Assembly: GCA_022821145.1 (NCBI GenBank)
Contig: JAJEEE010000078.1
Span: 1-39,266 of the forward strand
Source of the DNA: Acidobacteriota bacterium
GTDB lineage: Bacteria > Acidobacteriota > Terriglobia > 20CM-2-55-15
Direction: 5' to 3'
DNA: 39,266 nucleotides
Positions within the stretch are counted from its first letter, which is position 1, and the number at the start of each line of letters is the position of its first letter. Both the position numbers and the translations under genes were made by a program. Shown here piece by piece: positions 1 through 39,266 of the stretch. The notes below the pieces were generated by a model. That model was not told where the DNA came from. It searched no databases and saw only the letters and a list, made by a program, of their open reading frames with translations.

Positions 1-1010
1 ACACGCTGCTCGGTTACGCCGTCCGGCGCCGGCTCGCGGACGATCCGCAACAGACGCTCATCGACATCCTGCCCCCGGGCACGAGCGCGTACACGGTCCC
101 CGACCTCGACCCGGAGCTGGCGTACCTGTTCGCGGTGACCGCGATCGCCCAGGACAACACCGAGTCGGCCCCGGCCTCGACCCTGGCGCCGGTCACGCCG
201 TCGGTCCAGGCCTTCGACGGCACCCGGCTGTGGTTCATGGTGACGCTGGTGCTGTTCTCCGGCGCCGTCGTCGTCTTCATCCGCATGGCGCGGACCGGCC
301 GCGACCTCAAGGTCCGCAAGATCGCCGGCCTGGAGGCCGTCACCGAAGCCGTGGGGCGCGCCACCGAGATGGGGCGGTCGTGCCTGTACGTGCCGGGCAT
401 CCAGGACATGAACGACATCCAGACGATCGCGTCGATGAACGTCCTGTCGCACGTCGCGCGGACCGCGGCCGAGTACGACGCGAAGCTCGAGGTGCCGACC
501 AGCAAGTCGCTGGTCATGACGGCCGCGCGCGAGACCGTGGAGACCGCGTTCCTGTCGGCCGGGCGCCCGGACGCCTACAACCCGGACCTGATCTACTACG
601 TGACCGACGAGCAGTTCGGCTTCGTCGCCTACGCGCAGGGCATGATGGTCAGGGAGAAGCCGGCCGCGTGCTTCTATCTCGGGTCGTTCTTCGCCGAGTC
701 GCTGATCCTGGCCGAGATGGGCAACTCGATCGGCGCCATCCAGGTGGCGGGCACCGCGCAGCCGGCGCAGCTTCCGTTCTTCGTGGCGGCATGCGACTAC
801 ACGCTGATCGGCGAGGAGTTCTTCGCCGCGTCGGCCTACCTGTCCGGGGAGCCCGACCAGATGGGCAGCCTGAAAGGCCAGGACGTGGGCAAGCTGATCG
901 TGGCGGTCGGCATCCTGGCGGGGGTGGGAGGCATGACGCTGGCCGCCGTCACCGGCTCCGACCTGATCCAGTCGATGGTGGACTACTTCACGCAGCGGAT
1001 GTTGACGTAG
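1..1010 (+). CDS. DUF6754-like membrane protein, 5' partial
   Basis: The frame is open from the window edge (first whole codon at 3), so the N-terminus is missing. The first ~65 residues look like the end of a fibronectin type III domain (a TYTVPDLDP-like loop followed by YLFAVTAIAQ). Next comes one transmembrane helix (LWFMVTLVLFSGAVVVFIRM), then a ~200-residue soluble domain containing LYVPGIQDMNDIQTIAS, KPAACFYLGSFFAES and QLPFFVAACDYTLIGEEFF, and a second hydrophobic helix near the C-terminus (LIVAVGILAGVGGMTLAAV). I recognise the soluble domain as resembling DUF6754, which has no known function. A start at 135 is possible but would cut through the FN3-like domain, so the partial reading is preferred. 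It leads a row of four co-directional membrane genes and probably works with them. Confidence 0.8.
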   Translation, partial: TLLGYAVRRRLADDPQQTLIDILPPGTSAYTVPDLDPELAYLFAVTAIAQDNTESAPASTLAPVTPSVQAFDGTRLWFMVTLVLFSGAVVVFIRMARTGRDLKVRKIAGLEAVTEAVGRATEMGRSCLYVPGIQDMNDIQTIASMNVLSHVARTAAEYDAKLEVPTSKSLVMTAARETVETAFLSAGRPDAYNPDLIYYVTDEQFGFVAYAQGMMVREKPAACFYLGSFFAESLILAEMGNSIGAIQVAGTAQPAQLPFFVAACDYTLIGEEFFAASAYLSGEPDQMGSLKGQDVGKLIVAVGILAGVGGMTLAAVTGSDLIQSMVDYFTQRMLT

Positions 1011-1114
1011 GGGCTCGCTGTGACAGTTCTGGCACGTTCGAAGGGAACATTTTATCGGGCTGACGCCTCGGCTACCGCCGCGGCAATCGACTCCGCAATC
1101 GCTGCGTTGTCCAC

Positions 1115-1135
1115 CCGCGGCGAGGAACGCCGCGG
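1115..1135. repeat. Palindromic element, copy 1
   Basis: A perfect 8-bp stem (CCGCGGCG / CGCCGCGG) encloses the loop aggaa. It lies between the first and second membrane genes. The same loop and stem recur at 14242-14262 with the outermost C-G pair changed to T-A, so pairing is kept. On the minus strand it continues into GCCGCGGGTGGACAA, which is also found at 14401-14415. This is probably a dispersed REP-like palindrome. It lacks a T-tract, so it is not a classical terminator. Confidence 0.65.
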
Positions 1136-1186
1136 ATACCAGGGGACACGTGGTCGAGGCCGCGTTTCGCCGCTGACGCCTGGACG

Positions 1187-1885
1187 ATGAAGCGCTCCGT
1201 CCCATTGCTGATCACGGCCGTCGGCGGCTTCGCCCTGATCGTCGCGTACTTCATTCCCTACACCGAGGCGCTGGGCGAAACGGTTGCGGTCTGGTTCGAC
1301 ATCCTGGCCGCCATCGCGTTCATCCTCGGGGGCGGCAACCTGCTCAAGCAGCACCTGAAGAAGATTTCCGACCGCGGCCCCGGTTGGGGCTACTCGGGTG
1401 TCGTGATCGGATCGTTCCTGATCACGTTGTTCATCGGGCTGAGCAAGGTCGGCGTGCCGCCGCTGGCCGAGTTCCCGGACTTCGCCTGGTCGGGCGACTT
1501 CATCGGCATCGGGACCCCGTTCTGGTTCATCTACCAATACGCGTTCGTCCCGCTGACCGCGACGATGTTCGCCATGCTGGCCTTCTACATCGCGTCCGCC
1601 GCGTTCCGCGCCTTCCGGGCCAAGAACCTGGAAGCCATCCTGCTGCTGGGGACGGCGTTCATCATCCTGCTGGGCCGCACCTTCGCCGGCGTGGCGTTGA
1701 CGAACTGGATCGATCCGACCGGCCCGTTCGCCGGACTGCGGATCGAGAACCTGACGGTCTACATCATGAGCGTCTTCAACACGGTCGGCAACCGCGCCAT
1801 CATGATCGGCATCGCGCTGGGCATCGTGGCCGTGTCGTTGAAAGTCCTGCTGGGCGTGGACCGCTCGTACCTGGGCAAGGAGTAG
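1187..1885 (+). CDS. Multi-pass membrane protein of the DUF6754 neighbourhood
   Basis: This 232-residue protein is almost entirely hydrophobic, with about six predicted transmembrane helices: roughly residues 5-23, 35-53, 70-92, 115-137, 146-165 and 195-216. The N-terminal helix (PLLITAVGGFALIVAYFIPY) is preceded by MKRS, as in an inserted first helix. I recognise no catalytic motif. It follows the DUF6754-like gene by 176 nt, a gap that holds a palindromic element, and precedes the next gene by only 3 nt, so it is cotranscribed with the genes downstream. The start at 1187 is the first ATG of the frame and lacks a clear Shine-Dalgarno. A role as integral subunit of a membrane complex is inference from context. 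Confidence 0.75.
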   Translation: MKRSVPLLITAVGGFALIVAYFIPYTEALGETVAVWFDILAAIAFILGGGNLLKQHLKKISDRGPGWGYSGVVIGSFLITLFIGLSKVGVPPLAEFPDFAWSGDFIGIGTPFWFIYQYAFVPLTATMFAMLAFYIASAAFRAFRAKNLEAILLLGTAFIILLGRTFAGVALTNWIDPTGPFAGLRIENLTVYIMSVFNTVGNRAIMIGIALGIVAVSLKVLLGVDRSYLGKE

Positions 1886-1888
1886 GCG

Positions 1889-2854
1889 ATGGCCGACTTC
1901 GTTCTCAACCAATGGTGGCTCCTGGCGGCGATGATCCTGTCGCTCGTCCCGCTGGTCCTGCAGTTCACCCGCGATGGCGTGATGCCGACGCTGGAGACGC
2001 TGGACCGGCGCTGGATATTCCTGATCATGTTCTGGGCCGTGCTGGTGCCCATCTACTACATCGGCGTGACCGGCGAGACGTTCCCCGAAACCCCCAGCGC
2101 CCTGGCCGAGGCGACGTTCGAAGAGATCGAGCGGCTGGAGGAGGGCGACCGGCTGCTGCTGGCGTTCGACTTCGACCCGGCGAGCGAGGGCGAGCTGGGG
2201 CCGATGGCGACCGCGTTCGTCAAGCACGCGGCCGAGAAGCGGCTCCGGCTGTACTTCATGGCGCTCTGGCCGATCGGGCCCCAGATGATCGCCGACGCGA
2301 TCAACGAGATCATCCTGGTGGACTACCCGGACATGGTCTACGGCGAGGACTACGTCAACCTCGGCTTCAAGTCGGGCAACGAGGGCGTGATCAAGGTGAT
2401 CGTCACGAACCTCAGGGAGCTGTACACGACCGACGCGCGGGGCACGGCCATCGGCGACATCCCGATGATGGAAGGCATCGAGAACATCCAGCAGATGGAC
2501 CTGGTGGTCAACATCTCGGCGGGGTACCCGGGCACGAAGGAATGGGTCCAGTACGCGGTGACGCCCTACCCGGACCGCATCCGGTTGGTCGGCGGCGCGA
2601 CGGGCGTGCAGGCCCCGCTGCTCTACCCCTACATCCCGGAACAGTTGCCGGGACTGCTGGGCGCAATCAAGGGCGCGGCCGAGTACGAGAGCCTGGTGAA
2701 CGCCGCCTACGGCGGTGACGACACCGACCCCAAGTATCTTGAGGCGCTCCGGCGGATGGGCCCGCAGCTTGTGGCCCACCTACTGATCATCGGCCTGATC
2801 ATCGCCGCCAACGTCATCTTCTTCCTGAATCGACGGAGGGTCGCACGGTCGTGA
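1889..2854 (+). CDS. Membrane-anchored protein with central soluble domain
   Basis: This 321-residue protein has two N-terminal hydrophobic helices (about 8-26 and 46-64), a ~210-residue soluble domain and a C-terminal helix (LLIIGLIIAANVIFFL) followed by RRRVARS, a positive stop-transfer end. The soluble domain contains LLLAFDFDPASEGELGP and a Gly-rich segment (VNISAGYPGTKEWV, GGATGVQAPLLYPYI), suggesting an alpha/beta fold. I do not recognise a named family. The gene starts 3 nt after the stop of the preceding membrane gene, and its stop overlaps the next start (GTGA at 2851-2854), so the three are translated together. It is probably a subunit of the same unknown complex. Confidence 0.75.
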   Translation: MADFVLNQWWLLAAMILSLVPLVLQFTRDGVMPTLETLDRRWIFLIMFWAVLVPIYYIGVTGETFPETPSALAEATFEEIERLEEGDRLLLAFDFDPASEGELGPMATAFVKHAAEKRLRLYFMALWPIGPQMIADAINEIILVDYPDMVYGEDYVNLGFKSGNEGVIKVIVTNLRELYTTDARGTAIGDIPMMEGIENIQQMDLVVNISAGYPGTKEWVQYAVTPYPDRIRLVGGATGVQAPLLYPYIPEQLPGLLGAIKGAAEYESLVNAAYGGDDTDPKYLEALRRMGPQLVAHLLIIGLIIAANVIFFLNRRRVARS

Positions 2855-3774
2855 AGCGGGACACCCTGGTCTGGACGCTCCTGATGGTCGTCGGCGCCGC
2901 CGCGCTGTTCGGCCGGGCCGTGTTCACCACGGACGGCATGGGCCGCGAGTACGTCGAAGCGGTTCCGGTGGGCGCGGACGGCCAGCAGATCCAGTTCCAG
3001 GCGTCGACCTACGGCGCGTTCCTGGCCGCCCAGGCCGCGGACCCCAACCAGACCGACATCCAGTTCAGCCTGCCCCGCAGCATCGGCTTGTGGATCGCCG
3101 CGCTGTTCACACTGGCCATCCTGTCGTTCCTGTACGGCGACAACCCGTTCTACCGCGTGGCCGAAGCCATCGTCGTCGGGGTGTCGGCCGCCTACTGGAT
3201 GGCCGTCGGCTTCTGGACGGTCATCGTCCCCAACCTGCTCGCCAAGATCGCCCCCGGCATGATCCAGGGCTGGGCCATGCCCGGTCTGACGGGACCGGAA
3301 GCCGATCAGAACCTCTGGTACGTCGTCCCGCTCATCCTGGGCGTCATGCTGCTGTGGCGCCTGGCGCCCACGGGCGCCTGGATATCGCGCTGGCCGCTGG
3401 CCTTCATCATCGGCACGACGGCGGGCCTCAGGATGATCGCGTTCCTGCACGGGGACTTCCTGGCGCAGATCCGCAACTCGATCGTCCCGCTGGTGGTCCT
3501 GACCCAGGAGGGCTTCGACCTGTCGGCGTCGCTGACGAACCTGATCGCCGTCGTCGGCGTGCTCTGCTGCCTGGCGTACTTCTTCTTCTCGTTCGAGCAC
3601 AAGGGCATGGTCGGGCACGCCGCCCAGGCGGGCATCTGGATCCTGATGATCACGTTCGGCGCCGCGTTCGGCTACACGGTCATGGGCCGCATCGCGCTGG
3701 TCGCCATCCGCCTGGAGTTCCTGCTCGACGACTGGCTGTGGCTGATCGACCCGATCGGGCGGCGGATCGCGTAG
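2851..3774 (+). CDS. Multi-pass membrane protein, last gene of four-gene cassette
   Basis: This 307-residue protein begins with GTG at 2851, overlapping the preceding stop in a GTGA arrangement; an AGG-rich site (ggaggg, 2835-2840) sits just upstream. An N-terminal helix (VWTLLMVVGAAALFGRAVF) is followed by a ~50-residue extracytoplasmic segment and then by several further helices (for example IGLWIAALFTLAILSFLYG and LIAVVGVLCCLAYFFFSF). The helix and loop pattern suggests a polytopic protein with the segment at ~25-80 outside the membrane. I recognise no catalytic motif. Translational coupling to the previous gene points to fixed stoichiometry in one complex, whose function is unknown. Confidence 0.75.
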   Translation: MKRDTLVWTLLMVVGAAALFGRAVFTTDGMGREYVEAVPVGADGQQIQFQASTYGAFLAAQAADPNQTDIQFSLPRSIGLWIAALFTLAILSFLYGDNPFYRVAEAIVVGVSAAYWMAVGFWTVIVPNLLAKIAPGMIQGWAMPGLTGPEADQNLWYVVPLILGVMLLWRLAPTGAWISRWPLAFIIGTTAGLRMIAFLHGDFLAQIRNSIVPLVVLTQEGFDLSASLTNLIAVVGVLCCLAYFFFSFEHKGMVGHAAQAGIWILMITFGAAFGYTVMGRIALVAIRLEFLLDDWLWLIDPIGRRIA

Positions 3775-3891
3775 CGACGCCTTTCCCGGCGACGTACCGA
3801 ACATCGAAACGCTTGCAGACTACTCGCCTACGTGTACGATTTCCGCTTAGACAAAGGGCGACGAACAGGACGTTTGACGGGAGGACCGGTC

Positions 3892-4569
3892 TTGAAGCGC
3901 TTTAACGTGGTGATTCCTAAGGACGACGGTGGCATTGAAGTCTACCCGATGAAGCAATGGCTCAGGGACCATCCCGACGAGTTGCCCGGTTGGGATCCGA
4001 CATCGAGCACATCGCATCAATTGCGCAATGCCCTAAAGAAGAAGGGATGGCGTGTTAAGGAGACCGAAGCCGAAGTGCGGATGATGACGCCCGGCGGACG
4101 ATCCGTCGATTCGCTGCTGGGAGACAACGGCGACGACATCGATGATGGGGAATCGGAAGCCGCGTTCGCGCTCGAGTATCAGTTGCGGGATTTTCTGGCC
4201 CAGAATCTGCATGCCATTCCCGTGGAGGCAAAAACCCTCCATCTCTATGTTGACTCGACCGGGAAGGACGGGATCGAGTACGCAACCGACGTAGGACCCA
4301 TCGACATTCTCGCTGTGGACGACACTGGCGCTTTTGTGGTATTCGAACTGAAACGCGGACGCAGTCCAGATCACGCGATTGGTCAATTGTCACGGTACAT
4401 GGGTTGGGTGAAGTTGACCATCGGAAAGGGACAACCGGTTCGTGGCGTGATTGTGGCCAAGACCATCAGCAAGAATCTGCGCTACGCGGTGACAGTGGTT
4501 CCCGACGTGAGCCTCTTTGAGTACGAAATCAGTTTCGCCCTAAAGGCGATTGATGGCGCGCAACATTGA
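3892..4569 (+). CDS. NucS/DUF91-like endonuclease-fold protein
   Basis: This 225-residue protein has a PD-(D/E)xK-type nuclease core in its C-terminal half. IDILAVDD supplies the Asp, VVFELKRGRS supplies the E-x-K, and AIGQLSRYMGW matches the helix that follows in the NucS/DUF91 family. The N-terminal ~90 residues (start KRFNVVIPKDDGG) form a small unassigned domain. The preferred start is TTG at 3892, because GGGAGGA (3879-3885) lies 6 nt upstream; GTG at 3832 would add 20 residues with no ribosome site. NucS proteins cut mismatched or branched DNA, but many DUF91 homologues are uncharacterised and may act in defence. It is transcribed alone, 117 nt after the membrane cassette. Confidence 0.75.
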   Translation: MKRFNVVIPKDDGGIEVYPMKQWLRDHPDELPGWDPTSSTSHQLRNALKKKGWRVKETEAEVRMMTPGGRSVDSLLGDNGDDIDDGESEAAFALEYQLRDFLAQNLHAIPVEAKTLHLYVDSTGKDGIEYATDVGPIDILAVDDTGAFVVFELKRGRSPDHAIGQLSRYMGWVKLTIGKGQPVRGVIVAKTISKNLRYAVTVVPDVSLFEYEISFALKAIDGAQH

Positions 4570-4820
4570 CCATCACGAGCGATAAGGAAGGCGAATCCCA
4601 GGTACTGTCACAGACTTCGTATGCGAGTGCCGCGGTTGTAGCCGTTTGACCTCAACTGGCCTGCCGATTCGATCGGCAGTCGCGGCACAGGCTGTTGTCA
4701 TCGAATTTCAGGACTTACTGGTAGGTCGCTCAAGGTTCCGATAGTAGAGGGAAAATATCGTTGACGGCATGCGATCTTGTCTTGGGACATCCAGCTGGAC
4801 CTGCTGGCAGGAGGATCTTG

Positions 4821-5363
4821 ATGCCTAGAGGGAGGCACAGTAGACAACCGCAGAAGCGTGCAGCCCCCGACAGTGTGTGCCCGGACACGCATTCGATGAT
4901 CGAGAATGCCAAGTCGTTGCAACGCGTTGCGAAAGAACTGGAGTCGACTCGAACCGATTCTCCACAATCGGACCCCTTGCTCTTCAACGGAACGACACTG
5001 GCGACTGCGATCTTGTTGCCGCTGGCGACCGAGCTCGCACTCAAGGCCTTGGTCTGTCTCGAACGGAAGCAAGCCCCGCCTCGCACTCACAACTTGTTGA
5101 AGTTGTTCGAGCAACTAGAGCTGGAAACACAGGAATCGCTTCGGACAAGAATGCCGGGTTGGCCCGAGATAATCGAAGTGGCCCCTTTCGAATACGGATC
5201 ACTTCCTGAGATACTCTGGTCTCACAGCGATGCCCACACCCACTGGAGGTTTATTCACGAAAAACGATGGGGTGTGTTTCGAAGCGGTGAACTGAGTCAA
5301 GCGTTGACATTGATAACAGATGTGTACGATAAGCGGTGGCGTCGAGAAATCGAGGGCCTGTAA
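4821..5363 (+). CDS. HEPN-like protein
   Basis: This 180-residue protein has a mainly helical composition. The segment LATELALKALVCLER followed by THNLLKLFEQL is the pattern seen in HEPN and AbiV-like proteins, where the first helix carries an acidic residue and a Lys, and the TH.L motif begins the next helix. The C-terminal WRFIHEKRWG resembles the position of the R-x4-6-H ribonuclease motif, but the spacing is not canonical, so activity is uncertain. ATG at 4821 is preferred because AGGAGG (4809-4814) sits 6 nt upstream; an in-frame ATG-less extension to 4761 has no such signal. HEPN proteins are often toxin or defence RNases. No MNT-type nucleotidyltransferase partner is present. Confidence 0.55.
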   Translation: MPRGRHSRQPQKRAAPDSVCPDTHSMIENAKSLQRVAKELESTRTDSPQSDPLLFNGTTLATAILLPLATELALKALVCLERKQAPPRTHNLLKLFEQLELETQESLRTRMPGWPEIIEVAPFEYGSLPEILWSHSDAHTHWRFIHEKRWGVFRSGELSQALTLITDVYDKRWRREIEGL

Positions 5364-5439
5364 GTCTAGTATTCCCACGCCAGCCCGGAGCTTTCGGCAC
5401 CTCATTGTTGTGGGTCGGGCGCGGACTGAAGAAGGTCGG

Positions 5440-5595
5440 GTTCCCTATCCCCGTGAAGGTAATGAGGACGACATAGGCCGGGCGTATGGGCTGGCGCCGC
5501 ATGTTCCCTATCCCCATGTGGGGTAATGAGCGGCGCTTCCAACAGGACATGTTCGACCGTCCGACAGGTTCGCTATCCCCATTCGGGATCATGCG
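5440..5595. CRISPR. Three-unit CRISPR-like repeat, probably decayed
   Basis: Three related 27-28 nt units lie at 5440-5466, 5503-5530 and 5568-5595. Units 1 and 2 share GTTCCCTATCCCC at the start and GGTAATGAG at the end; unit 3 keeps the start with one change and diverges at the end. Unit 2 carries a hairpin, CCCCA-TG-TGGGG. The intervening sequences are 36 and 37 nt and unrelated to each other. Period, hairpin and length resemble type I-E-like arrays, but the units are not identical and no cas gene or leader is visible. The third unit overlaps the stop codon of the AbiEi-like gene. It could instead be an unrelated tandem hairpin repeat. Confidence 0.45.
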
Positions 5596-6416
5596 TCGAC
5601 CTCCGGCGAACGCCGGACGACGACACGCCATCGGGGATTGCGCAAGCGCGGCACGGGCGCGAAATCCGGGTTTCGCGCCTGCTGGCGGTCGAGCTCGGTC
5701 CAGGCGAGCGGCCCTCGCGCCCGCAGTATATCCAGCGTCGCCCCGGTAACTGCTTCGTGGCCGAGGTGGTCCAAAAGATGCCCGAGGCGCTGCACGACCG
5801 ATCTCTCCACGAGCCCCGAAAGTGCTCCGAGTTGCCCGGGATCGATCTTCGGCCCAAGGTCCGAAAGGACCGTGGCAACGTGGTCGAGGCCGCCGGACGC
5901 CTGCGGATAGCGCAGCAGATCGATGGCGGTCAGCGCGGGCGACGATATCTTCATCGCCCCGGTGTCGGTCTTGTAGTCCTCGATTCCGGCGGCTGCCGCT
6001 TTCATATCCTTGCGGAAATAGAAGACGAGAACGGTGCGGCCGGCGCGGATCCTCGGCAGGCGCTTCGCCGTGACGACCTGGAACTCCATGACGGCTTGGT
6101 GCGTCGCGCCGTGGAACTCCGCGGCCTTCAGGAGACCGACGTAGTAGGCCTGATCCTCGCGGCGCATGAGCGCGTCGATGAACCACCCCGGCGGCGGCGC
6201 GCCCCACGATGCATACTGAGGCGGAACGACAACGTAGAAACCCTGTCGCGGGTTCAGAAGCACCTTGCGGCGCTGCAACCGCTCGGCCGCATCCAGGAAC
6301 GCGCCGTGCTCGACGCCGAGCGCCCGCTCGGCCTCCTGGGCGTTAAAGACCAGCCGGCCGGCGGAGAGCAAATTTCCGACATAGTCTGACAGGGTGGATC
6401 GCTCTTGAGGAATCAT
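5589..6416 (-). CDS. AbiEi-type antitoxin / transcriptional regulator
   Basis: This 275-residue protein matches the AbiEi antitoxin family of type IV toxin-antitoxin systems. The N-terminal ~85 residues form a winged-helix domain (LLSAGRLVFNAQEAERAL, then LLNPRQGFYVVVP), followed by the C-terminal AbiEi domain (WFIDALM, YYVGLLKAAEFHGATHQAVMEFQV). In characterised AbiE systems AbiEi represses its own promoter and counteracts the AbiEii nucleotidyltransferase toxin without direct binding. No AbiEii gene follows here: transcription runs into the CRISPR-like repeat and then a gene on the other strand. The start at 6416 is directly downstream of a palindromic operator candidate. The gene may be a remnant or a stand-alone regulator. 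Confidence 0.85.
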   Translation of the reverse strand: MIPQERSTLSDYVGNLLSAGRLVFNAQEAERALGVEHGAFLDAAERLQRRKVLLNPRQGFYVVVPPQYASWGAPPPGWFIDALMRREDQAYYVGLLKAAEFHGATHQAVMEFQVVTAKRLPRIRAGRTVLVFYFRKDMKAAAAGIEDYKTDTGAMKISSPALTAIDLLRYPQASGGLDHVATVLSDLGPKIDPGQLGALSGLVERSVVQRLGHLLDHLGHEAVTGATLDILRARGPLAWTELDRQQARNPDFAPVPRLRNPRWRVVVRRSPEVDA

Positions 6417-6418
6417 GT

Positions 6419-6458
6419 CACGATATCCGCGTATATAGCGGATATTGCGACACGATAT
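6419..6458 (-). promoter_or_regulatory. Candidate AbiEi autoregulatory operator
   Basis: Just upstream of the antitoxin start lie perfect inverted arms ATATCCGC (6423-6430) and GCGGATAT (6438-6445) separated by 7 nt. The octamer cacgatat also occurs as a direct repeat at 6419-6426 and 6451-6458. AbiEi proteins are known to bind inverted repeats in their own promoters, so this is the likely operator. The occupancy model is inferred. Confidence 0.65.
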
Positions 6459-6695
6459 CTCATTTCTGGGAACGAACTTCCACTCCGGATCCCCCGCGGG
6501 TTCATCGGGAACGACGGATTCGTTGGAACCCAGGGCGTTCGATCGGTAGCCAACCGTAGGTCGAATTCCACGAGCGGGCGCCCGCCCACACCTTTTCTGC
6601 CGGCAAGGGTTGGGTGGGCGACGATACCGTGTCCGCGGCGAACGGGATGCGGAACCCGATCTGCGGTAACATCGATCGACATCGGGTGCACGTCG

Positions 6696-7022
6696 ATGCA
6701 GAACTTCAATCTACAGCGCCCACGGCGGCCGATCGACCAAGCGCCTTTGGCGCGATTCTCGGATGACGCGCTGTACGGCCGTAGCCGGGACAACAAGCAG
6801 GGCGACCGTGTCGTCGGTGGCTTGGTTCTTACGATAGTTCTTTGGACGGCTTTCTATTTCGGCGTGTTCCTGCCCGGCGTCGCCGTCGCCGGCGCGAGCT
6901 TTCTGATCTACAAGGCCTACAGGGTCTACAAGCGACGCGGCGAACCACGGGATGCTGGCCATCTGGATCTCCGCTTCCGGCCGAAACCACCCGGCGATGA
7001 CCGTCCAAGCACCAGCGATTGA
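6696..7022 (+). CDS. Small two-helix membrane protein
   Basis: This 108-residue hypothetical protein has a polar N-terminus of ~45 residues, then two adjacent hydrophobic segments (VVGGLVLTIVLWTAFYFGVF and GVAVAGASFLIYKAY) and a basic, Pro-rich tail (KRRGEPRD...FRPKPPGDDR). The helical hairpin places both ends on the same side, probably the cytoplasm because of the Lys/Arg-rich tail. ATG at 6696 begins MQNFNLQRP; the frame is open further upstream, but that part has low-complexity shadow composition. No family was recognised and no clear ribosome site is visible. It stands alone between the antitoxin and a secreted protein gene. Confidence 0.5.
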   Translation: MQNFNLQRPRRPIDQAPLARFSDDALYGRSRDNKQGDRVVGGLVLTIVLWTAFYFGVFLPGVAVAGASFLIYKAYRVYKRRGEPRDAGHLDLRFRPKPPGDDRPSTSD

Positions 7023-7115
7023 CAGTTCGGGGCCGCGCGTCCGACTTCACCGCCAGCGCGGGTGCCGTGGCCGTGCAATGACCCGCCGGCGACGTACCGG
7101 ATTGGAGTCAGAGTG

Positions 7116-7781
7116 ATGATCCTCCCGTTGCTTCTGGCAGGTCACGTCGCGTTCATGCAAGCGCAGAATCCCGTGGCTCCCGGCGTAGACGTCATGCTCG
7201 AAATGACTGCGGGCACGCCGGTGTGGTGCCAGGGCCCTGTTCCTCCGTTTTTCGCCGGGCAGGTCGAGGGAACCCCGGACGACGTCACGCTTCGGCTTCC
7301 GTTGAGGGTGCGTTACCGGAACCAGGGTTCCGAGACGGTTCTTCTTCCGGCCGGGTTTCACGCTCTCACCGAGATGACCGTGGACGGGCAGGACGAGTCC
7401 ACGATCTTGCGCGACCGGCGGCGCCCCATGGATGTCGAGGCGGCGCTGGCCGCGCCGGATCCCGAAGCCGGCGATTTCCTGATCCTCGATAGCGATGTGC
7501 GCTACCTGACGCGCTGTCTCTCCGATATCGATCCCGGATGTTCCGCCGACGGCGCCGTCATACGGGTGGTCGACGGTTCTTCGGGACTGGACTTGCGCGG
7601 GCAGACGCTTCGGATCGTGATGACGCGCGACCATCGGCCGCTGCCGCCCGAGGCGGTCGCCGCGTTGAACGAGCGGTGGGCGGACTACGGGACGGTTTGG
7701 GCGGGCGTCCTGGAATCGGAGGCGGTGACGATCAACGTTCTCGAGAATCCCCTGACGCGAGATTGCACGCTGCCCCGGTAG
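7116..7781 (+). CDS. Secreted hypothetical protein
   Basis: This 221-residue protein starts with a short hydrophobic signal-like segment (MILPLLLAGHVAFMQAQ), so it is probably exported. The body is predicted to be beta-rich: VTLRLPLRVRYRNQGSETVLLPAGF is typical of an immunoglobulin-like strand pattern. Three to four Cys residues (WCQGP, TRCLSD, PGCSAD, DCTLPR) could form disulfides, consistent with export. ATG at 7116 is chosen because GGAG at 7104-7107 lies 8 nt upstream; GTG at 7113 is also possible. I recognise no named family. It is monocistronic as far as the sequence shows. Confidence 0.6.
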   Translation: MILPLLLAGHVAFMQAQNPVAPGVDVMLEMTAGTPVWCQGPVPPFFAGQVEGTPDDVTLRLPLRVRYRNQGSETVLLPAGFHALTEMTVDGQDESTILRDRRRPMDVEAALAAPDPEAGDFLILDSDVRYLTRCLSDIDPGCSADGAVIRVVDGSSGLDLRGQTLRIVMTRDHRPLPPEAVAALNERWADYGTVWAGVLESEAVTINVLENPLTRDCTLPR

Positions 7782-7981
7782 TCGCCGTCGAAGGCCGCGC
7801 ATGCCGGCCGTCTGCCGCTCCCGCGCATCCATGAGCGCGCCGCTCCGGCGGCAGACGTGGGTTTCGTTCCGGGATCGCATGGACCCCTCGGACCGCGTTG
7901 TGTCCGCGATCGGTTGTCGTGGACGGGAGGGAAATCGCCCTCACGTAGGCGACGGGCGCGAAACGGAATGCCTGGCGGCCG

Positions 7982-8542
7982 CTACGGGATCCCCAGCAAT
8001 TGCTTGCCTTCCGGCGAGATTCGGTCCGGCGTCCACGGCGGGTCCCAGACCACCTGCACGGCGGCGTTCTTCACGCCCGGGAGGCGTTCGATCTTGTGCT
8101 GGGCGTCGGCCGCGATGGAGTCGCCCATGCCGCAGCCCTGGGCCGTGAGCGTCATCTTGACGTCGACGACGTTGCCGCCCCCCGCGTCGGGCTTGACGTC
8201 GAGCTCGTAGATCAGGCCGAGGTCGACGATGTTGACGGGGATCTCGGGATCGAAGCACGTCTTCAACTGGGCCCACACCTCGTCGCGGAGCTCGGCCGGG
8301 GTCTTGGGCCCCGCGCCGTCCCCGGACGCCTCGGCCTCCTCGGCCACTTCCCTGCCGATGGCGTCGGCGTCCCGGCCGTCCAGGCGGAACAAACCGCCCA
8401 TCGAGTGCACCAGCAGCGTGTAGGAACCGCCCAGGGCCTGGGTGATCGACACGGGCGTGCCCTTCGTCAACTGCAGCGTCCGCCCGCCCGGAACCTCCAC
8501 GACCTCGCAGTCGCGCGTCAACTCGATTCGCTCGCTGCTCAT
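7982..8542 (-). CDS. sufT: Putative Fe-S cluster assembly protein SufT
   Basis: This 186-residue protein matches the SufT family. An N-terminal ~75-residue extension (ELTRDCEVVEVPGG, LTKGTPVSITQALGGSYTLLV) is followed by a MIP18/DUF59 domain with CFDPEIPVNIVDLGLIYEL and the conserved LTAQGCGMG segment, ending at VWDPPWTPDRIS. SufT proteins are auxiliary factors in iron-sulfur cluster maturation, delivering or maintaining clusters on target proteins in the cytoplasm. GGGAGGG sits about 5 nt upstream of the ATG at 8542. It is not embedded in a suf operon here. Length and motifs are normal for the family. Confidence 0.9.
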   Translation of the reverse strand: MSSERIELTRDCEVVEVPGGRTLQLTKGTPVSITQALGGSYTLLVHSMGGLFRLDGRDADAIGREVAEEAEASGDGAGPKTPAELRDEVWAQLKTCFDPEIPVNIVDLGLIYELDVKPDAGGGNVVDVKMTLTAQGCGMGDSIAADAQHKIERLPGVKNAAVQVVWDPPWTPDRISPEGKQLLGIP

Positions 8543-8733
8543 GAACCCTCCCGATCGACGCCGTCGATTCTCGCGTGTAGGAACATTATCGAAGGCGCGC
8601 CCGTCGTGACAACCCCGACCTTGCGCGCCGCGGCGCGTTCTGGACCCGGCCGTCGTCTGTTACGATGGGTATCGCGTCCCTCGCCCCTGTTCAACGTACC
8701 CGATCGGAGTCGGCGGGACGACGAGCCGAACCG

Positions 8734-8946
8734 ATGAGATCCGCCGTGATCACTTTCCTGGTTTCCGCGTCGGGCGACGGCGGATACGAAGCACGAGCCG
8801 TCGGCCACGGCATCTTCACGTGCGGCGCGGACTGGAACGATCTGAAGACGATGGCGCGCGACGCCGTGCTCTGCCACTTCGACGAAGGCGACGCCCCCCG
8901 CGCGATCCGTTTGCGTCTCGCCCGCGACGATATCGTCGAAGTGTGA
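8734..8946 (+). CDS. Stand-alone HicB-like small protein
   Basis: This 70-residue protein begins MRSAVITFLVSASGDGGYEARAVG and continues with IFTCGADWNDLKTMARDAVLCHFD and a C-terminal IRLRLARDDIVEV. This is the fold pattern of the partial RNase H-like domain of HicB antitoxins. In many genomes such proteins are misannotated as a 2-oxoisovalerate dehydrogenase subunit. No HicA toxin gene flanks it and it lacks the C-terminal DNA-binding domain of full HicB. The start at 8734 gives the family length; the frame is open back to 8665. Its function is unknown. Confidence 0.7.
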   Translation: MRSAVITFLVSASGDGGYEARAVGHGIFTCGADWNDLKTMARDAVLCHFDEGDAPRAIRLRLARDDIVEV

Positions 8947-8977
8947 CGCACCGGCATGTTCGTCCGGCCGTCCCCGA

Positions 8978-9964
8978 TCACCGCACCTCGAACTGCACGG
9001 GCGCCGACTCCACCGGCGTCTCGGCCGTCAGGACGCCGCGCACCTCGTAGACCCCCGGCTCGACCTCGTTCAGATCGTTGTCCCGATACGTCCATTCCCC
9101 CTCGAACGTCCACTCGCCGCGCGCCCGCACGGCCTCGCTGCGAAGCACCTGGGAAAAGAACCTCCGGACGGACCAGCGCCACACCTCCGCGCCCGTGGCC
9201 GGGTCGGCCACGACGAAGTCGTAAGTCTGGCTCGACGTGAAGTCGAACGGCATCAACTGGTCCGACGGATTCCGGACCGTCAGCGTGAAGCGGTGCGATT
9301 CGCTCCCTTCCTCCGCTTCGACCGTCAGCTCGGGCGCCACGTCCTCGGGATCGGTCGCTTCGCCGGTCTCGTCGGCCACCTCCAGGGGTTCCGGTTCGGC
9401 CGAGGGCGCGGCCCGCGGCGAATCGAGCGCGCCGATGACGTCTCCGGCGACGCGCGCGGCCGCCAACTGCGCCACGCGGATGCCTTCGGCCGTGCGGAAG
9501 CCCGCCTGGGCGACGCCGACGCCCCTCTGGAGGGTCAGGACCATCGAATCGAAACGGAACATGGCGCGGAACGGGAGACCGTTCTCGTCGGTTTCCAGGA
9601 CTTCCGCGGTCGCGCCCAGCGACGGGAACAGGTCGGCCTGGTTCGTGCCGTCGAACCAGATGAACTGCCGGTTCCGCGCGTCGTAACGGACGCCCACCGG
9701 CTGGTTCACGTCCAGCGCGGGACTGAAGGGGAACCGGTCGAACACGTAGAAGCTGGCGCCGTCGACGATGGAAAACTCGGTGATGCGGTACTCCAGCGTG
9801 CCCACCTGCTCGCCGGCATCGTCGACGACGTTGTACCGCCACAGGTTCCCCACGTCCAGCGGAAGAAACTCCGGCGCCATGCGGATGCCCTGCCCCGCCC
9901 CCGGCGCCGCCCACACGGCCGCTGCTGTTATGCTGGAACCCAGGACTCGCAGCGCGCGCGACAT
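8978..9964 (-). CDS. Secreted protein with C-terminal BsuPI domain
   Basis: This 328-residue protein has an N-terminal signal-like segment (VLGSSITAAAVWAAPGAG). A ~200-residue beta-rich domain begins FLPLDVGNLWRYN, a pattern found in secreted bacterial proteins with a 'lay-out like a Trp-Arg-Tyr' opening, and an acidic linker lies around residues 190-215. The C-terminal ~110 residues (RFTLTVRNPSDQLMPFDFTS ... WTFEGEWTYRDN ... GVYEVRGVL) match the BsuPI intracellular proteinase inhibitor domain, an Ig-like fold. It is divergently transcribed from tadA with 22 nt between start codons. ATG at 9964 is preferred over 9988 because the latter overlaps the tadA start on the other strand. Confidence 0.75.
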   Translation of the reverse strand: MSRALRVLGSSITAAAVWAAPGAGQGIRMAPEFLPLDVGNLWRYNVVDDAGEQVGTLEYRITEFSIVDGASFYVFDRFPFSPALDVNQPVGVRYDARNRQFIWFDGTNQADLFPSLGATAEVLETDENGLPFRAMFRFDSMVLTLQRGVGVAQAGFRTAEGIRVAQLAAARVAGDVIGALDSPRAAPSAEPEPLEVADETGEATDPEDVAPELTVEAEEGSESHRFTLTVRNPSDQLMPFDFTSSQTYDFVVADPATGAEVWRWSVRRFFSQVLRSEAVRARGEWTFEGEWTYRDNDLNEVEPGVYEVRGVLTAETPVESAPVQFEVR

Positions 9965-9986
9965 TGCGCTCAGTCTATGCGACGCC

Positions 9987-10460
9987 ATGGGCGAAGACAA
10001 TCCATCCCGGAACGGGGACGAGGCCTTCATGGACCGCGCGCTGGACGAGGCGCGGCGCGCGGAGCGGATGGGGGAGGTTCCAGTCGGCGCCGTCGTGGCT
10101 CTGGACGGACACGTCGTCGCCGCCGAGGCGAACGCCCCGATCTCGGCGAACGACCCTACGGCGCACGCCGAGATCCGGGCGTTGCGGGCCGCCGCGGCGC
10201 GGTTGGGCAACTACCGGTTGACGGGCGCGACGCTCTACGTCACGCTGGAACCCTGCGCGATGTGCGCGGCGGCCCTGGTCCACGCCCGCGTCCGGCGGCT
10301 GGTTTTCGGTTGCGACGATCCCAGGACCGGCGCGGCCGGCAGCCTCTACGACATTCCCCGCGACGGGCGGCTGAACCACCGCGTCGAGGTGGCCTCGGGC
10401 GTCCGCGGCGAGGAATCGTCGGCGCTGCTCCGGCGTTTCTTCCGGAACCGGCGGGAATGA
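9987..10460 (+). CDS. tadA: tRNA-specific adenosine deaminase TadA
   Basis: This 157-residue cytidine/adenosine deaminase has the zinc-binding set complete: His60 and catalytic Glu62 in TAHAEIRAL, and Cys90 and Cys93 in EPCAMC. The segment VPVGAVVAL and the C-terminal ALLRRFFRNRR are typical of TadA, which converts A34 to inosine in tRNA-Arg(ACG). ATG at 9987 (MGEDNPSRNGDEAFM) is preferred; ATG at 10029 would start directly at the first conserved helix. Its promoter must lie within the short gap shared with the divergent BsuPI gene or inside that gene's start. Confidence 0.92.
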   Translation: MGEDNPSRNGDEAFMDRALDEARRAERMGEVPVGAVVALDGHVVAAEANAPISANDPTAHAEIRALRAAAARLGNYRLTGATLYVTLEPCAMCAAALVHARVRRLVFGCDDPRTGAAGSLYDIPRDGRLNHRVEVASGVRGEESSALLRRFFRNRRE

Positions 10461-10594
10461 GGCCGCGGCGGACGGGAATTCCGGCCGCCGCGCGCCCTCC
10501 GCGTAACGACCGAACGCAACAAATCGTATTCCCTTACGTATGACGCTATAGAAACAGTGGACTTTCGACCCAGAGTTTCTTCGAGGAGCATCCC

Positions 10595-12292
10595 ATGAGG
10601 CAGACCATCGCTTGGACCGTCCTGGCGGGTTGGCTGGCCGCGACGCCGGCGTCGGCCCAGAACTTCGTCACCCGAATCGTCGACCGGTACCAAACTCCTG
10701 TAGTCGAGGCCCCGATCCTGGAAACCACCGAATCGCTCTCGCCGGAGCTGATCGCCCTGGTCCGGGACGAAGGCCTGCCGCTCACGGTCAACGACACGAT
10801 CCGGCTGGCGCTGGAGAGCAATCTCGGCATCGGCATCAACCGGTACGCGCCGATCATCGCCGAGTACGCCATCGCGGCGGCCTACCAGCAGTTCGACCCG
10901 ACGCTGACGCTGCAAGGGACCGTCAACCGCCGGTCGCAGGCGGCCATCACCATCCTGGACGGCGCGGACATCAGCCGCAACCTGACCGGGAACTACTCGA
11001 TCACGTACAACCACAACCTGGAGTACGGCACGAACTACAGCGTCCGGTTCAGCGTCAACCGGAACTCCTCGAACAGCTCGTTCAGCACGGTCAACCCGTC
11101 CTACAACGGATCGCTGCAGTATTCGTTCACCCAGCCGCTGCTCCGGGGTTTCGGCCGCGACATCAACACCAGCGCGATCACGATCGCGCGCAACAACGTG
11201 GAGCAGTCCGAGATCGCGTTCGAGCAGCAGGTGATGAACACGATCGTCCAGGCGACGAACTCCTACTGGGACCTGGTCGGGGCGCGCGAGGGCATCCGCG
11301 TCCAGCAGGGCGCGCTGGAACGGGCCCAGCAGACCTACGAGGACAACATGCGGCAGGTCGAGATCGGCACGCTGGCGCCCATCGAGGTGGTCCAGGCCGA
11401 GCAGGCCGTGGCCAGCGCGCGCGAGAGCCTGATCGTCGCCCAGGCGTCGCTGACCACGCTGGAGGACAACATCAAGACGATGATCACGCGGACGCCGGAT
11501 CCCGCGCTGGTCCTGCTGCGCCTGAACCCGGTCGAGGACATCCGCAACCGCGTCGACGAGATCCTGCCCGTCGAGGACGCAATCCAGCGGGCTCTGCTCA
11601 ACCGGCCGGAGATGCGGCAGGCGTCCCTGGCGATCGAGAACGCCGACATCAACCGCAGAGTGGCCGAAAACAACCTGCTGCCCCAGTTGAGCCTGACCGG
11701 TTCCTACACGCAGACGGGCATCGGCGGACACGCGAACCCGAACGCCGGGTTCGGCGGCTTCGACCTCGTTCCGGGCATGGTGCCGGATCCCGGGGGCCTG
11801 AGCGGCGCGTTCGCCGATATCTTCGGGTTCGACTTCACCTCCTACTCGGTCGGCTTCTCGCTCCAGATCCCGCTGAGCAACCGGTCGGCCCAGGCCAACG
11901 TCGCGCAGCGCGTGGTGCAACAACGGCAGGCCATGTCGCAGGAGGCGCTCACGGCGCAGCAGATCGCCCTGGAAGTCCGCGACGCCTACAACCAGATCGG
12001 CACCAGCCGGGCGCGGATCGACGCCGCCCGTCTGTCGAGGGAGCTGGCCGAGCGGCGCCTGGACGCCGAGAACCGGAAGTTCGAGCTGGGCGCCTCCTCG
12101 ATCCGTTTCGTCCTGGACGAGCAGCAGAACCTGACGCAGGCCGAGACGACGGAGATCCAGGCGCTGGTCGCCTACGTCAAGGCCGTCGTTGCCTACGACG
12201 ACGCGATCGGCCGGACGCTGGAACGCAACAACGTGCAGATCCAGGAACAGAGCCAGCCGACGATCGCGCGCGTCGGCGCGATCGAGGAATAG
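10595..12292 (+). CDS. TolC-family outer membrane channel protein
   Basis: This 565-residue protein carries a Sec signal peptide (IAWTVLAGWLAATPASAQ, cleavage likely after AQ). Two outer-membrane-efflux repeats follow: the first runs to ~330 (LTVNDTIRLALESN, SVRFSVNRNSSNSSFS, NSYWDLVGAREGI, QVEIGTLAPIEVVQAEQAVASA), the second from ~345 (EDAIQRALLNRPEMRQA, NNLLPQLSLTGSY, YSVGFSLQIPLSNRSA). Such proteins trimerise into an outer-membrane beta-barrel with a periplasmic helical tunnel for RND or ABC exporters. No inner-membrane pump or adaptor gene is adjacent, so its partner is elsewhere. GAGGAG (10583-10588) precedes the ATG by 6 nt. Confidence 0.92.
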   Translation: MRQTIAWTVLAGWLAATPASAQNFVTRIVDRYQTPVVEAPILETTESLSPELIALVRDEGLPLTVNDTIRLALESNLGIGINRYAPIIAEYAIAAAYQQFDPTLTLQGTVNRRSQAAITILDGADISRNLTGNYSITYNHNLEYGTNYSVRFSVNRNSSNSSFSTVNPSYNGSLQYSFTQPLLRGFGRDINTSAITIARNNVEQSEIAFEQQVMNTIVQATNSYWDLVGAREGIRVQQGALERAQQTYEDNMRQVEIGTLAPIEVVQAEQAVASARESLIVAQASLTTLEDNIKTMITRTPDPALVLLRLNPVEDIRNRVDEILPVEDAIQRALLNRPEMRQASLAIENADINRRVAENNLLPQLSLTGSYTQTGIGGHANPNAGFGGFDLVPGMVPDPGGLSGAFADIFGFDFTSYSVGFSLQIPLSNRSAQANVAQRVVQQRQAMSQEALTAQQIALEVRDAYNQIGTSRARIDAARLSRELAERRLDAENRKFELGASSIRFVLDEQQNLTQAETTEIQALVAYVKAVVAYDDAIGRTLERNNVQIQEQSQPTIARVGAIEE

Positions 12293-12386
12293 CGCCGCGG
12301 CGGGCCGCCTTGACCGGGTCGCCGACGAACACCTAGACTCTGGGTTTCAGGATCGGATCGAACAGACACCTCGGAGCGAACGGTTC

Positions 12387-12752
12387 ATGGCCGACGAAAA
12401 CGCCAACGAGAAGTGGCCGTCCTACACCATGGTCGAGCCGCGGATGCGGAAGATCTACTTCCGCTTCTACCAGGAAACGTACAAGACGTCGGTGATCGAC
12501 CGGAAGACGAAGGAGTTGATCGCGATCGCCGCGTCGTTGGCGGCGCACTGCGACGGGTGTCTCCAGGGTCACATCAAGAAGGCCCTCAAGTACGGGGCCA
12601 CCCGCGAAGAGCTGAGCGAAACGATCGCGATCACGATGGGCGTCAACGCGGCCGCCATGGTGGATCTGACCGACAAGGCCTCCGAAGCGCTGCGCATCAA
12701 GCATTTCGACGTCGAGACGGTCGCGGAGGAATCCCGGGGTGACGGCGCCTGA
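12387..12752 (+). CDS. AhpD-like carboxymuconolactone decarboxylase family protein
   Basis: This 121-residue all-helical protein contains the AhpD-type redox site: LIAIAASLAAHCDGCLQGHIKKALKYG, with CxxC and the downstream His. TREELSETIAITMGVNAAAM follows, as usual for the family. Members with CxxC reduce peroxides or act as disulfide reductases. The start at 12387 is the ATG following tcggagcg. The next gene's first possible start (GTG 12739) overlaps its end, and its better start is 17 nt downstream, so the two are probably cotranscribed. Confidence 0.88.
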   Translation: MADENANEKWPSYTMVEPRMRKIYFRFYQETYKTSVIDRKTKELIAIAASLAAHCDGCLQGHIKKALKYGATREELSETIAITMGVNAAAMVDLTDKASEALRIKHFDVETVAEESRGDGA

Positions 12753-12768
12753 GGGAGGGGATGGCCGC

Positions 12769-13683
12769 ATGCGGCGAAGCGCCGTCGTTCTCCTGCTGAT
12801 CCTGCTGCTCTCCTCGGCGGCGGTTCTCGCCCAGCGCGGCCGGGGCCGCTTCCAGGACCGCGACGTCATCCCCGAGGGCTCGAGGGTCCAGTACCGGACG
12901 TTCCGGAGCCAGCTCCTGAACCGGGAACTCGGCTACGCGATCTACCTTCCGCCTGCCTACGAGACCGGCAACGCCGAGTACCCGGTGCTCTACTTCCTGC
13001 ACGGCGCGAACGAGAACGAACGCCGTTGGAGCACGCGCGGCTTCACCGATCTGACCCTGGACCGGATGGTGGCCGACGGCGAGATCGGCGAGTTCATCGT
13101 GGCGATCCCGTTCGGCGCCAACAGCTTCTACACGAACTCGGCGTCGGGCGAGGACTGGGAGGACATGGTCGTCGACGAGTTCGTGCCGATGATCGAATCC
13201 GAGTACCGGGCCCAGGGGACTCGCCGGGGACGCGCCATCAGCGGCATCTCGATGGGCGGCTACGGGGCCCTGAAGATCGCGATGCGGCGCCCCGACCTGT
13301 TCGGCTCGGTCAGCGCCCACAGCGCCATGCTGATCGACGATCTCGACGCCGTCTCGGTCAACCCCCGGACCGAGCAACTCTACGCTACGCTCTTCGAAGG
13401 CATCTTCGGCCTCTCGGAGGGCATGGAACGCTGGACGGCGAACGATCCGCTGCGGTTGGCCGCCACCGCGCCGGGCGTCGAGACCCTGCGCATCTACTTC
13501 GATTGCGGCACCGAGGACGACTACGGGTTCTTCGAAGGGGCCCGGCGCCTCCACGAGGTTCTCGAGGCGCGCGGCGTCGAGCACGAGTTCCACCTGCATC
13601 CCGGCGACCACGGATGGGAATACGCCCGGCGGCACACGCCGGCCTCCCTGCGGTTCCACTGGGACGCGTTCGGGGCGGAGTGA
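12769..13683 (+). CDS. Secreted alpha/beta-hydrolase esterase
   Basis: This 304-residue protein has a signal peptide (AVVLLLILLLSSAAVLAQ) and matches the putative esterase (esterase D/antigen 85-like) family. The sequence includes YAIYLPPAYE, YPVLYFLHGANENE, the nucleophile elbow GISMGGYGAL, an acid candidate in CGTEDDYGF, and the catalytic His in HPGDHGWEY. It is exported, so it probably hydrolyses small esters or acyl-carbohydrate bonds outside the cytoplasm. ATG at 12769 is preferred, with GGGAGGGG (12753-12760) 8 nt upstream; the GTG at 12739 would place ten polar residues before the signal peptide. It follows the AhpD-like gene closely. Confidence 0.9.
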   Translation: MRRSAVVLLLILLLSSAAVLAQRGRGRFQDRDVIPEGSRVQYRTFRSQLLNRELGYAIYLPPAYETGNAEYPVLYFLHGANENERRWSTRGFTDLTLDRMVADGEIGEFIVAIPFGANSFYTNSASGEDWEDMVVDEFVPMIESEYRAQGTRRGRAISGISMGGYGALKIAMRRPDLFGSVSAHSAMLIDDLDAVSVNPRTEQLYATLFEGIFGLSEGMERWTANDPLRLAATAPGVETLRIYFDCGTEDDYGFFEGARRLHEVLEARGVEHEFHLHPGDHGWEYARRHTPASLRFHWDAFGAE

Positions 13684-13740
13684 GCCGGCCCGGGGCGTGG
13701 TTCAGCGCTTCCCAGGTCAACGACGTCCGGCGCCGAGCGG

Positions 13741-13983
13741 CTAATCCGGCCAGATGATCTTCATGTTCTGCCGCAACTGAATCTCCGTCTTGACACCGTC
13801 GCGGGTCCGCACCGGAATCACGACGACGAACTGTTGCCGTCCACTGTCCAGATTCGCGAAGCACACGAACACGGCGCCGTTCTTCGACCTCTCGAAAGCG
13901 TCCTCGACCGCGGCGTCGAGGTCGTCGTATTCGGCCAGAACCGGCATGTCATCCATCGGCAGGCGTAGCGTATAAGGGCCCAT
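13741..13983 (-). CDS. Small hypothetical protein
   Basis: This 80-residue protein contains LAEYDDLDAAVEDAFERSKNG, a probable helix, then strands GAVFVCFA and QQFVVVIPVRTRDG, and ends KIIWPD. The ATG at 13983 is preceded by GAGGAG about 7 nt upstream on the minus strand, which supports expression. I recognise no family. It faces the esterase gene tail to tail. Confidence 0.55.
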   Translation of the reverse strand: MGPYTLRLPMDDMPVLAEYDDLDAAVEDAFERSKNGAVFVCFANLDSGRQQFVVVIPVRTRDGVKTEIQLRQNMKIIWPD

Positions 13984-14470
13984 TATGTATGTCTCCTCAC
14001 CCGTCCGGCGGAAGAGACCGCCGGCCAGTTGTCAATGTAACATTTCGCGAGGGCCGGTCAAGCGCGGTGGATCCACGGCAACGCCATGATGCGGAGCACA
14101 CGCACAACGTCGCCGCATTCCCCATTGGGCCCGCGGCGGCCCCCGCCGCGTCAGCAAGACCAGATCTTGCCAACCGCCAACACCGTGAACGAAGAGATCG
14201 TTTTCTTGAACTGACGCGGCGGCGTCCGCCGCCTTGCCCAGTCGCGGCGAGGAACGCCGCGACTACTCTTGGAGCGTCCCGCACGGTCGCGGCGAAACAC
14301 GCAACGCCCGTCATACCCTCGGAAGACCCAGCGCCGTGCCAAGCCACGGAGGCCACGCACTACGTCGCCGCATTCCCCATTGGACCCGCGGCGTCCCCCG
14401 CCGCGGGTGGACAAGGTGGCCTCCGGGCCGCCGCGTCAGCAAGACCAGATCTTGCCAACCGCCAACACCG
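13984..14470. repeat. Intergenic region built of palindromic and direct repeats
   Basis: This stretch shows no gene I can support. A direct repeat occurs at about 14107-14195 and 14362-14479, sharing CGCCGCATTCCCCATTGG and CAGCAAGACCAGATCTTGCC. The second copy carries an extra ~30 nt, bounded by two copies of ccgccgcg, that begins GGTGGACAAGG. Between the copies lies a palindrome cluster that includes 14242-14262. Open frames crossing the region are composition artefacts. The mosaic looks like decayed copies of a repetitive element. Confidence 0.7.
14242..14262. repeat. Palindromic element, copy 2
   Basis: The stem TCGCGGCG / CGCCGCGA with loop aggaa is identical to the copy at 1115-1135 except for a paired change in the outermost base pair. 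This compensatory change indicates selection for, or ancestry through, the hairpin form rather than the primary sequence. Confidence 0.65.
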
Positions 14471-14845
14471 TCAACGAAGGGAATCCTTTCCGGTCGATCC
14501 GGACTCGGCGTTCCCGAGAGCGTCGATGGCGTCGGCTTGCGATTCGTGAATCGCCATCACCTGGTCGAAGCCGGTGACCTTGAAAATCTGCCGTACGGGA
14601 GCCGAGAGCGCGCAGACCGCGAACTTCCGTCCCGACGCGTGGAACTGCTTGGCCAGTATCGAGGCCACGCGAAGACCCGCGCTGCTGATGAACGAAACGC
14701 CGCCGAAGTTCAAGATCAAGTGGTGATCGTTCGGACTGACGGCTTCATCCATCCGGCGATTGAACTGGCCGGCGTTGCTCCCGTCGATGCGGCCGCCCAG
14801 TTCCGCGACCACGATATCGTCTTCACGATGCCACTGGATCCGCAT
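14471..14845 (-). CDS. STAS-domain anti-sigma factor antagonist
   Basis: This 124-residue single STAS domain protein has DDIVVAELGGRIDGSNAGQF, LILNFGGVSFISSAGLRV and a C-terminal VTGFDQVMAIHES. By alignment with SpoIIAA/RsbV the phosphorylatable residue would be Ser55; the Asp normally before it is Ser54 here. Such proteins bind anti-sigma kinases and release a sigma factor when dephosphorylated. No RsbW-like kinase or PP2C phosphatase is adjacent, so the partner is unknown. ATG at 14845 is chosen because a G-rich site lies just upstream; a GTG-like longer start at 14887 lacks family sequence. It is divergent from the DUF5916 gene. Confidence 0.88.
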   Translation of the reverse strand: MRIQWHREDDIVVAELGGRIDGSNAGQFNRRMDEAVSPNDHHLILNFGGVSFISSAGLRVASILAKQFHASGRKFAVCALSAPVRQIFKVTGFDQVMAIHESQADAIDALGNAESGSTGKDSLR

Positions 14846-14944
14846 TCCCCATCCCCCACGTTTTTTCCCCGGCACGGACGCCGACACTGCCGGGACAGGC
14901 CCGCGCGGGCGTTATCATCGTCAGATCGACAAACGGTGTCAACG

Positions 14945-17221
14945 ATGGCGTTCCATTCCAGTCTCCGGCGCGCGCTGCTCACCGCGCTGCTTCTGTGCCT
15001 GGCCCCGCGGGCCAACGGCCAGACGGCGTCTTCCGAACCGGTCCAGATCCCGAGGCTCAGCCGGTCGCCCACGTTCGAGGACTTCCTCGACATGCGCCCG
15101 CCCCCCGATCTGGCCCGGGAAATGACGATGGTGACGGGTTTCGTGCAGCGGCAGCCCAGCGACGGGCAACCCGCGAGCGAGCGGACGGAAGTGTACCTGG
15201 GCTACGACGACCTGAACCTGTACGCGGTGTTCGTCTGCTTCGACAGCGAACCGGACCGGATCCGGGCGCGCCTGAACCCGCGCGGCGACTCGGGCAACGA
15301 CGACTGGATCGTCATCGTCCTGGACACGTTCCGGGACCGGCGCAACGCCTACATGTTCGGCACCACGCCGCTCGGCGTGGAGTGGGACGCGCTCTTCACC
15401 GAAGGACAGGGCGCCGACGCGAACTACGACACGCTGTACGACTCGAGGGCCGGACTCACCGAAACGGGATACGTCGTGTGGCTGGCCATGCCGTTCAAGA
15501 GCCTGCGATTCCCGGCCGAGTCGCAACAGACCTGGGGCATCCAGTTCGGCCGGAGCATCCCGCGCCTGAACGAGCAGTCGTTCTGGCCCAGCTATTCGAC
15601 ACGCATCGAGGGACGATTGAACCAGGCGGCCCCGGCCACGGGCCTGGAAGACGTCTCGCCGGGTCGCAACATCCAGTTGCTCCCGTTCACCGGGTTCCGC
15701 TCGTTTCGCGCGATCGATCGGCGCGATCCGGCGCGTCCCGCGTTCCGGACCGAGCCCGCGCGGTTCGACGCCGGCCTCGACGCCAAGCTCGTGTTCCGCG
15801 ACAGCCTGGTGACCGACGTCACCGTCAACCCCGACTTCAGCCAAGTGGAGTCGGACGAACCCCAGGTGACCGCCAACGAGCGCTTCGAGGTCCTGTTCCC
15901 GGAAAAGCGCCCGTTCTTCCTCGAAAACGCGGGCTTCTTCCAGACCCCGATCAACCTGGTGTTCACGCGCCGCATCGCCGATCCGCAGTTCGGCGCGCGA
16001 CTGACCGGCAAGCTCGGGCGCTATTCGATCGGGGCGCTCGTCGCCGACGACCAGTCGCCGGGGAAGCGGGTCCCCGACACCGACCCGCGCGCGGGCCGGC
16101 GCGCCCGGTTCAGCATCGTCCGAGTCAACCGCGACATCTTCGACCAGTCCACGGTCGGGGCGATCGTGACGGAGCGCGCCTTCGACGGCGCCTTCAACCG
16201 GGTGGCCGGCGCCGACGCGCGGATCAAGCTCGACGACAACTGGGTGACCCAGTTCCAGGCCGTGACCAGCACCACGCGGTTCGCCGACGGTTCCCGGCGA
16301 TCGGGTCCGGCCTACGAGGTTCTGCTCAACCGGGCCGGCCGCCAGTTCAACTTCGACCTCGCATATTCGGACCGCGGCGCCGGCTTCCTGACCCAGACCG
16401 GGTTCAATCCCAGGAACGACATCCGCGGCCTGACGGCGAACGTCGAGTACGCGTTCCGTCCGGAGGGGGACCGTTTCATCGCGATGACGCCCGCGTTGAC
16501 CGTGACGCGGGTCATGGCGCGCGACGGAACGCGCCTGGAGACGGCCGTCGCCCCCCAGGTGACCTGGGAGTTCTCGGGCCAGACGTTCGTCAACGTCTTC
16601 CTGCTGCCCGAGCGCGTGCGGCTGCGTCCGTCGGAAGCGGCCGTCACGGACCCGCGCGACTTCCGGCGCAACGTGTTCGGCGCCGCCATCGAGTCGGCCG
16701 TCGTCGCCTCCGTCGAGTTCGCCGTCCGGCACGAGCGGGGCGGCCAGATCAACTACAACCCGGCGGCGGGCCGGGAAGCGTCGCTGGAGGACTGGTCCAC
16801 GACGGACGTCAACGTCGTCCTCCGGCCGGGCCGGCATTTGAGTATCGCCAACCGATACCTGTTCACGCGGCTGGGCCACCGCGGAACCGGAACGACGATC
16901 TTCAACGATCACATCGTGCGGACGCGCTGGAACTGGCAGTTCACGCCCGAGCTGTCCGTGCGGGTCATCCTGCAGTACGAGGCGCTGTTGGCGAATCCGG
17001 AACGGACGAGCCTGGAAACGCGGAAGAACTTCAACGCCGACTTCCTGGTCGCCTACCAACTCAACGCGTGGACGGCGTTCTACGCCGGCTACAACAACAA
17101 CATCCAGAATATCGACCTGGAGCCGATCCCGACCGGCGCCCGCATCGTCCGGACGCCGCACGCCTTCATCCACGACGCGCGCCAGTTCTTCGCCAAGTTC
17201 TCCTACCTGGTCCGGTTCTGA
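14945..17221 (+). CDS. DUF5916 outer-membrane protein with CBM9-like N-terminus
   Basis: This 758-residue protein has a signal peptide (ALLTALLLCLAPRANGQ). A CBM9-like sugar-binding domain spans about residues 40-210 (VYLGYDDLNLYAVFVCFD, DDWIVIVLDTFRDRRNAYMF, VWLAMPFKSLRF), and a long DUF5916 region follows with the diagnostic VNPDFSQVESDEPQVTAN and RFEVLFPEKRPFFLENAGFF. The C-terminal part is rich in alternating strands and ends in FSYLVRF, a terminal aromatic signature of beta-barrel insertion. The family is widespread in Acidobacteriota, Gemmatimonadota and Bacteroidota and is thought to act at the outer membrane in carbohydrate binding or uptake. The start at 14945 is the ATG immediately before the signal peptide. 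Confidence 0.88.
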   Translation: MAFHSSLRRALLTALLLCLAPRANGQTASSEPVQIPRLSRSPTFEDFLDMRPPPDLAREMTMVTGFVQRQPSDGQPASERTEVYLGYDDLNLYAVFVCFDSEPDRIRARLNPRGDSGNDDWIVIVLDTFRDRRNAYMFGTTPLGVEWDALFTEGQGADANYDTLYDSRAGLTETGYVVWLAMPFKSLRFPAESQQTWGIQFGRSIPRLNEQSFWPSYSTRIEGRLNQAAPATGLEDVSPGRNIQLLPFTGFRSFRAIDRRDPARPAFRTEPARFDAGLDAKLVFRDSLVTDVTVNPDFSQVESDEPQVTANERFEVLFPEKRPFFLENAGFFQTPINLVFTRRIADPQFGARLTGKLGRYSIGALVADDQSPGKRVPDTDPRAGRRARFSIVRVNRDIFDQSTVGAIVTERAFDGAFNRVAGADARIKLDDNWVTQFQAVTSTTRFADGSRRSGPAYEVLLNRAGRQFNFDLAYSDRGAGFLTQTGFNPRNDIRGLTANVEYAFRPEGDRFIAMTPALTVTRVMARDGTRLETAVAPQVTWEFSGQTFVNVFLLPERVRLRPSEAAVTDPRDFRRNVFGAAIESAVVASVEFAVRHERGGQINYNPAAGREASLEDWSTTDVNVVLRPGRHLSIANRYLFTRLGHRGTGTTIFNDHIVRTRWNWQFTPELSVRVILQYEALLANPERTSLETRKNFNADFLVAYQLNAWTAFYAGYNNNIQNIDLEPIPTGARIVRTPHAFIHDARQFFAKFSYLVRF

Positions 17222-17322
17222 CGGGCGCTGCGGCGCTTCCGGCGTTCGCGTTACACTGAAACCGGCCCACGGCGGGCCAGGCGGCGCGACGATTCGACTC
17301 GCGGACCGCCGAGGAGTCAACC

Positions 17323-18438
17323 ATGTCCACAGTCAACAGGCGTACGTTCCTGGAAGCCGGCGGCTCGCTGGCCGCCCTGTCGGCGATGACCCGCGCGCCG
17401 GTAACGGCCGCCCCCACCCAGGCGAACGCGACGGGGCTGCCCCGCGTCCGGCAGCAGTTGGTCGACCCGCCGTTCGTTCCCGACCACGCGCAGGTTGCCG
17501 ACGGCGGCCCGACGATCGTCGAGGTGGAGCTTGTCGTTCGGGAAGCCACGCGCGTCATCGACGACGACGGAACCGAGATCCACGCGCTCACCTTCAACGG
17601 ATCGGTCCCGGGGCCGCTGATCGTCTGCCACGAGGGCGACTACGTGGAGCTCACCCTGAAGAATCCGGCGGACAACAGGATGGCCCACAACATCGACTTT
17701 CACGCTTCGACCGGCGCGCTCGGCGGCGGCGCCCTGACGCTCGTCCGGCCGGGCGAGCAGGTCGTGCTGCGATGGAAGGCGGTCAAGCCGGGCACGTTCA
17801 TCTATCACTGCGCCCCGGGCGGTTCGATGATTCCGTACCACGTGGTGTCGGGCATGAACGGGGCCGTCATGGTACTGCCCCGGACGGGCCTCCAGGACCG
17901 TGACGGTAGCCCCATCCGGTACGACAGGGCGTACTACGTCGGCGAGCAGGACTTCTACGTGCCGCGCGGAGTCGACGGAAACTTCAGAACCTTCGAGGGC
18001 CCCACCGACGGCATCCCCGACACTCTCGAGGTCATGCGGACCCTGACGCCCTCCCACGTCGTGCTCAACGGACGGGTGGGCGCGCTGACAGGCGACGGCG
18101 CGATGACGGCGCGCGTCGGCGAGACCGTCCTGTTCATCCACTCCCAGGCCAACCGTGATTCCAGGCCGCACCTGATCGGCGGACACGGGGACTTCGTGTG
18201 GGAACAGGGTTCCTTCTCGGACCCGCCGGCCCATGGGCTCGAGACGTGGTTCATCCGCGGCGGCTCGGCGGGCGCGGCGATCTACACGTTCCGGCAGCCG
18301 GGCCTGTACGCGTACCTGACCCACAACCTGATCGAGGCGGTCGAGTTGGGCGCGTTGGCCCATGTCATGGTGGAAGGCGAGTGGAACGATGACCTGATGA
18401 CGCAGGTGTCGCCTCCCGGACCGATCGCCGCCGGATAG
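17323..18438 (+). CDS. nirK: Copper-containing nitrite reductase NirK
   Basis: This 371-residue two-cupredoxin enzyme reduces nitrite to nitric oxide in the periplasm during denitrification. The N-terminus [10 protein letters not shown] plus a hydrophobic stretch is a twin-arginine signal. The type 1 copper ligands are His122, Cys163, His173 and Met178 ([23 protein letters not shown]). The type 2 ligands are His127, His162 and His334 (YLTHN). Catalytic Asp125 and the His of [10 protein letters not shown] are present. GAGGAG (17311-17316) precedes the ATG by 6 nt. No nirV, nor or cytochrome gene flanks it, so the electron donor and NO reductase are elsewhere. It is the strongest single functional call here. 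Confidence 0.96.
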
Positions 18439-18592
18439 GCGGGGCCGCCCCTCCGTCGGGACAGCGCCGCCGAATCTCCGGCTTTTCCGCGTCTTCAACC
18501 GCAAAACAAGTCGTGGAAACGCCGGAAATCCGGGGCCCGCGCTCGGTATTTCAACATCTTGGAAACGGCCGCCCACGTGCATCCCGCGATGC

Positions 18593-19267
18593 GTGCGCTA
18601 CCCGATCGTGCATCAACTCGGCGCGAACGACTGCGGCCCGGCGTGCCTGGCCATGGTGGCCGCATCCCACGGGATCGGCCATTCCGTCGTCGCGTTGAAG
18701 GACAAGGCAGGGACCGACGGCCGCGGCACGAACCTGCGCGGGCTGGTCGGGGCGGCGCGCGCGATCGGTTTCGCGGCCCGCGGCGTGCGCGCCACCCGCG
18801 ACGCGCTGTCCGGAATCGGCCTCCCCGCCATCGCCCATTGGTCGGAAGGCGGAAGCCACCACTTCGTGGTCCTCTATGAGGTCGGCCGCGATCGAATCAC
18901 CGTCGGAGATCCGGCCGCCGGCATTCGAAGACTGACGCCCGCGGCGTTCCACGAGCGCTGGACGGGCGTCCTGGTTCTCCTCCGGCCCGCCCGAACGCAC
19001 CGTTCCGGAAACACACGTCTTGCGGCAGTCCTGCTGACGATCCTCGGCCTCGCGTCTTCACTCGTCATCGATACGTCCACTCACGCCGCGCCGGCATGGC
19101 GCGGACCCGCCTCGACCCGGCCGGGCGTTCCCACGCCGGCCCCACCTCGCGTCCCGCCCCGAGTCGATGATCGGCCCAGGGGACTGCCGCTTGGTTCTCT
19201 CTCACGGACGTCCGCGGCCGCGGACCGCCTCGCGGCGCCCAAGCCCGCGCCGGCCGGCCGCGTATAA
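18593..19267 (+). CDS. Truncated C39-peptidase protein (lost ABC exporter)
   Basis: This 224-residue product begins with a peptidase C39 domain of the kind that cuts double-glycine leaders on bacteriocin-type peptides. The oxyanion Gln8, nucleophile Cys14 (NDCGPAC), His90 (GSHHFVVL) and Asp106 (VGDPA) are all present. After residue ~130 one hydrophobic helix follows (RLAAVLLTILGLASSLVI), matching the first helix of the usual exporter. The sequence then becomes a Pro/Arg-rich tail with no transmembrane or ATPase domain. Full exporters are ~700 residues, so this is a truncation or a stand-alone protease. It starts with GTG. The Uma2 gene begins 7 nt after its stop. Confidence 0.7.
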   Translation: MRYPIVHQLGANDCGPACLAMVAASHGIGHSVVALKDKAGTDGRGTNLRGLVGAARAIGFAARGVRATRDALSGIGLPAIAHWSEGGSHHFVVLYEVGRDRITVGDPAAGIRRLTPAAFHERWTGVLVLLRPARTHRSGNTRLAAVLLTILGLASSLVIDTSTHAAPAWRGPASTRPGVPTPAPPRVPPRVDDRPRGLPLGSLSRTSAAADRLAAPKPAPAGRV

Positions 19268-19274
19268 TGCCCGC

Positions 19275-19931
19275 ATGCCGACCGTCGCAGCCGACATCCG
19301 GGAATCCGTCGCGCACATGCCGGCCGCGTCGGCCCTGGCCCTGGACGGCGTCGACTGGGACGAGTACCAGGCCGTACTGGAGGAGCTGGAATCCCGTCCC
19401 GGCGTCCGCGTCACCTACGACCGCGGACGCCTGGACATCGTGACCACGTCGGCCGGGCACGAACGCTGGAAGGAGTTTGTCCAGAACGTCGTCCGCGCCG
19501 TGTGCCAGGAGCTCGGCGTCGACATGGAATCCTACGGCGGCATGACCCAACAGAGCCGCCGCCACATGCGGGGCGCCGAGGCCGACACCTGCTTCTACAT
19601 CGCGAACGCCGAGCGGATGCGGGGACGCGACGCCATCGACGTCACGCGCGACCCGCCCCCGGACATCGTGGTAGAGGTGGACAAGGCCAGCCAATCGCGG
19701 CGCAAGCTGCCCGTATACGCGACGTTCGGCGTACCCGAGGTCTGGCGCTGTTTCGTCCGAAAGAACCGCGTCGAGATGCTCCAACTTCGCGGCGACGCCT
19801 ACGTCCCCGCGCCATCGAGCCGCTTCCTGCCCATGCTGACGGGCGAGGTACTGGCCCGCTTCGTCGAACGCAGCGGGAAGGAAGGCCAGACGGCCGCCCT
19901 CAACGCCGTTGGCGAGTGGGCGAAGCGCTGA
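19275..19931 (+). CDS. Uma2-family (DUF820) endonuclease-fold protein
   Basis: This 218-residue protein has the Uma2 pattern: YDRGRLDIVTTSAGHERWKEF, ADTCFYIAN, PPDIVVEVDKASQSRRKLP and YATFGVPEVWRC. The Asp/Glu and the Lys downstream form a PD-(D/E)xK-like site. Members are abundant in cyanobacteria and in Acidobacteriota and Chloroflexota relatives, often in multiple copies, and their biological role is unresolved. The ATG at 19275 follows tataatgcccgc. Its 3' end overlaps the convergent aquaporin gene by 32 nt. Confidence 0.88.
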   Translation: MPTVAADIRESVAHMPAASALALDGVDWDEYQAVLEELESRPGVRVTYDRGRLDIVTTSAGHERWKEFVQNVVRAVCQELGVDMESYGGMTQQSRRHMRGAEADTCFYIANAERMRGRDAIDVTRDPPPDIVVEVDKASQSRRKLPVYATFGVPEVWRCFVRKNRVEMLQLRGDAYVPAPSSRFLPMLTGEVLARFVERSGKEGQTAALNAVGEWAKR

Positions 19932-20619
19932 CGGGCATCAGCCAACCGAGCAGCGCCGTGGCCGCCGCCGCCCCGAGCAGTTGAGCCGCGACGAAGGCCG
20001 GAACGTCCGCCGGCCGAATGCCGGTGAACGTGTCGCTGGCCATGCGCGCAAGCGTCACCGCCGGATTGGCGAAGGACGTGGACGCCGTGAACCAGTACGC
20101 CCCCGCGATGTAGGCGCCCACCGATAACGGCAGCGCCTCGGGCCGCCGCCGCGCGCAGGCGAGTATCACCGCCAGCAGCCCGAACGTGGCCACGACTTCG
20201 GCCAGGAACTGTCCCCCGCCGGCCCGGACGCGCCCGGACAGGAAGAACACCGGAAGCTCGAACATCAGGTTCGCGATCCCGACCCCGCCGAACGCGCCCC
20301 CGACCTGCACGGCGGCATACAGCCCGGCGTCGGACCAAGGCAAGGCTCGCCGCCAGGCTTCGGACAGGGTAACGACCGGGTTCAGATGCGCGCCCGAAAC
20401 GCTCCCGAGCGCCGTGATCAGGACCATCAGCGCGAAGCCGGTCGCCAGCGAGTTGGCCAACAGCGCAATCGCCGCGTTCCCCCCGGCCAGCCGCTCCGCC
20501 ATGATCCCCGATCCGACCACGGCCAGCAGAAGGCCCGCCGTGCCGACCGCCTCGGCGACGAGCCGTCGCGGCAGGTCGGCGGGCTTCGGCGTTCCCGCGT
20601 CGTCGATCCGTGCGTCCAT
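19900..20619 (-). CDS. Aquaporin/MIP-family channel
   Basis: This 239-residue channel has six hydrophobic helices and two NPA-type half-helices: HLNPVVTLSE in the first, with Val replacing Ala, and FANPAVTLARM in the second, with the conserved Arg of the selectivity filter. The N-terminus AEAVGTAGLLLAVVGSGIMAERL is typical of the glycerol/arsenite-type bacterial MIPs found beside arsenic genes, but no ars gene is present. It mediates passive flow of water or small neutral solutes across the inner membrane. It converges on the Uma2 gene with a 32-nt overlap. A decayed relative lies at 36782-36894. Confidence 0.9.
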   Translation of the reverse strand: MDARIDDAGTPKPADLPRRLVAEAVGTAGLLLAVVGSGIMAERLAGGNAAIALLANSLATGFALMVLITALGSVSGAHLNPVVTLSEAWRRALPWSDAGLYAAVQVGGAFGGVGIANLMFELPVFFLSGRVRAGGGQFLAEVVATFGLLAVILACARRRPEALPLSVGAYIAGAYWFTASTSFANPAVTLARMASDTFTGIRPADVPAFVAAQLLGAAAATALLGWLMPVSASPTRQRR

Positions 20620-21008
20620 GTAAACGCCCGAGAGTACGCGTCGGGCCCGGAGGCGTCAATCGGTCACGGGATCATTTCACCTTCGGTTCACGGGGCAGTC
20701 ACGTGATGACGCAAGACCTGCGCCTCGATCGCGCCATGAGACGATGACTCGAAGCCTCCGGGTGAACCACGCAAAATCTGCGTAGTGTGCGTATGTTGTT
20801 GATTTAATGTGGTACGCGACCGTTTCCGAGGACATCGACCACAAAACCGCAACATCACAACTGCAAACGCCTAGTCCATGGCCGGCGACTCATTCATGTT
20901 CGCCGACTGAAGGGACCCAAGCAGCAGGACGGCCCGTTTCTTCAACAACGTCCTTTTGACGGCGCCGCACGCACGGGCTCACCGGTTAGTCACATTCGGA
21001 GGCGCGTA
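20620..21008. other. Gene-poor stretch upstream of transposase remnant
   Basis: Between the aquaporin start and the transposase remnant I find no open frame with recognisable protein character and no clear hairpin or promoter. It probably consists of decayed mobile-element DNA, judging by what follows. Confidence 0.4.
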
Positions 21009-21211
21009 TGGCTCACCAGGCACTCGTCGGTGCTCAAGCGCGGCTACCACGGCACGTTCGATCGCTTCGGGGCGAAGCACCTTCAGCGGCACCTCGAAGA
21101 GTTCGCCGGTCGCCACAACGCGCGGCTGCTCTCAACACGCTCGATCGGATAAGCGCGACCATCCGCAGCATAGAGGGGAAGCGGCTGCAGTACGAGGATC
21201 TGGTAAGATAA
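21009..21211 (+). pseudogene. IS1595-type transposase C-terminal remnant, frameshifted
   Basis: In one frame, 21009-21152 reads SSVLKRGYHGTFDRFGAKH followed by LQRHLEEFAGRHNARLL, the C-terminal signature of IS1595-family DDE transposases. That frame then hits a stop. The adjacent frame continues as LNTLDRISATIRSIEGKRL and QYEDLVR, ending at 21211, which is the expected end of the same protein. One indel near 21130 therefore separates the two parts. The N-terminal two-thirds and the terminal repeats are absent. It marks old transposition at the left side of the defence island. Confidence 0.7.
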
Positions 21212-21224
21212 ACGAGCGGGGAAG

Positions 21225-21253
21225 TTGACAATCGATTCGAGAATCGATATTTG
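21225..21253 (+). promoter_or_regulatory. Candidate promoter with palindromic operator
   Basis: TTGACA (21225-21230) is a consensus -35 box. After exactly 17 nt comes TATTTG (21248-21253), a weak -10. The spacer is a near-perfect palindrome, ATCGATTC-GA-GAATCGAT (21231-21248), as expected for a repressor site. It points toward the small gene at 21336. Confidence 0.5.
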
Positions 21254-21335
21254 ATGCTTCTGTTGCTTTTCCCTCGGGATCGAGGGAGTCGCTGAGTTAC
21301 GATGTGCGCGCGAAGCGCTCTTGAGGAGGCCCGCC

Positions 21336-21545
21336 ATGGGAGAATCGAAGATGACAGATCCAATAATCATCACGAAGGAGGTGCCCGGGTTGCCCCCTTC
21401 AAAGGGAACGACCGACTCCAGAAGCACGGCAGAGTCGCCAGGCTCCCGCGCAACCGTGATTCACGGGCCGACGATTACGATCGACGCCTCGCCCAGCTTG
21501 GAGCACCATGAACCGGCGACCCAAACCGGTTGTCGGAGCGCATAG
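21336..21545 (+). CDS. Small hypothetical protein
   Basis: This 69-residue protein is supported mainly by signals: GAGGAGG (21323-21329) lies 6 nt before the ATG, and a promoter-like site lies at 21225-21253. The sequence starts MGESKMTDPIIITKEVPG, has a polar Ser/Thr/Pro-rich middle and a strand-like ATVIHGPTITIDA. I recognise no family, no membrane segment and no catalytic motif. Confidence 0.4.
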   Translation: MGESKMTDPIIITKEVPGLPPSKGTTDSRSTAESPGSRATVIHGPTITIDASPSLEHHEPATQTGCRSA

Positions 21546-21560
21546 CGCGAGACTACCATC

Positions 21561-21596
21561 TTTCACCGGGGAGTGTCCCCGCCCTCCCCGGTGAAA
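21561..21596. terminator. Strong hairpin at end of mini-operon
   Basis: Perfect 13-nt arms TTTCACCGGGGAG (21561-21573) and CTCCCCGGTGAAA (21584-21596) enclose a 10-nt loop. The hairpin contains the stop codon of the 52-residue gene on the minus strand. It is stable enough to end or protect the transcript, but a T-tract is lacking beyond the A/T bases of the arms, so Rho-independent termination is only likely. Confidence 0.55.
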
Positions 21597-21721
21597 ATGT
21601 TGAACGTGATCCTGTTCTCGATGCTGGCCTTCAACGAAGCAACCTGATCCTTCGCACTCCATCCGAAAAAAGCAGCCAGCGCCGCAAGGCCCGCCGTGAG
21701 GAGTTCCAAGATTTCCGTCAT
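21563..21721 (-). CDS. Small single-helix protein coupled to DUF6941 gene
   Basis: This 52-residue protein is MTEILELLTAGLAALAAFFG, followed by WSAKDQVASLKASIENRITF and an acidic Gly-rich end. One hydrophobic helix (about 6-20) is followed by an amphipathic segment, suggesting a membrane-attached peptide. Its ATG overlaps the stop of the DUF6941 gene (ATGA, 21718-21721), a clear translational coupling that argues it is real despite its size. I recognise no family. Confidence 0.6.
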   Translation of the reverse strand: MTEILELLTAGLAALAAFFGWSAKDQVASLKASIENRITFNIFTGEGGDTPR

Positions 21722-22101
21722 TGCTGCGGCACCCTCTCGACGACGAACGGAAGTGTGTCAGCCTGCTCATCTCCGAAATAGAGATTGATCGCGTAGACGC
21801 CTAGGTCGGGAAGGGGAGCGCGGTTCATATTCACATTGATCGTTGCGTTCCCATCCTGGGAAAGCACTATGTCTAGCTTCGCTTCAGCGAGCTGGCTATG
21901 GCCCGATGGCCGAAGAATCTCGATGCGTGCGCTGATCTTCTCGCCGCTCTCGCCCGTCACCTTGAACGCCAACGCCATGCTTTGGTGCGTCGTCGGGACG
22001 TTGATAACTCGGATCCGATCAAATATTCCGAGCAGGCAGACCTTCTTGTTCTCGTCACGAAATGAATGATCGCAAAGCAAAATCCAGTCGCACTTGGCCA
22101 T
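21718..22101 (-). CDS. DUF6941-like protein
   Basis: This 127-residue protein begins MAKCDWILLCDHSFRDENKK and continues VCLLGIFDRIRVINVPTTH, with a beta-rich body (ARIEILRPSGHS, LGVYAINLYFGDEQ). This pattern matches DUF6941, small beta-sandwich proteins of unknown function often annotated next to phage or defence genes. GGAGGTCAG ends just before the ATG at 22101, giving a strong ribosome site; the frame is open upstream to 22182, but without family sequence. It is coupled to the 52-residue gene by a 4-nt overlap. Confidence 0.75.
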   Translation of the reverse strand: MAKCDWILLCDHSFRDENKKVCLLGIFDRIRVINVPTTHQSMALAFKVTGESGEKISARIEILRPSGHSQLAEAKLDIVLSQDGNATINVNMNRAPLPDLGVYAINLYFGDEQADTLPFVVERVPQQ

Positions 22102-22127
22102 CTGACCTCCAGTTGGGAGCCTACCTC

Positions 22128-22168
22128 TCCCGTGGACATAGAACCGGGACAATCGAACGATGGAAGGC
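22128..22168 (+). repeat. 41-nt inverted repeat, arm A
   Basis: This segment pairs with 23014-23054 on the opposite strand with 36 of 41 positions identical (shared GACATAGAA and GGACAATCGAAC). It lies just upstream of the DUF6941 gene and may be a duplicated promoter or the end of a small mobile element. Confidence 0.6.
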
Positions 22169-22238
22169 GTCAAGCGTTCCATCGCAGGTTGCCCCTCGAA
22201 CTCCGGTACCAGCCGGGGTTCTGCTTTTCAGTGGCAGT

Positions 22239-22373
22239 TTACCACGTGGACACTTTTGGCATGACGTAATTGGCCCACGCCTCGACCTGCCACTCCGGGA
22301 GGGTTTCCGGATCGAGATCCATGATTTCGACGGCCCACCATCCGCTACTCTCCTTCAGAATGACGTACCCCAC
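22239..22373 (-). CDS. Tiny acidic protein
   Basis: A 44-codon frame on the minus strand starts at GTG 22373 and encodes GYVILKESSGWWAVEIMDLD and PETLPEWQVEAWANYVMPKV, then STW. The residue mix (Trp, acidic, no Arg excess) is unlike the GC-driven shadow frames nearby and looks like a genuine protein. Its start overlaps the end of the upstream small membrane gene by 19 nt. The ribosome site is weak, and a start at an internal ATG would leave only 27 residues. Confidence 0.4.
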   Translation of the reverse strand: MGYVILKESSGWWAVEIMDLDPETLPEWQVEAWANYVMPKVSTW

Positions 22374-22477
22374 CAGGCCGGATCCGCGCCCCAGAGGAAC
22401 ACCGAAACAACCCAAACGACGAGCCCGAACGCGACGAACAGGATGACGAACAGGATGAACTTGATGAGCACTTCCAA
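22355..22477 (-). CDS. Tiny single-pass membrane protein
   Basis: A 40-residue frame starts with TTG at 22477 (or GTG at 22471). It encodes LIKFILFVILFVAFGLVVWV followed by VSVFLWGADPAWWG, one long transmembrane helix with an aromatic-rich end. GGAGG (complement of 22483-22487) lies 5 nt before the TTG. Composition and ribosome site make it credible, although it is below usual length cut-offs. It precedes the 44-residue and DUF6941 genes on the same strand. Confidence 0.5.
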   Translation of the reverse strand: MEVLIKFILFVILFVAFGLVVWVVSVFLWGADPAWWGTSF

Positions 22478-22657
22478 CGCGTCCTCCTGGATCCGCGACC
22501 GAATGTGTTCACACCGGAGCGGTTACCAGACAGAACGCACATGAGTGCAAAATCTTGCCTATTTCCCGGTGGGTGTTGGATTGCGCGAGCGGCCCGGTTT
22601 CGGGCCCCGCACGTTCTGCCTGGCTGGGGAGACTCTACCGGATCAGTCGGCTACGTC

Positions 22658-22933
22658 ATGGGACCTGGCGGGCCGTCTCTATTGAAGGGCCACCGAGGTG
22701 AATGTTATCCACAAAACACGCCTGAGAAGCCCAAACGCAAGCGCCGCGACCGCGACATCCCGCTGATGCCGCTCGGCTACCAGCCCTCGGTCCGTGAGAA
22801 AGACGAAGAGATTGACATGCCGAGCGCGGACGACAAGACGACCCAGCGGGCGTTCTTCGACGCAGCTGTTAGCCGCAACGAAAAGCCAGACTGGCGCCGT
22901 AGACGGCGCGCCGGTGGACCTGATGTGGCGTAG
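22658..22933 (+). CDS. Small basic/acidic hypothetical protein, possibly 5' damaged
   Basis: This 91-residue frame has protein-like character from about residue 25: PEKPKRKRRDRDIPLMPLGY then QPSVREKDEEIDMPSADDKT and TQRAFFDAA. The first ~25 residues look like non-coding sequence, and no ribosome site precedes the ATG at 22658, so the true start may be lost or non-standard. The function is unknown. Confidence 0.35.
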   Translation: MGPGGPSLLKGHRGECYPQNTPEKPKRKRRDRDIPLMPLGYQPSVREKDEEIDMPSADDKTTQRAFFDAAVSRNEKPDWRRRRRAGGPDVA

Positions 22934-23013
22934 CCATCGCTAGAATTTGACCAGAATAGCGGAATCCCGTACGGTCGGCGTTCAGGGAAATCTCATAACG
23001 GAAAGTACACGCT

Positions 23014-23054
23014 GCCTTGCATTGTTCGATTGTCCAGATTCTATGTCAACGGGA
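23014..23054 (-). repeat. 41-nt inverted repeat, arm B
   Basis: This is the inverted partner of 22128-22168 (five mismatches in 41). The two arms face each other across ~850 bp that hold three tiny genes. Confidence 0.6.
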
Positions 23055-23180
23055 ATGGTGCGCCTGTTGACTGCCGGGTTCGGCTCGGAAATTCCGGCCC
23101 GTAACATTCGGGTCGAAAACCGGAGGCTCGTCATGCCAACACCGCGACCAGCGGCGTTGCTCGCTCCCAAGGTGAAATAA

Positions 23181-23256
23181 TAGCGGGGTCGCGGCTTTAG
23201 CGGCTCGGCGTTGCCCCCCCGAGCGCCCGTGGCCCCGCTACTTGTTGGCCGAGCCG
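23181..23256. ncRNA. Possible H-type pseudoknot structure
   Basis: Two perfect complementary pairs interlock: TAGCGGGG (23181-23188) with CCCCGCTA (23233-23240), and CGGCTCGGC (23201-23209) with GCCGAGCCG (23248-23256). The order a-b-a'-b' is that of a pseudoknot. It lies in the 471-nt gap upstream of the helicase gene's 3' end, where no protein gene is seen. It could be an untranslated structured RNA, a transposon-end structure or a recombination site. Confidence 0.35.
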
Positions 23257-23404
23257 AATCCGGCACCCGAGCGATGGTATACAAATTGTGACTCTCCGAC
23301 ATCAACCCCATTCTGAGCACAGCCAACGCCATTCTGTAGCCACAGCGCATCGCGTCAATGAGTAGTGACATCGATCACGTACTCCACGATAACCTGTACC
23401 ACGA

Positions 23405-24736
23405 TTACCACAATTGCCCTAAAAAACGCGCGTACGACAAGACCCTCTTATGCATCAAGCGATGGTCGTCGAACTCCCAGACGCGACCCACGTCGCCTCC
23501 CCCAACCGCCGGCCCACGGCTAACTCGCCCAAGAATCTGCTCCCACAATATCGATGACCGTACCGGCGTCGTCAATATCACATCGGTCACGTTCGGACAG
23601 TCGTATCCCGTCGCCAAAATCCGTTTGTTCACCACGACATCGACATCACCAGTCGAAAACTGTCTCAACACCTCGCGTCGTTCCACAGACGACGTAACAT
23701 TCGATACCATACCCACGCGCACACCCCGCGCCCGTATAGCGCCTGCCAACGCATAGCAGTGAGCCAGCGACCCACCGAACACTATCGTACGAGCTTCACG
23801 TCCTAACCCCGCGACCGCCTCAACCACGGACCAAAACCGATGTCGATTCAGAGCCAGTTCATCGACCGACAACGTCCGGGCGTCCAGCCTTCTCACCCTA
23901 ATGCTATCCCATTGCGCCGGCAACCCCAGCGTGTTGACCTGAAGCTTGGACAGCACGCCGCGTTTTATCAGGGCACCAACGGGATCCCCTCCAAGCTCCT
24001 TCGACGTGATCAAGGTATTTCCAAAAAGTTCCCGAAGGTCCTCCCCCTCGTCCTCCACACTGCGACCAGGCGTCGCGCTCAATCCCACAACAGCGGCGCC
24101 ACACCGCAATACATGTCGAACGATCGCCCGGAAGGTCCTCGCGACCGCTTGATGTGCCTCATCGAACACCACGACGTCCGGCCCAAACTTCTCAACTGCG
24201 GCAAGCCGTTTTGACGCCAGTTGAGCGGTGCACAAGGCAACCGTCACACTCGCTCTCCTACCGCCCCTACCAGGAACGTCGTTCACGACTACCTCCACAG
24301 CGGACGTTCCCGGAAACCGATCCCACATATCCTTAATACAGCTGACCGCCTGCTCGACCAACTCCACGGCCGGCGCAATCCATAGCACCCTCTTTACGCG
24401 GCCTCTCTCAATCAATTCCCTGCAAAACCACGTCGCCGTCCTCGTCTTTCCCGCTCCCGTTGGCAACGATACCAGCGCGCCGCCGCCTCCATTGCACGCC
24501 TCCATCCACTCGTGAAGCCTGCTCACGACTTCCCGCTGATATGAAAACAACGGAATCGCCGTCGGCAACGTCAACGTCAGTTTCTCTCGCGACTCCTCTG
24601 CACCCTCCGCCTCATCCTCATCCCCAAATCGATCGCGCCGCAAATACTCAACGGCCAGCTCACGTTCGCGAGCCGAGCCCCCTTGTCGCTCGCTGAGCGG
24701 ACCCTCGAAAAAACGCTCAAGTACTTGAGCCGCCAT
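23405..24736 (-). CDS. SF2 helicase, phosphorothioation-restriction type
   Basis: This 443-residue superfamily 2 helicase has motif Q-like LFSYQREVVSRL, Walker A LVSLPTGAGKT, Walker B VVVFDEAH, motif III GLSATPGR, motif V ILATGYDCP and motif VI QILGRVSRG. Size and architecture fit the family annotated as 'DNA phosphorothioation system restriction enzyme' (TIGR04095), helicases found with dnd/ssp genes. It has no nuclease domain of its own. It starts 6 nt after the DGQHR gene and is the last gene of the operon. In this context it probably translocates on or unwinds unmodified DNA while another subunit cuts. Confidence 0.85.
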   Translation of the reverse strand: MAAQVLERFFEGPLSERQGGSARERELAVEYLRRDRFGDEDEAEGAEESREKLTLTLPTAIPLFSYQREVVSRLHEWMEACNGGGGALVSLPTGAGKTRTATWFCRELIERGRVKRVLWIAPAVELVEQAVSCIKDMWDRFPGTSAVEVVVNDVPGRGGRRASVTVALCTAQLASKRLAAVEKFGPDVVVFDEAHQAVARTFRAIVRHVLRCGAAVVGLSATPGRSVEDEGEDLRELFGNTLITSKELGGDPVGALIKRGVLSKLQVNTLGLPAQWDSIRVRRLDARTLSVDELALNRHRFWSVVEAVAGLGREARTIVFGGSLAHCYALAGAIRARGVRVGMVSNVTSSVERREVLRQFSTGDVDVVVNKRILATGYDCPNVTDVILTTPVRSSILWEQILGRVSRGPAVGGGDVGRVWEFDDHRLMHKRVLSYARFLGQLW

Positions 24737-24742
24737 ATTTCA

Positions 24743-26764
24743 TCAACCGACTAGACTGTTCCACAACCAAGCGACCCTAGGCTTCATCACCGCCCACTTC
24801 TTGTCGTCATCCTGCGCGTCCGCCGAGTCACCGCGCATTTTGCAAATTCGCGCACCTATCGACTGCTCCGGCACGAAAAGCCGATTTAGGCATTGATCCA
24901 ATTTCAAGTCGAGGCCCGACTCCGCAGTCTCAGCGCGTTCCATCAATTTCTCGAAGTCCCCTTGGCCTAACCCCTCGATCTTGTGATAGATCCAAAAGTG
25001 TCCCACCAATAACAGTAAGTCAGAGGCCCTCACTGCCGCCCCCTGAGTGAAGTCGATCGGGCCCTGTGGATCCTGGAACGAGCACAACCAAAACCGATCG
25101 AACGTTTCGTTTTCTTCATCGCAAGGAAACTCGAATCCTGGCTCCAAAAATCCCGGTTCTTTCACAATTAACGTGTTCAAAGCTTCAACGAGCCGACTCG
25201 CCCGTTCCTCCTGAAGACTCACTACCGTACCGGCCTCCTCATCGACTTCCTCCGCCGGCGCATCGATTTCTATCGCGTCCTCATCTCCCAACACTGCGAC
25301 AATTTGTCTAGTGACCTTGGTATACGCCACGAAAGCCAGAAACAAAGCTCGGTGAAAGACTACCGCAAACGCTAACGGATACCTGTCCTTGACCTTCTCG
25401 CACTCCGTCACAGAGTTAAACAAGTCCGTTCCCGCTATCGGATTCTGCAGTCTATTGGCCAACTCATTTTCATACTTCAACAAAAGAGCCGTCGCCTTCG
25501 CCGCCCCCTTCGCGCTCTCCGCACTCGCCTTCAATGCAAACCAGTTACAAAATTCCGGCGACAACGTTCCGTACGTCGCCCGGACGTCGATCAGCTTCCG
25601 ATACGGGACCATTTGCGTCAAAAGAGTGGTAACGGGTTTCGACCATTCGGATCTAAAGCCATCCGCAATCTGCCGAAGTTCATCGACCGGCTCCTCCACG
25701 AAACTGAACGGCCGCTTATGACGATCACATTCTTTAAGACGCTGCCGCGCCATTTCTAAATCTAAACCCAAATTCTTCTCGAGCCGCCCGATCAGTCTGT
25801 CGATCTCGTCATGCGCCATGGGGTCTTCGAACGGCCTTATCGCCAATATCTTGGACACGGCCCAATCCATTCCCAAAATCGTCGCCAAGTACGGCCCATC
25901 ACCGAAAAGCGCCCGTTCCGTGTGCCAGTCCACTAACGACAACGGAAGTCGCGGGAGCGTTTCCTCCAACTCGGCCTTCCCTTCGACAAGCTGATCTCCG
26001 ATGATCGCGCGCACGCAGATCGACACCGGATCGCGATCGTCGAGCAGGATTTGTCGAGCACGACTTACTGTCTGCGCATGCTTATTCAAATCAATGAACA
26101 GACGGCGAAGCGTGTCGATCACAGACTGCCGTCCGCTCCGCGGAAACCCGAGGTCTGGATGAAGCACGATCAAGATCACCGGCACGGACGACGAGGTGCC
26201 TGCCTGCCCGAGTTCCTTAATCGCAGCAAGCCGGTGCTGCCCGTCGATCGCGACCGCACAGACTTCGTTCGTGTTCCAGCATATCTGCCCCAATCGTGCG
26301 TTGTCTTCTATTGGGTCCGACCACCCTCCCCAATAACCGCAAGTCACTGGTCCAAAACGACGCACCCGGTCTGCCGGGAAGTGCTGTTGGTTCTCAAGCT
26401 CCGGCGCATGCCATCCTTTCGACGCCGAAAAATCGCCGACGGTGTCTCCGTGAAATGGCAACAGCGCGATCGTTAGTGAGTTGAAAAAGTGGGGCTCCTC
26501 CTGCTGCTTAAGATATGGAACGATTTTTCGCTCGACGCGGCGCCAGTCGATATCGCGCTGGAATAGCTCCTCGATTCTCCAGTTCATGCTAGAGGCGCCT
26601 GGCATTTCTGTGACGAGAACAAGATACCTCGCGATGTCGTCGAAACTCATCGACACTTGAAAATATGGGACGTGGAGCTGTGAATGACTATAGCGACCGA
26701 AAATGAAGTCAAAATTCGGTGTCTTTCGAATAGTTGTTGCGGGTCGCGGTTGATCCATCATCAC
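24743..26764 (-). CDS. DGQHR/DndB-like protein
   Basis: This 673-residue protein contains the signature AIDGQHRLAAIKEL near residue 175, the DGQHR motif shared by DndB, SspE-type DUF262 proteins and ParB-like folds. Upstream is YFQVSMSFDDIARYLVLV; the C-terminal ~300 residues are helical and acidic and have no recognised domain. DndB proteins bind DNA and regulate dnd loci or help discriminate modified DNA; the extra length here suggests an added interaction module. Base composition is visibly lower in GC than the left arm of the window. Gaps of 6 nt on both sides tie it to the GIY-YIG and helicase genes. Confidence 0.82.
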   Translation of the reverse strand: MMMDQPRPATTIRKTPNFDFIFGRYSHSQLHVPYFQVSMSFDDIARYLVLVTEMPGASSMNWRIEELFQRDIDWRRVERKIVPYLKQQEEPHFFNSLTIALLPFHGDTVGDFSASKGWHAPELENQQHFPADRVRRFGPVTCGYWGGWSDPIEDNARLGQICWNTNEVCAVAIDGQHRLAAIKELGQAGTSSSVPVILIVLHPDLGFPRSGRQSVIDTLRRLFIDLNKHAQTVSRARQILLDDRDPVSICVRAIIGDQLVEGKAELEETLPRLPLSLVDWHTERALFGDGPYLATILGMDWAVSKILAIRPFEDPMAHDEIDRLIGRLEKNLGLDLEMARQRLKECDRHKRPFSFVEEPVDELRQIADGFRSEWSKPVTTLLTQMVPYRKLIDVRATYGTLSPEFCNWFALKASAESAKGAAKATALLLKYENELANRLQNPIAGTDLFNSVTECEKVKDRYPLAFAVVFHRALFLAFVAYTKVTRQIVAVLGDEDAIEIDAPAEEVDEEAGTVVSLQEERASRLVEALNTLIVKEPGFLEPGFEFPCDEENETFDRFWLCSFQDPQGPIDFTQGAAVRASDLLLLVGHFWIYHKIEGLGQGDFEKLMERAETAESGLDLKLDQCLNRLFVPEQSIGARICKMRGDSADAQDDDKKWAVMKPRVAWLWNSLVG

Positions 26765-26770
26765 ACTCCT

Positions 26771-27379
26771 TCACCCCGGACGTTCCGTCCCGAATGGGGC
26801 GAGAACTCTCTGCGTTATCAGCTCCAACAACTCCAGAAGGACGCGACTCTCATCGGACAAACTCGCCGACTCCGAGACCTGCAAATAACGCAGGTCGAGA
26901 TCTTCCCACGCCAATGCAAGTGTGTCACGAACGTATGAATATAGTTGAGTATCGCCCTTCAGGTGCTGGCCCACGCGTGCCCGCAGGTCGCCGGTTTGCC
27001 CAACATAGATCGGCGGAGTGAACTGCGAAAGTCCCTCTACGTATCGCACGAACAGCTTCCGGCGGTCGGCCCGGCGTACCGCTTCGTCAAGGGTCCGCGC
27101 CTTTTCGGGAGTCAATCCCCCGCCGCCCAACTGCAAGCCGTCGGTCCACACGCAGTGGGTCAACTGCTTACGTTTTATACGCGCAGCCGGCTGTTCCACG
27201 ACCTCGTTGATCCACTCCTCGCACGCATCGGCGCTAGAAATAGATCGCTCCGGTGCGACGATCCGACGGCGCCATAGATACAAAGCCGGCGTGCTCGGAA
27301 GTAGTTCGTGGAGCGCGCGGTTCTCGGCCACGTCGAGTAGTTCACCCCCAGAAACAGACTTCCATCGGAATCGTGACAT
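26771..27379 (-). CDS. GIY-YIG nuclease-domain protein
   Basis: This 202-residue protein carries PIYVGQTGDLRARVGQHLKG, the second half of a GIY-YIG nuclease with the catalytic Arg. An earlier PALYLWRRRI at residues 31-40 is a candidate for the GIY strand, about 95 residues away, which is longer than usual and implies an insertion. The Glu-rich LLELLELITQRVLAPFG fits the catalytic Glu helix. GIY-YIG enzymes make single-strand or staggered cuts with a divalent metal. It is the first gene of a three-gene operon with the DGQHR protein and helicase, so it probably supplies the cutting activity. Confidence 0.75.
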   Translation of the reverse strand: MSRFRWKSVSGGELLDVAENRALHELLPSTPALYLWRRRIVAPERSISSADACEEWINEVVEQPAARIKRKQLTHCVWTDGLQLGGGGLTPEKARTLDEAVRRADRRKLFVRYVEGLSQFTPPIYVGQTGDLRARVGQHLKGDTQLYSYVRDTLALAWEDLDLRYLQVSESASLSDESRVLLELLELITQRVLAPFGTERPG

Positions 27380-27667
27380 GGCTTAAGGCGCTAGCGGCCG
27401 ACCAGGTGCCGGGGTCCCGTCCAACGTGCTAAACTCACCGTACCTATTTTGGCAGAACACAAACGAATTCTTCAACAGGCTGTCGCAGGCTGCGGAATGC
27501 GCACGTCGCCAACTGTGTGTCGTTCCTTTTATCGATTGCCGTCCAACGTCTGTCTCCCAATAGCGGGGACGATAGGGCTCGGCTTCTCAGTTCTGCCGAA
27601 ACGCGCTTCTACACATGCGCAGTCATGGCCTGGAAGCCTGCGCGATACGTCGCTGGTCGACGCCCCT
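27380..27667 (-). promoter_or_regulatory. Intergenic gap separating modification and effector genes
   Basis: This 288-nt gap between the sspD-like and GIY-YIG genes holds no protein gene. On the minus strand, TTGAAG (complement of 27470-27475) with CAAAAT 18 nt downstream is a possible promoter for the effector operon. It is the only sizeable break in the defence island, so separate control of the two halves is likely. Confidence 0.4.
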
Positions 27668-28456
27668 CTATAAGTCACAGACAATACATGCGCGTTGCTC
27701 GGGATTGTCGTCGGCATCTGCGAAAGTCTCGAAAAGCGTCTCGTTCGATCGGTTTTTGGTCGGAGGGGATTGCTCGCGCGCGATCACTTCGTCCGATCGC
27801 TTTGCGAGCTGTTCCAGAGTCTCGCCCTGCGACCAAGTGTAACTACGTCGCGTTTCAGGGTCGTATTTTTCGTACTGTGCCGCTTTCTCGAACAGGTCAG
27901 GATGCCTTTGCTTCAGTCCCACCCACTCGATCTTTCTCTGAAAAAAACAAAAGTAACAGCCGGATCGGCTCCGCCACTGGTAATACTCTGGAAGGCCTAA
28001 TCCGGACTCATCCAATATGCGAAAAACGTCGTCTCGCGTCATTCCCTTCTCTTTGAACGGGTACACGGGCTTGATATTGTGATTCGAGGAGATGTAACCC
28101 TCGCGGTTTTCGTCAGCTCTAATCCCTATGTAGGAATAGACGATGTCGTCCCCGACGTATCGCTCGAACGGAATGATCTTGAGCATGCGCGTGCACCAGC
28201 GAGCCTGCGGCGATGGCAAATAGCCGCCATACATCTCAAGCCAGTGATCGAAGTCCAGATCGGAATTCAGTACGACAATCTTCTTCCCCAGGTAGGCTTC
28301 TATTTTTTGCAGGTACTCGTACGTCTCCTTCAACTCCTTGCCCGTGTCGCAAAACACGTATTCCATCTCGGGAATCCGGTCGCGCATGTAGATGGCCAAC
28401 GCGGTGCTGTCCTTGCCACCGGAAAGACTCAAGATGTGCCGTACCTTCTCGGTCAT
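27668..28456 (-). CDS. sspD: SspD/DndC-like phosphorothioation sulfurtransferase
   Basis: This 262-residue PAPS-reductase-family ATP pyrophosphatase has the PP-loop SLSGGKDSTALA at residues 10-21. It is Cys-rich: RWCTRMLK, RSGCYFCFFQRK and the C-terminal ACIVCDL, consistent with a 4Fe-4S cluster as in DndC. These enzymes activate DNA phosphate with ATP and transfer sulfur to the backbone. DndC is longer; size and neighbours (DUF4007 and a large ATPase) favour the SspD role in single-strand phosphorothioation. Its ATG overlaps the stop of the ATPase gene (ATGA, 28453-28456), so the two are translationally coupled. Confidence 0.82.
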   Translation of the reverse strand: MTEKVRHILSLSGGKDSTALAIYMRDRIPEMEYVFCDTGKELKETYEYLQKIEAYLGKKIVVLNSDLDFDHWLEMYGGYLPSPQARWCTRMLKIIPFERYVGDDIVYSYIGIRADENREGYISSNHNIKPVYPFKEKGMTRDDVFRILDESGLGLPEYYQWRSRSGCYFCFFQRKIEWVGLKQRHPDLFEKAAQYEKYDPETRRSYTWSQGETLEQLAKRSDEVIAREQSPPTKNRSNETLFETFADADDNPEQRACIVCDL

Positions 28457-31400
28457 AGGTCCTCCATCAACAGCTCGAGGATAGCGCGCTTCTTCTGTTC
28501 AGCCGACAACGAAACACGAGTCACGTTGTTGTATAGCCGCTTCTTGAGTCGCTTCGCGCTGCCGTTGAGTTCCACGTGCTGGAGAATCTGTTCATGCTGG
28601 CGTCCACGCACGGAGTCCACGAGGACACGATCATATCCGGACCAGTCCTCGGAGTCAGCCGTTCGCGTCAGAACTTCCTTCAGGGATTGTGCGTCCCGGA
28701 TCTTCTGAGCGAGCTGGGACATTCCGAGCACGAATTCCTTTTCGTCGTCATCGCGCCAGAATGCGGGCGGTGTGCCGCGAATCACCGATGACACCGACTC
28801 GACCCACTCCCGCTCGGGTTGATCCACGTCGGCGGCACGGAGCAGGAATGCCTTGAGCTGTGTCTCGTTCGTGACGCCGTACAACTGCTCCTGCAGTGAT
28901 TTGAACGACTTCCTCAGACCAGCAGTGCCGACAACCAGCCCCAAGCGAGCCTTGATCTCGTCGACGAGACGCGCCAGCAACTCCGGATAGGCGCGGTTGA
29001 CTTCGGACAGCGCCTTCGTCAGTCCGGATACGAATTTGCGGTCGTTCGTGCTGATTCTCGTGGCGCTCCCGTCCGCGGCAATGGGTTGGCAACCCAAAGC
29101 GTTGGGCAGGTCCTCGAATATCAGTTGCTCGGGCGCTTTCGCCGCCATCAAACGCCGGCGGACCTCGATCGTCGTCTCTGAAAGCTGTTGGGTCTTCAAC
29201 GCGAACGCCGGAAGACCATGCATCCAGCGATAGACGGCTCTCAGAACGGACTCGAAGGCGTCGCCCACCTCTACGCCAAGACTCTTCTCGAGTTCTTTGG
29301 AGAGCTTGGACATCACCAGCGCTCGACGCCCGGTCAGCGCGATGTATCGGAAGAAGAAACGGTCGGGGCTCTTCAGGAGCTTCTCGACGACTTCCGGTGA
29401 CCATTCGCGGATGAACATTGTCCCGTCGTACAGGGCCACGGAATGCCGCCGGCTCGCGAACACGACGAACATGAGGATGGGGATGACGCCTGAACGGAGC
29501 CCGTACGGCGGAGCGGACAGGACATCGACGACGTCCGAAATCTGCCGCGGGGAATCCACCGCGGATTCCAATATCTTCTCGATCTCCCGCCAAGTCGCGT
29601 TCAGCCCGGAATTCTTTCGTGTGGGCGCCTTGTAGGTCCACGCGTCCGCGTCGCCTCGAACGTGGATTCCAGTCGACCGGAGGACGCCGCGGTAGATGGC
29701 CATCTCCGGCGGGAACCCTTCGATACCGAGGTTCTCCTTGTCGCCGTTCTGCAAGATACACTGGATCAGCCGCTTGCGCGCCGTCACGATCGTTCCGCTG
29801 AGATGATTCCGGCTGATCATCTCGTTCCGAATGACCGGCGTCTTCGGATACGCTTGGTCGCAAGCCGTGGACACCAAGCGGTTGGCCTCTGCCGCGCTGC
29901 GCGGCTGATGCTCCTCGCCAGCGCTGAGATGCCAGGTGGAGCCGGCCCGGTTCGGATCCGACAGGCCGCCGACGATGCCCCGGAAATGCGCCTCGGCGAT
30001 CGCGAGTCGTTCCGACAACTCGCGCTGCGCCACCGCGTCGTCGCGAAGCTCGCCACTTTTGTCCAACACGTTCTGAATCGCAACGAAGTCCAGCAATGCC
30101 TCCGAGAACGGCAACGGGCGCTTCGGGAGAACGCAGATGACGGCCGAGTTCCAATTCGACACGGCGATTTTCCGGCACGCCTCGAGCTCCTCGCTCGTCC
30201 GACACAGGACGTAACAGATGAGCCCGTCGGCGGCATGGCCCGCATCGAGGATCCAATTCTTGAAGGCGAGTTCCTTCAACTCGGCGACCGACATGTACCG
30301 GCCCTGATAGAACCGCGTGATGCCGTATTTGTGGCTGTGGCGGCGCGCCACCGTCGCGGCGGCCGGGTATTGCCGACCCAGATAGTCGGCGGCGTCGAAA
30401 TTCGCTTGGAGCGATTCTTTCTCCGCGTCGACCCGGGCGTCGACGTCGAAATCGCTTCCTTCCCACACGCGATACTCGTTGGCGAATCGGCGGAAGACGA
30501 GGATCTTCGCGCCCACCAATTCGTCGAGACATTCGCGCAGTTCCCCGCGGCCGTCCGGGCCGACGTTCAATGCGAACGCCAACATTTCCTCCGACGCGGC
30601 CAGGAGCGTCGGAAGGCCGACCAGGTTGAGCAGGCCGATCGTCTTGACGACTCTATAGGCGAGATCCGGTCGATCGCCCAGCCGGCCCAACGCCGTGTCG
30701 ATTTCGATGTACCGGCGGCCGGCGATTCCCGCGTTGGCGTCTTGCCGCAGTGAGCCGACGAAGTAGTCGTACAGCCGGTCCGCCGTCAGGTAGGGAATGT
30801 CTCCCGGGTTCCAGCGCTTCGCCGTCAGGTAGTCCTTCAGCCCGTAGGGCTCGGTCGAACACAGAAACGTGTAGATGCTGCGCTCGTTCTGCGCGGCGCG
30901 TCCGGACAATCGGGGCAGCAGGTAAATCGTCAGCGGATGGAGCGGGTAGCAACGCTCGAACAGCGTCTGCCAATAGCCCGTGTCGCCCAGCTTGCTGAAG
31001 GCCGGGTGCTCCAATGCCGACGCCGCCGCTCGTGCCGAGGAATCTCGGATCAGGCGTCCGATATCGTCCCCGCCGATGCTCCGAAGGCAATCGGCCATGG
31101 CCCGAAAAGACGCAGTGGGGTCGGCCGTGAAGTCGAATTCCCGGAAACGCCCCTGGATTTTCTCCCATTCCCGCGTCTGGTGCCGGGGCAGACCGCTCAC
31201 GTAGCGATCGAAGTTCTGATGCGCCAGCAGCCACAAGTGAAGCTGCGGCGCTTCGGCACGGGCGGCCAGCTCTGCCAGGCTCTGCAAGACGAACAGGTCC
31301 GTGGCGCCGCCCGTCATCGCGGCGTTCTCGAGATACTTCCCGAACTCGTCAATGGCGATGATCAGGCCGCTGGACTTCCGGCCGGCGTCGGCGAGGGCGT

Positions 31401-31968
31401 CCTGGAACACTTCGACCACATCCCCGGCGCGAACATCGTCTTCGAAGTCAAGCAGCCGCTTGAGCTTGGCCTGCGTCGGTCGCCGCGCCCACCCCTTCGT
31501 TCCCGTGTCGCCGGACATCGCGCGACGCAGGCCATGGAGCAGGCCGCGTTCGATGGAGCCCCTCTGGCCGTGAACCAGAACGGGTACGTACGACTTGCCG
31601 GCCTGGACGATACCGTCGTCGAGTCGAGCCTCGACCTCAGGCGACTCGGCCTGGAGCCGTTCGCGGCAACGCCGCATCCACGGATCGTCCCAACCCTTGC
31701 TGAACCCGATGGTGGCGAAGAGAGCGAATATGGACTTGCCGGAACCGTACGGCGCGACGACGAACCAGGCCCGGTCCCTGGCTTTCGGTTCCGTGCTGTC
31801 GATCCAGTGCTCCAGCAGCGTGTAGCTCTTGGGACCGAACGTATAGGTCGGAACGTCCGCCGTGTCGGCGATGTCGAAGGATGGATTCACCGATCGGACG
31901 AAACGGCTCTCCACGTCGAAATACGCGGAAAGAGGGCGGTTCATCGATACGACGTTCGACTTAGGCAC
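28453..31968 (-). CDS. sspC: Large P-loop ATPase, SspC-like
   Basis: This 1171-residue protein has Walker A VVAPYGSGKSIF at about residues 70-81 and Walker B SGLIIAIDEFGKYL near 200, followed by a sensor-like LHLWLLAHQNFDRYV. The long remainder is helical, with no nuclease motif seen. The layout resembles BrxC/PglY-type DNA-associated ATPases. Its position between DUF4007 and the PAPS-reductase gene identifies it as the probable SspC subunit, which powers access of the sulfur-transfer machinery to DNA. It overlaps the upstream DUF4007 gene by 8 nt and the downstream sspD-like gene by 4 nt, the tightest coupling in the window. Confidence 0.75.
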   Translation of the reverse strand: MPKSNVVSMNRPLSAYFDVESRFVRSVNPSFDIADTADVPTYTFGPKSYTLLEHWIDSTEPKARDRAWFVVAPYGSGKSIFALFATIGFSKGWDDPWMRRCRERLQAESPEVEARLDDGIVQAGKSYVPVLVHGQRGSIERGLLHGLRRAMSGDTGTKGWARRPTQAKLKRLLDFEDDVRAGDVVEVFQDALADAGRKSSGLIIAIDEFGKYLENAAMTGGATDLFVLQSLAELAARAEAPQLHLWLLAHQNFDRYVSGLPRHQTREWEKIQGRFREFDFTADPTASFRAMADCLRSIGGDDIGRLIRDSSARAAASALEHPAFSKLGDTGYWQTLFERCYPLHPLTIYLLPRLSGRAAQNERSIYTFLCSTEPYGLKDYLTAKRWNPGDIPYLTADRLYDYFVGSLRQDANAGIAGRRYIEIDTALGRLGDRPDLAYRVVKTIGLLNLVGLPTLLAASEEMLAFALNVGPDGRGELRECLDELVGAKILVFRRFANEYRVWEGSDFDVDARVDAEKESLQANFDAADYLGRQYPAAATVARRHSHKYGITRFYQGRYMSVAELKELAFKNWILDAGHAADGLICYVLCRTSEELEACRKIAVSNWNSAVICVLPKRPLPFSEALLDFVAIQNVLDKSGELRDDAVAQRELSERLAIAEAHFRGIVGGLSDPNRAGSTWHLSAGEEHQPRSAAEANRLVSTACDQAYPKTPVIRNEMISRNHLSGTIVTARKRLIQCILQNGDKENLGIEGFPPEMAIYRGVLRSTGIHVRGDADAWTYKAPTRKNSGLNATWREIEKILESAVDSPRQISDVVDVLSAPPYGLRSGVIPILMFVVFASRRHSVALYDGTMFIREWSPEVVEKLLKSPDRFFFRYIALTGRRALVMSKLSKELEKSLGVEVGDAFESVLRAVYRWMHGLPAFALKTQQLSETTIEVRRRLMAAKAPEQLIFEDLPNALGCQPIAADGSATRISTNDRKFVSGLTKALSEVNRAYPELLARLVDEIKARLGLVVGTAGLRKSFKSLQEQLYGVTNETQLKAFLLRAADVDQPEREWVESVSSVIRGTPPAFWRDDDEKEFVLGMSQLAQKIRDAQSLKEVLTRTADSEDWSGYDRVLVDSVRGRQHEQILQHVELNGSAKRLKKRLYNNVTRVSLSAEQKKRAILELLMEDL

Positions 31969-32914
31969 CGTAGAACCCCCTCAGGATGTTGTCGGCCGTG
32001 GTGTTTCCGAGGTGCACCTGGACCAACCCCGCGGTTCGCGTGAGGCGGACAGCGTGGCGTCCCCCTTCCGCTTCCAGACGTTCCAACGTTGCGAACAACG
32101 ACTCGTTGTCCAATCCGAAGAGCCGTCCGGGGCTCCCTTCACCCCAACGGATCGCGTCGAACGGGAGGAGATCCGAGCCGCCTCTGGCGTTCTCCGCGAA
32201 ACGATATATTCCGTACGCAACGATCGCGTCCGGCAGGTTCGGCTTGGGCCCGACCACGAACCGGAAGAAGCTGTTTCCGGCCAGCCGATCCACGAGGCCC
32301 AGCGCGGCCAGCGGACAATCCAGGCTGTCTTCGGCCGGGATCTTGTCGGATCGGCTCGACGGCGCGTACGTCCGGACGAAACACGAGAAATCACGCTCCA
32401 GCGACTTCCGGGGCGCGTCGACGCCCTCCTGTGCCAGGAATCGCTCGAATTGGAGCAGAAAGACGTCACGCTGAAACTCGCCCTGGCCGAAGCAGTTGAA
32501 CGCCCAGAACCACGTCGTCGCCCGCGAATAGTTCGTCGCCAGATGGGCGTGGGCGATCCAGAGCGATGCGTCTTCTTCAAAGTACGGATCGCGGTCGCGG
32601 AGAAGTTCCGCCAAGGGGGTCAGCTTGAACGCCTGGCGTTTCCGGTCCGGGCGATACTGCGGCGAAATCTCCTCGATCAGACCCGCGGCCACCAACCAGT
32701 GGCGGATGGCGGAAACCATGTTGCGACCCACGCCGAGTATGTCGATCGCCTCGGTCCTGCCGAAGACGTCGGGGTGCTCGGCCACGGCCTCCATGCCCTT
32801 GATCAGCCAGCCGTCGCGGATATGGAAGGACTCGTGGCGCCCAAAACTCGTTTGGGTTGAAGCTCTTGGCCATGCGTCCGGCCGGGCGTTCGATATGCTT
32901 GCCGTCGCGATCAT
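31961..32914 (-). CDS. sspB: DUF4007 protein, SspB-like
   Basis: This 317-residue protein opens with FGRHESFHIRDGWLIKGMEA, followed by VGRNMVSAIRHWLVAAGLIE (a helix-turn-helix-like segment) and LWIAHAHLATNYSRATTWFW, all characteristic of DUF4007. SspB of single-strand phosphorothioation systems belongs to this group, to my knowledge, and acts as a DNA nickase that opens the backbone for sulfur insertion. ATG at 32914 has an AGGGG-type site 6 nt upstream. It is the first gene of the three overlapping modification genes; the methyltransferase gene ends 113 nt upstream. Confidence 0.8.
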   Translation of the reverse strand: MIATASISNARPDAWPRASTQTSFGRHESFHIRDGWLIKGMEAVAEHPDVFGRTEAIDILGVGRNMVSAIRHWLVAAGLIEEISPQYRPDRKRQAFKLTPLAELLRDRDPYFEEDASLWIAHAHLATNYSRATTWFWAFNCFGQGEFQRDVFLLQFERFLAQEGVDAPRKSLERDFSCFVRTYAPSSRSDKIPAEDSLDCPLAALGLVDRLAGNSFFRFVVGPKPNLPDAIVAYGIYRFAENARGGSDLLPFDAIRWGEGSPGRLFGLDNESLFATLERLEAEGGRHAVRLTRTAGLVQVHLGNTTADNILRGFYGA

Positions 32915-33027
32915 GCAAGACCCCTCGAAGGGCCGGAAAAGGCAACCGTGATTATCGTTCCCCTGCAGGACAGGTCAGGTCCGGGGCCAAGCACGGGTGC
33001 GTCCGAATGCGGACCCTTGATTATCAA

Positions 33028-34479
33028 TCACTTACCGCCGTCGGCCCGGCGCGTCAGCCGATGCCCGGCGAGCGTTACGCCGGCCTGAGACAGCGTCTCC
33101 TCCCACTGCTTGCGACATCCGATCCCGTCCCGGGACAGCAACCCGAGCTTCTCTTCCCTCTCGGTCAGCGCGCGGAACTTCTCGAACCCCGGGTAGTCGC
33201 CGAGCACCAGCGTCTCCTTGCGATGCAGAATCGGCGGATTCAACGAATCCGAGTAGTCCCGGATTCCGTAATCGGTCGTCGGAAGTTGAGCCCGGACGCT
33301 GTTCCGCAACGCGGGATGCGCGTCCTCGTCGAAACGATCGTACGTCAGGAAGGCGACCTTCCGGCCGTCCCACCACAACTTCAAGACGTTGTAGCCCGTG
33401 TCGCCGACGATCTGCTTCCCGGCGAACACGACCAGCCGCAACAGGGGCGGCAACGCGTCTTCCGCCGATCGGTGGATGTAGAGCGTGTCGTTGACGCGCT
33501 TTCCGGTCGGCGCCTGATCGAAGGCCTCACCGATCACGTCGGGTTGGCCGATCTTGAACAGAAAGGCGTCCGCGGCCTCCAATGCCGAACCGTACTTGCC
33601 CCAGATCGCGCGGATGTCGGCGTAAACGCCGCCCGGCAGCGTGTTGGCGGGCGGCGGCCGCAACCCCTGCAACCGCAGCATCGACAGGTACGTCAAAATG
33701 TCCTCACGCTTCTGATCCTGTGACTGGATGAGGCGCTCGGGATCGATCTGCCCGAGCGTCAGACGCTCGATGCGCTGCGGCGAGCCGAAGCGCTCGAGAA
33801 GCTTCGCATAACTCGAGAACTCCTCCTTCAACGGCGGCCGCCCGAGCTCGACCGCGAGCTTGACGTAACGCCGGGCGATTCGGTCCCGGGCGAACTGGTT
33901 GATCAGCTCCGCGCGGTACTCGACCCGGAGAAGGAGGGCCTGGTTGGCGATATAGGCCGATTCCGCCGCGTCGTCGGCAAACACGTAAACGACGCCCAAC
34001 GTGGCCGGATAGGCGCGGCGGCCGAGCGTCGCCTCCACGTACTCTCGGAACTCGGCCTGGCTGAAGATCTTCTGGAACGTGCCGCGGCTGGTCATCTGGC
34101 CGTCGTTGAAGTCGGTGGCTCGAGCCGGGGTTCGGTCCACGCGAACGGAGACGATCAGGAGCTGTCGCGCCAACGAAAAGGCCTTCTTCAGAGTGGCGCG
34201 GCGTTCCGCCGGGTCTTCGATCACGTTCAAGACGAACCCGAGATTGACGACCTCGGCTTCCTGAAAGGGCTCCTCCGGCGCGAACGCGGGGTCCCAACCG
34301 GACACGCGGATCCCTTCCTTCTTCAGGTATTCGACGTCTTCGCCGTGACCGCACCCGTAGTCGAATACCGAGCGCTGCGTGTCGATCAGCCCTTGGGCGA
34401 TGGCCAGAGCAACCGGCCGGGAACACCGATAGCGGCGAATGGCCGTTTGAGAACGATCGATCTGCGGTTCGGATGTCAT
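33028..34479 (-). CDS. Phosphorothioation-associated putative methyltransferase
   Basis: This 483-residue protein has a class I methyltransferase fold in its N-terminal half: motif I VFDYGCGHGEDVEYL, an acidic turn GWDPAF, and NLGFVLNVIEDPAERR. The second half (LFKIGQPDVIGEAFDQAP, GRKVAFLTYDRFDEDAHPAL) is specific to the family annotated as DNA phosphorothioation-associated putative methyltransferase (TIGR04096). No DPPY-type base-amino motif is evident, so its target is unclear. It is the first gene of the minus-strand island and diverges from the gene at 34602, with a 122-nt shared promoter region. Confidence 0.87.
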   Translation of the reverse strand: MTSEPQIDRSQTAIRRYRCSRPVALAIAQGLIDTQRSVFDYGCGHGEDVEYLKKEGIRVSGWDPAFAPEEPFQEAEVVNLGFVLNVIEDPAERRATLKKAFSLARQLLIVSVRVDRTPARATDFNDGQMTSRGTFQKIFSQAEFREYVEATLGRRAYPATLGVVYVFADDAAESAYIANQALLLRVEYRAELINQFARDRIARRYVKLAVELGRPPLKEEFSSYAKLLERFGSPQRIERLTLGQIDPERLIQSQDQKREDILTYLSMLRLQGLRPPPANTLPGGVYADIRAIWGKYGSALEAADAFLFKIGQPDVIGEAFDQAPTGKRVNDTLYIHRSAEDALPPLLRLVVFAGKQIVGDTGYNVLKLWWDGRKVAFLTYDRFDEDAHPALRNSVRAQLPTTDYGIRDYSDSLNPPILHRKETLVLGDYPGFEKFRALTEREEKLGLLSRDGIGCRKQWEETLSQAGVTLAGHRLTRRADGGK

Positions 34480-34601
34480 GGGCCGTCTCGAACGTCTGTT
34501 CCCGATGCCGCGCGTCGCACCCGCGACGCGACGACGTTGCTATGCTTCGGCCATGAATACTACACGCGGGCGCGCCTCCTGATGCATCGAAGACCGGTCT
34601 G

Positions 34602-35210
34602 ATGCCCGCCGCCGGAGCCGTGGGCGCGGTGGTCCACAGCGGCTGGGCCATCCTGGTGACCGTAACGGCGCGGGACGACGTCCCCGTCATCGTCGACCGC
34701 CGGCGGGCGCCGCTGATCGGCGACGGCCTGCCGAGCATGCCCGTGCATCACATTCCGGACGGGCTCGACCGGGACGGGCTGGCCGCGTTGATCGGCCGGG
34801 TCCGGACCGCGGCGGAACGCTACGCCGAGGACGCGTTCGCAAGTCTCGTCGAATCCGTCCGCGGACACTGCCGGCTCACGGTCCTGGCCCACCGGGCGCC
34901 CCGCCCCCTGCCGCCGACGCTGGACGGGATTCTCAACTCCTACACGGCCACGTTGATCGCCGACGCGGAGATGTACCTCGCGGCGGTTTCGCGCGCGGCT
35001 GGACTGGCGGGCATCCCCGCGGTCACGTTCGCCCGGGGCCGCGAGGTGGAGGCGGCGGCCGACGCGCTCGGCGTCGACACGGACGCCGTCGACGCTTTCC
35101 TGAAGGGACTCCGCGCGTCGCTGGGGCCACCCTGGCAGGCGGACCACCGCACCGCGGCGGCCGCGGCCATCGGGGCCATGGCGCGCGGGGGTTCGTGGCG
35201 GCTCCCCTGA
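34602..35210 (+). CDS. Conserved hypothetical protein
   Basis: This 202-residue protein contains GWAILVTVTARDDVPVIVDR, PVHHIPDG, a segment with RAPRPLPPTLDGIL and the C-terminal LGPPWQADHRTAAAAAIGAM. I have a sense of a widespread family with PPW..xHK near the C-terminus and a helical domain, but cannot name it. High GC matches the chromosomal background rather than the island. ATG at 34602 is the first of the frame, and no strong ribosome site is visible. It may mark the right edge of the island's acquired segment. Confidence 0.65.
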   Translation: MPAAGAVGAVVHSGWAILVTVTARDDVPVIVDRRRAPLIGDGLPSMPVHHIPDGLDRDGLAALIGRVRTAAERYAEDAFASLVESVRGHCRLTVLAHRAPRPLPPTLDGILNSYTATLIADAEMYLAAVSRAAGLAGIPAVTFARGREVEAAADALGVDTDAVDAFLKGLRASLGPPWQADHRTAAAAAIGAMARGGSWRLP

Positions 35211-35365
35211 GGTTCTCGGCCGAATGCGCCGCTCAGGTTGCGAACGACTCGCTCTATCGAATCATTCGTGCGCGAGCAACTCCGGGCAGGTCGGCCAAAA
35301 GCCCACACGCGCGCCATCGCCCGGTAAAGCTCCGGATACCCAGGCTGCCGCCCGATGCGCCGGTT

Positions 35366-35494
35366 CTATTCCTCGACGTAAACGAGTTTTCTGACCGACA
35401 TCGACCCGGGTTCCTCGTCCGTCAGACCGAAACGCTCCCTGAGGATCGCGACATCGGCGCGGTTCGTTGCCGAGTGGTGACGTTCTGGTCCGTT
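35366..35494 (-). pseudogene. Possible gene fragment in intergenic region
   Basis: The interval 35211-35561 has no intact gene. On the minus strand a 42-codon stretch open from a TGA reads ATNRADVAILRERFGLTDEE and then PGSMSVRKLVYVEE before a stop. The residue mix is protein-like, but no start codon is available, so it is probably the tail of a broken gene. Confidence 0.3.
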
Positions 35495-35561
35495 TCATCG
35501 ACCGGAGCCGCAGCAAGAGGTAGACGGCGGCCTTCGCGACTGGTTACGGAGTTGACGGACG

Positions 35562-36467
35562 TCAACTCAATAGATGGTCGACTCGCCATCTCAGCGCTTC
35601 CGGCGACGGATGAAACTTCGGATGACCGTGAAATATCACGGACTGGCCCTCCAAACTAACGAACGGCTGATAGTCCGATATGCGCTTGTCCAATTTCCTA
35701 GACACTCTCCATTTCATGTCCGGGCCTGGCGCGATCAGGTGCCGGTCCATGGCCCGGTGATAGGTCGGCGCGAGGGCGATTCCGTTGCAGGGCCGATCGT
35801 CGCGCGTTTCGGTGAAGGGAATCAGATGCGCCGCGTCCACCAACGGGCCGACGTCGGGCAAGACGATTCGCGAACCGGTCGCGGCGCAACGATAGTCATA
35901 AGCTTGAAGTACCAACCGTCGGAAGCTTTGCCTGCGCGCCGTGTCGTCAGGTCGGGGAGAGTCGGCATCTGTCGTCTCGTTCGTGCGCAACCGGCTTTCG
36001 TACTCGTTCGCCTCGTGTCTCGCTTGTATGACCGCCTCGACCTCCGCGCGACGTTCTCCGAGCCAGCGGCCGATCAGCACGTCCCGCATTACTCGCCTGG
36101 CTTCCACGTTGGTCGTCATGTCTACGTAAAGCCCCTCGGCTAGCCTCGCAGATCTTCCCAACATCGATCGATGGCGGGGTTTACGACCTTCGTCGCTCTC
36201 GTCCGGCTTGGGACAGAGATGCCAAAATCCTTCACCCCGAAGGTGATAGAACGGGAAATATGGGTGAAGTGGCTCCCCAGGTCGCGCCGCTTCCGAATAA
36301 TCGCGAAACACATCCAACGTGTCCTCGTACCGGATTTCGTTTCGCGACAGAACGCCGCGTTCCGCCAAGTCGATGACGGCAAGAAGCATGCACGGCTTGT
36401 GCACGCTCGGCGGCCCATGGGCCCGGTCGACCTTCAACTTCTCGAACTGTTCCAGATAGTGTGTCAC
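35562..36467 (-). CDS. HNH endonuclease with sulfur-binding-like N-terminal domain
   Basis: This 301-residue protein has a C-terminal HNH_2-type domain: LVLQAYDYRCAATGSRI, LVDAAHLIPFTETRDD and CNGIALAPTYHRAMDRHLI supply the His, Asn and His of the betabetaalpha-metal site. The N-terminal ~95 residues contain SVHKPCMLLAVIDLAERG and PYFPFYHLRGEGFWHL. These resemble the 'HKPLLLL...' and 'YPFWxLxxDGxW' motifs of the ScoMcrA-type sulfur-binding domain, which recognises phosphorothioate DNA; the expected Tyr before Pro is Phe. If so, it is a type IV-like enzyme cutting sulfur-modified DNA. Many relatives with this N-domain are not tested, so substrate remains uncertain. Confidence 0.75.
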   Translation of the reverse strand: MTHYLEQFEKLKVDRAHGPPSVHKPCMLLAVIDLAERGVLSRNEIRYEDTLDVFRDYSEAARPGEPLHPYFPFYHLRGEGFWHLCPKPDESDEGRKPRHRSMLGRSARLAEGLYVDMTTNVEARRVMRDVLIGRWLGERRAEVEAVIQARHEANEYESRLRTNETTDADSPRPDDTARRQSFRRLVLQAYDYRCAATGSRIVLPDVGPLVDAAHLIPFTETRDDRPCNGIALAPTYHRAMDRHLIAPGPDMKWRVSRKLDKRISDYQPFVSLEGQSVIFHGHPKFHPSPEALRWRVDHLLS

Positions 36468-36781
36468 GGAGTCCTCTGATTTATCGGCACAGCATCCCGT
36501 GGCGCAAACCGGTCGTCGAAGCCAAGACGGGAACGGCGGTGACGTGAACGCCGATTGTGCCGAGGCAGCGAAAACGGCGATCGGACCGTGGTGGAAACCA
36601 CGTCGCCGACTGCGAGGCTACATACGGCCGATGGACGCCACACCCGGTCTGGCCGGGCGCAGAACCTATCGCATCCCGATACCCCGATTCTCCGAATCAC
36701 TCAAAAGCGCGTTCTTGAAGTATAACGACCTTTCCGGTCTTCGAAAACGCCCGCCGCCGTTCGCGGCTGGATGCGAAGGGA
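36468..36781. other. Gap with no supportable gene
   Basis: Between the HNH gene start and the aquaporin fragment I see no credible coding frame. It must hold the HNH promoter, which I cannot place with confidence. Confidence 0.4.
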
Positions 36782-36894
36782 ACGGGCGTCAACCGTCCGA
36801 GCAACACCGTGGCTGGCGTACATCCATCGCGGATCCTCCGTCAGCCATCGGACAGTGTGACGACCGGGTTCAGGTGCGCACCGGACATGCTGCC
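36782..36894 (-). pseudogene. Aquaporin gene fragment with internal deletion
   Basis: On the minus strand this segment reads SMSGAHLNPVVTLSDG then stop, followed after ~30 nt by ATVLLGRLTPV. Both parts match the aquaporin at 19900-20619 (SGAHLNPVVTLSE and ATALLGWLMPV). The ~385 nt normally between them are missing. DNA identity is high enough to be obvious by eye (about 39 of 47 positions in the first block). It is therefore a decayed relative, in the same orientation as the intact gene. Confidence 0.7.
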
Positions 36895-36897
36895 GAA

Positions 36898-38061
36898 TCA
36901 CGGCTGTCCGCCCAACAGGTTCTTCTGCCAGAGCTCGCCCGTGGTGAAATCGTCCAACCACTCCCGATATTCGTCCGGATTCAGCTTGCGCGGTTCGGTC
37001 CGCCCGTCCCTCAGGCTCAGGGTGATGATCTCGCGGAGGTCGAAGGTGTCCACCAACAGCGGCGATTGCGTCGCCACGATGACTTGTCGGTCGGCCGCCA
37101 GGGATTTGATCATGCCGCCGACCAGGGCGACAGCAGCCGGGTGCAGGCCCAACTCGGGCTCGTCCAGCAACAGCACGTGGGGCAGCATCTCCGACGGAAG
37201 GTTCAGTAGCGTCACCAAGGCGAAGAACCTGAGCGAACCGTCGGACGCGAGATGCGCTCCGAAGGTCTTTTCCTGCCCGCGCGCCCTCCATCTCAGAAAC
37301 GCCTTTCCGTGACGCTCGTCGATCGCGAAGCGGTCGAAGTTGGGCAGCACGCGGCCTATCTGATCGCAGATGAACTCGTAGCGCCGCGGCTCCTCGTGCT
37401 CCAGCCGGAACAGGATGGCCGCGAGATTGCCGCCGTGCGTGCGGAGTTGGCGGCTGTTGCCGTCAATGTCCCACTTCAGCTTGAAGGCGGAGGAGTCGGA
37501 CGTGTCGTGAAACTGATAGACGGCGCAACTGCGGAGCCGGTCCACGATGACGCGTGCGGTTTCCCGGTCGACGGCGGCGCCGTCGGCCGATCGCGCCGCC
37601 TCGACGATCGCGGCCTCGCGGTGTCCGCTGTCCAGATACGTCCAATCCGGCTCCGGAAGTCCTCGTTTGCTGAACCGAAAGGCCTCCTCGGCAAAAAAGA
37701 AACGGTCGGGATGCGCCTGGGTGAGCCTGAACTTGTAGTCGTTTCGCCCCTGCCGAGCGCGCAGCCGAATATCGGCCTCGATCGACGGCGTCTCTTTGAG
37801 TCCTCCGAAGAGCTGGTCGTCCGCGCCGCCGTGCCGCTCGACAAACTCGCCAAGCCGCCCGGCCCGCAGCATCCAGCTCAGCATTTCGAAGAAACGAATG
37901 AGATTCGACTTGCCGGAACCGTTGGCGCCGATCAGAACCACGGCAGGGTCCAGGCCGCGAATCTCGAAATCCGCCAGGGAGCGAAAACCCTTGATGTGAA
38001 GCGAGTCGATTCTCGTGAGAATTTGCTCTGGATCGGCGGTCACGGCTTCGTTCTTCGTCAT
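36898..38061 (-). CDS. AAA-family ATPase (RecF/OLD-like)
   Basis: This 387-residue protein starts SLHIKGFRSLADFEIRGL, with Walker A LIGANGSGKSNLI at residues ~41-53, the ABC-type signature region LASDGSLRFFALVTLL and Walker B LLLDEPELGLHP, followed by the H-loop-like VIVATQSPLLVDTF. This is the AAA_21 architecture of stand-alone SMC-like ATPases, several of which pair with nucleases in defence (PtuA, OLD and retron types). No TOPRIM domain and no HNH partner in the same operon is seen, although the HNH gene is 430 nt downstream on the same strand. It abuts the aquaporin fragment by 3 nt. Confidence 0.85.
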   Translation of the reverse strand: MTKNEAVTADPEQILTRIDSLHIKGFRSLADFEIRGLDPAVVLIGANGSGKSNLIRFFEMLSWMLRAGRLGEFVERHGGADDQLFGGLKETPSIEADIRLRARQGRNDYKFRLTQAHPDRFFFAEEAFRFSKRGLPEPDWTYLDSGHREAAIVEAARSADGAAVDRETARVIVDRLRSCAVYQFHDTSDSSAFKLKWDIDGNSRQLRTHGGNLAAILFRLEHEEPRRYEFICDQIGRVLPNFDRFAIDERHGKAFLRWRARGQEKTFGAHLASDGSLRFFALVTLLNLPSEMLPHVLLLDEPELGLHPAAVALVGGMIKSLAADRQVIVATQSPLLVDTFDLREIITLSLRDGRTEPRKLNPDEYREWLDDFTTGELWQKNLLGGQP

Positions 38062-38137
38062 CCGAGCCTCCGCTCGGCTTGGAACCGTCCGAAGACTGTC
38101 GGGCGGTCAAGCGCAAGTCCGCCGGAAATCGCACCGG

Positions 38138-38359
38138 TCAAGCGCACGTACGATGAAGCTCGTCCTGGGCAAGCGCCGCGGCATAAGCTGGAGCCTGGCG
38201 GATGTCTTCGGGATCGAGGTCCGGTAGGTTTCGGACATTCTCGGCCGCCGTCAAGCCGTTGGCGACCAGGTTCACGGCGGGCGATACCGGGCTGCGCAAA
38301 CCGCGAATCGCGGCGCGGCCTCCCAACACGTTGGGATCGTATGTGATGCGATCGAACAT
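38138..38359 (-). CDS. DUF433 antitoxin-like protein
   Basis: This 73-residue protein has the DUF433 pattern: RITYDPNVLGGRAAIRGLRS, then VNLVANGLTAAENVRNLPDL and DPEDIRQAPAYAAAL. DUF433 proteins are winged-helix antitoxins (VapB45-like), normally followed by a DUF5615 PIN-like toxin. Downstream on the minus strand there is only ~75 nt before the ATPase start, with no toxin frame, so it is an orphan. The last 12 nt (CGGTCAAGCGCA in plus-strand reading) recur 36 nt away at 38104-38115. Confidence 0.82.
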   Translation of the reverse strand: MFDRITYDPNVLGGRAAIRGLRSPVSPAVNLVANGLTAAENVRNLPDLDPEDIRQAPAYAAALAQDELHRTCA

Positions 38360-38623
38360 CGTCCTGACAGACCGAGTCTGAGGTCCGATCCTACCGGAAA
38401 AACGTCGGACTCACCTGTTCCGAAACGGCGATCATGGCGTCAGCGCATGAGTGGTCTCGGTGAAATCGGACGGTAAACGCCGGGTCGCGCGACTCACCCC
38501 GATCGACGCCCGGTCGCGCCGAGGGCAGGTCCGGAGACCCGCCGCTGCTCGATTCTCCTGAAACTTTCGGCGCCTCCCCGGGGTTACCCCAAGTGATGAC
38601 ATCGGGCAGGCGAGCCGGGGACC

Positions 38624-39139
38624 ATGGCCGACGGCTCCCAGTTTGAGGGTTTCGTCCGGAAGCACCAGGATCGCGTCTTCGCTACCGCGCTGCGCCTGCT
38701 GGGCCGCCGATCCGATGCGGAAGACGTGGCCCAGACCGTGTTCTTGAGGGCGTTCGAGCGGTTCGACGCGATCCGAAACCATCCGGCCGTCGGCGCGTGG
38801 CTGACGACCGTGACGACGAATCTCTGCCTGAACCACCTGACCCGCGTCCGCAGACGCTGGCGGCTGTTCAGCGAGATCGACACCCGTGACGGAGATGAGG
38901 CATTCGAAGACACGATCGCCGCGGACGACGCGACCCGAGACGGGCGCCGGCAACTCGAGGCGTGCCTCCATGCGCTCCCCGACCACCAGAGAGTGCCGCT
39001 CGTGCTCTTTCATTTCGAGGGCCGGAGCTACGAGGAGATCGCCGCGACGCTGGGCGTTTCGCTCGGCAAGGTCAAGACCGACATCCACCGGGGCCGCCGG
39101 GCGCTGAGGGACCGACTGGAGAGGAACCATGCATCGTGA
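38624..39139 (+). CDS. ECF RNA polymerase sigma factor
   Basis: This 171-residue extracytoplasmic-function sigma-70 protein has region 2 (FVRKHQDRVFATALRLLG, then RSDAEDVAQTVFLRAFERF, LTTVTTNLCLNHL) and region 4 (LPDHQRVPLVLFHFEGRSYE, EIAATLGVSLGKVKTDIHRG). It directs RNA polymerase to a small regulon in response to an envelope or other signal. The linker around residues 85-110 is acidic. A ribosome site GGGG precedes the ATG. The next gene starts before its stop (39129), an overlap typical of a sigma/anti-sigma pair. Confidence 0.93.
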   Translation: MADGSQFEGFVRKHQDRVFATALRLLGRRSDAEDVAQTVFLRAFERFDAIRNHPAVGAWLTTVTTNLCLNHLTRVRRRWRLFSEIDTRDGDEAFEDTIAADDATRDGRRQLEACLHALPDHQRVPLVLFHFEGRSYEEIAATLGVSLGKVKTDIHRGRRALRDRLERNHAS

Positions 39140-39266
39140 CGATCTGGAGCGGTTGATCGGCGAAAAGCTGGCGGCGCTTCCGCGGCCCGCGGCGCCTCCG
39201 ACGCTCTGGCCGCGCGTGCGCGACGCCGTCGAGGCGCATCTGGCGCGCCCGTGGCGCCGGCGCGCG
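39129..39266 (+). CDS. Probable anti-sigma factor, 3' partial
   Basis: The frame starts at ATG 39129, overlapping the sigma gene stop by 11 nt, with AGAGGA just upstream. The visible 46 residues, MHRDDLERLIGEKLAALPRP then TLWPRVRDAVEAHL and an Arg-rich stretch at the window edge, form a short cytoplasmic domain leading to what is probably a membrane helix. No zinc-finger HxxxCxxC is seen yet. The anti-sigma role is inferred from position. Confidence 0.6.
   Translation, partial: MHRDDLERLIGEKLAALPRPAAPPTLWPRVRDAVEAHLARPWRRRA

What the first reader, a model, noticed from the sequence alone, without database searches (positions are those of the whole stretch)
23405..34479. Ssp-type phosphorothioation module joined to a GIY-YIG / DGQHR / helicase effector module
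Six defence genes lie on one strand in two coupled blocks: DUF4007-ATPase-PAPS reductase (overlaps of 8 and 4 nt) and GIY-YIG-DGQHR-helicase (6-nt gaps), preceded by a phosphorothioation-associated methyltransferase. The first block fits SspBCD, and the second occupies the place where sspFGH is reported beside sspBCD. I cannot confirm that these three are SspF, SspG and SspH. The combination implies that sulfur-marked self DNA is spared while a motor-nuclease complex attacks unmodified DNA. The absence of sspE and of dndD/dndE sets it apart from classical Dnd loci.
Basis: partly seen in the sequence, partly recalled or inferred. Interest (0 to 1): 0.85.

Follow-up and report, generated by a model that had tools for sequence, protein, structure and literature searches.

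The report
Sulfur-DNA defence with unnamed effector cassette
A bacterium, probably an acidobacterium, carries a known set of genes that mark its own DNA with sulfur, next to a small, undescribed set of DNA-attacking genes (a GIY-YIG nuclease, a DGQHR switch protein and a helicase) whose first two members recur beside the same sulfur-marking genes in bacteria of several phyla.

Summary
The genes are there as described. Block 1 is a genuine SspBCD phosphorothioation (PT) module: SspB matches the solved SspB, and SspD is not an assimilatory reductase. Block 2 is not SspFGH: a real SspFGH scores 727-2300 bits on PADLOC's models, the window's proteins show no hit. It is another cassette: a small GIY-YIG nuclease with five invariant active-site-type residues, a ParB/Srx-fold DGQHR protein and an SF2 helicase. 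Of 80 SspD loci scanned, 20 carry this GIY-YIG gene, in all 20 directly upstream of a DGQHR gene; 5 continue into the helicase. One Acidobacteriota MAG contig carries the window's set (SspBCD, methyltransferase, GIY-YIG, DGQHR, short helicase); a second, cut inside sspC, matches from there on. GIY-YIG and DGQHR co-diverge (r 0.74) and follow SspD more loosely (0.28-0.32). Most likely mechanism: a split SspE/DndI, in which a PT-sensing DGQHR NTPase gates a separate GIY-YIG nuclease helped by a motor. The mechanism and the direction of PT control are inferred, not tested. Nothing I saw in ten literature searches describes the pair.

The parts
35562..36467 (-). SBD-HNH: sulfur-binding domain plus HNH nuclease (301 aa), possible additional PT-reading nuclease
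   Evidence: residues 3-93 match SBDHga1 (PDB 8h0l, E 1.5e-13); HNH_2 31 bits; NF045808 75.4 bits, below its 180 cut-off; relatives within about 4 kb of SspB or SspD in other genomes
33028..34479 (-). PT-associated putative methyltransferase (TIGR04096), 483 aa
   Evidence: 435.8 bits vs cut-off 150; relatives (150 bits or more on my own profile) in 15 of 80 SspD loci
31961..32914 (-). SspB (DUF4007), target-recognising nickase subunit (function from the literature)
   Evidence: PF13182 257.7 bits; PADLOC SspB 238.6; PDB SspB 6juf/6lb9 E 2.6e-29
28453..31968 (-). SspC, BrxC-like ATPase
   Evidence: PADLOC SspC 857.6 bits over residues 19-1095; GIVQAGKS at 119 and LIIAIDEFG near 205
27668..28456 (-). 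SspD, PP-loop sulfurtransferase-type protein
   Evidence: PADLOC SspD 378 bits; SGGKDS at 12; mostly 55-64% identical to the 80 best SspD relatives
27380..27667 (-). 288-nt gap between modification block and effector cassette
   Evidence: sequence; no promoter- or terminator-like site on this strand in it, one weak terminator-like site on the + strand at 27499-27520
26771..27379 (-). small GIY-YIG nuclease (202 aa), first gene of the effector cassette
   Evidence: Y34, Y125, G127, R135, E186 invariant in 20 of 20 aligned; the model's ten best VIA rows are GIY-YIG entries (one recalled to be), Z 4.6-7.2, next row 3.2
24743..26764 (-). DGQHR / DndB-superfamily protein (673 aa), ParB/Srx-type N-terminal domain plus long helical C-terminal part
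   Evidence: TIGR03187 66.5 bits; Q69, DGQHR 174-178, F223 and N227 invariant and R70 at 90% or more in 20 aligned; two best VIA rows are ParB N-domains, Z 6.3 and 6.2 over residues 28-231
23405..24736 (-). short SF2 helicase (443 aa)
   Evidence: ResIII 71, Helicase_C 42.5 bits; GAGKT, DEAH, SATPGR, QILGRVSRG intact; on one side of a branch (98/92) with the helicases of L079, L080 and L087, but on a long branch of its own

Best explanation
This is a PT-based (Ssp-type) anti-phage locus with an effector cassette that is neither SspE nor SspFGH. Supported by data here: sspBCD are intact ORFs of the right families, which would install PT using sulfur from a desulfurase encoded elsewhere; GIY-YIG and DGQHR form a tightly linked gene pair that appears to be exchanged between SspBCD loci as a unit; in the window's lineage an SF2 helicase follows. 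Inferred: the DGQHR protein is a ParB/Srx-fold NTPase like the N-terminal domain of SspE, DndI and GmrS, and reads the PT mark; it controls the separate GIY-YIG nuclease, so the pair works like SspE or DndI cut into two polypeptides, with GIY-YIG in place of HNH; the SF2 helicase is the motor that moves the nuclease along, or opens, DNA. PT on the host's own DNA changes NTP hydrolysis by the DGQHR subunit and so keeps the nuclease off self DNA, while unmarked phage DNA is cut or its replication stopped. I lean slightly to DndI-like release from marked DNA over SspE-like licensing, but have no evidence that separates them. The SBD-HNH gene upstream is possibly a second, independent PT reader.
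For: SspBCD identity. Not SspFGH, with a positive control. GIY-YIG directly upstream of DGQHR in 20 of 20 GIY-bearing loci among 80. SspD-MTase-GIY-DGQHR-short helicase in L079 and L080 (L079's contig starts inside sspC), SspBCD-GIY-DGQHR-helicase in L087. Five invariant residues and GIY-YIG fold. QR / DGQHR / FxxxN motifs, by which DGQHR was linked to GmrS/DUF262 (PMC4619093, passages); ParB fold. SspE and DndI: DUF262 with DGQQR, whose Arg is needed for NTP hydrolysis and for full defence, fused to an HNH nickase (PMC13251355 and PMC11662687, passages); GmrS and GmrD occur split or fused, a precedent. The pair co-diverges, r 0.74, against 0.32 and 0.28 with SspD, over 25 loci. Purifying selection: dN/dS 0.19 (GIY) and 0.17 (helicase) between L079 and L080. 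The five strongest GIY hits in 396 same-phylum genomes, own included, all lie within 6 kb of an SspD hit; two of the five (the window, and the contig of L089) are themselves in the profile.
Against: No experiment. GIY-YIG scores below Pfam's cut-off and Foldseek gave no hit under E 0.001 for either model; the folds rest on modest VIA Z-scores, of a size that the tool says may be common. DndB in Dnd systems is described as a regulator, so the DGQHR protein could be one. DGQHR also occurs beside SspBCD with no GIY gene detected: L147 among the 80, and L008, L061 and L075 outside them. The helicase is present in only 7 of the 20 loci with the pair, contiguous in 5, so the pair does not need it. 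PT-sensing residues were not identified in the DGQHR protein. The window's GIY-YIG is only 16-34% identical to the 19 relatives aligned.
Confidence: 0.55

Rival explanations
1. The GIY-YIG/DGQHR pair is not an effector but a DndB-like regulator or editor of PT (setting how much DNA is marked, or removing marked stretches), and the helicase or the SBD-HNH protein is the restriction part.
For: DGQHR belongs to the DndB superfamily (PF14072), and DndB is described as an ATP-dependent negative regulator that limits PT (PMC10853773, passages). In several loci the pair coexists with a helicase-GHKL(-PLD) module (L059, L068, L069, L070, L106, L131, L155, L157), so the pair may not be the effector there. 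DGQHR without a detected GIY gene occurs in L008, L061, L075 and L147.
Against: TIGR03233 (DndB proper) is failed by a wide margin (24.4 vs 328). The five GIY-YIG active-site-type positions are kept in 20 of 20, which a pure regulator would not need. In L082, L118, L119, L140 and L156 the pair is the only one of the surveyed effector-type genes seen near SspBCD within the stretch held.
Confidence: 0.25
2. The cassette is the eroded remnant of a larger helicase-GHKL-PLD system: the window kept the helicase and lost the GHKL ATPase and PLD nuclease, so block 2 is decaying.
For: 15 of 18 helicase-bearing loci among 80 also carry the GHKL gene; cyanobacterial loci run GIY-DGQHR-helicase-GHKL-PLD-desulfurase. 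No GHKL is found in the window or in the genome, while the same profile finds it in G168 and G307, whose own sequences are among its seeds. The window's helicase lies on a long branch.
Against: The window's helicase groups with those of L079, L080 and L087 (98/92); L079 and L087 show no GHKL, with 4.5 and 5.7 kb of sequence after the helicase (L080 ends 14 bases after it and says nothing). Motifs are intact, and dN/dS between L079 and L080 is low. This looks like an old, maintained GHKL-less lineage.
Confidence: 0.08
3. Independent neighbours in a defence island: SspBCD works with the SBD-HNH nuclease (or with unlinked DUF262 proteins), and GIY-DGQHR-helicase is a separate system that does not read PT.
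For: The effector block has lower GC3 (0.64-0.66) than SspB, SspC and the MTase (0.80-0.84) and is set off by a 288-nt gap; the genome has two unlinked DUF262 proteins.
Against: In the window SspD itself has GC3 0.68, so the drop does not mark the cassette alone. The pair recurs beside SspBCD in six phyla by record title. At least 6 of the 8 plasmids hit by the DGQHR protein also carry SspD, which is found on 66 of 72,556 plasmids (6 SspD records were not listed). The GIY family's five best hits in 396 genomes are beside SspD.
Confidence: 0.1

Closest known systems
SspABCD-SspE (PT-sensing DUF262-HNH effector)
   Same: SspBCD modification module; effector built on a ParB/Srx-type DGQxR domain plus a nuclease
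   Different: Here the DGQHR protein and the nuclease are separate genes, the nuclease is GIY-YIG and not HNH, and a helicase follows
SspABCD-SspFGH (PMC8092258)
   Same: three-gene block beside SspBCD including a motor protein
   Different: no SspF, SspG or SspH hit; SF2 helicase instead of FtsK-type SspH; no Walker A in the first gene
DndI (PMC11662687)
   Same: DGQxR NTPase controlling a nuclease in a PT system; suggested mode of sparing self DNA
   Different: single DUF262-HNH chain, paired with DndBCDE and double-strand PT
GmrSD type IV restriction enzymes (PMC4619093)
   Same: ParB/Srx DGQxR subunit plus nuclease subunit, found split or fused
   Different: HNH nuclease; targets glucosylated hydroxymethylcytosine; no PT module
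DndCDEA-PbeABCD (PMC6459918)
   Same: SF2/ResIII helicase in a PT defence operon (window helicase 80 bits to PADLOC PbeA)
   Different: PbeA has a PLD domain; no counterpart of PbeB, PbeC (SMC-like) or PbeD was seen here
GIY-YIG (URI) nucleases noted at the edges of Dnd loci (PMC10853773)
   Same: GIY-YIG gene in a PT locus
   Different: described there as tending to lie at the boundaries, sometimes on the opposite strand, as suicide effectors in Dnd loci; here it is the upstream partner of a DGQHR gene in Ssp loci

Membership tests
SspBCD modification module | SspB (DUF4007), SspC and SspD homologs in one operon | tested here: met
   PADLOC 238.6, 857.6 and 378 bits; SspB vs PDB SspB E 2.6e-29; overlaps of 8 and 4 nt
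SspBCD modification module | SspD distinct from assimilatory PAPS reductase | tested here: met
   by score: TIGR00434 CysH 22.9 bits vs 165.1 cut-off; SspD 378 bits
SspBCD modification module | cysteine desulfurase SspA, adjacent or replaced by IscS elsewhere | tested here: inconclusive
   no match in the window to one SspA-type query (best E 0.11); 11 PF00266 matches in the genome, best 303.6 and 300.2 bits, function not tested
SspBCD modification module | phosphorothioate in host DNA | not testable with these tools
   needs LC-MS/MS
SspFGH | homologs of SspF, SspG, SspH | tested here: not met
   no PADLOC SspF/G/H hit shown for the window's 8 proteins at E 0.001 (4 weakest of the helicase's 29 hits not printed); positive control L159 scores 817, 727, 2300 bits
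SspFGH | Walker A in SspF; FtsK/SpoIIIE-like region in SspH | tested here: not met
   no Walker A pattern in GIY or DGQHR; third gene is SF2/ResIII
SspE | DUF262 and HNH (DUF1524) in one chain | tested here: not met
   PF03235 has no match in the window; two elsewhere in the genome
DGQHR domain (TIGR03187/PF14072) | profile match; QR, DGQHR, FxxxN motifs; ParB/Srx fold | tested here: met
   66.5 vs 58.85 and 47.1 vs 29.1 bits; motifs; ParB N-domains Z 6.3/6.2, a modest Z
DndB (TIGR03233) | equivalog score | tested here: not met
   24.4 vs 328 bits
GIY-YIG nuclease superfamily | Pfam PF01541 score | tested here: not met
   17.4 vs 22.6 bits
GIY-YIG nuclease superfamily | conserved Tyr, Tyr-x-Gly, Arg, Glu and fold | tested here: met
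   invariant in 20 of 20; ten best VIA rows are GIY-YIG (the first, a plant Grx N-domain, is recalled to be), Z 4.6-7.2; Foldseek ranks 1 and 4 are GIY-YIG but at E 0.49 and 1.0
TIGR04095 (PT system restriction enzyme) | equivalog score | tested here: not met
   58.1 vs 600 bits
PbeABCD | PLD-helicase PbeA plus PbeC SMC-like ATPase | tested here: not met
   best PbeA stretch covers the helicase only (residues 40-243); no PLD domain hit in the helicase; PbeC was not searched for
Type 4 BREX | PglZ and BrxL with BrxC/BrxP | not tested
   not searched for directly; neither was seen among the window proteins scanned

The most novel reading that the evidence does not exclude
The GIY-YIG/DGQHR pair is a new class of two-subunit, PT-gated nuclease, the functional counterpart of SspE with sensor and blade on separate chains, spread over several phyla, and it supplies the missing restriction partner for many of the SspBCD loci that have neither SspE nor SspFGH; in Acidobacteriota it has recruited a dedicated helicase.
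Probability: 0.5. Interest if true: 0.75.

Novelty: new variant of a known kind. Interest (0 to 1): 0.62.

Why it matters
Wang et al. 2021 (PMC8092258, part of the text read) found sspFGH in 196, sspE in 199 and both in 36 additional of 2,678 sspBCD-bearing genomes, so the restriction partner of most PT-marking loci was unknown by their search. A conserved, self-contained GIY-YIG/DGQHR pair in 20 of 80 SspD loci sampled here (not a random sample) is a direct candidate that can be tested with point mutants. If right, it shows that the PT-sensing switch is modular: one ParB/Srx sensor can be joined to HNH in the same chain (SspE, DndI) or drive a separate GIY-YIG nuclease.

Tried and rejected
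SspFGH: rejected by profile search with a positive control. Assimilatory CysH for SspD: rejected by score. TIGR04095 and PbeA for the helicase: partial matches only. Decayed remnant: considered, disfavoured. GHKL, PLD and desulfurase pieces in the window: none convincing (best E 0.078). A first genome-contig scan with the DGQHR protein alone found no relative. The DGQHR profile against PDB sequences gave nothing useful. Foldseek alone gave no match under E 0.001 for either model; SspE, DndI and DndB were not among the rows, which shows nothing either way. Single-sequence tblastn with the GIY-YIG protein found nothing on plasmids, although the small genes of Trichormus and Geminocystis are linked to it by direct comparison (blastp E 2.9e-4 and 0.024 in a small set). 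Phage search of the DGQHR protein: one weak partial hit. The SspH hit in the host genome covers only positions 1465-1764 of 1766, in a 1064-aa frame, and none of my 14 profiles hits the 16 kb taken there; I read it as an ordinary FtsK. The absence of SspF from the genome had no control and is not used. Literature: ten searches, open-licence PMC papers only; sspBCD + GIY-YIG gave 0 papers, phosphorothioation + GHKL 0. Apart from one section of PMC10853773 and two of five parts of PMC8092258, papers were seen as passages, outlines or listings.

Cut-offs: 200 bits helicase, 150 GHKL, MTase and desulfurase, 100 PLD, 60 HNH, E 1e-4 for GIY and DGQHR; adjacency means same strand, DGQHR starting from 60 nt before to 300 nt after the GIY stop. 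The distance correlation used 25 loci that I listed by hand; L085 and L144, which also have the pair, were left off, as was L010 (same contig as L089). Shuffles reached none of the three correlations in 5000, so SspD also tracks the pair to some degree. In one search dS for DGQHR was saturated, and L079's GIY was read from an internal start codon of my choice. GC3 for SspD of L079 and SspC of L087 are from over-long ORFs and are not used.
Full report
Observation. The window is contig 20 of a 4.18-Mb genome in 89 contigs, 99.3% complete. Its phylum is probably Acidobacteriota, by inference: G148, listed as the same phylum, has a 13,979-bp contig with the same arrangement and ORF lengths as L089, from an Acidobacteria MAG contig of the same length. 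No tRNA or tmRNA, and no Rfam match at gathering score, was found in the window.

Modification block. SspB, SspC and SspD each give a near full-length PADLOC match of 239, 858 and 378 bits. SspB matches the solved SspB at E 2.6e-29. SspD has the PP-loop motif SGGKDS, is mostly 55-64% identical to its 80 best relatives and fails the CysH model. No desulfurase was found in the window with one query; the genome has several class-V aminotransferase proteins, and IscS is known to stand in for SspA (PMC8092258). The upstream gene is a clear TIGR04096 methyltransferase (435.8 bits). Its role is unknown, but relatives occur in 15 of the 80 surveyed SspD loci and beside the host's own dnd genes.

The effector block is not SspFGH. 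I checked this with a control: an Agrobacterium SspFGH next to SspBCD scores 817, 727 and 2300 bits on the SspF, SspG and SspH models, while no such hit is shown for the window's eight proteins. The published description of SspF (Walker A) and SspH (FtsK-like) does not fit either.

What the block is. The small first gene belongs to a GIY-YIG-type family of its own: among 20 aligned members only five columns are fully invariant, and they are the Tyr, Tyr-x-Gly, Arg and Glu expected of a GIY-YIG active site (that these are the catalytic residues is recalled). The predicted model (mean pLDDT 81) has GIY-YIG entries as its ten best VIA rows (Z 4.6-7.2; the next, unrelated row is 3.2; the first row's family is recalled), although Foldseek alone was inconclusive. 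Of 80 loci, 20 carry this gene and in all 20 a DGQHR gene follows at once; 21 carry DGQHR. By record title the 20 are Acidobacteriota, Poribacteria, Planctomycetota, Pseudomonadota, Actinomycetota and Cyanobacteriota. Of the 15 strong SspD loci in the same-phylum sample, the window included, 5 have the pair and 2 more have DGQHR with no GIY gene detected. In 396 same-phylum genomes the five strongest GIY hits (E 6e-8 or better) all lie within 6 kb of an SspD hit; two of these five are in the profile itself; the remaining hits, at E 1e-6 or worse, lie mostly in long frames of UvrC size.

The DGQHR protein passes TIGR03187 and PF14072 but fails the DndB equivalog. It carries the QR pair, the DGQHR pentapeptide and FxxxN, which earlier work used to join DGQHR proteins to the DUF262 domain of GmrS (PMC4619093, passages). 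Its model's only two rows above Z 5 are ParB N-domains (mean pLDDT 73.7). SspE and DndI use a DUF262/ParB domain with DGQQR to sense PT and hydrolyse NTP, and thereby control an HNH nickase on the same chain.

The helicase. Five of the 20 pair-bearing loci continue directly into the same SF2 helicase family (L079, L080, L087, L155, L157). The family is tied to Ssp: of 18 plasmids hit at E 1e-20, at least 10 carry SspD, against 66 of 72,556 plasmids overall. Of 18 helicase loci among the 80, 15 also have a GHKL ATPase gene; PLD passes the cut-off in only 4 of 80, though it follows GHKL in eight of the plasmid loci, nearly all of those with the helicase. The window shows neither GHKL nor PLD, and GHKL is not found in its genome by a profile that finds it in two genomes whose sequences seed it. 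The window's helicase lies with those of L079, L080 and L087 on one side of a well-supported branch (98/92; its own branch is long), so the GHKL-less form looks like an established lineage. L080 carries the window's gene set, with the methyltransferase placed between SspD and GIY; L079 shows the same from the end of sspC on, where its contig starts.

Mobility. GIY and DGQHR distances correlate at 0.74 over 25 loci, against 0.32 and 0.28 with SspD (0 of 5000 permutations reached any of the three). Between L079 and L080, SspD is 97.8% identical with dS 0.16 and the methyltransferase 86.5% with dS 0.37, while GIY, DGQHR and helicase are 66-71% identical with dS above 1.2 where measurable: the modification genes and the cassette have different histories, or recombination has homogenised SspD. 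dN/dS of 0.17-0.19 shows that the cassette genes are maintained. Third-position GC of the cassette (0.64-0.66 in the window) is lower than that of SspB, SspC and the methyltransferase (0.80-0.84), and the same holds against the neighbouring Ssp or methyltransferase genes in L079, L080 and L087; but in the window SspD (0.68) and the SBD-HNH gene (0.69) are low too, so this sign is weaker than it looks.

A further part. The gene at 35562-36467 begins with a sulfur-binding domain (SBDHga1, E 1.5e-13) and ends in HNH. Relatives at 60 bits or more occur in 11 of 80 loci, above all Poribacteria (one is a 127-aa fragment, one scores only 64 bits). A published survey expected such PT-cutting enzymes to avoid PT-marking loci and found under 3.6% near dnd genes (PMC7461809, passages); another paper reports related HNH proteins inside many Dnd loci (PMC10853773, section read). 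The linkage to SspBCD suggests a regulated, SspE-like use; that is inference.

Mechanism and verdict. I propose a split SspE/DndI: DGQHR NTPase as PT sensor, GIY-YIG as nuclease, SF2 helicase as motor. Identity of the parts is well supported; the pairing of GIY with DGQHR is strongly supported by synteny and co-divergence; the PT-gated action and its direction are inference. In what I saw of the ten literature searches no paper describes the pair; the nearest is a remark that GIY-YIG (URI) genes tend to lie at the boundaries of Dnd loci (PMC10853773). It is a new variant of a known kind of system.

Noticed in passing
window 35562-36467 (-); L060, L086, L087, L103, L110, L122, L128, L136, L149, L154: Sulfur-binding-domain HNH nuclease genes lie near SspBCD, mostly in Poribacteria, also in Planctomycetota and the window's phylum, contrary to one published expectation for PT-dependent restriction enzymes near dnd genes.
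   Followed up: partly
L011 (G000:C4:40000-52588): The same genome has a dndBCDE locus with its own TIGR04096-like methyltransferase, so two PT-marking systems may coexist.
   Followed up: partly
L088, L098, L100, L102, L105, L106, L114, L121, L126, L131, L137, L146, L150, L155, L157; also L059, L066, L068-L075: Helicase plus GHKL ATPase, in some loci with a PLD nuclease, is a second recurrent SspBCD-linked module (15 of 80 loci), of which two literature searches showed no description.
   Followed up: partly
L116: One Poribacteria locus carries two GIY-DGQHR pairs of different subfamilies downstream of the same SspD.
   Followed up: no
L060 4073-8534: An operon with two long DGQHR genes flanking one GIY-YIG gene after SspBCD and a desulfurase.
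   Followed up: no
L162 (G000:C73) and L163 (G000:C25): Two unlinked DUF262 proteins in the host genome, one beside a long gene that looks like a DNA methyltransferase (by eye, not scanned), possibly separate defence systems.
   Followed up: partly

Follow-up and report, generated by a model that had tools for sequence, protein, structure and literature searches.

A sulfur-binding-domain HNH nuclease encoded beside an SspBCD phosphorothioation system in an Acidobacteriota genome and its possible role with that system

The window examined in the present study (the whole 39,266-nt stretch of contig JAJEEE010000078.1) encodes a nuclease in which a sulfur-binding domain (SBD) is joined to an HNH domain, next to genes that write DNA phosphorothioate (PT). 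Judged from its sequence, this protein is most likely a functional PT-reading nuclease and a recurrent accessory of PT islands that is not aimed at the resident mark. The fold, the intact pocket and active site, the intact writer genes, purifying selection, the recurrent linkage, and the occurrence of SBDs within Ssp subunits support this view. The first-pass annotation asked how such an enzyme lives with a PT system, and the puzzle is genuine and recognized in the literature (PMC7461809). It considered that the N-domain had lost sulfur recognition, reads a different sequence context, or acts with the system. The architecture, the PT writer, and the puzzle were upheld, whereas the loss of sulfur recognition was not. 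The other two options both survive, and the last was raised, but not proven, by the recurrent linkage, by SBD-SspF and SBD-DUF4007 fusions in Ssp loci, and by a further pairing of an SBD-HNH with a PT system within this genome. The features are listed in Table 1.

Table 1. Features of the SBD-HNH gene and its neighborhood (positions in the window)
Feature	Position	Strand	Basis
SBD-HNH endonuclease, 301 aa, GTG start	35562..36467	-	ORF, NCBIfam, Pfam, phmmer, AlphaFold2, Foldseek/VIA-align
Predicted SBD, residues 1-150	36018..36467	-	Structure matches to SBDHga, ScoMcrA, SprMcrA
Sulfur pocket His23-Lys24 (= ScoMcrA H116-R117)	36396..36401	-	Near-invariant in 46-49 homologues; codons checked
Sulfur pocket Phe71-Pro72 (= ScoMcrA Y164-P165)	36252..36257	-	Pro invariant in 46-49 homologues; codons checked
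Variable basic loop, residues 86-106 (PKPDESDEGRKPRHRSMLGRS)	36150..36212	-	Alignment; lowest pLDDT block of the model
Predicted HNH nuclease domain, residues 175-301; motif His214, Asn228, His237	35562..35945	-	PF13391; TagI and VcaM4I matches
AAA_21 ATPase, HEC-01A type, candidate rival partner of the HNH	36898..38061	-	PADLOC
Opposite-strand ORF between the HNH and methyltransferase genes, possibly no gene	34602..35210	+	No family; dN/dS 0.48
PT-associated methyltransferase	33028..34479	-	TIGR04096, 436 bits vs cut-off 150
SspB (DUF4007)	31961..32914	-	PF13182 E 1.5e-76; PADLOC SspB
SspC ATPase	28453..31968	-	PADLOC SspC E 3e-258
SspD, PAPS-reductase-like; SGGKDS motif and CxxC kept	27668..28456	-	PADLOC SspD E 8e-114; sequence
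Probable GIY-YIG nuclease (weak)	26771..27379	-	PF01541 E 0.0057, under cut-off
DndB/DGQHR-like protein	24743..26764	-	TIGR03187 66 bits, over cut-off; PF14072
SF2 helicase related to PT restriction helicases (TIGR04095/PbeA)	23405..24736	-	NCBIfam and PADLOC

The only PDB chain that phmmer matched to the window protein was 8h0l (SBDHga; residues 3-93, E 1.4e-13), with which the family profile aligned over residues 3-146 (E 2.2e-39). The AlphaFold2 model, built from 46 homologues, had a pLDDT of 93 and a pTM of 0.84. Using Foldseek and VIA-align, its residues 1-144 were superposed on SBDHga bound to PT DNA (8h0l; Z 20.1, 2.4 A), its SBD also matched those of ScoMcrA (Z 14.4) and SprMcrA (Z 14.0), and its C-terminus matched the TagI nuclease (Z 14.4) and VcaM4I (Z 11.9). 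The model confirmed the predicted joining of an SBD to an HNH nuclease, as had been claimed, and the proposed comparison with the ScoMcrA SBD revealed no different fold. However, the SBD covers approximately 150 residues rather than the 95 assigned to it. The designation as a ScoMcrA-type enzyme was correct for the SBD and HNH, but not for the SRA domain, which is absent from the window protein: the SBD stops at approximately residue 150 and the HNH begins at approximately 175 of 301 aa in total. HNH_2 (PF13391) was the only Pfam family above its cut-off (residues 194-246), and the DUF262 with a DGQQR motif and DUF1524 of the SspE/DndI layout were absent in this search. The NCBIfam model of phosphorothioated-DNA-binding restriction endonucleases (NF045808) matched along the whole protein, with 75.4 bits against a cut-off of 180. 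We filed the protein as a divergent relative of the SBDHga type, outside the NF045808 model by score.

The sulfur in ScoMcrA is surrounded by P165, Y164, H116, A168, and R117; recognition is borne by P165, H116, and a basic residue (R117 or K), with R117K being tolerated (PMC6224610). All recognition residues are kept in the window SBD (P72, H23, and K24). Phe-Pro had been read correctly in place of Tyr-Pro (Phe71-Pro72), and a loss of sulfur recognition was suggested from it. If this were the case, the enzyme would cut unmodified DNA or another modification, and the loss of 65% of complex formation in ScoMcrA Y164F (PMC6224610) is in its favor. However, the homologue alignment and the ScoMcrA mutants ruled out Phe-Pro as a sign of lost binding. 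Phe-Pro is not evidence of loss because Phe is usual at residue 71 in relatives, including stand-alone members, Tyr occupies the ScoMcrA 164 position in only 7/23 homologues, Y164M binds more strongly, and R117K is tolerated (PMC6224610). Moreover, Hga binds PT with Leu in the lid position, and SprMcrA, in which the aligned pair is Tyr-Gln, nevertheless binds PT. With the recognition residues intact, we consider lost recognition to be very improbable. The form of the basic loop at residues 86-106 is confined in the alignment to the window clade (the window, L044, L045, and L046). This loop occupies the position of the base-contacting loop of ScoMcrA (PMC6224610) and, by analogy, may have the same role.

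The three residues of the HNH motif are all invariant among the homologues. In a comparison with the near-identical locus L044, dN/dS was 0.119 for the HNH gene, 0.125 for the methyltransferase, and 0.068 for SspB. The value of the HNH gene resembles those of the two other genes, and the HNH gene is maintained under purifying selection.

The sulfur-modification system reported nearby was borne out by Pfam, PADLOC, and NCBIfam. SspB, SspC, and SspD are all present beside the HNH gene (Pfam and PADLOC), together with a TIGR04096 methyltransferase, and by its genes this system is SspBCD, a single-strand PT writer, not Dnd. The HNH gene was placed approximately 1.1 kb upstream of the methyltransferase gene, and the gap measured 1083 bp. 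Because an opposite-strand ORF lies in this gap, the two genes do not appear to form one operon; their co-transcription is unlikely and the HNH gene is outside the Ssp operon. The cysteine desulfurase SspA was not found in the window island, and SufS-profile matches elsewhere in the genome were all under the cut-off. Third-position GC is lower in the island (0.64-0.84) than in flanking genes (up to 0.98), which suggests horizontal acquisition. The SspF and DndF profiles had no match in the window genome, with the controls being equally without signal. Regarding SspE or DndI in this genome, two DUF262 genes on other contigs better fit HEC-05 and PDC-M55C.

We also noted that the window SF2 helicase lacks the N-terminal region of its 724-aa relative L168:10480-12654. 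The pair of GIY-YIG and DGQHR/DndB-like genes recurs beside PT systems (window 24743-27379, L137:926-3533, and L005:10940-13892), and a RelA/SpoT-like gene follows it in L005.

The HNH protein may instead be the effector of the adjoining AAA_21 (HEC-01A) ATPase, in the manner of Septu-like ATPase-HNH pairs. The ATPase gene is upstream on the same strand at a gap of 430 bp, and the C-terminal HNH matches a PADLOC HNH model. However, among relatives, the ATPase was found only in L044, as its first 44 residues (L044:730-861), and the HNH and Ssp genes stay there. A conserved partnership was not upheld, the SBD would be left unexplained, and this arrangement is highly unlikely.

The proposed survey of co-occurrence was performed. 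When 84,980 species genomes were scanned, 80 relatives were returned. L044 has a 96% identical homologue in the same arrangement as the window. In L045, a gammaproteobacterial MAG, the gene of a 60% homologue precedes SspB-SspC-SspD by 3.2 kb in the same orientation, and the SspB encoded there is highly divergent from that of the window (161 vs 729 bits). HNH relatives are beside dndCDE or dndBCDE in Polynucleobacter (L067) and cyanobacteria (L109, L110, L111, L113, and L118), beside dnd genes on a Picosynechococcus plasmid, and beside dndBCDE in Chlorohelix. In L041 (G009), which belongs to the phylum of the window, the HNH ORF overlaps dndC by 8 nt. A canonical-type SBD-HNH in G342 is divergent from an adjoining SspB split into two frames. 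At L137:9365-10772(-), SspB is broken into two overlapping frames, a canonical SBD-HNH lies divergently next to it, and the writer may have been inactivated.

We then considered whole genomes of 50 relatives, which were hand-picked and included nearly all linked members then known. Six had a full DndC match, which was at most 10 kb from the HNH gene in five and approximately 21 kb away in one. SspB was present in four, within 4 kb in two and on other contigs in two. The other 40 (approximately 80%) lacked a full-strength match to either DndC or SspB. In the family tree, PT-linked members clustered (5 changes against a shuffled mean of 14.1; 0/500), with near-copies adding to the clustering. 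The pairing of SBD-HNH with a PT writer thus recurs, with dnd-linked relatives spread over several phyla, although most of these genomes have no PT system, and less than 3.6% of such enzymes are near dnd genes (PMC7461809).

The window genome itself contains a second pair. Contig C4 carries dndC, dndD, and dndE over curated cut-offs, a dndB match, and a further TIGR04096 gene, with a canonical SBD-HNH (308 bits, over the NF045808 cut-off) approximately 4 kb from the dnd genes; the whole locus spans L005:9341-19999. This genome therefore has two PT writers, SspBCD and dndBCDE, each with its own SBD-HNH.

SBDs also occur within subunits of PT systems. In three SspBCD loci, an SspF-like ATPase carries a fused N-terminal SBD, namely, at L133:2011-4359(-), L164:15307-17682(+), and L165:2618-5035(-), and the fusion gene follows SspD by 3 nt in L164 and 6 nt in L165. 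The 459-aa protein at L160:4706-6085(-) joins an SBD to a DUF4007 (SspB-like) domain, and its Ssp locus additionally encodes a separate SspB. Known N-terminal fusions of DndF include an unspecified wHTH, and the SBD has been equated with the wHTH (PMC10853773). Since these fusions involve the PT system's own subunits, they suggest that the resident mark is readable by an SBD. The SBD, familiar as the reader of enzymes that attack PT DNA, may also recognize the resident mark in part of the Ssp and Dnd systems, whether in SBD-HNH effectors next to SspBCD or in SBD-SspF or SBD-DUF4007 fusions, and we advance this generalization with considerable reserve.

The generality of the link was assessed at loci picked regardless of SBD, scoring SBD proteins within approximately 10 kb and using BREX loci as the control. 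An SBD protein was near 2/15 Ssp loci in the phylum of the window, 3/10 in Gammaproteobacteria, and 0/23 in cyanobacteria, against 0/19 BREX loci. The difference was not significant over all Ssp loci (5/48, p 0.18), and a general SBD-Ssp link was not upheld. In contrast, the two bacterial groups outside cyanobacteria together had 5/25 (p 0.049). The association is clear in fusions and operons, but is limited to some lineages. The lack of significance over all loci, the position of the window gene outside an operon, and the tendency of defense genes to cluster would fit a passenger in a defense island, with low or silent activity and near the Ssp genes by chance. However, purifying selection, intact motifs, linkage repeated in independent clades, SBDs fused to Ssp subunits, and the difference outside cyanobacteria make a passenger rather unlikely.

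Two readings of the coexistence remain close, and we slightly favor action with the resident system, as a tentative choice. Under this reading, the SBD would still read phosphorothioate sulfur, and the enzyme would coexist with SspBCD because it does not aim its cutting at the resident mark. The SBD would identify the island's own PT as self, leaving the HNH domain to be spent on DNA without the correct mark, as in SspE, DndI, and SspFGH (PMC9646914, PMC11662687, and PMC8092258). We infer all three elements on which this depends, namely, PT binding by the window SBD, the PT context that it reads, and the gating of the HNH by binding. The intact fold, pocket, and active-site residues are consistent with it, as are the dN/dS of the HNH gene (0.12, vs 0.07-0.13 for SspB and the methyltransferase), the L045 homologue near a divergent SspBCD, the dndC overlap in L041, and the dnd-linked relatives in cyanobacteria, Polynucleobacter, and Chlorohelix. 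In the hand-picked set, 6/6 full DndC matches lay no more than approximately 21 kb from the HNH gene, and 2/4 SspB lay within 4 kb; the clustering on the tree, the second pair in the genome, and the SBD fusions to SspF and DUF4007 point in the same direction. Bsp48385I, the one closely dnd-linked enzyme of nine tested, was nearly PT-indifferent on plasmid DNA (Lutz et al., PMC7461809), which fits this reading or reflects an untried context. However, those free SBD-HNH enzymes that have been characterized and are clearly active cut in the vicinity of PT, and the second enzyme of the genome (L005) is EcoWI-like and expected to cut PT DNA. The window gene is also outside the Ssp operon, most genomes of relatives show no PT system, the scarcity of SBDs near Ssp loci limits the link to some lineages, and the protein has no NTPase domain to account for gating.

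It is possible, and only a little less probable in our judgment, that the protein is a type IV enzyme cutting PT in non-resident contexts and thereby excluding rival PT systems, with the variable loop setting the context. The biochemistry and context dependence of ScoMcrA, SprMcrA, and EcoWI support this (PMC6224610, PMC7470945, and PMC7461809). The known PT contexts of Dnd (G-PS-N) are not those of Ssp (C-PS-CA), a basic loop particular to the window clade occupies the site of base contact, and most relatives are stand-alone. However, both SBD-HNH enzymes of the window genome would have to ignore both resident PT marks, and such a guard does not require a stable, phylum-deep linkage or the dndC overlap. 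Furthermore, the closest solved SBD, SBDHga, is reportedly sequence-promiscuous.

SBDHga of Hahella ganghwensis (8h0l) shares 29-31% identity and the same pocket layout with the window SBD, but has Leu-Pro and another post-strand loop. EcoWI, Ksp11411I, Bsp305I, and related enzymes (NF045808) have the same two-domain SBD-HNH layout of approximately 300 aa; the window protein differs in its score (75 bits against the cut-off of 180) and in adjoining a PT writer. ScoMcrA shares the SBD fold, the pocket, and a C-terminal HNH, but has an SRA in between. The wHTH(SBD)+SAD+HNH proteins of Dnd loci, proposed as an alternative restriction component, are likewise SBD-bearing HNH nucleases linked to a PT writer (PMC10853773), whereas the window protein has no SAD/SRA and its writer is Ssp. 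SspE and DndI are PT-sensing HNH nucleases that coexist with PT marks; however, they combine a DUF262 NTPase reader with a DUF1524 HNH and have no SBD. The general puzzle is already known, as is the occurrence in Dnd loci of HNH nucleases that carry an SBD (PMC7461809 and PMC10853773). In the open-access literature searched, we found no earlier description of linkage between an SBD-HNH and SspBCD, of a genome in which two SBD-HNH enzymes each accompany a PT system, or of SBD-SspF and SBD-DUF4007 fusions interpreted as self recognition.

A 2021 survey found neither of the known restriction partners at 2,211/2,678 sspBCD loci (PMC8092258). A nuclease or ATPase that carries an SBD and adjoins SspBCD offers a concrete candidate for the restriction arm of a few of these partnerless loci. 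If the SBD is a reader of the resident mark, some of the 'orphan' SspBCD loci would thereby be supplied with restriction arms. The present case bears on whether the SBD only destroys PT DNA or can read self, and a natural place to test this is the window genome, whose two PT systems are each paired with a separate SBD-HNH.
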